This document shows positions 1 through 64,000 of a stretch of DNA of 64,000 bases, piece by piece. A model generated the notes under the pieces. That model saw only the letters and a program-made list of their open reading frames with translations. It ran no database searches and had not been told where the DNA came from. Numbering within the stretch: the first letter of the stretch is position 1; each line of letters begins with the position of its first letter. The stretch comes from Micromonospora pattaloongensis (GTDB lineage: Bacteria; Actinomycetota; Actinomycetes; Mycobacteriales; Micromonosporaceae): positions 496,001 to 560,000 of the forward strand of contig NZ_FNPH01000002.1 in assembly GCF_900107255.1 (NCBI RefSeq). Direction: 5' to 3'. A program made the position numbers and the translations under genes.

Positions 1-46
1 ATGACTGAACGCGTGACCCATACCGGGCTGATCGAAGGGCCCGCGT

Positions 47-535
47 CTACCGGACGCTCTTCTCGTAACGCCGGCAGGCGACGGTGACGGGGGTGGCACC
101 GGCTTCGGCGGGGTAGTTCAAGGCCGCCACGTCGTGCCAGCCGCTGCGGGCGTAGAACCGGCGGGCCCGGGTGTTGCCGACCGCGACCGCGAGCCAGGCG
201 GTGTCGAATCGTTCGGCGACGGCCCGTTCGGCGGCGGCGAGCAGCGCATCGGCCACCCCGGTCCCGCGGGCCGGTCCGGCGACGTACACCTGCTCCACCT
301 CGTCCTCGCGGACGGTGACGAACCCGACGAGCCGCGCGCCCCGCACGCCGACCGTGGTGGTGGGCAGGCGGGGCGGCACCCGGTCACGGAAGTCGGCGAG
401 CCGCCGGTGCCGGTGCAGTTCGGCGGGGACGTGTCCGATGTGCCCGTCCCGCCAGCCCGCGTGCCACAGCACGGCAATCGCCTCGACGTCGTCGGGTTGT
501 GCGGGGCGCAGTACGAGACCAGCGGCATGTGCCAT
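47..535 (-). CDS. GNAT family N-acetyltransferase
   Basis: This is a 162-residue protein with the GNAT fold. The acetyl-CoA binding motif is seen as VAGPARGTGVADALL near residues 85-100. It is followed by the usual C-terminal block in which NTRARRFYARSGW marks the beta-bulge and alpha4 region. It should transfer an acetyl group to a small molecule or protein amine; the substrate cannot be told. It is divergent from a MarR gene across a 61-bp gap that holds a palindrome, so MarR may control it as well as itself. The ATG at 535 is the only good start. Family assignment is firm, the role open. Confidence 0.85.
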   Translation of the reverse strand: MAHAAGLVLRPAQPDDVEAIAVLWHAGWRDGHIGHVPAELHRHRRLADFRDRVPPRLPTTTVGVRGARLVGFVTVREDEVEQVYVAGPARGTGVADALLAAAERAVAERFDTAWLAVAVGNTRARRFYARSGWHDVAALNYPAEAGATPVTVACRRYEKSVR

Positions 536-561
536 CTCGTGACCCTTCCGTCGATAGAGAC

Positions 562-599
562 TTGCGTTGCTAACTTAGGACTCTAAGATATCGCCTATG
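562..599 (+). promoter_or_regulatory. promoter with palindromic operator for the MarR gene
   Basis: A TTGCGT (562-567) and a TAAGAT (584-589) with a 16-bp spacer lie just ahead of the ATG at 597, so the transcript is probably leaderless. Between and over these elements sits the inverted repeat CTTAG-GACT-CTAAG (574-587). A MarR-type dimer bound there would block the promoter. The sequence elements are seen; binding by the adjacent MarR protein is inferred. Confidence 0.45.
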
Positions 600-1022
600 A
601 ACCATCCGAACAACCTCGGGCTGGAGCTACACACGCTGGTGTCCCGCCTAGAGCGTGCCGGTGACCGCATCCTGCGCGCCGACCACGGCATGTCCTACCG
701 GCGGTTCATGGTCCTGGTCATGGTCGGCGAGCTGGAGGCATGCACGCAGCGGACACTGGCCGACAGCCTGGCGGTGACCGAGCCCTCGATCAGCCGGATG
801 ATCGCCGCCCTCGCCGGCACCGGGCTGCTCACCGTGACACCGGACCCGGCCGGCGGCAACCGGCGCCGGATCGCCCTCACCGACGCCGGCCGAGAGCTGG
901 TCGAGCGGGCGGGCACCGAGCTGATCGGACGGCTCACCGAGCTGGTCGAGTCCAGCGGCGTGCCGTTCGACACCTACCTCGCGCACACCCGACGGCTGAA
1001 CGCCGCCCTGGGCGGCGGCTGA
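597..1022 (+). CDS. MarR family winged-helix regulator
   Basis: The 141-residue protein has MarR-family size and layout. An N-terminal dimerisation helix is followed by a winged helix: the block around TLADSLAVTEPSISRMIAAL (about residues 52-72) is the recognition helix-turn-helix and the basic PAGGNRRRIALTDAG stretch is the wing. It probably represses its own promoter and possibly the divergent GNAT or the downstream hydrolase gene, which begins 54 bp after its stop on the same strand. The ligand is unknown. Confidence 0.85.
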   Translation: MNHPNNLGLELHTLVSRLERAGDRILRADHGMSYRRFMVLVMVGELEACTQRTLADSLAVTEPSISRMIAALAGTGLLTVTPDPAGGNRRRIALTDAGRELVERAGTELIGRLTELVESSGVPFDTYLAHTRRLNAALGGG

Positions 1023-1076
1023 GACACCGGCGCACGCGCCACAACACCCACCCGGATCACCGTGAGGAGTTTCGCC

Positions 1077-1916
1077 ATGCCGGCCACCTCCACCGCGCGG
1101 ACCGTCCGTTCCGCCGACGGCACCACCATCGCCTACCACACCACGGGTACCGGCCCGGATCTGATGATCGTGCCCGGCGCACTCAGCGACGCCGCCGACT
1201 TCGCCGGGCTGGCCGAGGTGCTCGCCGGCACCTTCACCGTGCACACGGTGCAGCGGCGAGGCCGTCGGGGCAGCGGCCCGCTCGGACCCGGATACGGCAT
1301 CGAGGCCGAGTGCGCCGACCTCGCCGCGGTCCGGGCCGCCACCGGTGCCCGGTACGTCTTCGGCCACAGCTTCGGTGGGCTGGTGACGCTCGAAGCGGCC
1401 CGCCGGGACCCGGGCTTCGACAAAGTGGCCGTCTACGAGCCCGGAGTCAGCGTCGACGGCCTGATTCCCACCGACTGGATCCCACCGGCCCGCCGGTTTT
1501 TGGCCCGAGGCCGCCCGATCGACGCGTTCGCCACGTTCTCCATCGCCACCGGCCCGAGCGCGGCGCGCCGCAATCCCCGCTGGCTGATGGCCGCCATCCT
1601 GCGGCTGGCCTTCCGCGGCGAGAAACGGGCGAAGGTCGTCGAGTTGCTCGAACCGGCCCTGCACGAGCACGCGGAGGTCGGCCGGCTCGACAACAGCTAC
1701 CCCAACTACCGCGAGGTCTCCGCCGACGTGCTGCTGATGACCGGCGGCCGGAGCGACCTGGCGCACGTCGGCCCCTCCACCGCCCGGCTCGCCGAGGTGC
1801 TCCCCTCCTCGCGGGTACTCACCTTCCCGAAACTGAACCACTTCGGACCGCACCACCGAGGCGAGACCGAGGTCGCCGCAGCACTGACCACGTTCCTGCT
1901 CGACATCAACAATTAA
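1077..1916 (+). CDS. alpha/beta hydrolase
   Basis: This is an alpha/beta-hydrolase of 279 residues. The nucleophile elbow is GHSFGG, an HxT-like stretch lies near the N-terminus, and the C-terminal KLNHFGPH carries the likely catalytic histidine. An upstream GTG at 1062 is in frame, but it lies within the GAGGAG Shine-Dalgarno sequence that precedes the ATG at 1077, so the ATG was chosen. It follows the MarR gene in the same direction and is probably co-transcribed. A small-molecule esterase or lyase role is possible; the substrate is not predictable. Confidence 0.83.
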   Translation: MPATSTARTVRSADGTTIAYHTTGTGPDLMIVPGALSDAADFAGLAEVLAGTFTVHTVQRRGRRGSGPLGPGYGIEAECADLAAVRAATGARYVFGHSFGGLVTLEAARRDPGFDKVAVYEPGVSVDGLIPTDWIPPARRFLARGRPIDAFATFSIATGPSAARRNPRWLMAAILRLAFRGEKRAKVVELLEPALHEHAEVGRLDNSYPNYREVSADVLLMTGGRSDLAHVGPSTARLAEVLPSSRVLTFPKLNHFGPHHRGETEVAAALTTFLLDINN

Positions 1917-1988
1917 CCATCACCACGGTCGTGCCAGACCGATCTTGAACGTCGGCTCCAGGACCTCGAACTTTCGCGATCGGATGCA

Positions 1989-2641
1989 CTACTTTCGGCA
2001 TGACCGCGGTCCGCTGGCGCGCTCATCGATGGCCCGGTCGATGGCTCGGGCTACCGCGGGTGGCAGCGAGACGAGCACGAGCTTGCCGCCCTTGCCGCGC
2101 ACGCGCAGGACCCGGTGGCCGCGTTCCTCACCCTGGTCGGCGATGTCTGGCCCGCGGGCTTCGAAGATCCGCAAGCCGAGCAGGCCCAAGAGCGCGACCA
2201 AAGTGAAGTCGTTCGGGTCGGCCGACAGCCGGGCGGTGGTGATCAGGGCTTCGAACTGCAGGTGGCCCAAACCGGGGGTCGGGCGACTCGGGTGGCCCCG
2301 CGGGCCGGCGGACGTAGTCGGCAGGCGAGTGCCCCAGGATGGCGTCGATGACGCAGACCCGATAGAACCCCGACCACCACCGACAGGCGCCGCGAGACCG
2401 TCGAGGGCTGGTACCGGCGGACGTCTTGCAGCCAGCGCACGTACCGCTCGACGTCCACTCGCGCTGCGGCGAGCGGATCAAGGCCTTGGTCGGTGCACCA
2501 ACGGAGGAAGACTCGCAGGTCGGACTCGGTAGGGACGCGAGTTTGCCCACGGTAGCGGCCCAGGAAGGCCGACACCGCGGCACGCAAAACGAGCTGATTG
2601 GCCGGTACGACACTGGGAGCGGGAGCAGGAAGGGCAGCCAT
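1989..2641 (-). pseudogene. tyrosine recombinase/integrase, frameshifted and 3' truncated
   Basis: Reading from 2641 leftward, a phage-integrase SAM-like N-terminal domain begins normally (FLRWCTDQGLDPLAAARVDV). The reading then moves to a second frame carrying VCVIDAILGHSPADYV, and then to a third frame carrying LGLLGLRIFEA (catalytic-domain start with the first Arg) and RVRGKGGKLVLV. It ends in a stop at 1989, before the HxxR and Tyr motifs. So there are at least two frameshifts plus loss of the C-terminal half. It is the only mobile-element gene in the window and marks this end as accessory. Catalysis is impossible as it stands. Confidence 0.75.
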
Positions 2642-2696
2642 GCATCACCGTGCGTCACCAACGGCGATGAACGCCAGCCCCACCCGAAGCGGCAGA

Positions 2697-3035
2697 TCAG
2701 TGCACCCGATCCCAGGTGACGTCGATGCGACTACGCTCCGGCAGAGGTGTCCGAGCCATACGCGGCGTCATACATCGTTCCCGCGTTTCACCACCGTCTC
2801 GGCCACGGATCGCGCCCTTGCGGGAACGCCGACGTTGGTCCTGCATCTCGGCCATAGCCCGCCGCGCGTTCCGCATGACGGGGTCACGCGTCAACGATGC
2901 GCGGGCCGCCCGGCGGTGCCACAGAACAACGACGGCTGACGTAACGACAAGCAGCAGCGCTACGCCGCCCAGGACGATCCAGGGCCAGGGCGTCAAGGTC
3001 CTCCAATCGGCCGCTGCGCGGGGTTGCCTCAGCAT
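2697..3035 (-). CDS. small single-pass membrane protein, unknown function
   Basis: The 112-residue frame has one clear hydrophobic helix (WPWIVLGGVALLLVVTSAVV, about residues 17-38). It is followed by a strongly basic, Arg-rich cytoplasmic tail with a coiled-coil-like RRAMAEMQDQRRR stretch. There is no recognised domain. The ATG at 3035 has only a weak purine run upstream. It sits between the broken integrase and the first copy of a 46-bp repeat, so it may be part of a decayed mobile region. Coding status is plausible because of the well-formed membrane segment, but not certain. Confidence 0.45.
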   Translation of the reverse strand: MLRQPRAAADWRTLTPWPWIVLGGVALLLVVTSAVVVLWHRRAARASLTRDPVMRNARRAMAEMQDQRRRSRKGAIRGRDGGETRERCMTPRMARTPLPERSRIDVTWDRVH

Positions 3036-3126
3036 GACCCATCAGCTCAACACATCTGCCGCCGCAGGTGAACTTAGGGTCGTTCACAAGGGCCGCATCG
3101 CGCGGCGATCGGAAACACACACATCG

Positions 3127-3172
3127 CACATGCGGATGGCGGCGAGACCCAGATCGCCGTGACGGTCGGTAG
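3127..3172. repeat. 46-bp direct repeat, copy 1
   Basis: This block matches 6527-6572 with two differences in 46 positions, and 32 bp from 3141 are identical. Weaker similarity continues for about 20 bp to the right. On the minus strand both copies can be read as the same peptide-like string TDRHGDLGLA(A/G)IRM, which suggests remnants of a duplicated gene end rather than a random match. The spacing between copies is exactly 3400 bp. Confidence 0.75.
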
Positions 3173-3255
3173 TGGTCGGGTTCGCGGCAATGGCGGATGT
3201 TCGAGGTGGAGACCTGGCAAACCGCTTGGCGGTCGCAGCCGTATTGGGTGGTTGC

Positions 3256-3834
3256 TCAGTCGATTTCGCTGGCCAGTCGGTCGACAGCCGCCACGATCAA
3301 TGCGTCGGTCTCCTCGCCGCTGAACACGCCAGGCAGCGTCAGGCGGTCGAGGATGAGCCAGTTCAGGGCCAGGTAGAGCAGGTTGACCGTCGTCGCGTCG
3401 CCGGGGTTTCCGGACGCGCGGTGGAAGTCGACGTTGTCGGCCAGGTCGGACCGGACCATTGTGGTGAGCACTTGTCGCAGGGCGGGTCGGCGGGTCGCCT
3501 CCAACCGCAGCTCGATCAGCGCGAGGTACCCGCTGGGGAAGTCCGCCATCCGCTGCACCAGTTCGCGCATGAGGTCGGCCAGCTTGCCCCGGTCCGGCGA
3601 GCCACGCCGCGCTTGGGCGAATTGCTCGTCGGTGGGACGCAGCCGCTCATAGATGCGGGCGCCGATCTGGTTGATGAGCTCATCACGGTTGGCGAAGTAG
3701 TTCGAGGCGGTGCCAGCGGGCACGTTCGCCTCCGTGTCGACCGCGCGGAACGTCAGGCCTCGCGAGCCCTCCCGAGCGAGGACCTCGATGGCTGCGTCCA
3801 GCAGGGCCGCGCGCCGGGCCGGGTTCTGTCGCAC
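3256..3834 (-). CDS. TetR family regulator
   Basis: This is a 192-residue TetR regulator. The N-terminal helix-turn-helix is seen from AALLDAAIEVLAREGSRG to GTASNYFANRDEL (about residues 8-53), and an alpha-helical ligand-binding region follows. The GTG at 3834 is preceded by GAGAGG at a suitable distance. The gene is divergent from a RibD-like reductase gene, and the 88-bp space holds a perfect 14-bp palindrome and a second inverted repeat, so it most likely represses both genes. The inducer is unknown. Confidence 0.88.
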   Translation of the reverse strand: MRQNPARRAALLDAAIEVLAREGSRGLTFRAVDTEANVPAGTASNYFANRDELINQIGARIYERLRPTDEQFAQARRGSPDRGKLADLMRELVQRMADFPSGYLALIELRLEATRRPALRQVLTTMVRSDLADNVDFHRASGNPGDATTVNLLYLALNWLILDRLTLPGVFSGEETDALIVAAVDRLASEID

Positions 3835-3854
3835 AAGAAACCTCTCTTGTTAAG

Positions 3855-3899
3855 ACTACAGCTGTAGTACTAAGCTCATACCACTCTAGGTATAGTACT
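3855..3899. promoter_or_regulatory. TetR operator candidates
   Basis: ACTACAGCTGTAGT (3855-3868) is a perfect 14-bp palindrome. Overlapping its right edge, AGTACTA (3866-3872) is repeated inverted as TAGTACT (3893-3899). The right arm covers TATAGT (3891-3896), a plausible -10 for the rightward gene. This arrangement fits repression of both divergent genes by the adjacent TetR protein; binding itself is inferred. Confidence 0.5.
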
Positions 3900-3922
3900 T
3901 CACGAGCCAAAGGACTGCACGC

Positions 3923-4492
3923 ATGCGAAAGCTGGTCTATTACGTCGGCACCAGTCTTGACGGGATCATCGCCGGACCTAGCGGGGAGACCGACTTCTAC
4001 CCGGTCACGGACGAGTTCCTGGCGTTTCTGACCGCGGAATACCCGGAAACCCTGCCCACCCACGTCCGTACCCAGCTCGGGATCGATGCGCCGAACCGGC
4101 GCTTCGACACCGTGGTCATGGGCCGCGGAACCTACCAGCCGGCGCTCGACATCGACATCACCAGCCCGTACCGGCACCTACGCCAGTACGTAGTGTCACG
4201 CACCATCCCTCAGATCGACGACCCGCAGGTGGAGCTGGTCACCAACGATCCCGTCGACCTCGTCCACCGCCTCAAGAAGGAAGACGGGCTCGACATCTGG
4301 CTGTGCGGCGGCGGCAAGCTCGCCGGGACCCTCCTGCCCGAGATCGACGAACTCGTCGTCAAGCTGTATCCGATCGTGACGGGCGTTGGCGTCCGTATCG
4401 TTGATGGGGCCTTCAACCCGAACCGGTTCACGCTGACCGATCGCCGGTTCTTCGATGACGGCCCCGTCGTCCTCACGTATGCCAGGACCTGA
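3923..4492 (+). CDS. dihydrofolate reductase family protein (RibD C-terminal domain)
   Basis: The 189-residue protein begins RKLVYYVGTSLDGIIAG, the first strand and substrate loop of the RibD-C/DHFR-like fold. It continues with VVMGRGTY and the nucleotide-binding IWLCGGGKLAGTLL. Such stand-alone proteins use NADPH and often sit beside TetR regulators as members of drug- or stress-response pairs; few have a known substrate. Expression is probably governed by the divergent TetR gene through the palindromes in between. The start follows AAAGGA at a fair distance. Confidence 0.85.
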   Translation: MRKLVYYVGTSLDGIIAGPSGETDFYPVTDEFLAFLTAEYPETLPTHVRTQLGIDAPNRRFDTVVMGRGTYQPALDIDITSPYRHLRQYVVSRTIPQIDDPQVELVTNDPVDLVHRLKKEDGLDIWLCGGGKLAGTLLPEIDELVVKLYPIVTGVGVRIVDGAFNPNRFTLTDRRFFDDGPVVLTYART

Positions 4493-4607
4493 CCAAGAGC
4501 CTACCGCCGCTGACGGAGTCGCTGCTTACGCTCCTAAGCGATTAGCCGGCCACTCGATACCTGTCGTGGGGGTTCCTGGGTCGTTTCGGGCGGGGCCCGG
4601 CTGCTGC

Positions 4608-5570
4608 TTATCCGCGGGCGTCAGCGTCGGTGAGCAGTCGGGCGGCTAGGGCGCGTATCTCGTCCTTGAGTTTGTCCGGTCGCTCGATCGTGAATGGCCA
4701 GCCAAGCCCGGCGAGCATCTGTGCCGCACCGTCGAGCCGTTCGGCTCGGGTTGTGAGGCGCACTCCATCGGGCACCTCAGTAAGCGTGCCGACCGACGGC
4801 GGGATCCGTCGCTGCGCCTGCGCCAGGCTGGTGTGTAGCACCACGGAAATGTCGTGCGCGTACGGCACGGCTGCCAGACCGGCAAGTACCTGCGTGGTCG
4901 GGTCGAAGCCGGCCGGGATGTCGAACCTGCCCTCGGCGGGGCGGACCGTCCCGATCCGGTCGAGCCGGAACGTCCGCACGGCCCGGCGGTCGTGATCGTG
5001 ACCGGTGACGTACCACCGGCCAGCGTGGAAGACCAGGCCGTACGGGTCCAGCCGCCGCTCGCCCGACCGGCCGCGCCAGGTGGTGTAGGCGATGCTCACC
5101 GGTTGCTGATGTCGGGCCGCCTCGGCGAGCACCAGCAGCACCTCGATGCCGGGCGAGGCGGGCTGACGGACCGGCGCGGTGAAGTCCACGGTGGCCAGCA
5201 GCGAATCGATCCGCCGGGCGAGGACGGCGGGCAGTACCCGGCGGATCTTCGCGGTCGCGCTCTCGGCTGCCGCGCCTTCGGCGGTGGCCAGCCCCGCCCG
5301 GGTAGCGGCGACAAGCCCGAGCATGACAGCGACCGCCTCCTCGTCGGTGAGCATGAGTGGCGGCAACTTGTATCCGGGCGCGAGCCGGTACCCGCCGTAG
5401 CGACCGCGCCGGGCCTCGACCGGGATGCCGAGATCGGCGAGGTGCGCAGCGTAGCGGCGGACCGTGCGCTCGTCAACGCCCAGCCGACCCGCCAGGTCGG
5501 CGAGAGTGAAGCCGCCACCGACTTGGAGGATCTCCAGCAACGCCAGCACACGCGCGGTGGGCCGGGCCAA
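4608..5570 (-). CDS. WYL-domain transcriptional regulator (YafY/DeoR type)
   Basis: The 320-residue protein has an N-terminal HTH_11 winged helix (ARVLALLEILQVGGGFTLAD and DERTVRRYAAHL, residues 6-45). A central WYL domain follows, with RLDPYGLVFHAGRWYVTG and the basic FRLDRI strand (around 175-215), and then a WCX-like C-terminus. WYL domains sense small ligands or nucleic acid. The gene is divergent from an alpha/beta-hydrolase gene with only 57 bp between the starts, so local control of that hydrolase is the simplest guess. Confidence 0.87.
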   Translation of the reverse strand: MARPTARVLALLEILQVGGGFTLADLAGRLGVDERTVRRYAAHLADLGIPVEARRGRYGGYRLAPGYKLPPLMLTDEEAVAVMLGLVAATRAGLATAEGAAAESATAKIRRVLPAVLARRIDSLLATVDFTAPVRQPASPGIEVLLVLAEAARHQQPVSIAYTTWRGRSGERRLDPYGLVFHAGRWYVTGHDHDRRAVRTFRLDRIGTVRPAEGRFDIPAGFDPTTQVLAGLAAVPYAHDISVVLHTSLAQAQRRIPPSVGTLTEVPDGVRLTTRAERLDGAAQMLAGLGWPFTIERPDKLKDEIRALAARLLTDADARG

Positions 5571-5627
5571 TGATCTGACTCCTAATCTGGGCGGAATCTG
5601 TCCAGTATTGATCGTAGCGTGTGGTGC

Positions 5628-6371
5628 ATGACGACATTTGTACTAGTTCCCGGCTTCTGGCTCGGCGCGTGGGCCTGGCGCCCGGTCACCGCCGCTCTGC
5701 GTGGGCTCGGCCACGAGGTGTACCCGCTGAGTCTGACCGGCCTGAGCGAGCGCGCCCACCTGGCCCGCCCGGACACCGACCTCGATGTCCACGTCACGGA
5801 CGTGGTCAACCTGCTGCGCTACGAGGACCTACACGACGTGGTCCTTGTCGGGCACAGCTACGCCGGCGCGGTCGTGACGACCGCCGCCGCCGACCGCATG
5901 ACCGATTGCATCGCCCAGCTGGTTTTCGTCGACACCGGCCCACTACCCGACGGGGTGGCAAACGAGGACTTCAGCCCACCGCAGGTACGTGAACGCAACG
6001 CGGCGGTGGTCGCCGAACACGGCGATGGCTGGCGGCTGCCGCCCCCGCCGTGGGCCGAACTAGCGGCGGGAGCATCCGATGTGGATGAATCGGTCGTCGC
6101 GCTGCTCGGTGAGCGGTCGGTGGCCCAACCGTGGGCAACCGCCACCACGCCGGTACGGCTCACCGGGGCGTGGGAGAAGCTGCCCCGCCTCGGCGTGCTG
6201 TCGAGCTTCACCGTCGAGCAGGTACGCGAGATGGCCGCCACCATGCCGCTGTGTCAGCACATGGCCGGCAACTCGTGGCGGTACGAGGAACTGCCGACGT
6301 GGCACTGGCCGATGCTCAGCCGACCGGCCGAACTGGCCCAGATCCTGCACCAAGCCAGGCCGACGGCATAG
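5628..6371 (+). CDS. alpha/beta hydrolase (esterase-like)
   Basis: This is a 247-residue hydrolase starting TTFVLVPGFWLGAWAW, where the GFWLGAW strand-loop gives the oxyanion region. The nucleophile elbow is VGHSYAG. The C-terminal TWHWPMLSRP carries the catalytic histidine. It resembles the hydroxynitrile lyase/methylesterase branch of the fold, which includes many small esterases. A GTG at 5619 lies in frame, but the ATG at 5628 matches the family N-terminus better. It is probably controlled by the divergent WYL regulator. Confidence 0.82.
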   Translation: MTTFVLVPGFWLGAWAWRPVTAALRGLGHEVYPLSLTGLSERAHLARPDTDLDVHVTDVVNLLRYEDLHDVVLVGHSYAGAVVTTAAADRMTDCIAQLVFVDTGPLPDGVANEDFSPPQVRERNAAVVAEHGDGWRLPPPPWAELAAGASDVDESVVALLGERSVAQPWATATTPVRLTGAWEKLPRLGVLSSFTVEQVREMAATMPLCQHMAGNSWRYEELPTWHWPMLSRPAELAQILHQARPTA

Positions 6372-6755
6372 CCTGCGGCGCCCGGGTGACCTCGCGCACG
6401 GAGGTCACCCGGGGCACCGGGGCACCGTCGGGGATGGGCATCGAAACCACACAGCACCGCGCAGCCTCGTCACCTGCACAAACCCCGGCAGTCACGGTCT
6501 CGCGACGTCAATGTCCGCTCATCGGCCACATCCGGATGCCGGCGAGACCCAGATCGCCGTGACGGTCGGTAGCGGCCCTGTTCGCAGCATGTCCGCGCAG
6601 TCGATCTATTGAGGTCGTTGAACCGTTGCGTTAGGTGAGTGGTCTCCCTCTGCGCCACCACCGAGATCGGCTTGGCGTAACGAAGCGATCGGTTTCGAAC
6701 GAGATCGACCCTCGAACGGTGGGCTGCCCCGCCATTGCGGAACAGGTACCCGGAT
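6372..6755. other. non-coding stretch with repeat copy 2
   Basis: No supported gene was found in these 384 bases, which lie between two genes that converge. The only notable content is the second copy of the 46-bp repeat and the surrounding peptide-like remnant on the minus strand. No strong terminator hairpin was recognised. Confidence 0.5.
6527..6572. repeat. 46-bp direct repeat, copy 2
   Basis: This is the partner of 3127-3172, in the same orientation and 3400 bp away. On the minus strand it reads TDRHGDLGLAGIRM followed shortly by a stop, as the end of a lost coding sequence would. The interval between the copies carries the TetR/RibD and WYL/hydrolase pairs. Confidence 0.75.
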
Positions 6756-7172
6756 TCAGCCGAGGAGGAGCTGTACGCCGAGCGTCAGAGTGCCGGCGGC
6801 CAGGGCGGCCGCCCCGACCCACAGGATGACGATGGCACGGTTGGGTCGGGTGCGGGCGCGGCCAGCCGAGGAGGCGAAGAAGCCTCCCGGAATGAGGATC
6901 GCCGCGAGCGGCACGCACAGTCGCGCGGCCCAGCCGGCAGGACCGTTCAGGTCGGTGGCGTCGGCCAGGATGAGGCACACCAGGCTCAGAGTGACCAGCA
7001 CCCCGGCGTGCGCGTGGCCGGCGCGGGCGAAGGTCTTCTGGAAGTCGGTCAGGTCCACGGCGCCGCGAACGATGCGGGTCATGAAGTACCCACCGAATTC
7101 GATGGTGACGATCGTGAGGAGGACGATTCCGGCGATGACCCGGCTTGCGTCGCTGAGGTGCAGGTGAGTCAT
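6756..7172 (-). CDS. four-helix integral membrane protein, unknown
   Basis: The 138-residue protein has about four membrane segments: residues 11-32, 55-72 after the loop FARAGHAHAGVLVTL, 84-104, and 116-137. The His-rich HAHAG at the start of the second helix might bind a metal or haem, but that is a guess. It lies 72 bp downstream of the DoxX gene on the same strand, so the two form a likely operon of small membrane proteins under the TetR gene at 7768. No family was recognised with confidence. Confidence 0.7.
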   Translation of the reverse strand: MTHLHLSDASRVIAGIVLLTIVTIEFGGYFMTRIVRGAVDLTDFQKTFARAGHAHAGVLVTLSLVCLILADATDLNGPAGWAARLCVPLAAILIPGGFFASSAGRARTRPNRAIVILWVGAAALAAGTLTLGVQLLLG

Positions 7173-7244
7173 CTGTACTCCCCGTGGCTGGGCTGTGGTG
7201 ATCTGGGCGGGAAGGCGGCTCGGTCGACTGGCGGGGGCATCTCG

Positions 7245-7688
7245 CTACCCCACGGCCACGGCTGCGGCGGTGGCGACGAACAGCACCTGTAGCGCGGTGC
7301 GTGGTAGCAGCGGCGTGACGGGGTGTCCGCCGAGGGCGAGGTGACGGCGGGCGGCGGAGACATTGGCGGGAAACATCGCCACCATGAGCAGGCCCAGGCC
7401 CGCCGCACACCACCGTGCAGCCGCTGGCAGCAGGAGGCCGGCCGCCCCGGCCAGTTCGAGGACTCCGGTGACCGTCACCAGCAGGTCCGGGCGGGGCAGC
7501 CTGGGGGGCACCATGGCGATCAGCTCGCGGCGCCGGGCCCGGCTGAAGTGCGCTACACCGGTGACCACGAACATCAGCGCAAGACCCAGGCGCAGGGCCG
7601 GGTACCAGCCATCGAGGGTGTGCACGCCGCAGAGTCCGGCCAGGCGCGCGAGGGCAACGCCGCCGAGTAGAGCGATGAGCGGAGCCAT
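7245..7688 (-). CDS. DoxX-like membrane protein
   Basis: The 147-residue protein has four hydrophobic segments and the DoxX-type pattern (LRLGLALMFVVTGVAHF, then GVLELAGAAGLLLP). DoxX-like proteins are found in membrane redox or stress complexes; the exact role here is unknown. A strong AGGAGGG stands 7-8 nt before the ATG at 7688. The promoter upstream overlaps two identical-arm palindromes that are probably the binding sites of the divergent TetR protein. Confidence 0.78.
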   Translation of the reverse strand: MAPLIALLGGVALARLAGLCGVHTLDGWYPALRLGLALMFVVTGVAHFSRARRRELIAMVPPRLPRPDLLVTVTGVLELAGAAGLLLPAAARWCAAGLGLLMVAMFPANVSAARRHLALGGHPVTPLLPRTALQVLFVATAAAVAVG

Positions 7689-7706
7689 AATGCGTCCCTC
7701 CTGAAA

Positions 7707-7754
7707 CTTGTCATTGACAAGATGCCAGCTTCACTAAGTCTTGTCAATGACAAG
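7707..7754. promoter_or_regulatory. twin 15-bp palindromic operators
   Basis: CTTGTCATTGACAAG (7707-7721) and CTTGTCAATGACAAG (7740-7754) are perfect palindromes around one central base. Their centres are 33 bp apart, about three helical turns. On the minus strand the far site contains TTGACA and is followed 17 bp later by CATCTT, a possible promoter for the DoxX gene. The TetR start at 7768 has no Shine-Dalgarno sequence, suggesting a leaderless message from the other side. Cooperative TetR binding is inferred. Confidence 0.65.
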
Positions 7755-7767
7755 TTAGGGTGTTGAC

Positions 7768-8355
7768 GTGGCAGACGACCCAGGACGGCGGTACCACCAT
7801 GGAGATCTACGGGCAGCTGTGCTCGCAGCCGCGGTGGAAGTGATCGGTGAATCCGGAACGAGCGGGCTGAGCCTGCGCGACCTCGCGCGGCGCGCGGGTG
7901 TGTCGCACGCCGCACCCGCGTACCACTTCGGTGACAAGGAAGGCCTGCTAACGGCGCTGGCGAGCCAGGGCTACGAGCTGCTCGCCGACGCCCTGGAAGC
8001 CGCCCGTGGCGCGGGCGGCGAGATCCTCGAGGTCGGCCTCGCCTACGTGCGGTTCGCCGTAGATCACCCGGCTCACTTCAAGGTGATGTTCCAGCCCGAC
8101 CTCTACCCCGACGACGATCCGACGCTGGCGGCGGCGCGGCAGCGGGCCGCAGAAGCGCTGCGCGCCGAAGTAACGGCACTGCCGGGGGTGGACCCGCAGA
8201 TCGCCCGACTGGCGGCGTGGTCGATCGTGCACGGCTTCGCAACGCTGTGGCTGGGTGGTGCGCTCAGACAGGCAGCCGGCCAGGACGACGCCACGGACTT
8301 GGCCCGACCCGTCATACGGCTGCTGTTCGGGCACGACTCGGATCGCGCAACCTGA
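7768..8355 (+). CDS. TetR family regulator with WHG domain
   Basis: This is a 195-residue regulator. The TetR DNA-binding domain runs from residue 8 to about 58 (YHHGDLRAAVLAAAVEVIGE and AGVSHAAPAYHFGDKEGL). The C-terminal part carries the WHG-type signature W-SIVHGFATLWLGGAL. It starts with GTG at 7768 directly after the second of two palindromic operators, and is divergent from DoxX and a second membrane protein. Autoregulation and control of that pair are likely; the effector is unknown. Confidence 0.88.
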   Translation: MADDPGRRYHHGDLRAAVLAAAVEVIGESGTSGLSLRDLARRAGVSHAAPAYHFGDKEGLLTALASQGYELLADALEAARGAGGEILEVGLAYVRFAVDHPAHFKVMFQPDLYPDDDPTLAAARQRAAEALRAEVTALPGVDPQIARLAAWSIVHGFATLWLGGALRQAAGQDDATDLARPVIRLLFGHDSDRAT

Positions 8356-8496
8356 CGCCGGACACGGCGAAGAGTCCCCTGACGCGGACCCCTATTCGTG
8401 CCGCTGTGAGCGGTACCGGTTCGCTGAGCCTGCAGAACCCGACGAGCTCGTGTCCTGTCATCGGCAGAAGCGGATGCGAGACGCGCCCCTGCACCA

Positions 8497-8770
8497 GAAA
8501 CGGTGACCGTGGAGACGGGCTTGTCGGCCGCCGCGAGGATGGCGGCGGCCAGAACCAGCCTGGCGGGGACGGGGATGTTGCTGAGGTGCGGCTCTGCGCG
8601 GCAGCTCCTGCGCCGCTGCGTTGGCGAGGTCGTCCTCGTCGGCCACGAACACGTCGCTGTGGTGCTCGGCCGGGTCGACGCGGTGCCGCTCGACGCGCAT
8701 GTACTCGATCAGCCAGCGAGTCGGCGGGCATGGGCGGCAGTGGTCCCCACATGCCCGACCGGCAGCGGTG
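8497..8770 (-). pseudogene. probable decayed coding fragment, unknown family
   Basis: On the minus strand a protein-like reading runs through WLIEYMRVERHRVDPAEHH and VFVADEDDLANAAAQELPRR, loses frame near 8595, and resumes one frame over as LSNIPVPARLVLAAAILAAA and DKPVSTVTV. The composition of both halves is typical of real proteins, but no single frame holds them and there is no good start. I read it as a short gene broken by a frameshift; no family is recognised. Confidence 0.35.
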
Positions 8771-8817
8771 CCCCGCCGAGCATCCGCTCCAGGAGGTCAT
8801 GCACCCCGCCGCCAAAG

Positions 8818-8856
8818 ACGGATGCCTCCCACCCCGATCGGGTGGGAGGCATCCGT
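8818..8856. terminator. 17-bp perfect hairpin beyond nrdJ
   Basis: ACGGATGCCTCCCACCC (8818-8834) pairs fully with 8840-8856 across a 5-base loop. A TTTTA run follows on the plus strand and CTTT on the minus strand. It lies 15 bp past the nrdJ stop and probably ends the nrdR-nrdJ transcript while shielding it from rightward transcription. Confidence 0.75.
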
Positions 8857-8870
8857 TTTACTTCGCGGTG

Positions 8871-11738
<2,868 letters not shown>

Positions 11739-11811
11739 CTCATCCGCCCCCTCAGTGCCTCGCGCGGCACCCCGCCGCGCTTCCTTACACGATCCGAAAA
11801 AATCAAAAGCT

Positions 11812-12321
11812 CTAATCGGTACGGCCGGCGGCCGCCCCGGCCGACGGCTGCGTCCCGCCCTGCCGCTGCCGTGCCGCCGCGGCGGCACGCAGCGTCTCGA
11901 TCTCGCGCTCGAAGTCGCCGAGCGAGTCGAACGAGCGGTAGACGCTGGCGAAGCGGAGGTAGGCCACCTCGTCCAGCTCCCGCAGCGGCCCGAGAATCGC
12001 GAGCCCCACCTCGTGGCTGGGGATCTCGGCGGCGCCCTTGGCCCGTACGGTCTCCTCGACCTTCTGGGCGAGCAGCGCGAGCGCGTCGTCGTCGACCGGC
12101 CGTCCCTGGCATGCCTTGCGCACGCCGCCGATGATCTTCGTCCGGCTGAACGGCTCGGTCACGCCGCTGCGCTTCACCACCGCGAGGACGGCCTCCTCGA
12201 CCGTGGTGAACCGCTTGCCGCACTCCGGGCAGGAGCGGCGACGTCGGATCAGCTGCCCGTCGTCGGCTTCGCGCGAATCCACCACGCGCGAGTCGGCGTG
12301 CCGGCAGTATGGGCACCGCAT
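11812..12321 (-). CDS. nrdR: transcriptional repressor NrdR
   Basis: NrdR is the ATP/dATP-sensing repressor of ribonucleotide reductase genes. The 169-residue protein starts [17 protein letters not shown] with a zinc ribbon (CPYC and CPEC pairs), followed by the ATP-cone domain ([16 protein letters not shown] to about residue 140). The start at 12321 follows GGAGAGGAGG. The C-terminal 25 residues are a loose Ala/Gln-rich tail. The upstream region holds two NrdR-box-like sites 32 bp apart, consistent with autoregulation of nrdR-nrdJ. Confidence 0.96.
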
Positions 12322-12457
12322 GCCGGGCCTCCTCTCCGATCGACCGGTGGCGTGACAGCCCCTCCGCCACCGATCCCGCGCACGCGACAACGCAACGGAC
12401 GGCCGTTCGTGGCGGGCGCCGCTGTGTGTCGAGGCGAGAAGCGGTGAGGGTGGTTAC

Positions 12458-12505
12458 CCACAACCTGTGGATGACTTACACGCTTGTGACTACTAGATGT
12501 TGGGG
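12458..12505 (-). promoter_or_regulatory. pair of NrdR-box-like sites
   Basis: NrdR boxes share a CWAnATnTWG core. CTAGATGTTG (12493-12502) matches all fixed positions; CAACCTGTGG (12461-12470) matches most. Start-to-start distance is 32 bp, three helical turns, the spacing usual for cooperative NrdR binding. The sites lie about 140 bp before nrdR. Confidence 0.55.
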
Positions 12506-12755
12506 TCGACGCTATGCCGCGGATGCGCCAGGGTCAAGTTGACGCGCGGGTCGTGGCGCGATGTCACCTTCCCAACCGGATTGCCCGGCGCGCGGTTACC
12601 GGCACGCGCGCGGCATCACGTGGGCCGCGATAGATCGTGCCGGTCCCGCGCTCCGGGCGCAGCGCGATCCCTCGGATTGTGACCGATGGCTCCCCGGTGG
12701 ATGCCGCACCGGGTTAACCCAAAAGAGTCAGCGCAACTACCGTGGGTAATTGAAT

Positions 12756-12770
12756 AGAACATGCGTACGA
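12756..12770 (+). promoter_or_regulatory. LexA (SOS) box of lexA
   Basis: AGAACATGCGTACGA resembles the Gram-positive/actinobacterial SOS box CGAACNNNNGTTCG, with two departures from the consensus. It lies in the AT-richer part of the control region, about 205 bp before the chosen lexA start, so it most likely serves LexA autoregulation. Confidence 0.6.
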
Positions 12771-12973
12771 TTGTTTAGCAGAAAACGCGGGTAGGGCGGC
12801 GATTTTCCGGAAGGACACGCCGAAGGACCTCGTACAGATGTTTGAAACTGTCCGATGGCACCGATACGGTCTTGGACACCGACGCCGGTGCGCCTTCGCG
12901 GCAAACGCGGCGTCGAACGCAGCGACGCACCACGAGCCGCCAAGGCACTCACCGCCGACCAGGGAGGACGGAC

Positions 12974-13774
12974 GTGTCGACCGACGACCGGACGAGCCGG
13001 CAACATCACCCGGAGAAGACCGCCGCCAAGACCACCGCGCCGGCGGCGTCGGGTGGCCGACGGCGGAGCCCGAGCCGGTCCCGCAGCGCGCAGCCGCAGC
13101 TGCGGCCGGTGACGCCGGTGGTCAGCGCCTTCCCCGACCCCGTCACCGTGGACCTGACCGCGCGCCAGCGCCGCATCCTCGAGTTCATCCGCGACTGGGT
13201 GGAGCGCTACGGCTACCCGCCGAGCGTGCGTGAGATCGGCGAGGCGGTCGGGCTGGTCTCCCCGTCGAGCGTCGCCTACCAGCTCAAGGAGCTGGAGCGG
13301 AAGGGGTTCCTCCGCCGCGATCCCAACCGCCCGCGCGCGGTGGACGTACGTCCCCCCAGCGAGCTGGTCGACGACGAGACCGTCCGCGCCCAACGCCCGA
13401 CCCCGGCGTACGTGCCGATGCTCGGCCGCATCGCCGCCGGTGGGCCGATCCTCGCCGAGCAGGCCGTCGAGGACGTCTTCCCGCTCCCCCGCGAGCTGGT
13501 CGGCGAGGGCGAGGTCTTCATGCTGCAGGTCAAGGGCGACTCGATGGTCGAGGCGGCGATCTGCGACGGCGACTGGGTGGTGGTGCGGCAACAGCCGACC
13601 GCGAACTCGGGCGAGATCGTCGCGGCGATGCTCGACGGCGAGGCGACCGTGAAGACCTACCGGCGGCGCGACGGGCACGTCTGGCTGATGCCCGCCAACC
13701 CGGCGTTCGACCCGATCGCCGGCGACGACGCGACCATCATGGGCCGGGTCGTCGCGGTGCTCCGCCGGATCTGA
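12974..13774 (+). CDS. lexA: SOS repressor LexA
   Basis: LexA represses DNA-damage genes and cleaves itself when bound to RecA filaments. The 266-residue form has a disordered, Ser/Arg/Pro-rich N-terminal extension of about 58 residues. The winged helix follows ([12 protein letters not shown] to KELERKGFL), then the Ala-Gly cleavage bond in GRIAAGGPI, the catalytic serine in [10 protein letters not shown] and the lysine in [11 protein letters not shown]. The GTG at 12974 follows GGGAGGAC; a longer frame from 12842 lacks support. It is transcribed away from nrdR. Confidence 0.95.
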
Positions 13775-13792
13775 CCCGTCCCCCGCGACATT

Positions 13793-13835
13793 CACAAAGG
13801 GGCGGCCCCGCCATCGGCGGGGCCGCCCCTTTGTG
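13793..13835. terminator. 20-bp perfect bidirectional terminator
   Basis: CACAAAGGGGCGGCCCCGCC (13793-13812) pairs with 13816-13835 around the 3-base loop ATC. A's on one side and T's on the other make it work in both directions. It separates the converging lexA and membrane-protein genes. Confidence 0.9.
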
Positions 13836-13843
13836 CGGCTTCG

Positions 13844-15625
13844 TCAGCGGTAGCCGTCCCCGTTGTCCGGATAGCCGCCGCGCCGCCCGCGCGGCGGCCC
13901 GTACACCCCGGCCCGGTTGTCGTCGTACTCGTCGTCATCCCGCCGGCGATCGCCCGGAACGCCGCCACCGCGGCCGGCCCGGTAGTCCTCGTCAGGGCGC
14001 TCGACGCGCCCGTAGCCCCCGCCCGCCGGCTGACCGCCGTAGACCCCACCCGACGGCGGGGCGGGTCGCCGCGACGCCGGCTGACCGCCGTACACGCCCG
14101 GCTGCGGGCCACGCGGCGCGCCGCCCACCGGCTCGGAACCCGGGCCGCCGCCGTACACGCCGCCGCGCTGCGGCGCCGCCGGCGCACCGCCGGGCTGCGG
14201 CGCCGGCGCGCCGCCGTACACCCGGCCGGGCGCCGGGGTGGGCCCACCCGTGGCGCCGTAGACCGGACCGCTGGGCTTGCCGCCGTAGACGCCGCTGGGC
14301 TTGGCCGCCGGCGCGGCGCCACCGTAGACCGCGCCGCCCGGCCTACCGCCGTCCGGGCCCGCGCCGTACACACCGCCGGCGCGCTGGCCCGGACCGGCCC
14401 GCTCCGGGCCGCCCTCGTCCCACCCGGGCTCCGACTGCTCCCCCCGGTCCGGCGCGCGCACCGCGGCGCTCGCCGTGCCGCGCACCGGCTTCGGGCCGTC
14501 CTCACCGTCGACGTCGTCGGCCGGCGGCTTGCGGCGGGCGCGCACGATCCCGTAGATGCCGGCCCCCACCAGGATCGCGCCGATGATGCCCACCGCGCCG
14601 ATCAGGTAGTTGATGTCCTGCAGCGTGAGGGTGCTGAACCACGACTGATCGCTGCTGGCATCGGCGGCCGTGCCGGCGGCGGTGGCGATGGTCGTGGCGG
14701 GCGTGTAGCGCTGGACGACGACCGGTTCGTCCCCGGGCAGCGACCCCACGTCCGAGACGGTGACGAAGAACCTGCCGTCCCGCGTGTACGTGATCGCCTC
14801 ACCGAACGCGTCGGCGAGCGGCGTGACCCGCGGCGTGCCGGTGGTGAGCGCCTTGACGATGTCGCCGTTGGACACGTCCCACTCGAACGCGTCGGCGTAG
14901 CTGCGCAGCACGACGCGCGTCCCGTCCGGCGAACGCGCCGCCCCGGTGACGGGGAGCCGGCCGGTCGCGGCGAGCGCGTTCGGGGTGTTGGTCTTCGGGA
15001 GCGAGACCTCGCCGACCTTCTGCAACGGCACCGGCGTCTCGTTGTTCTTCTTCAGCGGCGCCGACGGGGTGTAGATCTCGGCCTTGCCGAGATTCTTCGT
15101 GATGATGATCGGCGTGCCGTCGTCGGCGATCAGCAGCGCTTCCGCGTCGTGCGGCCTGCCCTGCGGATAGCTCACCCGGTGGATCACCGGGGCGGCGGAG
15201 CCGGCGACCGGCATGCTCCAGAGCGCGACCCTGGGCCGGCGCTCGGCAGAGGTGGCGTTGTCACCGATGTCGGCGATCCACAGCGTCTTGCCGTCGGGCG
15301 AGAGCGCGAGGTCCTCCGGGTCCAGCGGCGAGGTCGGGAAGTCTCTGGTCTTGCTGACCCTGCAGCCGCTGTTGAGGAAGAAGACCGGCTTCTTGCCCGG
15401 ATCGTCGGTGCTGTCGTTGATCACGAGGTAGCCGTTGGCGAGCGCGACGATCCCCGAGATCTCGCGCAGACGCTCGTCGCTGACCGTGCAGACCTTCGTC
15501 GGCTTGGCGCGCGGCGCGGCGTCGCCGGACGGCGCCGGCGCCGGGGCGGCGTGCGCAGGGCCCGCGAGAAGGAAGAGGCCGACCAGCGCGGATGCCACCA
15601 TGGCCGAGGACAGAACACGCCGCAT
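13844..15625 (-). CDS. secreted/membrane protein: propeller-like ectodomain, one TM helix, VYGG-repeat tail
   Basis: The 593-residue protein has a signal peptide (residues 1-27, ending AGPAHA). A beta-propeller-like ectodomain covers about residues 45-325, with SPDGKTLWIADIGDN and SPDGTRVVLRSYADAF as blade-like strands. One membrane helix (about 336-358, YLIGAVGIIGAILVGAG) is followed by a basic stop-transfer ARRKPP. The cytoplasmic tail of some 235 residues is Gly/Pro-rich, with nine VYG(G/A/P) units, and ends in Arg/Asp/Tyr-rich repeats. No catalytic motif is evident. It stands alone between lexA and hflX. It could be a sensor or surface scaffold; function unknown. Confidence 0.8.
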   Translation of the reverse strand: MRRVLSSAMVASALVGLFLLAGPAHAAPAPAPSGDAAPRAKPTKVCTVSDERLREISGIVALANGYLVINDSTDDPGKKPVFFLNSGCRVSKTRDFPTSPLDPEDLALSPDGKTLWIADIGDNATSAERRPRVALWSMPVAGSAAPVIHRVSYPQGRPHDAEALLIADDGTPIIITKNLGKAEIYTPSAPLKKNNETPVPLQKVGEVSLPKTNTPNALAATGRLPVTGAARSPDGTRVVLRSYADAFEWDVSNGDIVKALTTGTPRVTPLADAFGEAITYTRDGRFFVTVSDVGSLPGDEPVVVQRYTPATTIATAAGTAADASSDQSWFSTLTLQDINYLIGAVGIIGAILVGAGIYGIVRARRKPPADDVDGEDGPKPVRGTASAAVRAPDRGEQSEPGWDEGGPERAGPGQRAGGVYGAGPDGGRPGGAVYGGAAPAAKPSGVYGGKPSGPVYGATGGPTPAPGRVYGGAPAPQPGGAPAAPQRGGVYGGGPGSEPVGGAPRGPQPGVYGGQPASRRPAPPSGGVYGGQPAGGGYGRVERPDEDYRAGRGGGVPGDRRRDDDEYDDNRAGVYGPPRGRRGGYPDNGDGYR

Positions 15626-15688
15626 CAGATCAGTGTCGCACGTTCGGCGCGTCCAGCGCGGAACGCCGTGATCGATTACGCAGTGTGA

Positions 15689-17131
15689 TCAGCCCAGGGT
15701 CGCGCCGTGCCGGGCGAGTTCGGCGGCGAGCGCCTCGTCGACCCGCACGTGCAGCTCCGTGCCGTGTTCGGTGTGGGTGGTGCGCAACACCTCGCCGCGG
15801 CGGTGCACCTCCGCCACGAGATCACCCCGGTCGTACGGCAGCGTCACCCGCAGCTCCACCGCGGGCCGCGGCAGCCGCGCCTCGATCGCCCCGCGCAGCC
15901 CCTCGATACCGCGCGCGGCGCGGGCCGAGACGAAGACCGCGTCCGGCCAGAGCCGCTTGAGCCGCAGCAGCGTCTCCTCGTCGGCCGCATCGATCTTGTT
16001 GACCACCAGCAGCTCCGGCACGCTGTCCGCGCCGACCTCGGTGAGCACCTCGCGCACCGCCCGCACCTGCTCCTCCGGATCCGGATGCGCCCCGTCCACG
16101 ACGTGCACGACGAGATCCGCGTCGGCGACCTCCTCCAGCGTCGAGCGGAACGCCTCGACGATCTGGTGCGGCAGGTGCCGGACGAAGCCGACCGTGTCCG
16201 ACAGGGTGTAGACCCGGCCGTCGGCCGCGTGCGCCCGACGGGTGGTCGGGTCGAGGGTGGCGAAGAGCGCGTCCTCGACGAGGACGCCCGCGCCGGTGAG
16301 GCGGTTGAGCAGGCTGGACTTGCCGGCGTTGGTGTAGCCGGCGATCGCCACCGCGGGGACGGCGTTGCGGGCGCGTCGGGAGCGCTTGGTCTGACGTACC
16401 GTGCGCATGCCCTTGATCTCGCGGCGCAGCCGCGCGATCCGCGTCCGGATGCGGCGCCGGTCGGTCTCCAGCTTGGTCTCACCGGGACCGCGCAGGCCGA
16501 CGCCGCCGCCGGCGCCGCCGACCCGGGCGCTACCACCGGCCTGCCGGGACAGCGCCTCACCCCAACCGCGCAGCCGCGGCAGCAGGTATTCCAACTGGGC
16601 GAGCTCGACCTGCGCCTTACCCTCCTTGCTCTTCGCGTGCTGGGCGAAGATGTCGAGGATCAGGGCGGTCCGGTCGATCACCTTGACGTTGACCGACTGC
16701 TCGAGGTTGCGCAGCTGCGACGGGGAGAGCTCGCCGTCGCAGATCACGGTGTCGGCGCCGGTCGAGACGACCACGTCGCCGAGCTCGGCGACCTTGCCCC
16801 GCCCGATGTACGTGGCGGGATCGGGCCGCCCGCGCCGCTGGATCAACCCTTCGAGGACCTGCGAGCCGGCCGTCTCGGCGAGCGCGGCGAGCTCGGTGAT
16901 CGAGTTCTCCGCGTCGGTGACGCTGCCGTCCCACACCCCGACGAGCACGACCCGTTCCAGCCGCAGCTGCCGGTATTCGACCTCGCTGACGTCGGCAAGC
17001 TCCGTGGAGAGCCCGGCTACCCGCCGCAGGGCGTTACGGCTCTCGAGTTCGAGCTCTCCCGTGGTGGCGTCGACCTCGTCGACGCGGTCCGGGAAGGAGA
17101 TCGTCGAGTCATCGGTCCGGTTTGTGCGCAA
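15689..17131 (-). CDS. hflX: ribosome-associated GTPase HflX
   Basis: HflX binds 50S/70S ribosomes and rescues or splits stalled ones, notably under stress. The 480-residue protein has the HflX N-terminal domain (YIGRGKVAEL, VKVIDRTALILDIFAQHA) and a helical linker with the Gly-rich GGVGLRGPGETKLETDRR. The GTPase domain has G1 GYTNAGKSS (about residue 265), G3 DTVGFV and G4 NKID. I chose the TTG at 17131 because CGGAGGAGG lies just upstream; a longer frame reaching 17194 lacks such a site. Its expression context is single-gene. Confidence 0.92.
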   Translation of the reverse strand: MRTNRTDDSTISFPDRVDEVDATTGELELESRNALRRVAGLSTELADVSEVEYRQLRLERVVLVGVWDGSVTDAENSITELAALAETAGSQVLEGLIQRRGRPDPATYIGRGKVAELGDVVVSTGADTVICDGELSPSQLRNLEQSVNVKVIDRTALILDIFAQHAKSKEGKAQVELAQLEYLLPRLRGWGEALSRQAGGSARVGGAGGGVGLRGPGETKLETDRRRIRTRIARLRREIKGMRTVRQTKRSRRARNAVPAVAIAGYTNAGKSSLLNRLTGAGVLVEDALFATLDPTTRRAHAADGRVYTLSDTVGFVRHLPHQIVEAFRSTLEEVADADLVVHVVDGAHPDPEEQVRAVREVLTEVGADSVPELLVVNKIDAADEETLLRLKRLWPDAVFVSARAARGIEGLRGAIEARLPRPAVELRVTLPYDRGDLVAEVHRRGEVLRTTHTEHGTELHVRVDEALAAELARHGATLG

Positions 17132-17329
17132 AAGCTTCCTCCTCCGCCCTCGATCGTGACACGCGCGGCCCGCCGGCGCATCCACAAATCCCACGCGGCC
17201 CGTTTCCGCGCGCCACGCCGGGAATGAGGTGACTCACCGGTAACCAGGGCGGCACGCGACGCGACGGCGGGCGGGTAAGAATTGCCGGGCGGGCCGATCG
17301 GCCGCGCACACCGCAACCGGAGGATTTAC

Positions 17330-18841
17330 GTGGCGACCACCCGCCTACCGAGTGCCGGATTTTCCATCACGATCCGGATCAGCATCACCGCCGACGCGTC
17401 CGCGATCGGGCGGCTGACCACCTGCGTCGGCGAGGCCGGGGCCATCGTCACCGCGCTCGACGTCGTCGACTCCGACCCGTCCAGCGTGATCGTCGACCTC
17501 ACCTGCGACACCGCCGACTCCGCCCACGCCGACCAGGTCGTCAAGGCGCTCGACGCGCTGGAGGGCGTCGAGGTGCGCAAGGTCTCCGACCGCACCTTCC
17601 TGCTCCACCTCGGCGGCAAGATCGAGGTCAACTCGAAGGTGGGCCTCCGCACCCGCGACGAGTTGTCCCGGGCCTACACGCCGGGCGTCGCCCGGGTCTG
17701 CCTGGCCATCGCCGAGAACCCGGCCGACGCCCGACGGCTGACGATCAAGCGCAACACCGTCGCCGTCGTCACCGACGGCACCGCGGTGCTCGGCCTGGGC
17801 AACATCGGTCCGGCCGCGGCCCTGCCGGTCATGGAGGGCAAGGCCGCGCTCTTCAAGCGCTTCGGCGGGGTGGACGCCTGGCCGGTCGTGCTCGACACCC
17901 AGGACCCGGACGAGATCGTGTCGATCGTCAAGGCGATCGCGCCCGCGTACGGCGGGATCAACCTGGAGGACATCGCGGCGCCGCGCTGCTTCGAGATCGA
18001 GGCTCGGCTGCGCGAGGCGCTGAACATCCCGGTCTTCCACGACGACCAGCACGGCACCGCGATCTGCGTGCTCGCCGCGCTGACCAACGCGCTGCGCGTG
18101 GTCGGCAAGCGGCTGGCCGACGTCCGGGTGGTGGTCTCCGGCGCGGGCGCCGCCGGCACCGCGATCATGAAGTTGCTGCTGCGGCAGGGCGTCGGCGACA
18201 TCATCGCGTACGACCGGCCGGGCGCGCTGCACCGCGGCATGGAGGGGCTGAACTCCGACTGGCAGTGGCTCGTCGACCACACCAACAAGGAGAACTACGC
18301 CGGCGACCTGCGCGGGGCGATCCGGGGCGCGGACGTGTTCATCGGGGTGAGCGCGCCCAACCTCCTCACCGGCGACGACATCGCCACCATGGCGGAGAAC
18401 TCGATCGTGTTCGCGCTGGCGAACCCCGACCCGGAGGTCGACCCGCGGGAGGCGCGCAAGCACGCCGCGGTGGTCGCGACCGGCCGCTCCGACCAGCCGA
18501 ACCAGATCAACAACGTGCTCGCCTTCCCCGGCGTGTTCCGCGGCATGCTCGACGCGCACGCGGAGGAGTTCACCGAGGAGATGGCGCTCGCGGCCGCGCG
18601 GGCGATCGCGGACGTGGTCGGGGAGGAAAAGATCAACCCGACCGTCATCGTGCCGAGCGTCTTCGACCCGCGCGTCGCGCCGGCGGTGGCCGCGGCGGTG
18701 CGCGCCGCCGCCCAGGCCGCCGCCGCCTCGGCCACCTCCGGCGCCACCTCGCCCGCGTCGGCCGGCGCCCCATCGGGCGCGGGCGCGCCCGCGACGGACC
18801 CGGTCGGGGACGAGCCGGGCACGCTGCCGACCCACCCCTGA
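17330..18841 (+). CDS. NAD-dependent malic enzyme with N-terminal ACT-like domain
   Basis: The enzyme decarboxylates malate to pyruvate. Of 503 residues, about the first 85 resemble an ACT regulatory domain (ITADASAIGRLTTCVGEAGA). The malic domain follows (SRAYTPGVARVCLAIA, PVFHDDQHGTAICVLA) and then the NAD-binding domain with VVSGAGAAGTAIMKLL. The last 45 residues are an Ala/Ser/Pro-rich tail without known role. The GTG at 17330 follows CGGAGGA, preferred over an upstream in-frame ATG. A hairpin terminator follows the stop. Confidence 0.93.
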   Translation: MATTRLPSAGFSITIRISITADASAIGRLTTCVGEAGAIVTALDVVDSDPSSVIVDLTCDTADSAHADQVVKALDALEGVEVRKVSDRTFLLHLGGKIEVNSKVGLRTRDELSRAYTPGVARVCLAIAENPADARRLTIKRNTVAVVTDGTAVLGLGNIGPAAALPVMEGKAALFKRFGGVDAWPVVLDTQDPDEIVSIVKAIAPAYGGINLEDIAAPRCFEIEARLREALNIPVFHDDQHGTAICVLAALTNALRVVGKRLADVRVVVSGAGAAGTAIMKLLLRQGVGDIIAYDRPGALHRGMEGLNSDWQWLVDHTNKENYAGDLRGAIRGADVFIGVSAPNLLTGDDIATMAENSIVFALANPDPEVDPREARKHAAVVATGRSDQPNQINNVLAFPGVFRGMLDAHAEEFTEEMALAAARAIADVVGEEKINPTVIVPSVFDPRVAPAVAAAVRAAAQAAAASATSGATSPASAGAPSGAGAPATDPVGDEPGTLPTHP

Positions 18842-18851
18842 CGGCCCGCCT

Positions 18852-18902
18852 CCGCCGATCAAGAACCTGCCGGTCCGTCAAGGACGGGTCCTTGATCGGC
18901 GG
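18852..18902. terminator. hairpin between converging malic enzyme and dapF genes
   Basis: CCGCCGATCAAG (18852-18863) pairs with CTTGATCGGCGG (18891-18902), with partial pairing continuing inward. It lies between two convergent stops and should end both transcripts. Confidence 0.75.
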
Positions 18903-18908
18903 GGGCAG

Positions 18909-19745
18909 CTACAGGGTTCCGGGGTCGACCTCGCCGTGCGCGACCAGCACGGCGGGGCCCGCGAGCCAGCAGCTGTCCCCGTCGAGGGTGATGGTGAGCC
19001 GTCCGCCGAGCACGTCCACCGCGACGACCCCGGCGTCCCGGCCCGCGTCGCGCAGCGCCACCGTCGCGACCGCGCAGGCCCCGGAGCCGCAGGAGAGGGT
19101 CTCGGCGGAGCCGCGCTCGTAGACGCGCATCGCCACGTGCAGGTCGGCGCCGTTCACCGGCTCCGCCGGCGCGACGAACTCGACGTTCACCCCGGCCGGG
19201 AAGACCGCCGGGTCGAAACCGGGCGAACGGGTCAGGTCCAGGCCGCCGAGGTCGAGGGCGCCGGGCAGCGCGCACACCAGGTGCGGATTTCCGCAGTCCA
19301 CCGCGACGCCCGGCACGGTCAGCCCGCCGACCGTCGCCGTGCTGGTGTCGTAGATCCGCGGCCGGCCCATGTCGACCGCGATCGCGTCCGGCCCGACCAC
19401 CGCGCGCACCACGCCGGCGCGGGTCGCCACCGCGAGCCCGTCGGCGTCCCCGGTGACCCCCATCGAGTCGAGGTAGCGGGCGAAGACCCGCACCCCGTTG
19501 CCGCACATCTCCGCGTACGTCCCGTCGGCGTTCCAGTAGTCCATGAACCACTCGGCCCGCTCCGCGTGCCGGACCGCGTCGGGATGGTTGGCGGCGCGCA
19601 CCACCCGGAGCACGCCGTCCGCGCCGATCCCCCGGCGCCGGTCGCAGAGCGCCGCGACCAGCGCCGGCGTCAGCGGGAGCGCTCCGGCCGGGTCGGGCAG
19701 GATCACGAAGTCGTTGGCGGTGCCATGGCCCTTGATGAACTGCAC
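18909..19745 (-). CDS. dapF: diaminopimelate epimerase
   Basis: DapF converts LL- to meso-diaminopimelate for lysine and peptidoglycan synthesis, without cofactor. The 278-residue protein begins MQFIKGHGTANDFV. It shows the two catalytic cysteine loops MCGNGVRVFARYL and SCGSGACAVATV, and the first substrate region is normal. Seven bases separate the dapF start from the miaA stop on the same strand, so the LigB-like gene, miaA and dapF form one transcription unit. Confidence 0.95.
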   Translation of the reverse strand: MQFIKGHGTANDFVILPDPAGALPLTPALVAALCDRRRGIGADGVLRVVRAANHPDAVRHAERAEWFMDYWNADGTYAEMCGNGVRVFARYLDSMGVTGDADGLAVATRAGVVRAVVGPDAIAVDMGRPRIYDTSTATVGGLTVPGVAVDCGNPHLVCALPGALDLGGLDLTRSPGFDPAVFPAGVNVEFVAPAEPVNGADLHVAMRVYERGSAETLSCGSGACAVATVALRDAGRDAGVVAVDVLGGRLTITLDGDSCWLAGPAVLVAHGEVDPGTL

Positions 19746-19752
19746 CCGACCA

Positions 19753-20661
19753 TCATTCCCGAGCCGCCCGCACGGCCCGCAGCGCGGCCCCGATCGGGTC
19801 GGGGCCGGCGGAGTCGAGCCACACCACCCGGGGATCGCGACGGAACCAGGAACGCTGCCGGCGGACGAAGCGCCGGGTCGCCCGTACGGTCTCGTCCCGC
19901 GCCTGCTCCTGCGACCAGTCGCCGTCCAGGAAACGCAACACCTGCTGGTAGCCGAGCGCGCGACTGGCGGTCCGCCCCTCGCGCAGCCCGCGCCCGACCA
20001 GGTCCCGCACCTCGTCGACCAGTCCGGCCGCCCACATCCGGTCGACCCGCGTCGCGATCCGCTCGTCGAGCAGCTCCGTGTCCAGATCGACGCCGAGCTG
20101 CACCGCGTCGTAGTACGGCCGCGGCTCCGGCAGCGACGCGGTGAACGGCGCCCCGGTCAGCTCGATCACCTCGAGCGCGCGGACGATGCGCCGGCCGTTG
20201 CCGGGCAGGATGCTGGCCGCCGCCGCGGGGTCGGCCGCCGCCAGCCGGGCGTGCAGCGGCGCGGGCCCGACCGCGGCCAGCTCGGCCTCCAGCCGCGCCC
20301 GCACCGCCGGGTCCGTGCCGGGGAACTCGAACTCCTCCAGCACCGCCCGGACGTAGAGCCCGGAGCCGCCAACCAGCAGCGGCACCCGGCCCCGCGCCAG
20401 GATGTCGTCGACGGTGGCGCGGGCCAGCCGCTGGTACTCCGCGACGCTCGCCGGCTCGGTGACCGGCCAGATGTCCAGGAGGTGGTGCGGTACCCCCTCG
20501 CGCTCGGCGGGGGTGAGCTTGGCGGTGCCGATGTCCATTCCCGCGTAGAGCTGCATCGAGTCGACGTTGACCACCTCGCCGCCGAGCGCGTGCGCGAGCG
20601 CGATGCTCAGCGCCGACTTGCCGGCGGCGGTCGGCCCGACGACCGCGACGACCCGGGTCAC
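19753..20661 (-). CDS. miaA: tRNA dimethylallyltransferase
   Basis: MiaA adds a dimethylallyl group to A37 of tRNAs reading UNN codons, the substrate later used by MiaB. The 302-residue protein has the P-loop GPTAAGKSALSIALA at its N-terminus, then VNVDSMQLYAGMDIGTAK and HHLLDIWPVTEPASVAEYQ, all standard. The GTG at 20661 shares a 4-base GTGA overlap with the stop of the upstream LigB-like gene, which implies coupled translation; the long upstream extension of the frame is non-coding. Confidence 0.95.
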   Translation of the reverse strand: MTRVVAVVGPTAAGKSALSIALAHALGGEVVNVDSMQLYAGMDIGTAKLTPAEREGVPHHLLDIWPVTEPASVAEYQRLARATVDDILARGRVPLLVGGSGLYVRAVLEEFEFPGTDPAVRARLEAELAAVGPAPLHARLAAADPAAAASILPGNGRRIVRALEVIELTGAPFTASLPEPRPYYDAVQLGVDLDTELLDERIATRVDRMWAAGLVDEVRDLVGRGLREGRTASRALGYQQVLRFLDGDWSQEQARDETVRATRRFVRRQRSWFRRDPRVVWLDSAGPDPIGAALRAVRAARE

Positions 20662-21380
20662 GCCGGGGTCCAGGTGGCGACGAAGTAGGCCACGCCGTAC
20701 GGCGCGGCGTAGTAGGAGAGGTCGCCGCGCCAGCCACGGCCGGCGGCCCGCGCCGCACCGGCCAGCGCCTGCCACGGCGCCCGGCCGGCCACCATCAGCC
20801 GCCCGGACAGCACGGGGTCCAGGTCGAGCAGGGCATCGGTGTCCGCGCCGCCCAGGGCCGCGGCGACCCCCTCGTCGTACGGCTGGGCGCGCGGGTCGTC
20901 GTACCCCGGGGACTTCTCCCCCCGGCAGGCGGACCCGTCGCCGATCGCGAGCAGCGCGACCCGCGGCCGCCGCCCGGCCAACGCGGCGCCGAGCGACGCG
21001 CACTCCGCGGCGGTGGCCGTGGCGTCGATCTCGTCGAACATCACCGTCCGGCCGGCGAGGTCATGCCGGGCCAGCAGCCACCCGCCGACGAGCAGGCTCG
21101 GCGTGGTCACCGGCTCGCCGGCGCCGCCGCTCAGCTCGAAGCCGACCGGGGAGCCCCACGGCCGGAACGTCCCGCGGTATCCGGGGGCGAGCCGGCGCGT
21201 CCGGTCCGACCCGCCGAGCACGATCACCGCGTCCGGCTCGGCCGCGAGCAGCCGCCCGATCGCGGCGTCGCAGGCGGCCCGGAGCTCGTCCAACTCGGCG
21301 GCCGCACCCCCGGCGATCTCCGGAACGATCACGGGTGGCTGCGGGCAGACGGCGGCGGCGACCAGAGGCACGCCGACCAC
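20658..21380 (-). CDS. LigB-superfamily (class III extradiol dioxygenase-like) protein
   Basis: This 240-residue protein fits the LigB/class III extradiol dioxygenase superfamily, to which MEMO-like proteins also belong (VCPQPPVIVPEIAG start, VIVLGGSDRTRR, LAIGDGSACRGEKSPGYDD). The usual second iron-ligand histidines are not evident, so ring cleavage should not be assumed. It overlaps miaA by four bases, and from memory this gene accompanies miaA in many actinobacteria, but a link to tRNA modification is unproved. Either GTG at 21380 or the one nine bases on could start it. Confidence 0.7.
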   Translation of the reverse strand: MVGVPLVAAAVCPQPPVIVPEIAGGAAAELDELRAACDAAIGRLLAAEPDAVIVLGGSDRTRRLAPGYRGTFRPWGSPVGFELSGGAGEPVTTPSLLVGGWLLARHDLAGRTVMFDEIDATATAAECASLGAALAGRRPRVALLAIGDGSACRGEKSPGYDDPRAQPYDEGVAAALGGADTDALLDLDPVLSGRLMVAGRAPWQALAGAARAAGRGWRGDLSYYAAPYGVAYFVATWTPA

Positions 21381-21578
21381 GGTAGCGGGCAGGGCACTCT
21401 ACTCCCGCCGCGACCTGAGGTCGCTGCTTCGAAAGACACCGTATGGTCACGGTCGGCGATAGGCGCTCGACGCGGATGGGGTGGCACCTGTGACAATGCC
21501 GGGGAGACACTTCTGCGCCGTGGCGGCGACCGCCGGGGGACCCCCGTCCGGTGGCGCCGGGAGAACGAGGATGGGCAC

Positions 21579-22787
21579 ATGAGCGACTGGACGGCCTTCG
21601 GGCGGGTCGACGCGGACGGCACGGTCTACGTCAAGACGGCCGAGGGCGAGCGCGTGGTCGGTTCCTGGCAGGCAGGGGCGCCGGAAGAGGGCCTGGCACA
21701 CTTCGCGCGCCGTTTCGCGGACCTCGTCACCGAGGTCGACTTGACCGAGGCGCGCCTCAACTCGGGGGCGGCCGACGCGGCGCACTCGCTGTCGACGCTG
21801 CGACGGCTGCGGACATCGCTGGCCGAGGCCCACGTCGTCGGCGACATCGACATGCTCGCGGCGCGGCTGGACAAGCTCATCGGCACGGCCGAGGCGAAGG
21901 TGGGCGAGGCGAAGGCCGCCAAGGAGGCGGCCCGCACCGAGGCGCTCGCCCGCAAGACCGCCCTGGTGGAGGAGGCCGAGCAGCTGGCCGCGGAGTCGAC
22001 CGGCTGGAAGACCGCCGGCGACCGCCTCAAGGAGATCCTCGACGAGTGGAAGTCGATCCGCGGGGTCGACAAGAAGACCGACGGCGAGCTGTGGAAGCGG
22101 TTCGCCGCGGCCCGCGACGCGTTCACCCGCCGCCGCGGCGCCCACTTCGCCACCCTCGACGCGCAGCGCAAGCAGGCGCAGGGCGCGAAGGAGGAGCTGG
22201 TCGCGCAGGCCGAGGCGCTGGCCGCCTCGGACGACTGGGGGCCCACGGCCAACCGGCTGAAGGAGCTGATGGCCGAGTGGAAGACCGCGCCGCGCGCCTC
22301 CAAGGAGGCCGAGCAGAAGCTCTGGGAACGGTTCCGGGCCGCGCAGGACGCCTTCTTCTCCCGCCGCAGTGAGGTCTTCTCCGCCCGTGACGCGGAGCTG
22401 AAGGGCAACCTCGAGCGCAAGCAGGCGCTGCTGGCCGAGGCGGAGGCGCTGGACGTCGACGCGGACCCGCGCGGCGCGCAGGCGAAGCTCCGCGAGATCC
22501 AGGGTCAGTGGCACGAGGCGGGGCGGGTGCCGCGCGAGGCCGCGGCCGGGCTCGACCGACGGCTGCGCGCCCTGGACGACAAGGTGCGGCAGGCGATGGA
22601 CGCGGCCTGGCGGCGTACCGAGCCGTCGGCCAACCCGCTGCTGGCACAGATGCGCGAGCAGGTCGCGGAGGCGGAGCAGCGGCTCGCGCGCGCCCAGGCG
22701 GCCGGCGACGCCAAGCGGATCCGCGAGGCCGAGCAGGCGCTCGCCTCGAAGCGGCAGTTCCTGCAGCTGGCCGAGCAGGCCAGCTAG
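21579..22787 (+). CDS. DUF349 family protein
   Basis: The 402-residue, highly helical, charged protein contains three tandem DUF349 units: GWKTAGDRLKEILDEWKSI with LWKRFAAARDAF, WGPTANRLKELMAEWKTA with LWERFRAAQDAF, and LREIQGQWHEAGRVP with LDDKVRQAMDAAW. The C-terminus is a coiled coil. DUF349 proteins are unstudied in most bacteria; an RNA- or ribosome-related role is sometimes suggested. The ATG at 21579 follows GAACGAGG. It is transcribed alone, diverging from the miaA unit. Confidence 0.85.
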   Translation: MSDWTAFGRVDADGTVYVKTAEGERVVGSWQAGAPEEGLAHFARRFADLVTEVDLTEARLNSGAADAAHSLSTLRRLRTSLAEAHVVGDIDMLAARLDKLIGTAEAKVGEAKAAKEAARTEALARKTALVEEAEQLAAESTGWKTAGDRLKEILDEWKSIRGVDKKTDGELWKRFAAARDAFTRRRGAHFATLDAQRKQAQGAKEELVAQAEALAASDDWGPTANRLKELMAEWKTAPRASKEAEQKLWERFRAAQDAFFSRRSEVFSARDAELKGNLERKQALLAEAEALDVDADPRGAQAKLREIQGQWHEAGRVPREAAAGLDRRLRALDDKVRQAMDAAWRRTEPSANPLLAQMREQVAEAEQRLARAQAAGDAKRIREAEQALASKRQFLQLAEQAS

Positions 22788-22799
22788 CCGGCGACACGC

Positions 22800-22835
22800 A
22801 TCGGGCCCCTGCTCCAACTGGAGCAGGGGCCCGAT
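22800..22835. terminator. 16-bp hairpin between DUF349 gene and miaB
   Basis: ATCGGGCCCCTGCTCC (22800-22815) pairs perfectly with 22820-22835 around AACT. It lies between the converging DUF349 and miaB genes. Confidence 0.8.
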
Positions 22836-22848
22836 GTCGTTGGGGACG

Positions 22849-24357
22849 TCAGTCGCAGCCGCAGGCGGTCGCCGGCGTGGCCGCGGGGGGCGGCGCGCCG
22901 ATCGTCGGCAGCCCGAGCAGCACCCCGGGGGTACGCGGGGCGATGCCCGCCTCGTACGCGTCGCCGGCCCGGGTGTGCCGGTGCGAGATCGGCTCGTCGT
23001 CGGCGTTCAGGTGGTGCGGGGCGGCGTACGTCACGGTGGTGTGCACGATGTCACCCGGCCGGATCTCGCCCTCGTACGAGCCCGCGTCGAAGTGCACCAG
23101 GCGACCGTCGCGGGCGCGCCCGGACAGCCGACCGGTGCGCTCGTCCTTGCGCCCCTCGCCGACCGCGACGAGCACCTCGACGGTCTCGCCGACGAGCTTC
23201 CTGTTCTCCGCCCAGGTGATCTCCTCGACGGCCGCGATCAGCCGCTCGTAGCGCTCCTGCACCACCTGCTTGGGCAGCTGGCCGTCCATGGTCGCGGCCG
23301 GGGTGCCGGGGCGCTTGGAGTACTGGAAGGTGAAGGCGGACGAGAACCGCGCCTCGCGCACGACGTCGAGGGTGCGCTCGAAGTCGGCGTCGGTCTCGCC
23401 GGGGAAGCCGACGATGATGTCCGTGGTGATCGCCGCGTCCGGCATCGCCGCCCGGACCTTCTCGATGATGCCGAGATAGCGCTCCGCGCGGTACGAGCGG
23501 CGCATCGCCCGCAGCACGTCGTCGGAGCCGGACTGCAACGGCATGTGCAGCGAGTGGCAGACGTTGGGCGTCTCGGCCATCGCCGCGATCACGTCGTCGG
23601 TGAAGTCCTTCGGGTGCGGGCTGGTGAAGCGGACCCGCTCCAGCCCCTCCACGTCGCCGCAGGCCCGCAGCAGCTTGCCGAACGCGAGCCGGTCGCCGAA
23701 CTCGACGCCGTACGAGTTGACGTTCTGGCCGAGCAGCGTCACCTCCAGCACGCCCTCGGCGACCAGGGCCCGCACCTCGGCGAGGATGTCGCCCGGCCGG
23801 CGGTCCTTCTCCTTGCCGCGCAGCGACGGCACGATGCAGAAGGTGCAGGTGTTGTTGCAGCCGACGGAGATCGAGACCCAGCCCGCGTACGTCGACTCGC
23901 GCCGGGTCGGCAGCGTCGAGGGGAAGACCTCCAGCGACTCGAGGATCTCCACCTCGGCGGCGGCGTTGTGCCGGGCCCGCTCGAGCAGCGCCGGCAGCGA
24001 CCCGATGTTGTGGGTGCCGAACACGACGTCGACCCAGGGCGCGCGCCGGACGATCTCGCCGCGGTCCTTCTGGGCCAGGCAGCCGCCGACCGCGATCTGC
24101 ATCCCGGGCCGCTTGTTCTTCACGGGCCGCAGGTGACCGAGGTTCCCGTAGAGGCGGTTGTCGGCGTTCTCCCGTACGGCGCAGGTGTTGAAGACCACCA
24201 CGTCCGGGTCGTCGGATTCGCCCGCCCGCACGTAGCCCGCCTGCTCCAGCAGGCCGGAGATCCGCTCGGAGTCGTGCACGTTCATCTGGCAGCCGTACGT
24301 GCGCACCTGGTAGGTGCGGGACAGGCTGCTCTCGGCTGCGGTAGTCATGATTGGCAC
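22849..24357 (-). CDS. miaB: tRNA-2-methylthio-N6-dimethylallyladenosine synthase
   Basis: MiaB is a radical-SAM methylthiotransferase acting on i6A37 made by MiaA. The 502-residue protein shows the three N-terminal cluster cysteines ([17 protein letters not shown]), the radical-SAM motif CNNTCTFC, and a C-terminal TRAM domain ([10 protein letters not shown] to about residue 455). An extra 45-residue Pro/Ala-rich tail ends ATACGCD. The start at 24357 is followed by a second ATG three codons later; either is possible. Confidence 0.95.
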
Positions 24358-24411
24358 CAGAGTATCCGCCGGTGACGCCGCGGCTTCCAGCAGCGGTGCC
24401 GTGCGGCGGGG

Positions 24412-24912
24412 TCAGGCCACGACGTAGGGCGGCAGCACGGAATCGGGCGCGCGGCGCGACTGGTCGCAGCGCGCCCATTCGCGGCACCACGGGTCCGAGG
24501 CGGTGCAGAACCGGAGGTTGCTCAGCACCTCCCCGTCGTCGGTGTCCGCGACGTCCAGGTGCACCGGCCGCACCACACCCTCCGGCGTGATCAGCAGGAA
24601 CCGCCCGGGGTCGGCGGTGTCGTCGGGGAGCAGGCACCGCTCGCCGATCAGCCGGGCGAAGCCGGCCACCACACCGGTCTCCCCCACGTCGGCGGGGGCG
24701 CGGTAGCAGTCGACGGACATTCCGAAGAGCCCCGGCCGCCGCCACACGTCGCAGAGCACGACGTCGTCGAGGAGGAGTTCCGGGTCCGCGCCGGCGAGCG
24801 GCAGCACGGGACGATCGAGCACCGCCGCCAGTGCCCGGTAGACGTCCGGGGCGGCGACGGGCGCCTCGACGGACCAGTTCCACAGGGCGGTGGGGGCGGT
24901 GGATGTCGGCAT
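24412..24912 (-). CDS. conserved-looking hypothetical protein
   Basis: The 166-residue protein has no domain I recognise and no signal or membrane segment. It contains several tryptophans and three cysteines clustered near the end (RFCTASDPWCREWARC), which could be a metal site or disulphides. It starts with ATG at 24912, lies directly upstream of miaB on the same strand and is divergent from gluA. The codon-position GC pattern looks coding. Function unknown. Confidence 0.6.
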   Translation of the reverse strand: MPTSTAPTALWNWSVEAPVAAPDVYRALAAVLDRPVLPLAGADPELLLDDVVLCDVWRRPGLFGMSVDCYRAPADVGETGVVAGFARLIGERCLLPDDTADPGRFLLITPEGVVRPVHLDVADTDDGEVLSNLRFCTASDPWCREWARCDQSRRAPDSVLPPYVVA

Positions 24913-24971
24913 ATGCCCATGGTGACCGGCTCGGCGGCCTCTGTGGGCGTGTGTTACCTCTCCGTGACCAT

Positions 24972-25015
24972 CAGAGTTGCACTCTGGCATCAAGCCCCGC
25001 CTAAAGTGGCGGGGC
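24972..25015 (+). promoter_or_regulatory. gluABCD promoter region with two inverted repeats
   Basis: CAGAGT-TGC-ACTCTG (24972-24986) and GCCCCGCC-TAAAGT-GGCGGGGC (24994-25015) stand in tandem. The first covers TTGCAC (24977-24982) and the second encloses TAAAGT (25002-25007), which with a 19-bp spacer could be the -35 and -10. Both repeats may be operators, or RNA hairpins if transcription starts earlier. Confidence 0.4.
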
Positions 25016-25059
25016 AGATGTGAGTCGAGCTCGACCAGGCACGCACGACAGGACGGTGG

Positions 25060-25812
25060 ATGACGGTGACGACGGGTGGCCCGCTCATCGTGCTCGACGG
25101 GGTCAACAAGTGGTTCGGTCCGCTCCACGTGCTCAAGGATGTGAATCTCTCCATCGAGCGGGGCGAGGTCGTGGTGGTGATCGGCCCCTCCGGGTCCGGC
25201 AAGTCCACGCTCTGCCGGGCGATCAACCGCCTGGAGCCGATCAACTCGGGGACCATCGTCTTCGACGGCCGGCCGCTGCCGGCGGAGGGCCGGGCGCTCG
25301 CGCAGCTGCGCAGCGAGGTGGGGATGGTCTTCCAGTCCTTCAACCTCTTCGCGCACAAGACGATCCTCGAGAACGTGACGATCGGGCCCGTCAAGGTCCG
25401 CAAGGAGAAGCCGGCGGTGGTCCGGGAGCGGGCGATGCAGCTGCTCGACCGGGTCGGGATCGCCAGCCAGGCGGAGAAGTACCCCGCGCAGCTCTCCGGC
25501 GGCCAGCAGCAGCGCGCCGCGATCGCGCGGGCCCTGGCCATGCAGCCGAAGGCGATGCTCTTCGACGAGCCGACCAGCGCGCTCGACCCGGAGATGGTCG
25601 GCGAGGTGCTCGACGTGATGACGTCGCTGGCCCGCGAGGGCATGACGATGGTCGTGGTCACGCATGAGATGGGCTTCGCCCGACACGCCGCAAACCGCGT
25701 GATCTTCATGGCTGACGGCCAACTGGTCGAAGATGCTCCCCCGACGGAGTTCTTCGAAAACCCGCGCAGCGACCGGGCCAAGGACTTCCTGTCGAAGATC
25801 CTGACGCACTAG
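25060..25812 (+). CDS. gluA: glutamate ABC transporter, ATP-binding protein
   Basis: This is the cytoplasmic ATPase of a polar amino acid importer. The 250-residue protein has Walker [12 protein letters not shown], the Q-loop at VFQSFNLF, the signature [16 protein letters not shown], Walker [14 protein letters not shown] and the switch His in VVVTHEMGF. It starts with ATG at 25060 after GGACGGTGG. It is first of four genes in one direction matching the gluABCD order of Corynebacterium, which points to glutamate or a similar amino acid. Confidence 0.92.
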
Positions 25813-25873
25813 CACCGGGCGTTCCCCGGAGCGCGCCGCCGCCGCGGCGCCTCCATCGATGAAGGAGATACAC

Positions 25874-26809
25874 ATGCGGATCACACGCGTGGCCGCCGCC
25901 ACCCTGATGGCGACGCTCGCCCTGACCGCCGCCGCCTGCGGCAAGGAGGGCACGCCGGCCCCGAGCGGCGCCGGCAACGGCTCCGGCGCGGCGAACGGCG
26001 ACACCTGCCAGAGTTCGGGTGCCACGTTCACGCCGGCGAGCAGCGTCGACCTGACCGGCAGCCCGACCTACGACAAGATCAAGAGCGCCGGCAAGGTCGT
26101 CATCGGCGTGAAGTTCGACCAGCCGAACCTGGGCTACAAGGACGCCCAGGGCAAGCGGTGCGGCTTCGACATCGAGGTCGCGCAGCTCATCGCCAGCAAG
26201 CTCGGCGTCGACCCGGCGAAGATCGAGTACAAGGAGATCCCGTCCGCCAACCGCGAGACGGCGATCAAGGGCGGCGAGATCGACTACTACGTCGGCACCT
26301 ACTCGATCACCGACAAGCGTAAGAACGACATCGCCTTCGCCGGCCCGTACTTCATCGCCGGCCAGGACCTGCTGGTCCGCAAGGACGAGTCGGCGATCAC
26401 CGGCAAGGAGACCCTCAAGGGCAAGAAGGTCTGCTCCGCGAAGGGCTCCACGCCGATCCAGCGGGTGCGCGACGAGGGCCTGACCGAGGCGAACAACATC
26501 GTCGAGTTCGCCACCTACTCGGAGTGCGTGTCGCAGCTGCTCGACAAGAAGGTCGACGCCGTCACGACCGACGACGCGATCCTCAAGGGCTACGCCGCGC
26601 AGAACAGCACCGACCTGAAGGTCGTCGGCAAGCCGTTCAGCACCGAGAAGTACGGCATCGGCCTGCCGAAGACCGACAAGGCGCTGCGTGACTACGTCAA
26701 CGCGCAGCTCGCCGCGTCGTTCGCCGACGGCACCTGGCAGAAGATCTACGACGGCACGCTGGGCAAGTCGGGCTCGCCGGCCTCGCCGCCGGCGCTCGAG
26801 CGGTACTGA
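25874..26809 (+). CDS. gluB: glutamate-binding lipoprotein of ABC transporter
   Basis: The 311-residue solute-binding lipoprotein captures the amino acid outside the membrane. The signal peptide ends in the lipobox LTAAAC (Cys about residue 22), followed by a Gly/Ser-rich linker and the SBP_bac_3 fold (VVIGVKFDQPNLGYKDAQG, CGFDIEVAQLIASKLGVD, then IDYYVGTYSIT). The ATG at 25874 follows AAGGAGATACAC, better than the in-frame ATG at 25859. A strong hairpin after the stop separates it from gluC. Confidence 0.92.
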   Translation: MRITRVAAATLMATLALTAAACGKEGTPAPSGAGNGSGAANGDTCQSSGATFTPASSVDLTGSPTYDKIKSAGKVVIGVKFDQPNLGYKDAQGKRCGFDIEVAQLIASKLGVDPAKIEYKEIPSANRETAIKGGEIDYYVGTYSITDKRKNDIAFAGPYFIAGQDLLVRKDESAITGKETLKGKKVCSAKGSTPIQRVRDEGLTEANNIVEFATYSECVSQLLDKKVDAVTTDDAILKGYAAQNSTDLKVVGKPFSTEKYGIGLPKTDKALRDYVNAQLAASFADGTWQKIYDGTLGKSGSPASPPALERY

Positions 26810-26826
26810 TCGAGCGGTGACCTGAT

Positions 26827-26864
26827 CACGGGCGCCGGGCGGGAACACCCGCCCGGCGCCCGTG
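26827..26864 (+). terminator. intra-operon hairpin between gluB and gluC
   Basis: CACGGGCGCCGGGCGGG (26827-26843) pairs perfectly with 26848-26864 around AACA, a 17-bp GC-rich stem. There is no U-run after it. It probably attenuates transcription or protects the gluAB 3' end, so that binding protein outnumbers permease. Confidence 0.65.
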
Positions 26865-26884
26865 GCGAGAAATGAGAGCGAGGA

Positions 26885-27541
26885 ATGGCCGAGTTTCTTC
26901 GAGTACTGACGGATAACTGGAGCCTCTATTCCCAGGGGTTCACCAACACCGTCAAGCTCTTCCTGGTCGCCGCCGTCGGCAGCCTCGTTCTCGGCACGCT
27001 GCTCGGGGCGATGCGGGTCTCCCCGGTGCCGGCGTTGCGCGCCTTCGGCGCGACCTACGTCAACGTGCTGCGCAACACCCCGCTCACGTTGGTCTTCGCC
27101 TTCCTCGTCTTCGCGGTCCCGAAGCTCGATGTCAATATCGACTACCTCCCGGCCGCGTTCCTCGCGTTGACCCTCTACACCTCGGCGTTCGTCTGCGAGG
27201 TGGTCCGGTCCGGCATCAACACCGTCGCGACCGGCCAGGCCGAGGCGGCCCGCGCGCTGGGCATGACATTCCTGCAGGTGCTCGGCTCGATCGTGCTGCC
27301 CCAGGCGCTGCGCTCGATGGTCCCGCCGATGATGAGCGTGTTCATCGCGATGCTGAAGAACACCACGATCGCTGCCGGCTTCTCCGTGCTGGAGGCGGGC
27401 GCCATCCCGGCGTACATGTCCGAACGGGGCGAGCCGCAGTTCGCGGTGCTGCTCTGGATCACGATCGGCTTCCTCATCCTGATTCTTCCGCTGGTCGTTC
27501 TGCAGCGGTTCCTGGAGCGCAAGTTGGCGGTGGCACGGTGA
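26885..27541 (+). CDS. gluC: glutamate ABC transporter permease
   Basis: The 218-residue inner-membrane permease has about five helices and the His/Glu/Gln/Arg permease pattern. It includes LRNTPLTLVFAFLVF and the EAA loop EAARALGMTFLQVLGSIVLPQALR, shown here only as its key stretch ARALGMTFLQVLG. It pairs with GluD to form the pore. It starts at 26885, 75 bp after gluB, with GAGCGAGG as a likely ribosome binding site. Confidence 0.9.
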   Translation: MAEFLRVLTDNWSLYSQGFTNTVKLFLVAAVGSLVLGTLLGAMRVSPVPALRAFGATYVNVLRNTPLTLVFAFLVFAVPKLDVNIDYLPAAFLALTLYTSAFVCEVVRSGINTVATGQAEAARALGMTFLQVLGSIVLPQALRSMVPPMMSVFIAMLKNTTIAAGFSVLEAGAIPAYMSERGEPQFAVLLWITIGFLILILPLVVLQRFLERKLAVAR

Positions 27542-27542
27542 G

Positions 27543-27581
27543 CGCGAGGAGTGAGCGCAGCGAGTCCCGCAGTCGCGAACG
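27543..27581. repeat. probable dispersed intergenic element in the gluC-gluD spacer
   Basis: The spacer reads GCGAGGAGTGAGCGCAGCG then AGTCCCGCAGTCGCGAACG. From memory, close variants recur between genes of Micromonospora-type genomes. Only one copy was noticed in this window, so repeat status rests on recollection, not on the sequence. Confidence 0.3.
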
Positions 27582-27593
27582 GAAGGCAACGCA

Positions 27594-28466
27594 GTGACTC
27601 AGGCGACGGTCCTCTACGACCTGCCCGGCCCCCGGGCGCGCCGGCGCAACGCGATCATCGGGGTCGTCTCGATCGCCGCGATCGTCGGGCTCATCGGGTG
27701 GGCGGTCTACCGGTTCTGGCAGACCGGCCAGTTCGAGGCGCGCAAGTGGGAGCAGTTCCAGTACGCGGCGGTGCAGCGTGAGCTGCTCGCCGGCTACCTG
27801 GCCACGCTGAAGGCGGCCGGCATCGCGACGGTGCTCGCGCTGCTCTTCGGCGCGCTCTTCGCCGCGGCCCGGCTCAGCGACCGGTGGATCCTGCGGGCCC
27901 CGGCCACCTTCGTGGTCGAGCTCTTCCGGGCCATCCCGCTGCTGATCCTGATCTTCTTCGGCTACTACGTGCCGCTGCAGTACGGCTGGTCGATCGACAA
28001 GCTCTGGGCGCTGGTCATCGGTCTCACCCTCTACAACGGGTCGGTGCTGGCCGAGATCTTCCGGGCCGGCATCAACGCGGTGCCGCGCGGCCAGTCCGAG
28101 GGCGCGTACGCGATCGGCATGCGGAAGAACCAGGTGATCCGGCTGATCCTGCTGCCCCAGGCGGTGCGCGCGATGCTGCCGGCGATCGTGAGCCAACTGG
28201 TGGTACTGCTCAAGGACACCGCGCTCGGCTTCATCATCACCTATCCGGAGCTGCTCTTCGTCGGCAAGCAGATCGGCGGCCGCCTCGCGTTCGGGCTGCC
28301 GTACGTGCCGACGTACCTGATCGTCGCCGTCATCTACATCGCGACCTGCGGCCTGCTCTCGGTGCTCGCCTGGTGGCTGCAGAAGCGGATGGGTCGGGCG
28401 CGCAAGACCTCGGCCGCGGTGCTGCCGACGAAGGACTTCGGCGACGCCGGCCGCACCGCGATCTGA
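27594..28466 (+). CDS. gluD: glutamate ABC transporter permease
   Basis: The 290-residue permease is the partner of GluC. It has an N-terminal cytoplasmic segment and a helix at about 22-42, then the core with ELFRAIPLLILIFFGYYVP. Its EAA loop is EGAYAIGMRKNQVIRLILLP. The C-terminus is a basic tail. The GTG at 27594 follows GGAAGG. A hairpin downstream (28500-28550) ends the operon. Confidence 0.9.
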   Translation: MTQATVLYDLPGPRARRRNAIIGVVSIAAIVGLIGWAVYRFWQTGQFEARKWEQFQYAAVQRELLAGYLATLKAAGIATVLALLFGALFAAARLSDRWILRAPATFVVELFRAIPLLILIFFGYYVPLQYGWSIDKLWALVIGLTLYNGSVLAEIFRAGINAVPRGQSEGAYAIGMRKNQVIRLILLPQAVRAMLPAIVSQLVVLLKDTALGFIITYPELLFVGKQIGGRLAFGLPYVPTYLIVAVIYIATCGLLSVLAWWLQKRMGRARKTSAAVLPTKDFGDAGRTAI

Positions 28467-28499
28467 CCCCGCGCCGCCCAGCCAGCGGCACCAGCGTGA

Positions 28500-28550
28500 T
28501 CAAGGGATCCGCAGCACGACACGTCCGTGTCCGTGCCGCGGATCCCTTGA
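28500..28550. terminator. hairpin between converging gluD and rny
   Basis: TCAAGGGATCCGC (28500-28512) pairs with GCGGATCCCTTGA (28538-28550), and an inner ACACG/CGTGT stem extends it. It lies in the 110-bp gap between convergent genes and should stop both. Confidence 0.8.
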
Positions 28551-28576
28551 CCGTTTGACGGGTGTCGCGGGCGCGG

Positions 28577-30358
28577 TCAGCGGGCGATCTCGGTGACGCG
28601 GGATTCGCGGACCACCGTCACCCGGATCTGACCCGGATAGGTCAGCTCCTCCTCGATCTGCTTGGCCACGTCGCGGGCCAGCACCGCGGCGCCGATGTCG
28701 TCGACGTCCTCCGGTTTCACCATCACCCGGATCTCGCGGCCGGCCTGCATCGCGAAGACCTTCTCGACGCCCGACTTGCCGCCGGCGATCTCCTCGATCC
28801 GCTCGAGCCGCTTGACGTACGCCTCCAGGCTCTCCCGGCGCGCGCCCGGCCGACCACCGGAACAGGCGTCCGACGCCTGCGTCAGCACCGCCTCGATGGT
28901 TTGCGGCGCAACCTCGTTGTGATGCGCTTCGATGGCGTGCACGACGTCCTCGGACTCGCCGTACTTGCGGGCCAGGTCCGCGCCGATCAGCGCGTGGCTC
29001 CCCTCCACCTCGTGGGTCAGCGCCTTGCCGATGTCGTGCAGGAACGCGCAACGCTTGATCGTCGGAATGTCCAGCCGCAGCTCGGCCGCCATCACCCCGG
29101 CGATGTGCGCGGTCTCGACGAGATGCTTGAGGACGTTCTGCCCGTACGACGTGCGGTAGCGCAACCGGCCCAGCAGGGTGACCAGCTCGGGGTGGATCTC
29201 GGTGATCCCGACGTCGACGAGCGCGTCCTCCGCCGCCCGGTGGCACAACCGCTCGACCTCGTGCTTGGCGGTCTCGAAGACCTCCTCGATCCGGTGCGGG
29301 TGGATCCGCCCGTCGAGCACCAGCTTCTCCAGGGTGAGCCGGCCGATCTCCCGCCGCACGGGGTCGAAGCAGGAGAGCAGGACGGCTTCCGGGGTGTCGT
29401 CGATGATCAGGTTGACCCCGGTCACGGACTCGAAGGCGCGGATGTTGCGCCCCTCCCGGCCGATGATCCGCCCCTTCATCTCGTCGCCCGGCAGATGCAA
29501 CACGCTGACCACGCTCTCCGCGGTCTGCTCGCTCGCCACCCGTTGGATGGCGTCCACGACGATGTTCCGGGCCCGCTGCTCGGCCGTGCCGCGCGCGTCC
29601 GCCTCGATGTCGCGGACCAGCAACGCCGCCTCCCGCTTCGCCTGGCCCTCGATCGACTCGACCAGCTCCGCCCGGGCCGCGTCGGCGGTCAACCCGGCGA
29701 TCCGCTCCAGCTCCCGCCGGTGCTGCTCCTCGGCCTCGACGAGCGCCGTCTCCCGCGCGGCAAGGGCGTTCTCCCGCTCCGTCAGCGTCGCGGCGGCGGC
29801 GCTCAGCCGCCGCTCGCGGGCGGCGAGCCGCTCCACCTCCTCGCTGTGCTGCCGCTCCCGCTCGTCCATCCGCTGGGCGCGCCGCTCGATCTCGGCGGCC
29901 TGCTCCTTGACGGTCGTCGACAGCAGCGCGATCTCCCGCTCGCCGCTGCGCCGCGCCGCCGTCCGGACCTGCTCGGCATCCGCCTCGGCCTGTCGGTGCG
30001 CCCGCTCCAGCACGGTGTCGGCCTCGGCCCGGGCCGCGTCGAGCACCCGGCGCGCCTCCGCCCGCGCCGCGCTCGCCTCCGCCTTGGCCGCGGCGGCGTC
30101 GGTGCGGGCCGCCGCGGCGGCCGCCTTGGCCTGCTCCACGGCCGAGGACGCCTCGTCCGCGGCGGTGCGCAGCGCCGCGAGGGACTGCTCCTGCCGGTCC
30201 TTGGCCGCGACGAACGCGGGATCCTCCTCGACCACATCGGCGGCGGTGCGGACCACACCGATCCGGCGCAGCATCCGCGCGCCGAGGGCCAGGGCCACGA
30301 GCACGAGGACCGCGAGCCCGACGACCGCGGCGATCAGCGCCCACTCCAGTCCGGTCAT
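28577..30358 (-). CDS. rny: ribonuclease Y
   Basis: RNase Y is a membrane-anchored endoribonuclease that starts mRNA decay. The 593-residue protein has an N-terminal helix (WALIAAVVGLAVLVLVALAL), a very long Ala/Glu/Arg coiled coil (about 45-270), a KH domain (GDEMKGRIIGREGRNIRAFE) and an HD domain with HDIGKALTHE. The ATG at 30358 lacks a good ribosome binding site; instead it overlaps the stop of an 18-codon ORF that has one, so initiation is probably coupled. Confidence 0.92.
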   Translation of the reverse strand: MTGLEWALIAAVVGLAVLVLVALALGARMLRRIGVVRTAADVVEEDPAFVAAKDRQEQSLAALRTAADEASSAVEQAKAAAAAARTDAAAAKAEASAARAEARRVLDAARAEADTVLERAHRQAEADAEQVRTAARRSGEREIALLSTTVKEQAAEIERRAQRMDERERQHSEEVERLAARERRLSAAAATLTERENALAARETALVEAEEQHRRELERIAGLTADAARAELVESIEGQAKREAALLVRDIEADARGTAEQRARNIVVDAIQRVASEQTAESVVSVLHLPGDEMKGRIIGREGRNIRAFESVTGVNLIIDDTPEAVLLSCFDPVRREIGRLTLEKLVLDGRIHPHRIEEVFETAKHEVERLCHRAAEDALVDVGITEIHPELVTLLGRLRYRTSYGQNVLKHLVETAHIAGVMAAELRLDIPTIKRCAFLHDIGKALTHEVEGSHALIGADLARKYGESEDVVHAIEAHHNEVAPQTIEAVLTQASDACSGGRPGARRESLEAYVKRLERIEEIAGGKSGVEKVFAMQAGREIRVMVKPEDVDDIGAAVLARDVAKQIEEELTYPGQIRVTVVRESRVTEIAR

Positions 30359-30411
30359 GCCGGTGCCCCACAGCGGCGGAGCACGGTGATGAACTCTCGA
30401 CGCTCGGTCAT
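30355..30411 (-). CDS. 18-codon leader ORF coupled to rny
   Basis: From the ATG at 30411 the peptide MTERREFITVLRRCGAPA runs to a TGA that overlaps the rny ATG as ATGA. A strong GGAGGGGAG stands at the right distance before this ATG, while rny itself has none. The arrangement implies that rny is translated by reinitiation after the leader peptide. That the peptide itself has a role is unproved. Confidence 0.55.
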   Translation of the reverse strand: MTERREFITVLRRCGAPA

Positions 30412-30969
30412 GGCCGTCTCCCCTCCACCGTCCAACGCCGGAGAGTTCTGCCCTCCTGCTACCCACCCTGCGGCTGTTGAGACGCCCGACCGGGGCGGCT
30501 GACGGTACGCGTCACCGAACGCGCCGCCGGCGTCGTCGGCGTACGAGCAGACCGACGGCGGTCGGCGGTATCGCTGTCGCCACCGGGGCCGGCCTGTCCG
30601 GTAACGACCAATGTGGCCGGTGAGCTGCGCCAAAGTGTTGCTGTACTGTTACGCGATCTATGTTGTGCGCTTAGCCTGCGGTGGTCGGACATTCTCGTTG
30701 TACGCGAGGCTAGGTTGCGGGGGGCCGTTCGGTCAAGGACTCATGATCCGGCAGCAGTCGGGACGATCGGCACGGGAAAACACACTCCCAGGTCACAGCC
30801 GGTACGGCCGCTCCGAGGTCGTGATGGACCTCCCATGGTCGACATATCGCGGGCCGCCGGACGCCCGAAGTCCGATCCCGTGGTCCCCAATGGATCATGC
30901 TCCGCGCGCCGCCTCCACACCGCGACGTTACCGGTCCCGACCCCGCCGTCCCGCGAAGATCGACACGCC
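30412..30969. other. 558-bp gap between rny leader and recX
   Basis: No gene is supported. The part next to rny (about 30430-30620) is GC-rich; an AT-richer patch at about 30635-30675 probably holds the rny promoter (a CATAGAT on the minus strand). The part next to recX shows only short unsupported frames on both strands. No terminator or RNA gene was recognised. Confidence 0.45.
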
Positions 30970-31656
30970 TCAGGCGCGGCCGTCGTCGGCGGCCTCCGCG
31001 AGCGTGTCCTCGTCGATCTGGTCGGCGAACTCGGCCGCCTCGGCGCTCTGCGCGGCCAGCGCGTCCTTGACCGCCCGGATCGCCACCCCCGGCGAATAGC
31101 CCTTGCGGGCCAGCATCCCGACGAGCCGCCGGAACACGGCGTCTGGGGCGCCGGTGGTCGTGCGTAGCTTCCGATCCACCAGGGCGCGCGCGGTCGCCGC
31201 CTCGGTCGTCTCGTCCAGCTCCTCCAACGCCGCACCGGCGGTGTCCGCGTCGACGCCGCGCTGCCGCAGCTCGTTCGCGAGCGCCCGCCGCGCCAGGCCA
31301 CGGCCGTGGTGCCGGCTCACGATCCACGCGCGGGCGAACGCCGCGTCGTCGATCATGCCGACTTCGTCGTAGCGGTCGAGCACCGCCAGGGCCGTCTCCT
31401 CGGAGATCCCCCGCCGGCTCAGCGCGCCCGCCAACTCCGCCCGCGTGCGCGGACGCACGGCGAGCTGGCGCAGGCAGATCTCCCGCGCCAGCTCCGCTTC
31501 GTCGCGCGGCTTCTCCGGCTCACGCCCCGCCGAACCGCCGGGGTCCTCTCCGGCCTCCGACGGACGCCGTCCCCGCCCGCGCCGTGCCACGCCGGCATCA
31601 CGGGACGGGGCCGCGTCCCAGCCCCGCCCCGAACGCGCTCCGCGCCGTCCCGCCAT
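30970..31656 (-). CDS. recX: RecA regulator RecX
   Basis: RecX binds RecA filaments and limits their activity. The 228-residue protein has a basic, disordered first 50 residues and then the helical RecX repeats (CLRQLAVRPRTRAELAGAL, ISEETALAVLDRYDEVGMID, DDAAFARAWIVSRH, and the later ARKGYSPGVAIRAVKDAL). It begins 19 bp after the recA stop, so the two are co-transcribed, the common actinobacterial order. Confidence 0.93.
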   Translation of the reverse strand: MAGRRGARSGRGWDAAPSRDAGVARRGRGRRPSEAGEDPGGSAGREPEKPRDEAELAREICLRQLAVRPRTRAELAGALSRRGISEETALAVLDRYDEVGMIDDAAFARAWIVSRHHGRGLARRALANELRQRGVDADTAGAALEELDETTEAATARALVDRKLRTTTGAPDAVFRRLVGMLARKGYSPGVAIRAVKDALAAQSAEAAEFADQIDEDTLAEAADDGRA

Positions 31657-31675
31657 CGATCAGGCCGCGGTCGCC

Positions 31676-32722
<1,047 letters not shown>

Positions 32723-32785
32723 TGCTGCCACCCCTACATTCGCCGACTTCGCGGGCGTCTTCGCTGAACTTCTCGTCACGCGGAC

Positions 32786-32810
32786 ACGCTAGGCGCTGGG
32801 TCCGACAGAA
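32786..32810 (-). promoter_or_regulatory. RecA-NDp-like promoter of recA
   Basis: On the minus strand CTGTCGGAC is followed by TAGCGT (32791-32786) at the spacing of the LexA-independent recA promoter class of actinobacteria (TTGTC-GTG...TAGNNT), which in mycobacteria depends on PafBC. The match is partial. Confidence 0.4.
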
Positions 32811-32862
32811 AACAGCCGACGGGCCGTGAGCTGTGGACAAGCACCACCGTGTGGACAATAGC

Positions 32863-32876
32863 CGAACAGGTGTACG
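32863..32876 (-). promoter_or_regulatory. LexA (SOS) box of recA
   Basis: CGAACAGGTGTACG matches the SOS box CGAACNNNNGTTCG in all but one fixed position. It lies about 140 bp upstream of the recA start. Two copies of TGTGGACAA (32832-32840, 32850-32858) lie between it and the gene. Confidence 0.75.
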
Positions 32877-32925
32877 ACGCGGCAAGCCAACACGCCAGAA
32901 CAAGCGTACGAATGTCGGGGGCGCC

Positions 32926-33126
32926 TCAGCGCAGCCGGGACGGCACCCGGTCCGGGTACGCGGCGACCACCGCGCGCCAGACGACCACGGTCTCCTCGCC
33001 GGCGTCGAGCGCCTGCTGGATCGTGCGGCCGCCGAGCTGCGGCAGCACCTGGTCGGCGGCGATGCTCTCGGCGTACCCGCGTCCGAACGCCTGCTCCAGC
33101 CGCGTCCAGAAGTCCGTCAGCCGCAC
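32926..33126 (-). CDS. DUF3046 family protein
   Basis: The 66-residue protein has the DUF3046 pattern: VRLTDFWTRLEQAFG at the start, SIAADQVLPQLGGRTIQQAL in the middle, and VWRAVVAAYPDRVPSRLR-type end (key residues W, R, V). Genes of this family often lie just upstream of recA in actinobacteria; function unknown. The GTG at 33126 overlaps the end of the MFS gene by 10 bp, so it is probably translated from that message. Confidence 0.85.
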   Translation of the reverse strand: MRLTDFWTRLEQAFGRGYAESIAADQVLPQLGGRTIQQALDAGEETVVVWRAVVAAYPDRVPSRLR

Positions 33127-34448
33127 TTTTCCACCCCTCGGTCCCCTGCCGTCGTCGGCGGCTTTGCGGCCGGCGGCCGCGACGTAACCGACAACGGCGG
33201 CAACGCTAGCGCCAGCAGCGGCACGGTGGCGATCGCCGCGAGCAGGTTGAGCACGGAATATCCGGCCCATAGGACGATAAACCCACTGAGCGCCCCGGCC
33301 GCCGCGCCGGCGAGCCCCATCGTCAGGTCGGACAGGCCCTGCACGGCGGGGCGCAGCCCGACCGGGACCGACTCCGACAGCAGCGTCGACCCCGCGACCA
33401 TCGTGGCGGACCAGCCCAGGCCGAGCAGTACGAGCCCCACCGAGATCCGCGTCACGTCGTGGCCGGCAGTGCCGGCGACACCGCACGCGGCGAGCAGCAG
33501 GCCCACCCCACCGAGGATGACCGCACGGCGACCCAGCCGGTCGGTGAGCCAGCCGACCAGCGGCGCCAGCGCGTACATCCCGGCGATGTGCAGGCTCAGC
33601 ACGATCCCGACGACGCGCAGCACGTCGCCGCCGTGCCGCTGATCGAGGTGGACCGGTGTCATCGCCATCACCCCGACCATCACGAGGTGGCCGACGGCCA
33701 CGGCGGCGACGCCGAGCCGGGCGGCGGGGCGGCCGGCCACGGCCCGTACCGCCGCTGTCAGGCCGTGGGGCGCGGCGGCGACCGGCGCGGTCAACGCCGC
33801 GGCGCGACGCGCGGTGAGCAGCGGGTCCGGGCGAAGGAAGAGCTGCAGTGCGCCGGCGGCGACGACGAACGCGACGGCGCTGAACGCGAACGGCCCGGCC
33901 AACGGCGGCAGGCCGAATCGGTGCAGGGCGGTGTCGGCGAGCGGGGCGAGCGGCGGCGCGGCGACCGCGCCGAGGGTGGTCGCCCAGACGATCAGCGACA
34001 GCTGTCGACCGCGGCGGGCGGGTTCGGCCAGGTCGACGGCCGCGTACCGGGCCTGCAGGTTGGCGGTCGTGCCGCCGCCGAGCAGCAGCATCCCGAGGAA
34101 GAGCAGCGGCACCCACCGGGTGACGGTGGCGGCGACCACCAGCGCGGCGCCCGCGGCCCCGACGAGGTACGCCAGGGCGAGTCCGGGCCGGCGGCCCCGG
34201 CGGTTCATCACCGCGGTGACCGGGACGGCGAGCAGCGCGGCACCGACCACGGCGGCGCTCTGGGCCAGCCCGGACAGCCCGGTGCCGACGAGCCGGGAGG
34301 TGAGCAGCGCGCCGACCGAGACCGCGATGGTGGTGCCGATCCCGCCGACGATCTGGGTGCCGAAGAGCAGCGGGAGCGTACGCCGCTGCACGCGGGCACG
34401 CTCGGCGGTGACGCTGTCGGGGCCGGGCGCCGTGAGGTACGAGGTCAT
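33117..34448 (-). CDS. MFS transporter
   Basis: The 443-residue protein has twelve predicted helices in two halves with a central loop near residue 215. The MFS loop motif between helices 2 and 3 is visible (AVMNRRGRRPGLALAYLVG) and repeats in the second half (GWLTDRLGRRAVILGGVG). The substrate is unknown; drug or metabolite efflux is usual. It starts 43 bp downstream of the acyl-CoA dehydrogenase stop and overlaps the DUF3046 start. Confidence 0.88.
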   Translation of the reverse strand: MTSYLTAPGPDSVTAERARVQRRTLPLLFGTQIVGGIGTTIAVSVGALLTSRLVGTGLSGLAQSAAVVGAALLAVPVTAVMNRRGRRPGLALAYLVGAAGAALVVAATVTRWVPLLFLGMLLLGGGTTANLQARYAAVDLAEPARRGRQLSLIVWATTLGAVAAPPLAPLADTALHRFGLPPLAGPFAFSAVAFVVAAGALQLFLRPDPLLTARRAAALTAPVAAAPHGLTAAVRAVAGRPAARLGVAAVAVGHLVMVGVMAMTPVHLDQRHGGDVLRVVGIVLSLHIAGMYALAPLVGWLTDRLGRRAVILGGVGLLLAACGVAGTAGHDVTRISVGLVLLGLGWSATMVAGSTLLSESVPVGLRPAVQGLSDLTMGLAGAAAGALSGFIVLWAGYSVLNLLAAIATVPLLALALPPLSVTSRPPAAKPPTTAGDRGVEKCG

Positions 34449-34491
34449 GTGGAATGGTCCTTGATCGGCGCGCCGGGCGTGCGGCGGCGGG

Positions 34492-35634
34492 TCATACGCC
34501 GAGGCTGCGGCCGATGATCTCTTTCATGATCTCGGTGGTGCCGCCGTAGATGGTCTGGACGCGGCTGTCCAGCCACGCCTTCGCCACCGGGTATTCGAGC
34601 ATGTAGCCGTAGCCGCCGTGCAGCTGCACGCAGCGGTCGGCGACCTTGTTCTGCAGCTCGGTCGTCCACCACTTCGCCTTCGCCGCGTCGACCACGGACA
34701 GCCGCCCCGCGTCGAACTCGCGGACGCAGTGGTTGACGAAGGTGCGGGCGATGGTGATCTCGGTGTCGAGCTCGGCGAGCAGGAAGCGGTTGTGCTGGAA
34801 CGCGCCGATCGGCCGGCCGAACGCCTCCCGCGACCGGGCGTGGTCGAGCGTGATCGCCAGCAGCCGTTCGGCGACCGCCACCGCGGCGACGGCGATGCTG
34901 AGCCGCTCGCGGGGCAGGTTCGCCATCAGGTGGTAGAAGCCGTGGTTCTCGGCGCCGAGCAGGTTCTCGGCGGGGACCCGGCAGTCGTCGAAGAAGAGCT
35001 CGGCGGTGTCGTTGGCCTTCAGCCCCACCTTCTGCAACCGGCGCCCGCGGGTAAACCCGGGGGTGTCCCGTTCGACGGCGATCAGGCTGACGCCGTGCGC
35101 CCCCTGGTCCGGCGCGGTCTTCGCCACCACGATCACCAGGTCGGCCATCTCGCCGTTCGTGATGAACGTCTTCTGTCCGTTGAGGACGTACGAGTCGCCG
35201 TCCCGGACCGCCGTCGTACGCACCCCGGCGAGGTCGGAGCCGGCGCCGGGCTCGCTCATCGCGATCGCGGTCACCAGGTCGCCGGAGCAGAAACCGGGCA
35301 GCCACCGCTTGCGCTGGTCCTCGGTCGTCAACTCCGTCAAGTACGGGGCGACGACGTCGTTGTGCAGCCCGAAGCCGAGCCCGGAGCAGCCGGCCGCGAC
35401 GACCTCCTCGGCCAGCACCGCGTGGAACCGGAAGTCGCGCTGGCCGCCGCCGCCGTACTCCTCGGCCACGTCCATGCCGAGCAGCCCAGCCGCGCCGGCC
35501 CTGCGCCACACCTCGCGGTCGACGATCCCCTCGGCCTCCCAGCGCTCGTGGTGCGGCGCGGCCTCGCGGGCCAGGAACTCCCGGCACAGGGCTCGGAACT
35601 CCTCGTGTACGGGCTCGTAGAGGTGCTGCTGCAT
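34492..35634 (-). CDS. acyl-CoA dehydrogenase
   Basis: This FAD enzyme introduces a trans-2 double bond into an acyl-CoA. The 380-residue protein has IAMSEPGAGSDLAGVRTTAV (FAD/substrate signature) and LNGQKTFITNGEMADLVIVV. The C-terminal helix QTIYGGTTEIMKEIIGRSLG carries the Glu region typical of the family. Short-chain or long-chain specificity cannot be told. The ATG at 35634 was chosen over an upstream in-frame start because family members begin here. Confidence 0.92.
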   Translation of the reverse strand: MQQHLYEPVHEEFRALCREFLAREAAPHHERWEAEGIVDREVWRRAGAAGLLGMDVAEEYGGGGQRDFRFHAVLAEEVVAAGCSGLGFGLHNDVVAPYLTELTTEDQRKRWLPGFCSGDLVTAIAMSEPGAGSDLAGVRTTAVRDGDSYVLNGQKTFITNGEMADLVIVVAKTAPDQGAHGVSLIAVERDTPGFTRGRRLQKVGLKANDTAELFFDDCRVPAENLLGAENHGFYHLMANLPRERLSIAVAAVAVAERLLAITLDHARSREAFGRPIGAFQHNRFLLAELDTEITIARTFVNHCVREFDAGRLSVVDAAKAKWWTTELQNKVADRCVQLHGGYGYMLEYPVAKAWLDSRVQTIYGGTTEIMKEIIGRSLGV

Positions 35635-35746
35635 GGCCGTCAGTCTGCCCCGATCGCCGCCGCGACCCCAAGCGCGCGCGCCGATCAGCCGGCCGTCCAC
35701 CCGCGACGGTCGCCACCGGTCCGGTCGCGGCGATCCCCGCGGCGCC

Positions 35747-36412
35747 TCAGCCGGCGAGCAGCCGCGCGGCCACGGTGAGATCCGCGACCAGCCCGTTGTA
35801 GGCGGCCTCGCGGTCGTCGGCGCGCAGCACCGCGGACGGGTGGATGGTGGCGAGCGCCTGCGCCGGCCCGATCGGGAAGTCCCGGGCGCGCTGCGCCGAG
35901 TCGGGCCAGGGCATCAGCACGCCGCGCGACTGCGTCACCCGGAACGACGGGCCGAGCAGCGCCTTGGCCGCGGTCGCGCCCAGCACCACGATCACCTCCG
36001 GGCGCAGCAGCGCGAACTCGGCGACCAGCCACGGCCGGCAGGCCACGATGTGCACCCGGTCCGGGGTCTGGTGGATCCGGCGCTTGCCGCGCAGCTCGAA
36101 ACGGAAGTGCTTGACCGCATTGGTGAGGTAGATCTGCCCGGGGTCGATCCCGGCGTCGTCGACGGCCCGGCGCAGCAGCCGCCCGGCCGGCCCGACGAAC
36201 GGCAACCCCTGCTGGTCCTCCACGTCGCCCGGCTGTTCGCCGACCATCACCACCCGCGCGTTGACGTCGCCCCGGCCGAAGACGACCTGCGTGGCGTCCT
36301 CGTGCAGCTCGCAACCGCGGCAGCCGGGTGCGGCGGCGCGCAGGTCGTCGAGGCGCGCGGTGTCGGACGGGATGAACCGCTGCGCCCCCGGCGGGGTTTC
36401 GGTCTCGGCCAT
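35747..36412 (-). CDS. udgX: UdgX-type uracil-DNA glycosylase
   Basis: UdgX excises uracil from DNA and stays covalently bound to the site, forming a suicide complex. The 221-residue protein has GEQPGDVEDQQGLPFVGPAG as motif 1 and the defining R-loop KRRIHQ, whose His114 corresponds to the residue that forms the covalent bond in the mycobacterial enzyme. Iron-sulphur ligands C31, C34 and the CRPWL cysteine are present, and H102 replaces the fourth cysteine of family 4. An in-frame GTG at 36445 overlaps the upstream stop as GTGA and is an alternative start. Confidence 0.88.
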   Translation of the reverse strand: MAETETPPGAQRFIPSDTARLDDLRAAAPGCRGCELHEDATQVVFGRGDVNARVVMVGEQPGDVEDQQGLPFVGPAGRLLRRAVDDAGIDPGQIYLTNAVKHFRFELRGKRRIHQTPDRVHIVACRPWLVAEFALLRPEVIVVLGATAAKALLGPSFRVTQSRGVLMPWPDSAQRARDFPIGPAQALATIHPSAVLRADDREAAYNGLVADLTVAARLLAG

Positions 36413-36441
36413 GGAAGAAGTTCTACCCCCTACCGCGGGGT

Positions 36442-37779
36442 TCACGCGCTGAAGGCCCCCGGTGCGGCGCCCCGGACGGCCGCGGCGACCGCCTCGGCCA
36501 GCGGCTCGACCTGTTCGTCGGCGAGCGGGCTCACCGTGATCCGGATGCCGGGGGCGGAGCCGAGCCGGTACAGCGCGCCGGGCGCGACCGCGTACCGGGC
36601 GTCCCGCAGGGCCGTCACGGCCTGCGTCTCGTCGCGAACCGGCACCCAGACGTTGATCCCGGTGCGGCCGTGGCTGGGCACCCCGCGCGCGGCCAGCGCC
36701 GCGCGCAGCGCGGCGCGCCGCCGGTCGTAGCTCTCCCGCGCCGCGGCCACCGCCGCGCCGGTCGCCGGGTCCCGCCAGAGCGCCAGCACGAGGCGTTGCA
36801 GCAGCGTGGAGACCCAGCCGGTGCCGACCCGCATCCGCCCGGCGACCCGCGCCACCGTGGCGTCGTCGCCGGCGAGGACTGCCAGGCGCAGGTCGGGGCC
36901 GTAGGGCTTGCTGGCCGAGCGGAGGAACGCCCAGCTGGCGGTCGCGCCGGCCAGACAGTGCAGGGGTACGGAGGACAGCTCGGCGGCGTGGTCGTCCTCG
37001 ATCAGCAGCAGCTCGGGGTGCGCGGCGAGCGCCGATCGCAGCGCGCCGGCGCGGGCGGCGGTCACGGCCGCCCCGGTCGGGTTGTGCGCCCGGCTGGTCA
37101 CCACGAGGGCGCGGGCCCCGGCCGCGAGCGCCGCGAGCAGCCCCTCGACGCGCGGGCCCTCGTCGTCGACCGGCACCGGCACCGGTTCCAGCCCGAGCGC
37201 GGCGACCAGGTCGAGCAGGTTGGCCCAGCCGGGGTCCTCGACCGCGACCTTGTCGCCGGAGCGCAGCGCGGCGGCGAGCAACCGTTCGATGCCGTCGAGC
37301 GCGCCGGCCGTGAGGGTGATCGCGTCGGCGGGCACGCCGTCGGCGGCGAGCCGCTGTCGGGCCAGCGCGGCCAGCTCGGGCAGCACGCCGTCGTGGTCGT
37401 AGCCGACCGGGGCGGCCGCACCGGCGATCGCGGCCAGGTGCGGCCCGACCGGGGGCAGCAGCCGCTCGTCGGGGCTGCCGCCGGAGAGGTCGAGACCCCC
37501 GGCGGGGGCGGCCGGGCGCAGCGCGGAGCGGAGCGCGGCGACGGGCGGGCGGTGCCGGACCCGGGTGCCGTTGCGGCCGGCGGTCTCCACCACGCCGCGC
37601 TGCCGTAGCGCCTGGTATGCCTTCGCGACGGTCGCGGGGCTGACCCCCAGCTGCTCGGCGAGCGCCCGGACGGCGGGGAGCGGGGCGCCCGCCGGGAACG
37701 CGTCCGTGCGCACCCCCGCCTCGATGCTGGCCGAAATCTCCAGCGCCGTCGTTCCGACGATCTGATAATGTGCTGCCAC
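36442..37779 (-). CDS. MocR-type regulator (GntR helix-turn-helix plus aminotransferase domain)
   Basis: The 445-residue protein joins a GntR winged helix (residues 5-75, PLPAVRALAEQLGVSPATVA) to a fold-type I aminotransferase domain. The PLP lysine is in RSASKPYGPDLRLAVLAG. Regulators of this type sense pyridoxal phosphate or an amino acid adduct. It is divergent from a flavin-domain/GNAT fusion and a LysE exporter, with only 39 bp between the two starts, so it very likely controls them. It resembles PdxR, but no pdxST genes are near. Confidence 0.88.
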   Translation of the reverse strand: MAAHYQIVGTTALEISASIEAGVRTDAFPAGAPLPAVRALAEQLGVSPATVAKAYQALRQRGVVETAGRNGTRVRHRPPVAALRSALRPAAPAGGLDLSGGSPDERLLPPVGPHLAAIAGAAAPVGYDHDGVLPELAALARQRLAADGVPADAITLTAGALDGIERLLAAALRSGDKVAVEDPGWANLLDLVAALGLEPVPVPVDDEGPRVEGLLAALAAGARALVVTSRAHNPTGAAVTAARAGALRSALAAHPELLLIEDDHAAELSSVPLHCLAGATASWAFLRSASKPYGPDLRLAVLAGDDATVARVAGRMRVGTGWVSTLLQRLVLALWRDPATGAAVAAARESYDRRRAALRAALAARGVPSHGRTGINVWVPVRDETQAVTALRDARYAVAPGALYRLGSAPGIRITVSPLADEQVEPLAEAVAAAVRGAAPGAFSA

Positions 37780-37818
37780 AGTTTAGAAATTATACTAGGA
37801 CAAAGGTCGGGTGTCGAG

Positions 37819-39057
37819 ATGTACGCGAAGACCGAGCGGACCACGGCCCTGCGCGACCGGGGGCGGATCGACTACGAGCGGGCGACCGCGCACGCGATCC
37901 TCGACGAGGCGTACCACTGCGCGTTCGGATTCACCGTCGACGGGGAGCCGCGGGTGCTGCCCACGCTGCACGTCCGGGTCGGCGAGACGCTCTACCTGCA
38001 CGGCTCCACCGGCAGCCGCCCCTTGCTCGCCGCCCGGCAGCCCCTGCCGGTCTGTGTCACCGTCACACTGCTGGACGGCCTCGTCTACGGCCGCTCGCAG
38101 TTCCACCACAGCGCCAACTACCGGTCGGTCATCGCGCACGGCACCGCCCGGCTGGTCACCGACGAGGCCGAGAAACGGGCCGCGCTCACCGCGCTGGTCG
38201 AGAAGGTGGGGCACGGCCGGGCCGCCGACAGCCGCCCGCCGACCCCGAGGGAGTACGCGCAGACCGCCGTTCTGGCGCTGCCGCTGCACGAGGTCTCGGT
38301 CAGGGCGCGCGTCGGCGGAGTGATCGACGAGCCCAGGGATTACACGCTGCCGCACTGGGCCGGGGTCGTACCGCTGCGCCTGGTGCCCGGCGTCCCCGAG
38401 CCGGACGCCGGCGTCACCGCCCCGCTCCCCGACTACCTGCGCCCCGCCCGGTCGCCGTGGCTGACCGCGGCCCCGCTCGCCGGCGAGCACGTGGTGCTGG
38501 AGCCGCTGGATATGTCACACGTCGACGGCCTGTACGCCGCGACGCGCGACCCGGAGGTCTGGCGGCACCTCACGGCTCCGCAGCCCCGCGACCGCGACGA
38601 CATGGCGGCGGTGGTGGCCGGGGCGCTGCGGGCGGCGCACCGCGACGAGCGGGTGCCGTGGGTGCAGCGGTGCGCGGCGACCGGCGAGGTGATCGGCACG
38701 ACGTCGTACTACGAGGTCAGCGAGGCGAACCGGACGGTGGCGGTCGGGCACACCTTCCTCGGCCGGCCGTGGTGGCGCACCGGGGTGAACACCGAGGCCA
38801 AGCTGCTGCTGCTCGGCCGGGCCTTCGAGCAGCTGGGGGCGGTGCGGGTGGTCTGGCACACCGACCTGCGCAACGAGCGCTCGCAGCGGGCGATCGAGCG
38901 GCTCGGCGCGTCCCGCGAGGGGGTGCTGCGGATGCACCGGCAACGGCCGGACGGGTCGTGGCGGGACACGGTGCAGTACGCCATGCTCGCCGACGAGTGG
39001 CCGACGGCACAGCTCAGACTGCGAAAAAGGCTTCACGCCGACGGCGCGGTGGCGTAA
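37819..39057 (+). CDS. fusion of a flavin-binding split-barrel (NimA/PNPOx-like) domain with a GNAT acetyltransferase
   Basis: Residues 1-200 of 412 form a pyridoxamine-oxidase-like split barrel of the NimA type (ILDEAYHCAFGFTVDGEPRV, YLHGSTGSRPLLAARQ, FHHSANYRSVIAHGTARLV). Residues about 225-400 are a GNAT domain of the RimJ/RimL type (VVLEPLDMSHVDGLYAATRD, FLGRPWWRTGVNTEAKLLLL, NERSQRAIERLGASREGVLR). Either half alone is common; the joined protein suggests linked binding and acetylation of one ligand. The ATG at 37819 follows GTCGAG weakly. Two bases separate it from the LysE gene. Confidence 0.85.
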   Translation: MYAKTERTTALRDRGRIDYERATAHAILDEAYHCAFGFTVDGEPRVLPTLHVRVGETLYLHGSTGSRPLLAARQPLPVCVTVTLLDGLVYGRSQFHHSANYRSVIAHGTARLVTDEAEKRAALTALVEKVGHGRAADSRPPTPREYAQTAVLALPLHEVSVRARVGGVIDEPRDYTLPHWAGVVPLRLVPGVPEPDAGVTAPLPDYLRPARSPWLTAAPLAGEHVVLEPLDMSHVDGLYAATRDPEVWRHLTAPQPRDRDDMAAVVAGALRAAHRDERVPWVQRCAATGEVIGTTSYYEVSEANRTVAVGHTFLGRPWWRTGVNTEAKLLLLGRAFEQLGAVRVVWHTDLRNERSQRAIERLGASREGVLRMHRQRPDGSWRDTVQYAMLADEWPTAQLRLRKRLHADGAVA

Positions 39058-39059
39058 CG

Positions 39060-39728
39060 ATGTCTCCTGTGCTGGGGATCACCGACTTCTGGACCTACGT
39101 GGTGGGCACCGCCGCGATCATTCTGCTGCCCGGGCCGAACTCGCTGCTCGTGCTCTCGACCGCCGCGCGCCGCGGCGTGCGGGCCGGCTACCAGGCGGCC
39201 GCCGGGGTGTTCGTCGGCGACGCCGTGCTGATGGTGTTCTCCGCGGCCGGAGTGGCGTCGCTACTCAAGGCGTACCCGCCGCTCTTCATGGTGATCAAGT
39301 ACGCGGGCGCGGCGTACCTGGGCTATGTGGGGTTCGGCATGCTGCGGGGCGCCTGGCGGCGCTGGCGCGACCGCAACGACCCCGCCAGCCCGCGCCTGAT
39401 CGACGCCGCGGAGCCGGCGGCGCTGCGCAACCCGTTCCGGCGCGCCGCCGTGATCAGCCTGCTCAACCCGAAGGCGATTCTCTTCTTCATCTCCTTCTTC
39501 ATCCAGTTCGTCGACCCGGACTACGCGTATCCCGCGCTGTCGTTCCTGGTGCTCGGCGCGGTCGTGCAGCTGTTCAGCGCGATCTACCTGTCGGTGCTGA
39601 TCTTCTCCGGCACCTACCTGGCGATGCAGTTCCGCCGACGCCGGCGGCTGGCCGCCGCCGCCACGACCGGGATCGGCGCCCTCTTCCTCGGCTTCAGCCT
39701 CAAGCTCGCCACCGCCAGCATCAGTTGA
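39060..39728 (+). CDS. LysE/LeuE-family amino acid exporter
   Basis: The 222-residue protein has six helices and the family N-terminus (FWTYVVGTAAIILLPGPNSLLV), with the GPN motif, and the middle NPKAILFFISFFIQFVD. It exports amino acids or derivatives; leucine-type substrates are typical of the closest relatives (LeuE). It starts two bases after the fusion gene stop, so the operon is fusion enzyme then exporter, under the divergent MocR regulator. Confidence 0.88.
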   Translation: MSPVLGITDFWTYVVGTAAIILLPGPNSLLVLSTAARRGVRAGYQAAAGVFVGDAVLMVFSAAGVASLLKAYPPLFMVIKYAGAAYLGYVGFGMLRGAWRRWRDRNDPASPRLIDAAEPAALRNPFRRAAVISLLNPKAILFFISFFIQFVDPDYAYPALSFLVLGAVVQLFSAIYLSVLIFSGTYLAMQFRRRRRLAAAATTGIGALFLGFSLKLATASIS

Positions 39729-39732
39729 AAGG

Positions 39733-39775
39733 CAGGGGCCCCTCGTCATCGCTCTTCGCGTGACGAGGGGCCCTG
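39733..39775. terminator. hairpin between exporter and Spo0M genes
   Basis: CAGGGGCCCCTCGTCA (39733-39748) pairs with TGACGAGGGGCCCTG (39761-39775), with a one-base bulge and a 12-base loop. It lies between convergent genes. Confidence 0.8.
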
Positions 39776-39791
39776 TCCAACGCCGTATGCG

Positions 39792-40775
39792 TTACTCGCC
39801 GAAGTCGCCGAAGTCCCCACCGTCGCCACCGTCGAACATGTCGTCCATCGCGGCGCCGAGCATCATGCCGCCGAGCAGACCGCCGGCCGCGCCGGCCACC
39901 ACCCCGCCGGCGCCCATGCCCCGGCCACGGTGCATGCCCGGGTGCACACCCGGCATGCCGGGGCCGTACCCGTGGCTGGTCCGGAAGCTGGCGTAGCGGT
40001 CGCTGGCCTGGCGCACCCAGCCGTCCACCACGGCGGTCCAGTCGGTGGAGTCCACGGACGCGTGGTCGACCCGGAACCGGCCGTAGCTGTCCTGGCCCGG
40101 CACGAAGAACCCACCGCGCTTGTCGAACTCCAGGATCACGTCGACGCCGTGCGGGTCGGTCACGAAGGTCACCTCGACCTCGTTGATCCCGTTGGCGTAC
40201 TGCGGCGCCGGCCAGAACTCGATCTCCTGGTAGAACGGCAACGTCTGGTGTACGCCGTGGATCCGGCCGCGCTCCAGGTCGGCGTTCTTGAACCGGAAGC
40301 CGAGCCGGTTGAAGGCGTCGAGGATGCGCTCCTGGGCCGGCAGCGGGTGCACGGCGATCGGGTCAAGGTCACCCTTGTCGACCGCCTTCGCCACCGCGAG
40401 CTCGGTACGCAGCCCCATGGTCATGCCGTGCAGCCGCTGGCCGTAGACGTCGGTGATCGGCGTCTCCCACGGGATCGGGAAGCTGAACGGGATCTGCCGC
40501 CGCTCCCCCGCCGCGAGCGCGAACGAGCCGGCCACCGGCACCCGGTGGAACTCGACCGTGCTGTTGTACTCGCTGTCGCCGCTCTCCGTCTCGACCCGGG
40601 TGACCAGGCCGAGCGCGACGTGCTCGATGACCACGTCGTGGTCGCCGCCGACGATGTTCACCTGGCCGTCGAGCGCCAGCCCGGGCCGGGTGTTGGGGTT
40701 GGTCAGGACGGTGTCGACGGACGGCCCGCCCACGCCGAACGCCCGCATCATCTTCTTGAACACCACGCTGGTCAT
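39792..40775 (-). CDS. Spo0M-like sporulation-control (arrestin-fold) protein
   Basis: The 327-residue protein matches the SpoOM family: VFKKMMRAFGVGGPSVDTVL start, GLALDGQVNIVGGDHDVVIEH strands and FSFPIPWETPITDVYGQ, a beta-sandwich resembling arrestins. The C-terminal 70 residues are a Gly/Met-rich low-complexity segment ending in Asp/Gly repeats, longer than the core family. In Bacillus Spo0M affects sporulation and cell shape; the role in actinobacteria is unclear. Confidence 0.86.
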   Translation of the reverse strand: MTSVVFKKMMRAFGVGGPSVDTVLTNPNTRPGLALDGQVNIVGGDHDVVIEHVALGLVTRVETESGDSEYNSTVEFHRVPVAGSFALAAGERRQIPFSFPIPWETPITDVYGQRLHGMTMGLRTELAVAKAVDKGDLDPIAVHPLPAQERILDAFNRLGFRFKNADLERGRIHGVHQTLPFYQEIEFWPAPQYANGINEVEVTFVTDPHGVDVILEFDKRGGFFVPGQDSYGRFRVDHASVDSTDWTAVVDGWVRQASDRYASFRTSHGYGPGMPGVHPGMHRGRGMGAGGVVAGAAGGLLGGMMLGAAMDDMFDGGDGGDFGDFGE

Positions 40776-40815
40776 CCTCCTGTCGTCTGGTGGTCGCTCT
40801 GCCGATGGTGATCGG

Positions 40816-41880
40816 TCACCGCAACCGCCGACCGCGCGGAACGGGGTCGGTCTCGTCGTCGAACTCGCCGATGACCTCTTCGAGCAGGTCCTCGAGCGCC
40901 ACGAAGCCCACGGGCCGGCCGACGCCGGCGCCGTTGGACACCAGGGCGAGCTGGGCCCGGTCGGCCCGCATCGCGGCGACGCCCTCGGTCACCGTCGCGG
41001 TCACCGGGATCGTGAACGCCCCGCTCATCAACTCGCCGGCCGTCAGCGGACGGCCCAGCGTCGCGGCCCGCACCGCCTCCCGCACGTGCACCACGCCGAC
41101 CAGCGTGCCGGCGTCGTCGACGACGCCGAGCCGGGAACGCCCGCTGTCGCGCGACAGCGCCTCGATCCGCCCCGCGCCGTCGGTCGTCCGGACCGAGACC
41201 AGCCGGTCGATCGGCTCCATGATGTCGCCAACCGTGGTGCGCTGCAGCTGCAGCATGCTGGCCAGCATCTCGTGCTGGTCGGCGGGGAGCAGACCGTGCT
41301 CGTGCGACGCCTCCAGCAGCATCCGCAGCTCCTCGGGGCCGTGCACCTGTGCCAGTTGCTCCTGCGGCTGCACCTTGAACAGCCGCAGGGTGGCGTTGGC
41401 CAGGGCGTTGAGCGCGAAGAGCATGGGTCGCGCCACCCGGGCGAAGGCTCGGAACGGCAGGGCGAGCAGCAGCGCGGAGCGCTCGGGGTCGGTGATCGCC
41501 CACGACTTCGGGGCCATCTCCCCGACCACCAGGTGCAGGAAGACCACCACGACCAGCGCGAACACGAACGCGATCACGTGGCTGGCGGCGCTGGGCAGGC
41601 CCACCCCGGTCAACAGCGGGCCGAGCAGGTGCTCGATCGCCGGCTCGGCGAGCGCGCCGAGCCCCAGGGTGCAGACCGTGATGCCGAGCTGTGCGCCGGC
41701 GAGCATGAGCGACAGCTCACGGGAGCCCTCGAGCGCGGCGCGCGCGGCACGGCTGCCCGAGGTTGCCGCCTGTTCCAGCCGGTAGCGCTTGCTCGCCACC
41801 AGCGCGAACTCCGCCGCCACGAAGAAGCCGTTGAGCGCGAGGAGCACGACGGAGACCAGCAGTGCGGTGCCGCTGCTCAC
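40816..41880 (-). CDS. CNNM/CorC-type membrane protein with CBS domains
   Basis: The 354-residue protein has a DUF21/CNNM membrane domain of about four helices (GTALLVSVVLLALNGFFVAAE, LAGAQLGITVCTLGLGALAE, VVGEMAPKSWAI) and a CBS pair (LGVVDDAGTLVGVVHVREAV and FVALEDLLEEVIGEFDDE). Such proteins are tied to Mg2+/Co2+ efflux. It lacks the C-terminal CorC_HlyC domain present in its neighbour. The GTG at 41880 overlaps the upstream stop as GTGA, so translation is coupled. Confidence 0.88.
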   Translation of the reverse strand: MSSGTALLVSVVLLALNGFFVAAEFALVASKRYRLEQAATSGSRAARAALEGSRELSLMLAGAQLGITVCTLGLGALAEPAIEHLLGPLLTGVGLPSAASHVIAFVFALVVVVFLHLVVGEMAPKSWAITDPERSALLLALPFRAFARVARPMLFALNALANATLRLFKVQPQEQLAQVHGPEELRMLLEASHEHGLLPADQHEMLASMLQLQRTTVGDIMEPIDRLVSVRTTDGAGRIEALSRDSGRSRLGVVDDAGTLVGVVHVREAVRAATLGRPLTAGELMSGAFTIPVTATVTEGVAAMRADRAQLALVSNGAGVGRPVGFVALEDLLEEVIGEFDDETDPVPRGRRLR

Positions 41881-43208
41881 GCGACCACCTCCACCCGGAC
41901 CGAGCCGGCGACGTGCCGGTCGACCGAGAGCACCTGGATCAGCGCGCGCGGCACGGCGTCCCCGTCGAGCTGGCCGTCGCCGATCTCCACCGAGATCCGG
42001 TCGCCGACCTGCGGCACCCGGCCGAGCTCGCGCATGACCAACCCGGAGAGCGTGTCGTACTCGGGCGCCTCGGGCAGCGCGATGCCGGTCGTGTCGGCCA
42101 CCTCGTCGATGCGCCAGCGCGCCGGGACCAGCCACGACCCGTCCTCCTGACGGGCCGGCGCCGGCTCCGGCGGGTCGTCCTCGTCGCGGATCGGGCCGAC
42201 CAGCTCCTCGGCGATGTCCTCCAGCGTGATCACGCCGGCGAACCCGCCGTACTCGTCGACCACGCAGGCGAGCTGGCGGTGGCCCTTGCGCAGCCGGTCG
42301 AGGACCGCCGGCAGCGCCAGGGTGGTGGGCACCAGCAACGGCGTCGTCATCACCGAGCCCACCAGGGTGGTGCCGCGCTCGGCCGGGGGTACGCCGAGCA
42401 CGTCGGCGATGCCGGCCACGCCGACCACGTCGTCCACGCCGTCGGTGCCGATCACGGGGAAGCGGGAGTGCCCGGTGTCGAGCAGCTCGACCAGCCGGGT
42501 CAGCGGCTCGTCGGCGCGCACGGTGTGCACGTCGACCCGCGGCACCATCACCTCGTCGGCGCTGAGCTCGCGGAAGTCCAGGCCCCGGTCGAGCAGGTCG
42601 GACATCTCGGTGTCGAGATGCCCCTCCTCGCGCGACTCGGCGATGATCTGCCCCAGGTCCTCGGCGGTGGCGCCGCTCGGCAGCTCCTCGATCGGCTCGA
42701 TGCCGACGCGGCGCAGCAGCCGGGTGGCGGCCCGGTCGAACATCCGGATCACCGGGCCGGCGACCGTCAGGTAGATGAGGGTGGTGCGGCTCAGCGCCCG
42801 GGCCAGCGGCTCGGGCCGGGCGATGGCGAGGTTCTTCGGCGCGAGCTCGCCGAGCACCATCTGCACGACCGTCGAGATCACCAGCGCGAGCACGACCGAC
42901 AGCGGCAGGCTCACCGCGTCGGAGACCCCGGCCAGGCCGAACAGGTCGGCGAGGCCGGCGCCGAGGAACGGCTCCGCCACGTAGCCGACGAGCAGGGCGG
43001 TGACGGTGATGCCGAGCTGCGCGCCGGAGAGCATGAACGACAGCCGGCCGGTGACGGCGAGCGCGCGTTCCGCGGCGACGTCCCCCTCGTCGGCGAGCTT
43101 GCGCAGCTTGCCGCGGTCGACCGCGACGTAGCCGAACTCCTGAGCGACGAAGTAGCCGGTCGCCACCGTGAGCAGGATGATCATGGAGAGACCGAACAGG
43201 ATCAACAC
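41877..43208 (-). CDS. CNNM/CorC-type membrane protein with CBS and CorC_HlyC domains
   Basis: The 443-residue protein has a DUF21 domain (ATGYFVAQEFGYVAVDRGKL, LSGAQLGITVTALLVGYVAE, LGELAPKNLAI), two CBS motifs (VMVPRVDVHTV, then CVVDEYGGFAGVITLEDIAE) and the C-terminal CorC_HlyC domain (WRIDEVADTTGIALPEAPEY). It is first of a two-gene operon with a similar, shorter paralogue, and probably works with it in divalent-cation export. A leader with two hairpins precedes it. Confidence 0.9.
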   Translation of the reverse strand: MLILFGLSMIILLTVATGYFVAQEFGYVAVDRGKLRKLADEGDVAAERALAVTGRLSFMLSGAQLGITVTALLVGYVAEPFLGAGLADLFGLAGVSDAVSLPLSVVLALVISTVVQMVLGELAPKNLAIARPEPLARALSRTTLIYLTVAGPVIRMFDRAATRLLRRVGIEPIEELPSGATAEDLGQIIAESREEGHLDTEMSDLLDRGLDFRELSADEVMVPRVDVHTVRADEPLTRLVELLDTGHSRFPVIGTDGVDDVVGVAGIADVLGVPPAERGTTLVGSVMTTPLLVPTTLALPAVLDRLRKGHRQLACVVDEYGGFAGVITLEDIAEELVGPIRDEDDPPEPAPARQEDGSWLVPARWRIDEVADTTGIALPEAPEYDTLSGLVMRELGRVPQVGDRISVEIGDGQLDGDAVPRALIQVLSVDRHVAGSVRVEVVA

Positions 43209-43318
43209 GGGCGATTCAGCGCTCCGCGGATCGGGGCTCGGTGCGGACGGGGCCGGGTCTTACCCGGCCGACTACTGCTGCCCTCCCGGGCAGGAGTGGA
43301 AATCATGGCGGGATTCTA
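43209..43318 (-). promoter_or_regulatory. structured 5' leader of the CNNM operon
   Basis: On the minus strand TAGAAT (43318-43313) is a likely -10, which puts the transcript start near 43306 and gives a leader of about 98 nt. It holds two tandem hairpins: CTGCCC-GGGA-GGGCAG (43293-43278) and GGCCGGGT-AAG-ACCCGGCC (43269-43251). It might be a metal-responsive element, but it fits no class I know well enough to name. Confidence 0.4.
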
Positions 43319-43448
43319 TCCGCCGACGCTGTAAAATTCCTGAAAGACGGTACGACAGCATCGCGCCGCGTCCATGTGGGCGGCCCGGCGACCGATCCGG
43401 CCCGCGCGGCTGCGCCGGGATGCGGAGCGGACCGGTCCACCGTACACC

Positions 43449-45173
<1,725 letters not shown>

Positions 45174-45197
45174 TCATGGCGAATTTGCGGGCCGCGG

Positions 45198-45563
45198 TCA
45201 CCCGAGCCGCGCCGCCGGGTCGCGTCCCCCGTCGGCCGCTTCCGCCGCCTCGTCCAGCAGCAGCAGATCCCGGCGGACCAGCTCCGAGCGGTACGCCGCC
45301 CGGCCGACCATGTGGGCGGCCACCGGCGCGGTGGCGAGCTGGAACACGGCGATCAGCAGCAGCGTGGTGATGTCGGCGCCGGTGCGCAGCCGGAAGCCGA
45401 TCCCGGCGAGGATCAGCAGCAGGCCCAGCACCTGGGGCTTGGTCGCCGCGTGCATCCGGGAGAGCACATCGGGGAAGCGCACCAGTCCGATCGCGGCGAT
45501 CAGGCTCAGCAGCGCCCCGGTGATCAGGCAGACCGCCGAGAGGACGTCGGCGACCCCGGTCAC
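45198..45563 (-). CDS. mnhG: Na+/H+ antiporter subunit G
   Basis: MnhG is a small subunit of the Mrp-type Na+/H+ antiporter in the cytoplasmic membrane. The 121-residue protein has three helices, with the family pattern GLVRFPDVLSRMHAATKPQVLG between the first and second (key residues R-P-D and H-A). The C-terminus is a charged tail. It overlaps mnhF by four bases and is the last gene of the operon. Confidence 0.92.
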   Translation of the reverse strand: MTGVADVLSAVCLITGALLSLIAAIGLVRFPDVLSRMHAATKPQVLGLLLILAGIGFRLRTGADITTLLLIAVFQLATAPVAAHMVGRAAYRSELVRRDLLLLDEAAEAADGGRDPAARLG

Positions 45564-45871
45564 GGCCGCTCCCCCACCGTCTCGCGGCCTCCCCGCGCGT
45601 CGGTGTCCGGCCCGTCCGGCGGGCGTACGGCGAAGCGGACCACGCTCACCGAGCCGACGAAGCCGAGGATGGCGAGCACCACCAGGATCGGCAGCGTGGT
45701 GGCGTGCCGATTGAGCGCCGCCTCGGCGCCGAGCGCGGCCACGATCACCGCGAGCAGGACATCGGTGGCGACCACCCGGTCCAGCAGGGACGGTCCGCGC
45801 ACGATGCGGACCAGGGTGAGCAGCGCGGCGGCCAGCAGCAGCGCGGCGACGGTCACGACGACGACGGTCAT
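45560..45871 (-). CDS. mnhF: Na+/H+ antiporter subunit F
   Basis: The 103-residue membrane subunit has three helices and the MnhF segment RIVRGPSLLDRVVATDVLLA. It belongs to the same Mrp complex. Both ends overlap neighbouring genes by four bases, so subunits are made in linked amounts. The last 25 residues are polar. Confidence 0.92.
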   Translation of the reverse strand: MTVVVVTVAALLLAAALLTLVRIVRGPSLLDRVVATDVLLAVIVAALGAEAALNRHATTLPILVVLAILGFVGSVSVVRFAVRPPDGPDTDARGGRETVGERP

Positions 45872-46425
45872 CGGGCGACTCCTCGATCGGTGGACGCGGC
45901 CTGCACCAGCCGCACTTCCTCGGCGGATCCCGTGGCGCGCACGATTCGCGCCTCCAGGGCCAGCACCTGCGCCCTGGCCCGTTCGACGTCCGCCCGGGCG
46001 CGCACGTCGAGCACGTGCACGTAGAGGGTGCCGGCCTCCCGGTCGACCTCGACGATCAGACTGCCCGGGACGAGCGACAACGCCTCCGCGGTCAGCGTGA
46101 GGTTGAGATCGGTGGGCACCCGGAGCGGCACCGCGATCACCGCGCTGCGCGGCTCACGCCCGAAACGCAGCGCCGACCACGCCACCTGCGCGCTGGCCGA
46201 GACCAGGTCCACCACGAACCGCGCCGCGAAGCGCAGCAGCGGCAGTGGGCGGAGCCGGCCCGAGAACGCCACCGCCGGCAGCGGGAAGACGACGAGGACG
46301 AGCGCCGCCACGGCGAGCCCGCCGAGCACGTTGCCGACGGTGAACTCACCGAACAGCAGGTTCCAGATCAGCACCAGCCAGACGACGGCCCCCAGTTGCC
46401 CACGCCACGGCGCACGGCTGCTCAT
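45868..46425 (-). CDS. mnhE: Na+/H+ antiporter subunit E
   Basis: The 185-residue subunit has two N-terminal helices (VVWLVLIWNLLFGEFTVGN, VAALVLVVFPL) and the MnhE cytoplasmic domain with ALSLVPGSLIVEVDREAGTL. A C-terminal helix rich in Arg/Ala follows. It starts with ATG at 46425 inside the mnhD stop (ATGA). Confidence 0.92.
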   Translation of the reverse strand: MSSRAPWRGQLGAVVWLVLIWNLLFGEFTVGNVLGGLAVAALVLVVFPLPAVAFSGRLRPLPLLRFAARFVVDLVSASAQVAWSALRFGREPRSAVIAVPLRVPTDLNLTLTAEALSLVPGSLIVEVDREAGTLYVHVLDVRARADVERARAQVLALEARIVRATGSAEEVRLVQAASTDRGVAR

Positions 46426-48200
46426 CGGACCCCCTCCGGCGACAGGATCGCGTCGATGTACGGGACGCGGTCGGTGAGGTCGTGGGCGGCCCCGGTGCTG
46501 ACGTCGAAGAGTGGACCGGCGACCAGGGTCAGCGCCAGGCCCAGCACGACCAGCGCCAACGTCGCCCCCACCATCAGCGGCGGGGTCGGCTCGGCGGCCA
46601 CCGGCCCGGCGGACCGCTCCGTGGACGCGGCGTCGGCGGGCGGGACGCCCGGCGCGGACCGGCGCGACGGCTCGTCGGCGGGCGCGGACCGGGGCGACGG
46701 CGCTGCCGCGGCCACGGCCGCGGTGGACCGCGCGGGCACGGCCGCGGGGCCGGGCGCCGACCGCGGGGGCGCCGGGTCGACGGGCGCGGACGACGGTCCG
46801 GCGACCGCGCCGGGCGCGAGGGCGGGGTCGGCGGGGGCCGCCCCCGGGTCGGTGGGGGCGGGCGGGGCGTCGGGGAAGTCCGGCGGCGGCTTGCGCCAGA
46901 AGGCCAGGTTCCATACCCGCATGACGGCGTAGAGGGTGAGCAGGCTGGTCAGCGTGCCGCCGGCGACCACGGCCCAGGCCAGCCAGCCGCCGACGGCGAC
47001 GCCGGCCTGCAGCAGGCCGAGCTTGCCGAGGAACCCGGAGAACGGTGGGATCCCGGCGAGGTTCAGCGCCGGCAGGAAGAAGAGCACGGCGAGGACCGGC
47101 GCGATCCGGGCCAGCCCGCCGAGCCGCTCCAGGTTGGTGCTGCCGCCGCGGCGCTCGACGAGCCCGGTCGCCAGGAAGAGCGTGGTCTGGATGGTGATGT
47201 GGTGGACCACGTAGTAGATCGCGCTGGCCAGCCCCGCGACCGTGGTCAACGCCACCCCGAAGATCAGATAACCGATGTGGCTGATCAGCGTGAACGACAG
47301 CATCCGCTTGATGTCGGACTGCGCGACCGCGCCCAGGATGCCGACCACCATGGTCAGCAGCGCCACCACCATCAGCCCGTCGGCGACCCGGCCGCCCGGG
47401 AAGAGCAGCGTCTCGGTCCGGATGATCGCGTAGACACCGACCTTGGTGAGCAGCCCGGCGAAGACCGCGGTCACCGGCGCCGGCGCGGTCGGATAGCTGT
47501 CCGGCAGCCACGCCGAGAGCGGGAAGACCGCCGCCTTGATGCCGAAGGCGAGCAGCAGCATCAGCTGCAGCACCAGCCGCAGGTCGTCGGGGAGCGCGTC
47601 GAGCCGGCCGGCGAGCTGGGCGAGGTTGAGCGTGCCGGTCGCCGCGTACACCAGGCCGATCGCGACCAGGAAGATCACCGACGACAGCAGGCTGACCACG
47701 ACGTACGTCGTACCGGCCCGGATGCGCACCTCGGTGCCGCCGAGCGTGAGGAGCACGAAGCTCGCGGCGAGCAGGATCTCGAACCCCACGTAGAGGTTGA
47801 ACAGGTCGCCGGAGAGGAACGCGTTCGTCACGCCCGCCGTGAGGATCAGGTAGCTCGGGTGGTAGATCGCGATCGGTGTCCCCTCGTCGCCGTCCGCCCG
47901 GCCCTCCCCGATGGAGTAGAGCAGCACGCAGAGCGTGACGGCGGTGGAGACGACCAGCATCAGCGCGGCGAGCTGGTCGGCGACGAGCACGATGCCCAGC
48001 GGCGCCGGCCAGCCGCCGACGGCGACGACCTGCGGGCCGTGCCGGTGCGCGGCGACCAGCAGCGCCAACGCCACCGCGAAGGTCACCGCGAGCACCGCGA
48101 CGCTGATCGCGCGCTGCGCACGGGGCCGGCGGGCCAGCATCAGGGTCAGCGCCGCGCCGAGCAGGGGCAGCACGACGGGGAGCGGCACCAGATACGTCAC
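46422..48200 (-). CDS. mnhD: Na+/H+ antiporter subunit D
   Basis: MnhD is one of the two large proton-channel-like subunits, related to respiratory complex I NuoM/N. The 592-residue protein has about fourteen helices with the conserved FNLYVGFEILLAASFVLL Glu and the Lys-bearing FGIKAAVFPLSAWLPDSYP. Between FWRKPP (about residue 435) and the last helix near residue 540 lies an inserted Pro/Ala/Ser-rich, basic segment of about 100 residues, which most MnhD proteins lack. It overlaps mnhC and mnhE by four bases each. Confidence 0.93.
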   Translation of the reverse strand: MTYLVPLPVVLPLLGAALTLMLARRPRAQRAISVAVLAVTFAVALALLVAAHRHGPQVVAVGGWPAPLGIVLVADQLAALMLVVSTAVTLCVLLYSIGEGRADGDEGTPIAIYHPSYLILTAGVTNAFLSGDLFNLYVGFEILLAASFVLLTLGGTEVRIRAGTTYVVVSLLSSVIFLVAIGLVYAATGTLNLAQLAGRLDALPDDLRLVLQLMLLLAFGIKAAVFPLSAWLPDSYPTAPAPVTAVFAGLLTKVGVYAIIRTETLLFPGGRVADGLMVVALLTMVVGILGAVAQSDIKRMLSFTLISHIGYLIFGVALTTVAGLASAIYYVVHHITIQTTLFLATGLVERRGGSTNLERLGGLARIAPVLAVLFFLPALNLAGIPPFSGFLGKLGLLQAGVAVGGWLAWAVVAGGTLTSLLTLYAVMRVWNLAFWRKPPPDFPDAPPAPTDPGAAPADPALAPGAVAGPSSAPVDPAPPRSAPGPAAVPARSTAAVAAAAPSPRSAPADEPSRRSAPGVPPADAASTERSAGPVAAEPTPPLMVGATLALVVLGLALTLVAGPLFDVSTGAAHDLTDRVPYIDAILSPEGVR

Positions 48201-48661
48201 GCGTTCCTCCCGACTGTTCCGAAGGCCGCCGCCGACGCGACCGCGTCGTCCGGGTCGCCGTCGCCCGCGTCGTCGCCACGGTCCGCCGCGTTCTGCGCCT
48301 CGTCGGCGAGCGCCCGCTCGACGATCCGCCGGTCCTCAAGGTCGTCCTGCACCTCGTCGTGCCCCAGCAGCAGCCAGCTCCGGTACGCCATGGCGAGCAG
48401 GAAGGCGGTCATGCCCAGCGTGATCACGATCGCGGTGAGGACCATCGCCTGCGGCAGCGGGTCGCTCATCTCCCCTTCCGGCGTGACGCCCACGATCGGC
48501 GCCCCGCCGGCCCGCCCGGCGACGAGGATGAGCAGGTTGGCCGCGTTGCCCAGCAGGATCACGCCGAGCACCACGCGGGTCAGGCTCCGTTCGAGCAGCA
48601 GCGTCACGCCGGCCGCCGAGAGCACCCCGATAACGACCACCAACACCAGGTTCGGACTCAC
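48197..48661 (-). CDS. mnhC: Na+/H+ antiporter subunit C
   Basis: The 154-residue NuoK-like subunit has three helices (LVLVVVIGVLSAAGVTLLLE, VLGVILLGNAANLLIL, AMVLTAIVITLGMTAFLLAM) and a long acidic C-terminal tail of about 45 residues. The GTG at 48661 overlaps the mnhA stop by four bases. Confidence 0.93.
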   Translation of the reverse strand: MSPNLVLVVVIGVLSAAGVTLLLERSLTRVVLGVILLGNAANLLILVAGRAGGAPIVGVTPEGEMSDPLPQAMVLTAIVITLGMTAFLLAMAYRSWLLLGHDEVQDDLEDRRIVERALADEAQNAADRGDDAGDGDPDDAVASAAAFGTVGRNA

Positions 48662-51489
48662 ACCAGTTCCTCCTGCCGGACATCGTCGGCGGTTGGTCGT
48701 TGCTCGTCGGCCTCGATGTGCCGGTCCACCTCGGCGCCCAGGCTGCGCAGGACGTCCAGCGCGAGACCGACGACGACCAGGTAGACCCCGACGTCGAAGA
48801 AGAGCGAGGTGACCACGTGCACCTTGCCGATCAACGGGAGATAGAGGTCGACGATCGCGCTCTGCAGCACCTCGCCGCCGAAGAGCATCGCGGTCACGCC
48901 GGTGCCGACCGAGAGGAACAGCCCGGCGCCGAGCACCAGCCCGGCGTCGACCGGGGCGGCCTCGTCGAGTTCGTGCCGCCCGCCGGCGAGGTAGCGCACC
49001 GCGAGCGCCAGGCCGGCGACGAGGCCGCCGGCGAAGCCGCCGCCGGGGGCGTTGTGCCCGGAGAACATCAGGTAGATCGAGAAGACCAGCATCGTGTGGA
49101 ACAGCAGCCGCGTCACCACCTCGAAGATGATCGAGCGACGGCGCGTGTCGAGCGCGGGGCCGCCGCGCAGCCACTCCGGTTGCGGGCGGGGTGGCCGGAC
49201 CGGCGGCTCCCCGCGACGCGGTCCCGGCCCGGTCCGGGGTCGCAGGAAGATCAGGCTGGCGACCCCGGTGGCGGCGACCACCAGCACCGCGATCTCCCCC
49301 ATGGTGTCCCAGGCCCGGATGTCCACCAGGGTCACGTTGACCACGTTGCGCCCGCCGCCGTACGACACGGCCTGCTCGGGGAAGTCGACCGAGATCGGCA
49401 CCGCCTGCCGGCCGCCGGCGGCGGCGAGCGCGAGCCCCGACATGACCAGCCCCACCGCGATTCCGATCGAGACCCGCAGCCACCGGCTGGAGCGCAGCGG
49501 CCGGGCGGAGAACTTCGCCGGCAGCCGGCGCAGCACCAGGACGAAAACGGCGATGGTGAGCGTCTCGACGAGGAACTGCGTCAGCGCCAGGTCCGGCGCG
49601 CCGTGCAGCACGAACATCAGCGCGGTGCCGTACCCGGTCACCCCGGCGAGCACGGTGGCGGCGAGCCGGCGCTGGGTCCGCACCGCGGCCACCGCCGCGG
49701 CGGCCAGCACGACCCCGACCAGCAGCTGCGCCGGGGTGTCCCACCACTGCACCCGCTCGGGCCACGGCGCTCCGATCAGCAGCGCGCCACCGGGGAGCAC
49801 CACCAGGACGAGCAGGATGATGCCGAGGTACTGCGGCAGCGAGCCGCGCTGGGTGGCGCCGGTGACCTCCACGGAGAGCCGGTCGAGCGCGTGGGTGAGG
49901 CGGCCGTACACGGTGGCGCCGTTGACCGGCGCGCGCAGCCGCTCCTGCGCGGGGCGCAGCCGCTCGCGCAGCGCGAACAGCAACGCGCCGCCGGCGAGCG
50001 CGAGCAGCGACAGGCCGAGCGCCGGGGTGGGGCCGTGCCAGAGCGCCAGGTGCGCGCCGGTCGCGCCGAACAGCGCCGGGTACGGCGCAAGCAGCCGGTC
50101 GACGACGCCGGCCAGCGGCCCGAGCAGCAGTCCGAGTCCGGCCAGCAGCGCGGGCGGGGCGAGGAACGCGACGCCGACCGGCCGGGTCGCGGTCGGCTCG
50201 ACGCCCGGCTTGTCGGCGAACGCGCCCCACAGGAAGCGCAGGCTGTAGGCGGTGGTGAGCACGGCCCCCAGCACGATCGCGGCCAGCACCGCGGGGTCGT
50301 CGGCGAACGCCTGCAGGATCGCCTCCTTGCCGACGAACCCGAACAGCGGCGGCACGCCGGCCATCGAGGCGGCGGCGAGCGCCGCGGTGACCGCCACGCC
50401 GGGCATGCGGCGCCGCAGGCCGCTCAGTTCGTGCAGGTCGCGGGTGCCGGCGCGGCGGTCGATGATCCCGACGATCAGGAAGAGCGCCGCCTTGAACAGG
50501 GCGTGTGCCAGCAGCATCGCGGCCCCGGCGAGCGCGGCGTCGCGGGTGCCGGCGCCGGTCACCAGCACCAGCAGCCCGAGCTGGCTCACCGTGCCGTACG
50601 CCAGCAGCAGCTTGAGGTCGCTCTGCCGCAGCGCGGCCCACCCGCCGAACAGCATGGTGACGGCGCCGGCGACCATCGCCAGCAGCGACCACGTCGGCTG
50701 GCCGCCGAACGCCGGCGCCAGCAGCGCGACCAGGTAGACCCCGGCCTTGACCATCGCGGCGGCGTGCAGGTAGGCGCTGACCGGGGTGGGCGCGGCCATC
50801 GCGGCGGGGAGCCAGAAGCTGAACGGGAAGATCGCCGACTTGGCGAGCGCGCCGAGCAGGATCAGCACGAGCGCGACGCCGAGGTACGCGCCGCCGGGCA
50901 GCTCCCCGGCGATGATCTCGGACCAGCGGTAGGTGCCGGCGTGCTCGCCGAGCATGATGAAGCCGACCAGCATCGCGAGGCCGCCCAGGGTGGTCACGAT
51001 GAGCGCCTGAGCGGCGGCCCGCCGGCTCGCCCGCTTCTCCGTGTTCTGCCCGATCAGCAGGTACGAGAAGACGGTGGTCAGCTCCCAGAAGATGTAGAGC
51101 AGGATGAGGTCGTCGGCGACCACGAGCCCGTGCATCGCGCCGGCGAAGGCGACGAAGACCGCGGCGAAGCGGCCGAGCCCGGGCTCGTCGGCCCGGAAGT
51201 ACCGGGCGCAGTACGCCAGCACCAGCGCCCCGACGCCGCCGACCAGCAGCAGCATCAGCCAGGAGAGCGTGGACATCCGCAGGGCGAGTTCCAGGCGCAG
51301 CTGCGGCACCCACGGGTACGTCTCCACGACCGCGCCGCCGCCGCGTACCGCCGGCGTGTGCGCGACCGCCCAGGCGACCGCCGCGGCCGGGGCGGCCGCC
51401 AACAGGTAGAAGGCGCGCGGACCCCACCACCGGACCAGCGCCGGCGCGGCGAGCGCCGTGACCATGTAGAGGGTCAGCAGTACCAGCAC
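48658..51489 (-). CDS. mnhA: Na+/H+ antiporter subunit A fused to subunit B
   Basis: The 943-residue protein is the large NuoL-like subunit A followed by a subunit-B domain. The A part has the proton-path Glu in LLYIFWELTTVFSYLLIG and the Lys segments LGALAKSAIFPFSFWLPAAM. From about residue 783, IIFEVVTRLLFHTMLVFSIY and FSGHNAPGGGFAGGLVAGLA are the MnhB signature. So mnhB is not separate here. The GTG at 51489 follows TGGAG, and it is the first gene of the operon. Confidence 0.93.
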   Translation of the reverse strand: MLVLLTLYMVTALAAPALVRWWGPRAFYLLAAAPAAAVAWAVAHTPAVRGGGAVVETYPWVPQLRLELALRMSTLSWLMLLLVGGVGALVLAYCARYFRADEPGLGRFAAVFVAFAGAMHGLVVADDLILLYIFWELTTVFSYLLIGQNTEKRASRRAAAQALIVTTLGGLAMLVGFIMLGEHAGTYRWSEIIAGELPGGAYLGVALVLILLGALAKSAIFPFSFWLPAAMAAPTPVSAYLHAAAMVKAGVYLVALLAPAFGGQPTWSLLAMVAGAVTMLFGGWAALRQSDLKLLLAYGTVSQLGLLVLVTGAGTRDAALAGAAMLLAHALFKAALFLIVGIIDRRAGTRDLHELSGLRRRMPGVAVTAALAAASMAGVPPLFGFVGKEAILQAFADDPAVLAAIVLGAVLTTAYSLRFLWGAFADKPGVEPTATRPVGVAFLAPPALLAGLGLLLGPLAGVVDRLLAPYPALFGATGAHLALWHGPTPALGLSLLALAGGALLFALRERLRPAQERLRAPVNGATVYGRLTHALDRLSVEVTGATQRGSLPQYLGIILLVLVVLPGGALLIGAPWPERVQWWDTPAQLLVGVVLAAAAVAAVRTQRRLAATVLAGVTGYGTALMFVLHGAPDLALTQFLVETLTIAVFVLVLRRLPAKFSARPLRSSRWLRVSIGIAVGLVMSGLALAAAGGRQAVPISVDFPEQAVSYGGGRNVVNVTLVDIRAWDTMGEIAVLVVAATGVASLIFLRPRTGPGPRRGEPPVRPPRPQPEWLRGGPALDTRRRSIIFEVVTRLLFHTMLVFSIYLMFSGHNAPGGGFAGGLVAGLALAVRYLAGGRHELDEAAPVDAGLVLGAGLFLSVGTGVTAMLFGGEVLQSAIVDLYLPLIGKVHVVTSLFFDVGVYLVVVGLALDVLRSLGAEVDRHIEADEQRPTADDVRQEELV

Positions 51490-51734
51490 CTGGACTCCAG
51501 ATAGGCGTCATCGCAGGCCGGCCGGTTGGCGGGTCTGCGGGATCGACAGGGATCGGGACGGCGCGCGCGGTGCCGCGACGGCCGCGCACGCGCCGCCGGA
51601 GCGGATCTGCGGTGCGGCGTGGCGCGGGTCAGTGGTGCGGCGCGACGCGGGTAACCGTTACCCGGCGAGGGCGGCAGTCAGTCGCCACGGCGGGCGTCGC
51701 ACGCATCACTCATTCCGGGCGCTCGGCGGGGCGC

Positions 51735-52130
51735 TCAGGCGGCCGGCGGGGCGCGGCTGCCGTGCCGGCGGGCCGGCGCCGAGCGCCGCGACTCGTCGTA
51801 GCCCTCGATCGCGGTCGCGGCGGCGTCGTCGACCTCCACCACGGACGGACGGGACGCCGTCGCGGCGGGCGGGATCTCCGGTCGCGGCAACTCCTCGTCG
51901 CCGCGCTGCCTGGCCGCGCCGTCGGCGTCGGACTCGTCGGCGATGCCGCGCCCGACCGAGGGGGTCGGGGGCACCAGGGCGGCGCCGATCGACGCGTGGG
52001 CGGTCGCGATGGCGCCGGCCGGCACGGCGACCGAGGTGGCGCCGTGAATCGACGTGACCGTGAGGATGGCGAGCAGGACGGCGGCCAGCAAACGACCTTT
52101 CGGCCGGTGACCACTCTGCCCGCTGCGCAA
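51735..52130 (-). CDS. small exported protein, unknown
   Basis: The 131-residue protein begins at a TTG (52130) right after GGAGGAGG. An N-terminal signal-like helix (LLAAVLLAILTVTSIHGATS) follows a short basic start. The rest is a polar, Pro/Ala-rich region without cysteines or recognised domain. It stands alone between the mnh operon and a GNAT gene. Coding is supported by the ribosome binding site and signal peptide. Confidence 0.55.
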   Translation of the reverse strand: MRSGQSGHRPKGRLLAAVLLAILTVTSIHGATSVAVPAGAIATAHASIGAALVPPTPSVGRGIADESDADGAARQRGDEELPRPEIPPAATASRPSVVEVDDAAATAIEGYDESRRSAPARRHGSRAPPAA

Positions 52131-52255
52131 TCCGCCTCCTCCGCTCGCTTCCGCCGTAACCCTATCGGTTTGGGGTGGTCAGAAGCCATCGACTCCCGAA
52201 ATTGTAAGCGCCTTAACCATCTCCAGTCGTTACGTACGGGTTACGCTTCCCCGTC

Positions 52256-52777
52256 ATGAACGCCGATATCGCCGAGCCGCGCACCGCGCGACTGGTCCTG
52301 CGCCGCCCCGTCCCGTCGGACCTCGACGCGGTGCACGAGGTGCACGGCGACCCGGCGACGAACCGCCACAACCCGTCGGGGCCGACCACACTGGAGGGCA
52401 GCCGGCGGCTGCTCGCGGAGTGGATCGCGCACTGGGAGCGACACGGCTTCGGCTACTGGACGGTGCGGCGCGCCGAGGATGGCGCGGTGCTGGGCTTCGG
52501 CGGCGTCCGGCACAAGGACCTCGACGGCGAGCCGGTGCTGAACCTCTACTACCGGTTCAGCCCGCGCGCATGGGGTCAGGGCTACGCAGTCGAGCTGGCA
52601 CGCGCGGCGGTCGCGTTCGGACGCGCGCTCGGCGGCCCACCGGTGGTCGCGCTGATCAACCTGACCAACGAGCCGTCGCGGCGGGTCGCGGAACGGGCCG
52701 GCCTGGTCGCCGCGGAGATCATCGAGTACGAGGGCGCGCTCTCACCGGTCTATCGGCTGCCCGACGCCACCCCATGA
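52256..52777 (+). CDS. GNAT N-acetyltransferase (RimJ/RimL type)
   Basis: The 173-residue protein has the RimJ/RimL-type N-terminus TARLVLRRPVPSDLDAVHEVH, the acetyl-CoA site RFSPRAWGQGYAVELARAAV and the alpha4 stretch NEPSRRVAERAGLV. It probably acetylates a protein N-terminus or a small amine. It is transcribed alone with no regulator nearby. Confidence 0.87.
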   Translation: MNADIAEPRTARLVLRRPVPSDLDAVHEVHGDPATNRHNPSGPTTLEGSRRLLAEWIAHWERHGFGYWTVRRAEDGAVLGFGGVRHKDLDGEPVLNLYYRFSPRAWGQGYAVELARAAVAFGRALGGPPVVALINLTNEPSRRVAERAGLVAAEIIEYEGALSPVYRLPDATP

Positions 52778-52849
52778 TCGCCTGCGGCCGAGCCACTGCA
52801 CCACGACCCCGTCCACACCGACACCCGGCCCGGTCGCGGAACTCACGGG

Positions 52850-53218
52850 TCACACCGTGTGCAGAAGCCCTTGATCGACGGGGGCGGCGGGCGCGTCGGT
52901 GACCACCAGATCAGGGCGGTGCAGGTGCAGCGCGATCTCGTTGACCATGCGCTGGTCCGCGCTGAGCGGCCGACCGCCGCGCCGGCCGTTGCGGCCCTCG
53001 CGCAGCACGAAGCGGTGCACACCCGCGCGCACCCGCGCCCGATCGACGGCGCTGGCCCGGGTGGTCGCGACGACCAGGTCGCGCAGCGCGGCGGCCAGCT
53101 GCTCGGCGAGCACGAGCTCCGCCCCGCGACAGCGGGTACGCAAAATGGCCAGCTGGCTGTCGATCAGCCGCACCAGCACGTCGGTGTCGTGCTGAAACCC
53201 CCGCTCAACCCCGGCCAT
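52850..53218 (-). CDS. hypothetical helical protein
   Basis: The 122-residue protein is mostly helical (TDVLVRLIDSQLAILRTRC, ELVLAEQLAAALRDLVVATT), with a basic middle and no recognised domain. An AAAGGGACCGG precedes the ATG at 53218. It is divergent from lhr. Coding is likely from its amphipathic pattern, function unknown. Confidence 0.5.
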   Translation of the reverse strand: MAGVERGFQHDTDVLVRLIDSQLAILRTRCRGAELVLAEQLAAALRDLVVATTRASAVDRARVRAGVHRFVLREGRNGRRGGRPLSADQRMVNEIALHLHRPDLVVTDAPAAPVDQGLLHTV

Positions 53219-53251
53219 TCCGGTCCCTTTCGTAAAGACCCGGCGTTAAGG

Positions 53252-53273
53252 GCGAAGCTAGCCCATGCTTCGC
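53252..53273. promoter_or_regulatory. inverted repeat in the lhr upstream region
   Basis: GCGAAGC-N8-GCTTCGC lies in the AT-richer 184-bp gap between lhr and the divergent hypothetical gene. It could be an operator for either gene; no protein is implicated. Confidence 0.35.
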
Positions 53274-53402
53274 AATACCGGCAAGTACTTAGATGTCATG
53301 ATCCGTATCGACGTCGCGTCGCCGTACTGAAGAATTAACCTGCGGCGTTATGTCCGACACGCGTTTCGCGCGCTGTCGTACCCAGCGGGCAGGATTGAAG
53401 GC

Positions 53403-56400
53403 GTGGCCGACGTGCTGGAGCAGTTCGGGGTGGCGACGCGGGAGTGGTTCCGCGCCGCCTTCGCCGCGCCCACCGACGCCCAGGCCGGCGCGTGGCGGGC
53501 GATCGGCGCCGGGCGTAACGCGCTGGTCGTCGCGCCGACCGGCTCCGGCAAGACCCTCGCGGCCTTCCTCTGGTCGCTGGACCGGCTCGCCCGCGAACCC
53601 GCGCCGGCCCAGCCGCGGCAGCGCTGCCGGGTGCTCTACGTCAGCCCGCTCAAGGCGCTCGCCGTCGACGTCGAGCGCAACCTGCGCGCGCCCCTCGCCG
53701 GCATCCGGCACGCCGCCACCCGGCTGGGCATCCCCGAGCCGGAGATCACCGTCGGCATGCGGACCGGCGACACCCCCGCCGACGAGCGGCGAGCGTTCAC
53801 CCGGACCCCGCCCGACATCCTGATCACCACGCCGGAGTCGCTGTTCCTGCTGCTCACCTCGGCGGCCCGGGAGTCGCTGCGCGGGGTCGAGACGGTGATC
53901 GTCGACGAGGTCCACGCGGTCGCCGCCACCAAGCGCGGCGCCCACCTGGCGCTCTCCCTGGAGCGCCTCGACGCGTTGCTGCCCCGGCCGGCGCAGCGCA
54001 TCGGGCTCTCCGCCACGGTCCGGCCGATCGACGAGACGGCCCGCTTCCTGGGCGGCGCGCACCCGGTGGAGATCGTGCAGCCCCCCGCCGCCAAGACGAT
54101 CGAGGTCACCGTCGAGGTCCCGGTCGAGGACATGACGCGCCTCGACGAGCGGGACGGTCCGAGCGACGACGACCTCGGCGGGCCGCGCCGCCCGTCGATC
54201 TGGCCCGCGGTCGAGGAGCGGGTCTACGACCTGATCCACGCCCACCGGTCCACGATCGTGTTCACCAACTCCCGCCGCAGCGCGGAGCGGCTCTGCGCCC
54301 GCCTCAACGAACTGGCCGTCGAGCGCGCCGCGCCCGACGCCCCGGCGCCGCCCGGCCCGGGCCCCCGCGGCGCGCCACCGACCGGTTCGCGCTCCACGGC
54401 GCCCGGCGGGATGCCCGCCGAGATCATGGCGCAGGCCGACGCGGCCGCCGGCGCCGCGCCGGTGATCGCCCGGGCGCATCACGGCAGCGTGTCGCGGGAG
54501 GAGCGCAAGCACATCGAGGAGGCGCTCAAGTCCGGTCAGCTGCCGGCCGTGGTCGCCACCTCCAGCCTGGAGCTCGGCATCGACATGGGCGCCGTCGACC
54601 TGGTCGTGCAGGTCGAGGCGCCGCCGAGCGTCGCCGCCGGGCTGCAGCGCGTCGGCCGCGCCGGCCACCAGGTCGGCGCGGTCTCCCGGGGCGTGGTCTT
54701 CCCGAAGCACCGGGGCGACCTGCTCTCCTGCGCGGTCGTCGCGGGGCGGATGACCGACGGCGCGATCGAGGAGCTGCGTTACCCGCGCAACCCGCTGGAC
54801 GTCCTCGCCCAGCAGATCGTCGCGATGGTCTCGCTCGACGAGTGGCGCGTCGCCGAACTGGCCGTGCTGGTCCGCCGGGCGGCGCCCTTCGCCGAGCTGC
54901 CCGACTCGGCGCTGCACGCGGTCCTCGACATGCTCTCCGGGCGCTACCCGTCCACCGCCTTCGCCGAGCTGCGTCCCCGACTGGTCTGGGACCGCGCCGC
55001 CGACCTGCTGACCGGCCGGCCCGGCGCGCAACGCCTCGCCGTCACCAGCGGCGGGACCATCCCCGACCGCGGCATGTTCGGGGTCTTCCTGGCCGGGGCG
55101 GAGCGCGCGGCCCGGGTCGGCGAGCTCGATGAGGAGATGGTCTACGAGTCCCGGGTCGGCGACGTCTTCCTGCTCGGCTCCACGTCGTGGCGGATCGAGG
55201 ACATCACCCCCGACCGCGTGCTGGTCTCCCCGGCGCCGGGGCAGGCGGCCCGGATGCCGTTCTGGAAGGGCGACCAGCTGGGCCGCCCGGTCGAGCTCGG
55301 TCGCGCGATCGGGGCGCGGCTGCGGGCCATCGCCCGCCAGGACGACGAGGCGGCGACGGCCACGCTGCGCGCGGGCGGTCTGGACGACTGGGCCGCCGGC
55401 AACCTGGTGGCGTACGTCCGGGAGCAGCGGGAGGCGACCCGGTCCCTGCCCGACGACCGCACCGTCGTGGTGGAACGCTTCCGCGACGAGCTCGGCGACT
55501 GGCGGCTGGCCGTCCACTGTGTTCTCGGGGCCCGGATCAACGGCCCGTGGGCGCTCGCGATCGGGCGCCGGCTGGCCGAGCGCTACGGCGTGGACGCCCA
55601 GGTGATGCCGGCCGACGACGGCATCGTGGTGCGGCTGCCCGACACGGCCGAGGAGCCGCCCGGCGCCGACGTGGTGGCGTTCGACCCGGACGAGATCGCC
55701 CAGATCGTCGAGGAGTCGGTCGGGACCTCCGCGCTGTTCGCGTCGCGTTTCCGCGAGTGCGCGGCCCGGGCGCTGCTGTTGCCGCGCCGCGACCCGCGCC
55801 GCCGGCAGCCGCTCTGGCAGCAGCGACAGCGCGCCGCGCAGCTACTCGACGTCGCCCGCGAGTACGCCGACTTCCCGGTCACCCTCGAGGCCGCCCGGGA
55901 GTGTCTGCAGGACGTCTTCGACCTGCCCGGTCTCGCCGCGCTGATGCGTGACCTGGCCGCCCGCAAGGTGCGCCTGGTCGAGGTCGAGACCCCGCGGCCG
56001 TCGCCGTTCGCCCGGTCGCTGCTCTTCGGCTACGTCGGCGCCTTCCTCTACGAGGGCGACGCGCCGCTCGCCGAGCGCCGCGCCGCCGCCCTCGCCCTGG
56101 ACTCCGCGCTCCTCGGCGAGCTGCTCGGCCGCGTCGACCTGCGCGAGCTGCTCGACCCCGCCGTGGTCACCGAGACCGAGCGACAGTTGCAGTGGCTGAC
56201 CGAGCAACGTCGACCGCGTGACGCCGAGGACGTGGTCGAGCTGCTGCGCCTGCTCGGCGACCTGTCGACCGCGGAGCTGGCCGAACGCGGCGCGGACGCC
56301 GCCTGGCTGACCGAGCTGGAGACGGCGCGACGCGCGGTACGGGTGCGCATCGCCGGCGAGGAGCGGTGGATCGGCGTCGAGGACGCGGGCCGGGTCCGCG

Positions 56401-57998
56401 ACGCGCTCGGCGTCGCGCTCCCGGTCGGACTCGCCCGGGCGTACGTCGAACCGGTCGCCGATCCGCTCGGCGACCTGGTCGCCCGCTATGCCCGCACGCA
56501 CGGCCCGTTCGCGGCGGCCACCTGCGCCGCCCGGCTGGGGCTCGGGGTCTTCGTCGTCGAGCAGGCGCTGCGCCGGCTCTCCGCGACCGGCCGCGTGGTC
56601 TCCGGGGAGTTCTCGCCCGGCGGCGCCGGCACCGAGTGGTGCGACGCCGAGGTGCTCCGGATGCTGCGCCGCCGGTCGCTGGCGGCGCTGCGCCGCGAGA
56701 TCGAGCCGGTGCCGCCCCGGGTGCTGGCCCGGTTTCTCGCCCGCTGGCAGCAGCTCGGTTCGTCGAGCCGGGGCGTCGAGGCCGTCGCGGCGGTTGTTGA
56801 TCAGTTGCAGGGCGCGGCGGTCCCGGCGTCGGCGCTGGAGCGGCTGGTGTTGCCGAACCGGGTCGCCGACTACTCTCCCGCCTACCTCGACGAGCTCTGC
56901 GCGAGCGGAGAGCTGGTCTGGGCCGGCTCCGGTTCGATCTCCGGCGGCGACGGCTGGGTCACGCTGGCGTGGGCCGACGCCGCGCCGCTGCTGCTGCCCG
57001 TCCCCGACGATGCCCTCGCGCTGACGCCGTTGCACGAGGCGGTCCTCGACGCGCTCGACGGCGGCCAGGCGATGTTCTTCCGGTCGCTGTCCGACCGGGT
57101 CGGCGCCACCGACGACGCCGCGCTGGCCGCCGCGATCTGGGATCTGGTCTGGGCGGGCTGGCTGACCAACGACACGCTCGCCCCGCTGCGCGCGGTGCTC
57201 GGCGGTGGCGGCGCCCACCGCGCGAAGACGGGCGCGGCGCCGCGGACGCGGTTCCGTCGCCCGGGCCGGGTCGCGCTGCCGTCCCGGACCGGCCCACCGA
57301 CCGTCGCCGGGCGCTGGTCGCGGCTGCCCGGCCGGGACGCCGACCCCACCCGGCGGGCCGCCGCGCTCGCCGACGCCCTGCTCGAACGGCACGGCGTGGT
57401 CACCCGGGGCGCCGTCGTCGCCGAGGGCGTCGGCGGCGGCTTCGCCGCGGTCTACCCGGTGCTCGCCGCGTTGGAGGAACGGGGCGCGGCGCGACGCGGC
57501 TACTTCGTCGAGGGGCTGGGGGCGGCGCAGTTCGCGGTGCCCGGCGCGGTCGACCGGCTGCGCGCCCTGAGCGAGCCCGTAGACGCGGGCCGGCACGCCG
57601 GCGGATCGGCGCTGGTGCTCGCCGCCACCGACCCGGCCAATCCGTACGGCGCGGCGCTGCCGTGGCCGGAGCGGGTGGTCGACTCGGGCGACGGCCGAAC
57701 GAGCGCGGCGACGGGGCACCGGGCGGGCCGCAAGGCCGGCGCCCTGGTCGTGCTCGTCTCCGGCGAGCTGACGCTCTACGTGGAGCGCGGCGGGCGCACG
57801 CTGTTGTCCTTCGTGGATGACGACGACGCGCTGGCGCTGGCGGCGAAGGCCCTGGCCGACGCGGTGCATTCGGGCGCCCTGGGGGCGATCTCGGTGGAGC
57901 GCGCCGACGGCGAGGGCGTCCACACCTCGCCGCTGCGCGACGCGCTGACCGCCGCCGGCTTCCGCGCCACGCCGCGCGGGCTCCGCCTGCGCGGCTGA
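53403..57998 (+). CDS. lhr: Lhr-type ATP-dependent DNA helicase (large helicase-related protein)
   Basis: Lhr is a 3'-5' superfamily 2 helicase linked to DNA repair in mycobacteria. The 1531-residue protein has Walker A APTGSGKTLAAFLW, the DEVH box VIVDEVHAVAATKRG, the SAT motif GLSATVRP and motif VI LQRVGRAGHQ, then the winged-helix and Lhr core. A full C-terminal extension (residues about 870-1531) equals the long E. coli-type form (about 1540). It contains a Gly/Pro-rich loop near residue 310 (APPGPGPRGAPP). The GTG at 53403 is the start. Confidence 0.94.
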   Translation: MADVLEQFGVATREWFRAAFAAPTDAQAGAWRAIGAGRNALVVAPTGSGKTLAAFLWSLDRLAREPAPAQPRQRCRVLYVSPLKALAVDVERNLRAPLAGIRHAATRLGIPEPEITVGMRTGDTPADERRAFTRTPPDILITTPESLFLLLTSAARESLRGVETVIVDEVHAVAATKRGAHLALSLERLDALLPRPAQRIGLSATVRPIDETARFLGGAHPVEIVQPPAAKTIEVTVEVPVEDMTRLDERDGPSDDDLGGPRRPSIWPAVEERVYDLIHAHRSTIVFTNSRRSAERLCARLNELAVERAAPDAPAPPGPGPRGAPPTGSRSTAPGGMPAEIMAQADAAAGAAPVIARAHHGSVSREERKHIEEALKSGQLPAVVATSSLELGIDMGAVDLVVQVEAPPSVAAGLQRVGRAGHQVGAVSRGVVFPKHRGDLLSCAVVAGRMTDGAIEELRYPRNPLDVLAQQIVAMVSLDEWRVAELAVLVRRAAPFAELPDSALHAVLDMLSGRYPSTAFAELRPRLVWDRAADLLTGRPGAQRLAVTSGGTIPDRGMFGVFLAGAERAARVGELDEEMVYESRVGDVFLLGSTSWRIEDITPDRVLVSPAPGQAARMPFWKGDQLGRPVELGRAIGARLRAIARQDDEAATATLRAGGLDDWAAGNLVAYVREQREATRSLPDDRTVVVERFRDELGDWRLAVHCVLGARINGPWALAIGRRLAERYGVDAQVMPADDGIVVRLPDTAEEPPGADVVAFDPDEIAQIVEESVGTSALFASRFRECAARALLLPRRDPRRRQPLWQQRQRAAQLLDVAREYADFPVTLEAARECLQDVFDLPGLAALMRDLAARKVRLVEVETPRPSPFARSLLFGYVGAFLYEGDAPLAERRAAALALDSALLGELLGRVDLRELLDPAVVTETERQLQWLTEQRRPRDAEDVVELLRLLGDLSTAELAERGADAAWLTELETARRAVRVRIAGEERWIGVEDAGRVRDALGVALPVGLARAYVEPVADPLGDLVARYARTHGPFAAATCAARLGLGVFVVEQALRRLSATGRVVSGEFSPGGAGTEWCDAEVLRMLRRRSLAALRREIEPVPPRVLARFLARWQQLGSSSRGVEAVAAVVDQLQGAAVPASALERLVLPNRVADYSPAYLDELCASGELVWAGSGSISGGDGWVTLAWADAAPLLLPVPDDALALTPLHEAVLDALDGGQAMFFRSLSDRVGATDDAALAAAIWDLVWAGWLTNDTLAPLRAVLGGGGAHRAKTGAAPRTRFRRPGRVALPSRTGPPTVAGRWSRLPGRDADPTRRAAALADALLERHGVVTRGAVVAEGVGGGFAAVYPVLAALEERGAARRGYFVEGLGAAQFAVPGAVDRLRALSEPVDAGRHAGGSALVLAATDPANPYGAALPWPERVVDSGDGRTSAATGHRAGRKAGALVVLVSGELTLYVERGGRTLLSFVDDDDALALAAKALADAVHSGALGAISVERADGEGVHTSPLRDALTAAGFRATPRGLRLRG

Positions 57999-58354
57999 GC
58001 ACGCCCCCCGGACACGCGTCGGCGTCGCGAACGGTCGGCGTCGGTCCACCGTCGGGCCGGCTCGAGCAGCGGGCGAAAATCGTGGCGCTGCGCTGCGTCC
58101 CTCCCGGCGAAGGTGTCGCTCCGCCCACCTTTGCTCTGCTTACCCATGCGATACACCCGGCGTCCGATAACCGGACACCCGCCGCTTCCCACGGGTAAGC
58201 AGAGCAAAGCGTGGGGCCCCCATGGTCGGTCCGGGCGCGGGCGGGCGGCCGGCGTCGACGGGGTGCGCCACGGCCCGGGCCGGGACGCGGCAAGGAGGAC
58301 AACGCCACGGCGTCGGCGGGGCACGGGTGGAGCGATCACGCTAGCGTTCCGGGC
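57999..58354. other. 356-bp spacer with a long inverted repeat
   Basis: Between lhr and the SAM hydrolase gene no coding sequence is supported. Most of the left half is occupied by the inverted repeat at 58124-58215; the right half is GC-rich with an AAGGAGGA at about 58291 that is too far from the next start. Confidence 0.5.
58124..58215. repeat. 92-bp cruciform-capable inverted repeat
   Basis: CTTTGCTCTGCTTACCC (58129-58145) is repeated inverted, without error, at 58193-58209. CCCAC/GTGGG pairs extend it outward with one bulge. The intervening 47 bp contain a smaller hairpin (GTCCG/CGGAC around ATAAC). It could be a folded RNA, a dispersed REP-like element or a protein-binding site. Only this copy was noticed. 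Confidence 0.7.
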
Positions 58355-59143
58355 ATGGCCCGCTACGAATGGATCAGCTTCACGACCGACTACGGGCTCT
58401 CCGACGGCTTCGTGGCCGCCTGTCACGGGGCGATCGCCCGGACCGCCCCCACCGTGCGGGTCATCGACGTCACCCACGCGGTGCGGCCCGGCGACGTGGC
58501 CCGCGGGGCGGCCGTGCTGGCGCAGACCGCGCCGCACCTGCCGCCCGCCGTGCACCTCGCGGTCGTCGACCCCGGGGTCGGCACCGCGCGGCGCGGCATC
58601 GCGCTCCGTACCCCGAACGGCCTGCTGGTCGGCCCGGACAACGGGCTCCTGATCTGGGCGGCGGAGTCGCTCGGCGGCGTCGCGGCCGCGGTCGAGCTGA
58701 CGAACCCGCGGTGGTTCGCGCCCGAGGTGTCCCGCACCTTCCACGGCCGCGACATCTTCGCGCCCGTCGCGGCCCGGCTCGCGGCCGGCGCGGAACTCGC
58801 CGACGCGGGCCCCGCCGTCGCCCCCTCGACCCTGGTGCGCCTCCCCGACCCGGTGGTCACCGTCGGCGACGGCTGGCTGGAGGCCGAGGTGCTGACCGTG
58901 GACCGTTTCGGCAACGTGCAGCTCGCCGCGCCCGGGGAGCTGCTCGACGCGCTCGGTCCGCTTCTCGACGTCGGCGGCGTACGCGCGGTGCGCGGCGCGA
59001 CCTTCGGCGCCACCCCGGTCGGCGGACTCGTGGTCTTCGTCGACTCGGCCGGGCGGGTCGCGGTCGCGGTCAACAGCGGGCGCGCCGCGGTCGTGCTCGG
59101 CGTGCGCCCCGGCGACCTCGTCCGGGTGGCGACCGCGGAATGA
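58355..59143 (+). CDS. SAM hydroxide adenosyltransferase (DUF62)
   Basis: The 262-residue protein belongs to the family that splits S-adenosylmethionine to adenosine and methionine; fluorinase and chlorinase are relatives. It shows ISFTTDYGLSDGF, VVDPGVGTARRGI and TFHGRD, giving the hydrolase triad D72, R79/R80 and H130. The length and lack of a loop insertion after residue 90 fit the hydrolase rather than a halogenase. The ATG at 58355 was chosen over a longer GC-rich extension. Confidence 0.88.
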   Translation: MARYEWISFTTDYGLSDGFVAACHGAIARTAPTVRVIDVTHAVRPGDVARGAAVLAQTAPHLPPAVHLAVVDPGVGTARRGIALRTPNGLLVGPDNGLLIWAAESLGGVAAAVELTNPRWFAPEVSRTFHGRDIFAPVAARLAAGAELADAGPAVAPSTLVRLPDPVVTVGDGWLEAEVLTVDRFGNVQLAAPGELLDALGPLLDVGGVRAVRGATFGATPVGGLVVFVDSAGRVAVAVNSGRAAVVLGVRPGDLVRVATAE

Positions 59144-59176
59144 GCCGACGGCCGGGCGTCGAGGCAGGATGGACGC

Positions 59177-59971
59177 GTGCCTGAGGGGGACACCGTCTGG
59201 AACACCGCCCGCGTGCTGCACCGCGCGCTCGCCGGCGGCCGGCTCACCGCGTCGGATTTCCGGGTGCCGCAGCTGGCCGCGACCGATCTCACCGGCTGGA
59301 CCGTGCGGGAGGCCGCGAGCCGGGGCAAGCACCTGCTGCTGCGGCTGCGCGAGCCGGAGGGCGAGCGGGGCTGGACACTCCATTCACACCTGCGGATGGA
59401 GGGCGCCTGGCGGACGTACGCGCCGGGTGAGCGGTGGGCGGCGCGCCCGGCGCACCACATCCGGGCGGTGCTGCGGACCGCCGAGGCGGTGGCGGTCGGC
59501 TACCACCTGCACGAGCTGGCGCTGGTGCCGACCCCGGAGGAGAAGACGCTGGTCGGGCATCTCGGCCCGGACCTGCTGGGACCGGACTGGGACCCGGCGG
59601 AGGCGACGCGGCGGCTGGCGGCGCGTCCGCGGGAGACGATCGCGGAGGCGCTGCTCGACCAGCGCAACCTGGCCGGGGTGGGCAACCTGTACAAGGCGGA
59701 GACGCTGTTCCTGCGCGGGGTGTGGCCGTGGACGCCGGTCGCGGAGGTCACCGACCTGCCGGCGATGGTCGCGTTGGCGCAGCGCCTGGTCGCGTCGAAC
59801 CGCGGCCGCTGGACCCAGACCACCACCGGCTCGCTGCGCAAGGGCGAGACGACCTACGTGTACGGCCGTCGCGCCCACCCCTGCCGGCGGTGCGGCACCG
59901 CGATCGAGAAGGCCGATCAGGGCGAACGGATCACGTTCTGGTGCCCGACCTGCCAGCCCCGCCGCCGATGA
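59177..59971 (+). CDS. nei: Fpg/Nei family DNA glycosylase/AP lyase (Nei-type)
   Basis: This enzyme removes oxidised pyrimidines from DNA. The 264-residue protein begins with the catalytic PEGDTVW (after removal of the initiator, P2 and E3), then HSHLRMEGAW and the H2TH region LLDQRNLAGVGNLYKAE. It ends with the zinc finger CRRCG...FWCPTC. PEGDTV rather than PELPEV favours Nei over Fpg. It starts 33 bp after the SAM hydrolase gene. Confidence 0.93.
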   Translation: MPEGDTVWNTARVLHRALAGGRLTASDFRVPQLAATDLTGWTVREAASRGKHLLLRLREPEGERGWTLHSHLRMEGAWRTYAPGERWAARPAHHIRAVLRTAEAVAVGYHLHELALVPTPEEKTLVGHLGPDLLGPDWDPAEATRRLAARPRETIAEALLDQRNLAGVGNLYKAETLFLRGVWPWTPVAEVTDLPAMVALAQRLVASNRGRWTQTTTGSLRKGETTYVYGRRAHPCRRCGTAIEKADQGERITFWCPTCQPRRR

Positions 59972-60020
59972 TCGGCCGCCGGCGGCGCGTCAGTCGTGGA
60001 CGACGTGGAGTGGTGTGGGG

Positions 60021-60794
60021 TCAGTTCGGGGTGTGCAGCGGCTCGGTGCGGGCGCCGCGCAGCTCGGCGAGACCGGCCGCGACGCCGCGGAGCAGATCGC
60101 TGGCCTCGGTCAGCCGGCCAACGGCCGGATGTTCGGTCGCCGAGCGCCCGTCCTCGGCGACGTAGCTCGCCGCCGCGGCGACCAGCCGCTCGTAGGCGTC
60201 CACGCCGGCGTCGAGCTGATCGGCGAGCGTCCGGTGCGCCCGCTCCAACTCCGGACGGGCGTCCGCGGGCGTCACCCGCAGCGCCTTCTCCACGCTCGCC
60301 ACCCGGCCCGCCAGGTCCCGCAGCGACCGCTCGGCCACCGCAGCCTCCAGCACGGCCGGCTCGCCGGGCCCGGAGAGCCGGCCGGCGAGCCCGGCCAGCG
60401 TCAGCGACGCGCGGTCGAGCCGCGTCCACGGGCCGGCGGCGGCCGAGCCGCGCAGGCTGAACCGCGCCCGCTGCCGGCGTAGCTCGTTAACGGCGGCCCG
60501 CGCGGCGGGCACCCGCTGCACCGCGGCGACCAGCAGGGGGTTCCCCTGGCCGGCGGCGAGCGCCGGTGGCGGCGCCTGCGCCGAGAGCGCGCGCAGATCC
60601 GACCAGCGCCACAGCGCCAGCGCGAGCGACCCGCCCGCGGCCGCCGCCCAGCCGGCGTCCGGCAGCCCGAGCCCGGCGTACGGGGTCAGGATCGCGGTCG
60701 CGCCGGCGAAGCCGCCGGCGAGCACGCTCCACCGACGAGCGCCGCGCCGCAGTCGACGCAGCTGACGGAAGTAGCGGGCCCGTGGGTCTGCCAC
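60021..60794 (-). CDS. pspM: PspM-like envelope-stress membrane protein
   Basis: The 257-residue protein has a basic N-terminus, two helices (residues about 22-65: WSVLAGGFAGATAILTPYAG and WAAAAGGSLALALW) and a long helical cytoplasmic part. By position (directly after pspA) and size it matches mycobacterial PspM (Rv2743c), which binds PspA. Sequence similarity is weak, so the name rests mainly on context. Confidence 0.72.
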   Translation of the reverse strand: MADPRARYFRQLRRLRRGARRWSVLAGGFAGATAILTPYAGLGLPDAGWAAAAGGSLALALWRWSDLRALSAQAPPPALAAGQGNPLLVAAVQRVPAARAAVNELRRQRARFSLRGSAAAGPWTRLDRASLTLAGLAGRLSGPGEPAVLEAAVAERSLRDLAGRVASVEKALRVTPADARPELERAHRTLADQLDAGVDAYERLVAAAASYVAEDGRSATEHPAVGRLTEASDLLRGVAAGLAELRGARTEPLHTPN

Positions 60795-60827
60795 GTCGTG
60801 CTCCCTCCCCGCGCCGCCCGACTGCCG

Positions 60828-61691
60828 TCAGCTGGCGGTCTGGGCGTCTCCGGTGTTCTTCTGCTCCTTGGCCATGCTCGCCCGCAGCTCGTCGAGGCGC
60901 GCCACGCTCGCCGGATCCGCCGACGGGGCCTGCTCCACCGCGGGCTGTTGCGCCGCCCCGCTGAGCTTCTCCCCCGCCATGCTGGCCCGGATCTGCTCCA
61001 GCCGGGACGAGCCGGCCATGTCCAGCGACGACTTCTGCAGCTCCAACATCCGCCCCTCGACGGAGTTGCTCGCCAGCTCGGCGCGGCCCATCGCGGTCGC
61101 GTAGCGCCGCTCGATCTTGTCGCGCACCTCGTCCAGCGACGGGACGTTGCCGGGAGCGGCGAGCGACGACATCGACTCCAGCGAGCGCGCGACCGACTCC
61201 TGCATCTTGGCCTGCTCGAGCTGGGTGAGCAGCTTGGTGCGCTCCGCGAGCTTCTGCTGCAGGATCGTCGCGTTGTTCTCGACGGCGCGACGCGCCTGCC
61301 CCGCCGCCGACAGCGCCTGGTCGTGCAGGGTCTTGAGGTCCTCCATCGACTGCTCGGCGGCGACCAGCTGGGTGGCGAGCGTCTGCGCGGTCTGCTCGTA
61401 CTTGGTGGCCTCGGCCTCATCGCCGGCGGCGCGCGACCGGTCCGCGAGCACCAGCGCCTGCCGCGCCATGGACTGCAGCTTCTCGACCTCGGACATCTGG
61501 CGCGACAGCTTCATCTCCAGCTGGCGCTGGTTGCCGATCACCGCCGCGGCCTGCTGGACCAGCGCCTGGTGCTGGCGCTGCGCCTCCTCGATGGCCTGCT
61601 GGATCTGCACCTTGGGGTCGGCGTGCTCCTCGATCTGCGCGCCGAAGAGCGCCATCAGGTAGCGCCAGCCCTTGACGAACGGGTTCGCCAT
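60828..61691 (-). CDS. pspA: phage-shock protein A homologue
   Basis: PspA is a peripheral membrane, coiled-coil protein that guards membrane integrity. The 287-residue protein has the amphipathic start ([20 protein letters not shown]) and then long helices ([19 protein letters not shown], to [20 protein letters not shown]). The C-terminus ends with two copies of a [18 protein letters not shown] motif joined by an Ala/Gln linker, a feature of actinobacterial PspA. It lies downstream of clgR. Confidence 0.92.
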
Positions 61692-61858
61692 CTCCGCGGT
61701 ATCCCCTCACACATGTCAGCGCTCGTGGTCGACGTCGCCGCGGCCCGGCCCCGAGCAGCGGTGCACGCCCTCCATCGTCCCAGGCCGGCGCCACGTCGTC
61801 ACGCCCGACTCCGCCGGGGTTGATCAAGAATATGCCGCGTCGGCGGCGCGCGGAGCGT

Positions 61859-62335
61859 TCAGGCGGCGCAGACGACGTCGCGGTCGCGCCCGGCCCCGCG
61901 CACCCGGCGGGTGGTGCGCAGCGTCGCCTTGAGTGGGGAGTCCTGCCGGACCGACACCGTCACGTTGCCCTCGGTGGTGACGTGGTGCACGGGGACGTCC
62001 ATCGCCACCGATCGCATGCCGGCGTCGACCGGCGTCGGACGGGGCTCGGTCGCGGTCGGCGCGGACCCCTCGGGGACGGCGACCAGCACACCCTGCACCT
62101 GCTCGCCAAGGGCGACGGTGTCGCTCACCTCGCGGAGCAACTCGGACAGGCGCGCGCCGAGGGCGTCACAGATCGAGGCCAGCAGCTCGCTGGAGGCCTC
62201 CTTCTGACCCCGCTCGATCTCGGAGAGGTAGCCGAGGCTGACGTTGGCCGCGGTGGAAACCTCGCGCAGGGTGCGGCGCTGACCCTGCCGGCGCGCACGC
62301 AGTGCGTCGCCGATCACACGGCGTAGCAGGACCAT
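61859..62335 (-). CDS. clgR: XRE-type transcriptional activator ClgR
   Basis: ClgR activates clp protease and psp genes under envelope or proteolytic stress. The 158-residue protein has an XRE helix-turn-helix (residues 12-65, [20 protein letters not shown] and [20 protein letters not shown]). A C-terminal domain ends in VVCAA, close to the AA-type tail recognised by Clp proteases. The ATG at 62335 follows GGGGGAGG. An inverted repeat (62393-62410) lies just upstream. Confidence 0.9.
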
Positions 62336-62392
62336 CGCACCTCCCCCTGACACGGGACCAGCCGGCGGCTGCCGGAGGCTTCCCGCAACCAT

Positions 62393-62410
62393 ATCCGCTG
62401 TGGCGCGGAT
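62393..62410. promoter_or_regulatory. inverted repeat upstream of clgR
   Basis: ATCCGC-N6-GCGGAT lies 58 bp before clgR. The inner CGC-TGTG-GCG is close to the ClgR-site pattern but one base short in the middle, so self-regulation is only a suggestion. Confidence 0.35.
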
Positions 62411-62429
62411 CGACACCCCGCCTCACCGG

Positions 62430-62978
62430 TCATCGGGCATGGGCTCCGTCCCCGCCGCGCACCGCGCCGGCCGGATCACCGCGGAGCTGGTCGGCGATCA
62501 GGTGCAGGGCGCCGCGGACCGCTCCCGAGCGCACCGCGTGGCGCCCGGGGCCGAACACCAGCTCCCGCACGTCCGTGCCCTCCGGGCCGGCCACCGCGAC
62601 GTAGACCAGGCCCACCGGCTTGCCGCCCTGCGGCTCCGGGCCGGCCACGCCGGTCGTCGCCAGCCCCCAGTCGGCGCCGCAGCGTCGCCGGCCGCCCTCG
62701 GCGAGCGCCACCGCCACGTCCGGGTCGACCGGCCCCCGCTCGGCGAGCAGATCGCCCGGCACGCCGGCGAGCGACTCCTTGAGCTCGGTGGCGTAGACCA
62801 CCAGCCCGCCCCGGAAGACCGCGCTCACCCCCGCGATCTCGACGATCGCGGCGGCGAGCAGGCCGCCGGTCAGGGACTCCACGACCGCGAGGGTCTGATC
62901 GCGCTCCACGAGCGCGTGCACGACCGCGGCGGCCTCGGTGCCGAACGGCACCGACACTTCGCCCGAATTGGTGCTCAT
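62430..62978 (-). CDS. pncC: nicotinamide-nucleotide amidohydrolase (CinA C-terminal type)
   Basis: The 182-residue protein is a stand-alone CinA C-terminal domain (VVESLTGGLLAAAIVEIAGV, VVYATELKESLAGVP, GLATTGVAGPEPQGGKPVG), which deamidates NMN to nicotinic acid mononucleotide for NAD recycling. It lies between pgsA and clgR on the same strand, the usual actinobacterial order. The stop is 9 bases or fewer from neighbours, so it is co-transcribed. Confidence 0.93.
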   Translation of the reverse strand: MSTNSGEVSVPFGTEAAAVVHALVERDQTLAVVESLTGGLLAAAIVEIAGVSAVFRGGLVVYATELKESLAGVPGDLLAERGPVDPDVAVALAEGGRRRCGADWGLATTGVAGPEPQGGKPVGLVYVAVAGPEGTDVRELVFGPGRHAVRSGAVRGALHLIADQLRGDPAGAVRGGDGAHAR

Positions 62979-62987
62979 CGCCCGACC

Positions 62988-63596
62988 TTATCGCGCCCCG
63001 CGGCGCAGCCGCAGTGCACGCAGCACGTAGTCGAGGCCGGTGAGCACGGTGACCACCACCGCCGCCGACATGATCCACGGTCCGACCGCGGCGAGCGCCG
63101 CCGGGAAGGGCCACAGGTACCAGACGATGGCGAGGATCTGCAGCGCCGTCTTCGCCTTCCCGCCGCGGCTGGCGGCGATCACGCCGTGCCGGATCACCCA
63201 GAAGCGGATCGCGGTCACGCCGAACTCGCGGGCCAGGATCACCGCGGTCACCCACCACGGCAACTGGGCGTACCAGGAGAGCAGCAGCAGCGCCGTGCCG
63301 GTCAGGGCCTTGTCCGCGATCGGATCGGCGACCTTGCCGAACGCCGTGACCAGGGCGTAGCGCCGGGCTATCCAGCCGTCGACGAAGTCGGTCAGCGACG
63401 CCACCGCGAACGCCGCACAGGCGGCGACCCGCCACCCGTCGTGGGTCATCGCCGACTGGACACCGAAGACCACGAACACCGGGATCAGCAGCAGCCGCAG
63501 CGCGGTGAGCCCGTTCGCGGCGTTGACCACCGGCACGGGACCGACGACGGCGGCGGGAGCGGAGACCGGCTTCGTAGTCTCGGTCACAGCCCTCAC
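62988..63596 (-). CDS. pgsA: CDP-diacylglycerol-glycerol-3-phosphate 3-phosphatidyltransferase
   Basis: PgsA makes phosphatidylglycerophosphate, the precursor of phosphatidylglycerol and cardiolipin. The 202-residue membrane enzyme has the CDP-alcohol phosphotransferase motif DGWIARRYALVTAFGKVADP with its D-G-A-R, G, D and D residues in place. Several helices follow. Two GTG codons (63596 and 63587) could start it. It begins 11 bp after the rimO stop. Confidence 0.93.
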   Translation of the reverse strand: MRAVTETTKPVSAPAAVVGPVPVVNAANGLTALRLLLIPVFVVFGVQSAMTHDGWRVAACAAFAVASLTDFVDGWIARRYALVTAFGKVADPIADKALTGTALLLLSWYAQLPWWVTAVILAREFGVTAIRFWVIRHGVIAASRGGKAKTALQILAIVWYLWPFPAALAAVGPWIMSAAVVVTVLTGLDYVLRALRLRRGAR

Positions 63597-63606
63597 CCCG
63601 CCCTGG

Positions 63607-64000
63607 TCATCGCCGCACGGTCGGTGCGGCCGACAGCATCTCCTCCGGCACCGCCAGCAGGTCGACCCCCTCGGTGCCGGTCACCGTGGCGCGGACCAGG
63701 TCCCCGGGGCGCAGCGCCGCCAGGTCCACGCCGCCGGTCGGGGGCGCGACCAACGTCGTCGACCCGTCGACCTCGGGCGCCTGGTGCGCGGCACGCCCCT
63801 CGACGATTCCATCGTCGACCGAGTCGACCAGCACTTCAACCGTCGTGCCGAGCCGTTCCTCGGCGCGCTGCGAGCACAGCTCGTCCGCGAGCGCGCTGAT
63901 CTTGTCATAACGGCGCTTGATGGTCGCCGCCGGGACCTTCCCCGGCAGCGACGCCGCCTCGGTGCCGTCCTCGTCGCTGTAGTCGAAGACGCCGATCGCG
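63607..64000 (-). CDS. rimO: ribosomal protein S12 methylthiotransferase, C-terminal part (cut by window end)
   Basis: Only the last 131 residues lie in the window. [20 protein letters not shown] and [19 protein letters not shown] are the linker typical of RimO, followed by a TRAM domain ([20 protein letters not shown] and [17 protein letters not shown]). RimO adds a methylthio group to Asp88 of S12. The catalytic radical-SAM part is beyond position 64000. It heads the run rimO-pgsA-pncC-clgR-pspA-pspM. Confidence 0.9.

Follow-up and report, generated by a model that had tools for sequence, protein, structure and literature searches.

The gene that lies between hflX and lexA in Micromonospora pattaloongensis raises the question of what an exported domain might do when it is joined, through one membrane helix, to a long repetitive tail. 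The window analysed here is a stretch of 64,000 nt (NZ_FNPH01000002.1, positions 496,001-560,000 of the forward strand), to which coordinates refer unless another locus is named. A first-pass annotation of the same DNA had not recognised the architecture, and no named family with the same layout and role was found in Pfam, NCBIfam, PHROGs, PDB sequences, or the papers searched; among the papers listed, none dealt, by its title, with the hflX-linked propeller-TM-tail protein. This protein is real, conserved, and uncharacterised, and no new class of system is demonstrated by it.

Layout of the protein and its exported domain

The 593-aa protein (Table 1) has a single match in its parent genome, namely itself, and homologues are present in 49 of the 61 genomes searched, its own included. 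The structure prediction that the first-pass annotation had proposed was run with AlphaFold2, and the domain model contains five four-stranded blades (20 strands, residues 43-307; mean pLDDT 82, pTM 0.76). With the signal peptide and this model at hand, the earlier wording of an exported, propeller-like domain can be sharpened to a predicted five-bladed propeller, based on the strand count and on re-ranking by VIA-align among the families in the match list. In the Foldseek ranking by itself, WD40 and other propellers come out on top (TM scores to the query, 0.32-0.43). After re-ranking, the glutaminyl cyclases 2iwa (Z 17.4, rmsd 4.0, 225 residues) and 3mbr (Z 17.4, rmsd 3.4, 215 residues) are at the top, along with the C-terminal domain of Escherichia coli YjiK (3qqz; Z 17.0, rmsd 3.9 over 220 residues), and the designed Pizza6 proteins come next (Z 14.4). 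The structures 2iwa, 3mbr, 3nok, and 3qqz are taken here to be five-bladed.

Table 1. Annotated features of the window around the propeller gene
Feature	Coordinates	Strand	Basis or remark
Propeller-TM-tail protein gene	13844..15625	-	Open frame; ATG at 15625, stop at 13844; 593 aa plus stop
Signal peptide, residues 1-26	15548..15625	-	Sequence; cleavage site by eye
Five-bladed propeller (predicted), residues 40-310	14696..15508	-	AlphaFold2 and structural matches
Membrane helix, residues about 340-361, with G346/G349/G356	14543..14608	-	AlphaFold2 models
RARRK positive cluster, residues 362-366	14528..14542	-	Sequence
Disordered Gly/Pro/Tyr/Arg-rich tail, residues 364-593	13847..14536	-	Full-length model and composition
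Nine-VYG stretch, residues 419-576	13898..14371	-	Sequence count
hflX, upstream on the same strand, 63 bp gap	15689..17194	-	TIGR03156, E 1e-134; start codon as listed
lexA, convergent neighbour	12842..13774	+	TIGR00498, E 1.7e-73; start codon as listed

For the 593-aa protein, Pfam and NCBIfam gave nothing above cut-off. The Phytase-like family PF13449 scored 17.2 bits at full length and 19.6 bits with the domain only, below its gathering cut-off of 27.6, and was matched at E 0.01 or better by 21 of the 28 relatives scanned (best 9.9e-9). Among 246 genomes from the class, 122 match a profile of the propeller domain. Seven residues (D102, E104, D119, D122, E162, R241, and E276) are kept in 88-99% of the 78 rows of the alignment, as those of a binding site would be. 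E104, E162, and E276 each lie at, or immediately ahead of, an equivalent strand and would thus sit near one face of the central channel, a placement derived from the strand list rather than from coordinates.

A single helix followed by the tail, as described earlier, is also what the full-length AlphaFold2 model predicts, with the helix spanning residues 335-364, followed by the RARRK cluster and 230 aa of tail. Judged from the signal peptide, the positive-inside rule, and the Cys pair, the propeller would face outward and the tail the cytoplasm. The RARRK cluster would keep the tail cytoplasmic, and Arg/Lys residues follow the helix in the other tailed copies listed as well. The only two Cys residues of the protein, C46 and C88, are both located in the exported domain; 22 of 115 homologous domain stretches, some of which are duplicates or fragments, contain none.

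The 230 aa from residue 364 onward comprise 63 Gly, 37 Pro, 25 Arg, 17 Asp, and 14 Tyr; the full-length model has no structure beyond this residue, with nearly the whole tail below pLDDT 50. The first-pass reading of this part was accurate, including the nine VYG units (six of them VYGG) and the C-terminus, ...DNGDGYR. Shuffling the letters of the tail 100,000 times yielded 0.25 VYG on average and five at most. In the genome, 53 DNA sites could code for VYGG versus 29 for the reversed control pattern, and the six within 300 bp in the window tail form the only dense cluster; just one further pair is spaced within 100 bp, in the gene of a CarboxypepD protein (L217, see below). Chance or artefact as the source of the tail was rejected on the basis of the shuffles and of the frame being conserved in relatives. 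An orphan or recent DNA expansion was likewise rejected, given the synonymous variation among the nine units and the family-wide occurrence of tails.

The hflX-lexA locus and the tailed copies

The gene neighborhood was compared over the best 80 of 352 related loci in the genome collection, mainly from Micromonospora, with others from Plantactinospora, Phytohabitans, Salinispora, Verrucosispora, and Spirilliplanes. In all 80, as in the window, hflX is located upstream on the same strand, and a convergent lexA follows downstream in 69, the other 11 being stretches too short for it. In two of the 80, the distance between the end of the hflX frame and the open frame is larger, 620 bp in L032 and 1308 bp in L034. 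The wider gene order is miaA-dapF-malic enzyme-hflX-propeller-lexA-nrdR-nrdJ. The gap to hflX, estimated from start codons, has a median of 63 bp and is below 100 bp in 89 of 128 loci, a crude estimate, as several of its rows clearly use wrong starts and a few genomes enter it twice. The propeller gene is probably co-transcribed with hflX; the link between the propeller protein and HflX is positional only. In a genome outside the order (L215), hflX also adjoins a propeller gene. In another locus outside the family (L164), hflX (14628-16103) and a tail-less propeller frame (13607-14635), both on the minus strand, share 8 nt, an overlap that points to translational coupling there.

A sigma-70 promoter scan of positions 13700-17400 found none, and the sole terminator-like site falls inside the propeller gene. 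SOS control via a LexA box was considered and rejected: a scan with a consensus pattern returned 64 sites with one or two mismatches versus 49.6 expected, none of them exact, and 4 of 100 shuffles reached 64. The sites nearest to the propeller gene are two-mismatch sites within it, at 14716 and 14741.

The tail is associated with the hflX-linked copy. In the clade of the window protein, whose own low-complexity tail exceeds the 80 aa after the helix used as threshold, 39 of 39 hflX-linked copies carry a tail of at least 81 aa (range 81-387 aa), with hflX seen beside 39 and lexA beside 36. Thirty-five of these come from the 37 genomes of the own family, with every tail at least 87 aa long (the 95 aa of L012 being cut by a contig end); one more family genome was added by the profile search, and three copies, with tails of 81, 147, and 387 aa, stem from two other families of the order. 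The Micromonosporaceae label for genomes of this wider set was inferred from the named relatives. Two genomes of the own family are exceptions: G001 seems to have a tail-less unlinked copy only, and no copy was found in G024, which is 80% complete. By the same measure, the tails of 12 same-family paralogues at other loci reach 3-38 aa. Outside the clade, eight hflX-linked copies have tails of at most 45 aa or no helix was found in them, and unlinked copies elsewhere have tails of at most 23 aa where a helix was found. In one genome (L190, G026:C243), a tail-less paralogue flanked by dapF and the malic enzyme gene is only two genes away from the hflX-linked tailed copy.

On the 78-row tree, tail presence needs three changes versus a mean of 26.5 for shuffled labels. 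The pattern fits one gain of the tail in the ancestor of a 51-row clade (support 99) followed by two losses in paralogues, on a tree built by a quick method with a midpoint root and with weak support for 26 of its 75 inner branches. That the tail might be absent from all relatives, the outcome named at the outset as a refutation, is contradicted by its retention in every linked copy of the clade. The long disordered tail is a long-kept feature of the hflX-linked copy.

The membrane helix shows a related distribution. The pattern G..G.{6}G, represented by G346/G349/G356 in the window protein, occurs in 36 of 39 tailed copies, where shuffles of the same letters predict 3.25. Of the 12 tail-less paralogues from the same family, three have it, as does one of the 16 other unlinked copies with a helix, and all seven linked copies without a tail lack it; since many tail-less rows of the 78-row alignment end before the helix, it was counted separately on helices. 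Fisher's test of tailed copies against same-family paralogues gives p = 1.3e-5, uncorrected for kinship or for the choice of the pattern, which was made after the alignment had been viewed. Such glycine spacing is a feature of tightly packed helices, and the helix may pack against its own copies. Of the 12 paralogues nested in the clade, nine have neither tail nor Gly pattern. The best hint of a role for the tail in an assembly is this joint fading in most paralogues; as the 39 tailed copies belong to one clade, tail and pattern could also be co-inherited without a functional link, against which the nine nested paralogues speak.

Constraint and turnover in the tail

The variation of the tail was followed in 67 named relatives, i.e. 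the best 80 of 352 loci minus 11 tails cut by a contig end and minus two Micromonospora loci (L046, L071). In the latter two, the propeller frames share an odd terminal peptide, CGISQTWPSRRR, as if from another reading frame; frameshifts are the probable cause, either from sequencing or as real changes of frame within the tail. The survey of repeat number that the first-pass annotation had called for gave 3-7 VYG per tail (mean 5.1) at tail lengths of 115-328 aa, with a correlation of 0.26 between the two.

From 66 of these relatives (one further tail was dropped due to unreadable letters), 177 close pairs were compared. Median dN/dS is 0.22 for the tail versus 0.25 for the propeller, and mean dS is 0.61 versus 0.32, i.e. 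twice as high in the tail, a sign of either misalignment or faster change. Across the aligned cells, the Tyr of VYG is identical in 95.3%, compared with 89.9% for the remaining Tyr of the tail, the Gly in 97.0% (other tail Gly, 86.5%; Arg, 89.1%), and the Val in 90.1% versus 38.1% for other tail Val, the sharpest contrast. The same residue is encoded by a different codon in 20% of the VYG Val cells and 28% of the VYG Gly cells. The alignment of a low-complexity tail pairs motif with motif and omits gaps, which flatters both dN/dS and motif conservation. Given this bias, the high dS of the tail, and the non-independence of the pairs, more weight is placed on the VYG counts.

Across the wider set of 39 tailed copies, at least one VYG is present in 30 tails, at least three in 18, and none in nine, and four tails (L014, L025, L030, L173) hold two Tyr or fewer. 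Repeats of the YGQQ and YPP type replace VYGG in some of them (L020, L023, L026, L027). The earlier emphasis on Tyr-Gly repeats finds support in the lineage of the window, where the Tyr and Val of VYG are well kept, and does not extend to the nine VYG-free and four Tyr-poor tails. As VYG is missing from some tails and the letters turn over, the shared trait of the slot is the long disordered tail, and VYG is one lineage's version of it. Taken at sequence level, the tail seems to be under constraint while its letters turn over between genera.

Possible roles and comparison with known systems

Tentatively, and short of calling it probable, the protein is best read as a binding propeller of the envelope with a self-packing helix and a sticky cytoplasmic tail. 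The exported five-bladed propeller would bind or read a candidate ligand outside the membrane, and the glycine-patterned helix would pack against copies of itself. The tail would supply repeated VYG 'stickers' among Gly/Pro/Arg-rich spacers, and the protein would form multivalent clusters, or a docking scaffold, beneath the membrane. This scaffold reading draws on the association of the tail with the hflX-linked copy, the tree, dN/dS, the narrow number of VYG units, the Gly pattern, and the conserved propeller residues. Against it stand the well-kept other Tyr, Arg, and Gly residues of the tail, the nine of 39 tails that lack VYG, the Cys-less domains, the G001 genome, and the alignment bias. 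Clustering would proceed via the tail, and the condensate proposed in the first-pass annotation is a fair, if hypothetical, form of it; the Tyr phosphorylation suggested there is hypothetical as well.

Self-assembly would be unneeded if the tail were a docking strip, in which a specific cytoplasmic partner with a small pocket recognises each VYG and gains avidity from the repeats. A short, well-kept core within drifting spacers and a narrow number of units are what such a strip might look like, and conserved C-termini, such as the GDRY of many Micromonospora tails, resemble linear motifs. However, other genera swap in YGQQ/YPP-type or Tyr-poor repeats, with which a fixed pocket would have to co-evolve, and docking of this kind is considered rather unlikely, though a serious competitor. 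Less likely still is a tail that serves as an entropic spacer, or that is low-complexity sequence expanded in a GC-rich genome and has little function tied to its exact letters. A high GC content makes codons for Gly, Pro, Ala, and Arg cheap, the length (81-387 aa) and composition of the tail turn over between genera, and the paralogues manage without it; yet VYG lies far above the shuffles, dN/dS is about 0.22 (with the alignment caveats given above), every linked copy of the clade has a tail, and no other dense VYGG cluster exists in the genome.

It is improbable that the propeller acts as an enzyme (lactonase, cyclase, or esterase-like) and that the tail only regulates or places it. Fold neighbors include glutaminyl cyclases, lactonases, and SMP30, acidic positions are conserved in the propeller, and PF13449 ('esterase-like activity of phytase') shows sub-threshold kinship, with E values no higher than 0.01, to 21 of 28 family members, but fold alone is no proof of function, and the window protein, at 17-20 bits, falls short of the 27.6 cut-off. 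That a condensate of the tail gathers HflX and stalled ribosomes at the envelope upon an outside signal read by the propeller is very improbable; if true, it would mean a link from the envelope to ribosome rescue, and a lexA-adjacent slot that is filled by a different outer domain in another lineage.

The locus offers a natural experiment, with the same propeller bearing a tail at one locus and lacking it at others in the same genomes, to which the Gly pattern of the helix adds by mostly coming and going alongside the tail. Should the tail cluster, as the scaffold reading has it, the protein would be a simple system for asking what disordered tails do in bacteria.

Similar layouts are found both in the same genome and elsewhere. 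The CarboxypepD protein mentioned above (L217, 622-2958, minus strand, G000:C24) shares with the window protein a signal peptide, a helix, and a long Gly/Tyr tail with VYGG, here a GYG-rich tail of 436 aa with two VYGG units; it differs in its outer domain (CarboxypepD_reg, PF13620) and in its end, DWLDD. Relatives of this protein (L223-L241) occur in 19 of 41 genomes, its own included. Twelve of the 19 frames end exactly in DWLDD, three in close variants (L226, L230, L236), three otherwise (L238, L240, L241), and one is cut (L235). Its own genome contains four DWLDD-coding sites, of which only that of the CarboxypepD protein is C-terminal, and there DWLDD is probably a linear docking motif. 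A C-terminal motif common to propeller and CarboxypepD tails was considered and rejected, with only L030 (IDWLDDLR) being similar and the other listed tails lacking DWLDD.

A genome of mycobacterial type holds, convergent to lexA, a protein (L161, 6519-8696, minus strand) that likewise has a signal peptide, one helix, and a long low-complexity tail. Its outer domain consists of LGFP repeats (PF08310) instead of a propeller, and it was rejected as an orthologue, the propeller profile having no match in this lexA-adjacent stretch. The slot is presumably that of Rv2721c/MSMEG_2739. One source counts Rv2721c among the envelope proteins of Triton X-114 extracts (PMC2874799), and another tabulates it, at -0.5, with the proteins that change on overexpression of the PknB PASTA domain (PMC4632501). 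The occurrence of this type of tail twice in one genome, and again by lexA elsewhere, suggests a reusable part that may be placed on unrelated exported domains. The Mycobacterium tuberculosis membrane transporter Rv1747 also has a disordered cytoplasmic region reported to cluster, and the protein is reported to phase-separate (PMC9312465); it differs from the window protein in its FHA domains and phosphorylation by PknF and is an analogy only.

Regarding the outer domain, the likeness to PF13449 is a weak sequence kinship of the propeller, seen in 21 of 28 family members scanned; the window protein stays below the curated cut-off, and the Pfam name is silent on the membrane helix or tail. The glutaminyl cyclases 2iwa, 3mbr, and 3nok and YjiK (3qqz) match at Z 16.6-17.4 and rmsd 3.3-4.0 over 212-225 residues with 7-14% identity (7-9% to the cyclases), a likeness of fold alone and confined to the propeller. 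As a whole, an exported domain with a single helix and a disordered repetitive tail is a known kind of protein, and the window protein is a new version of it.
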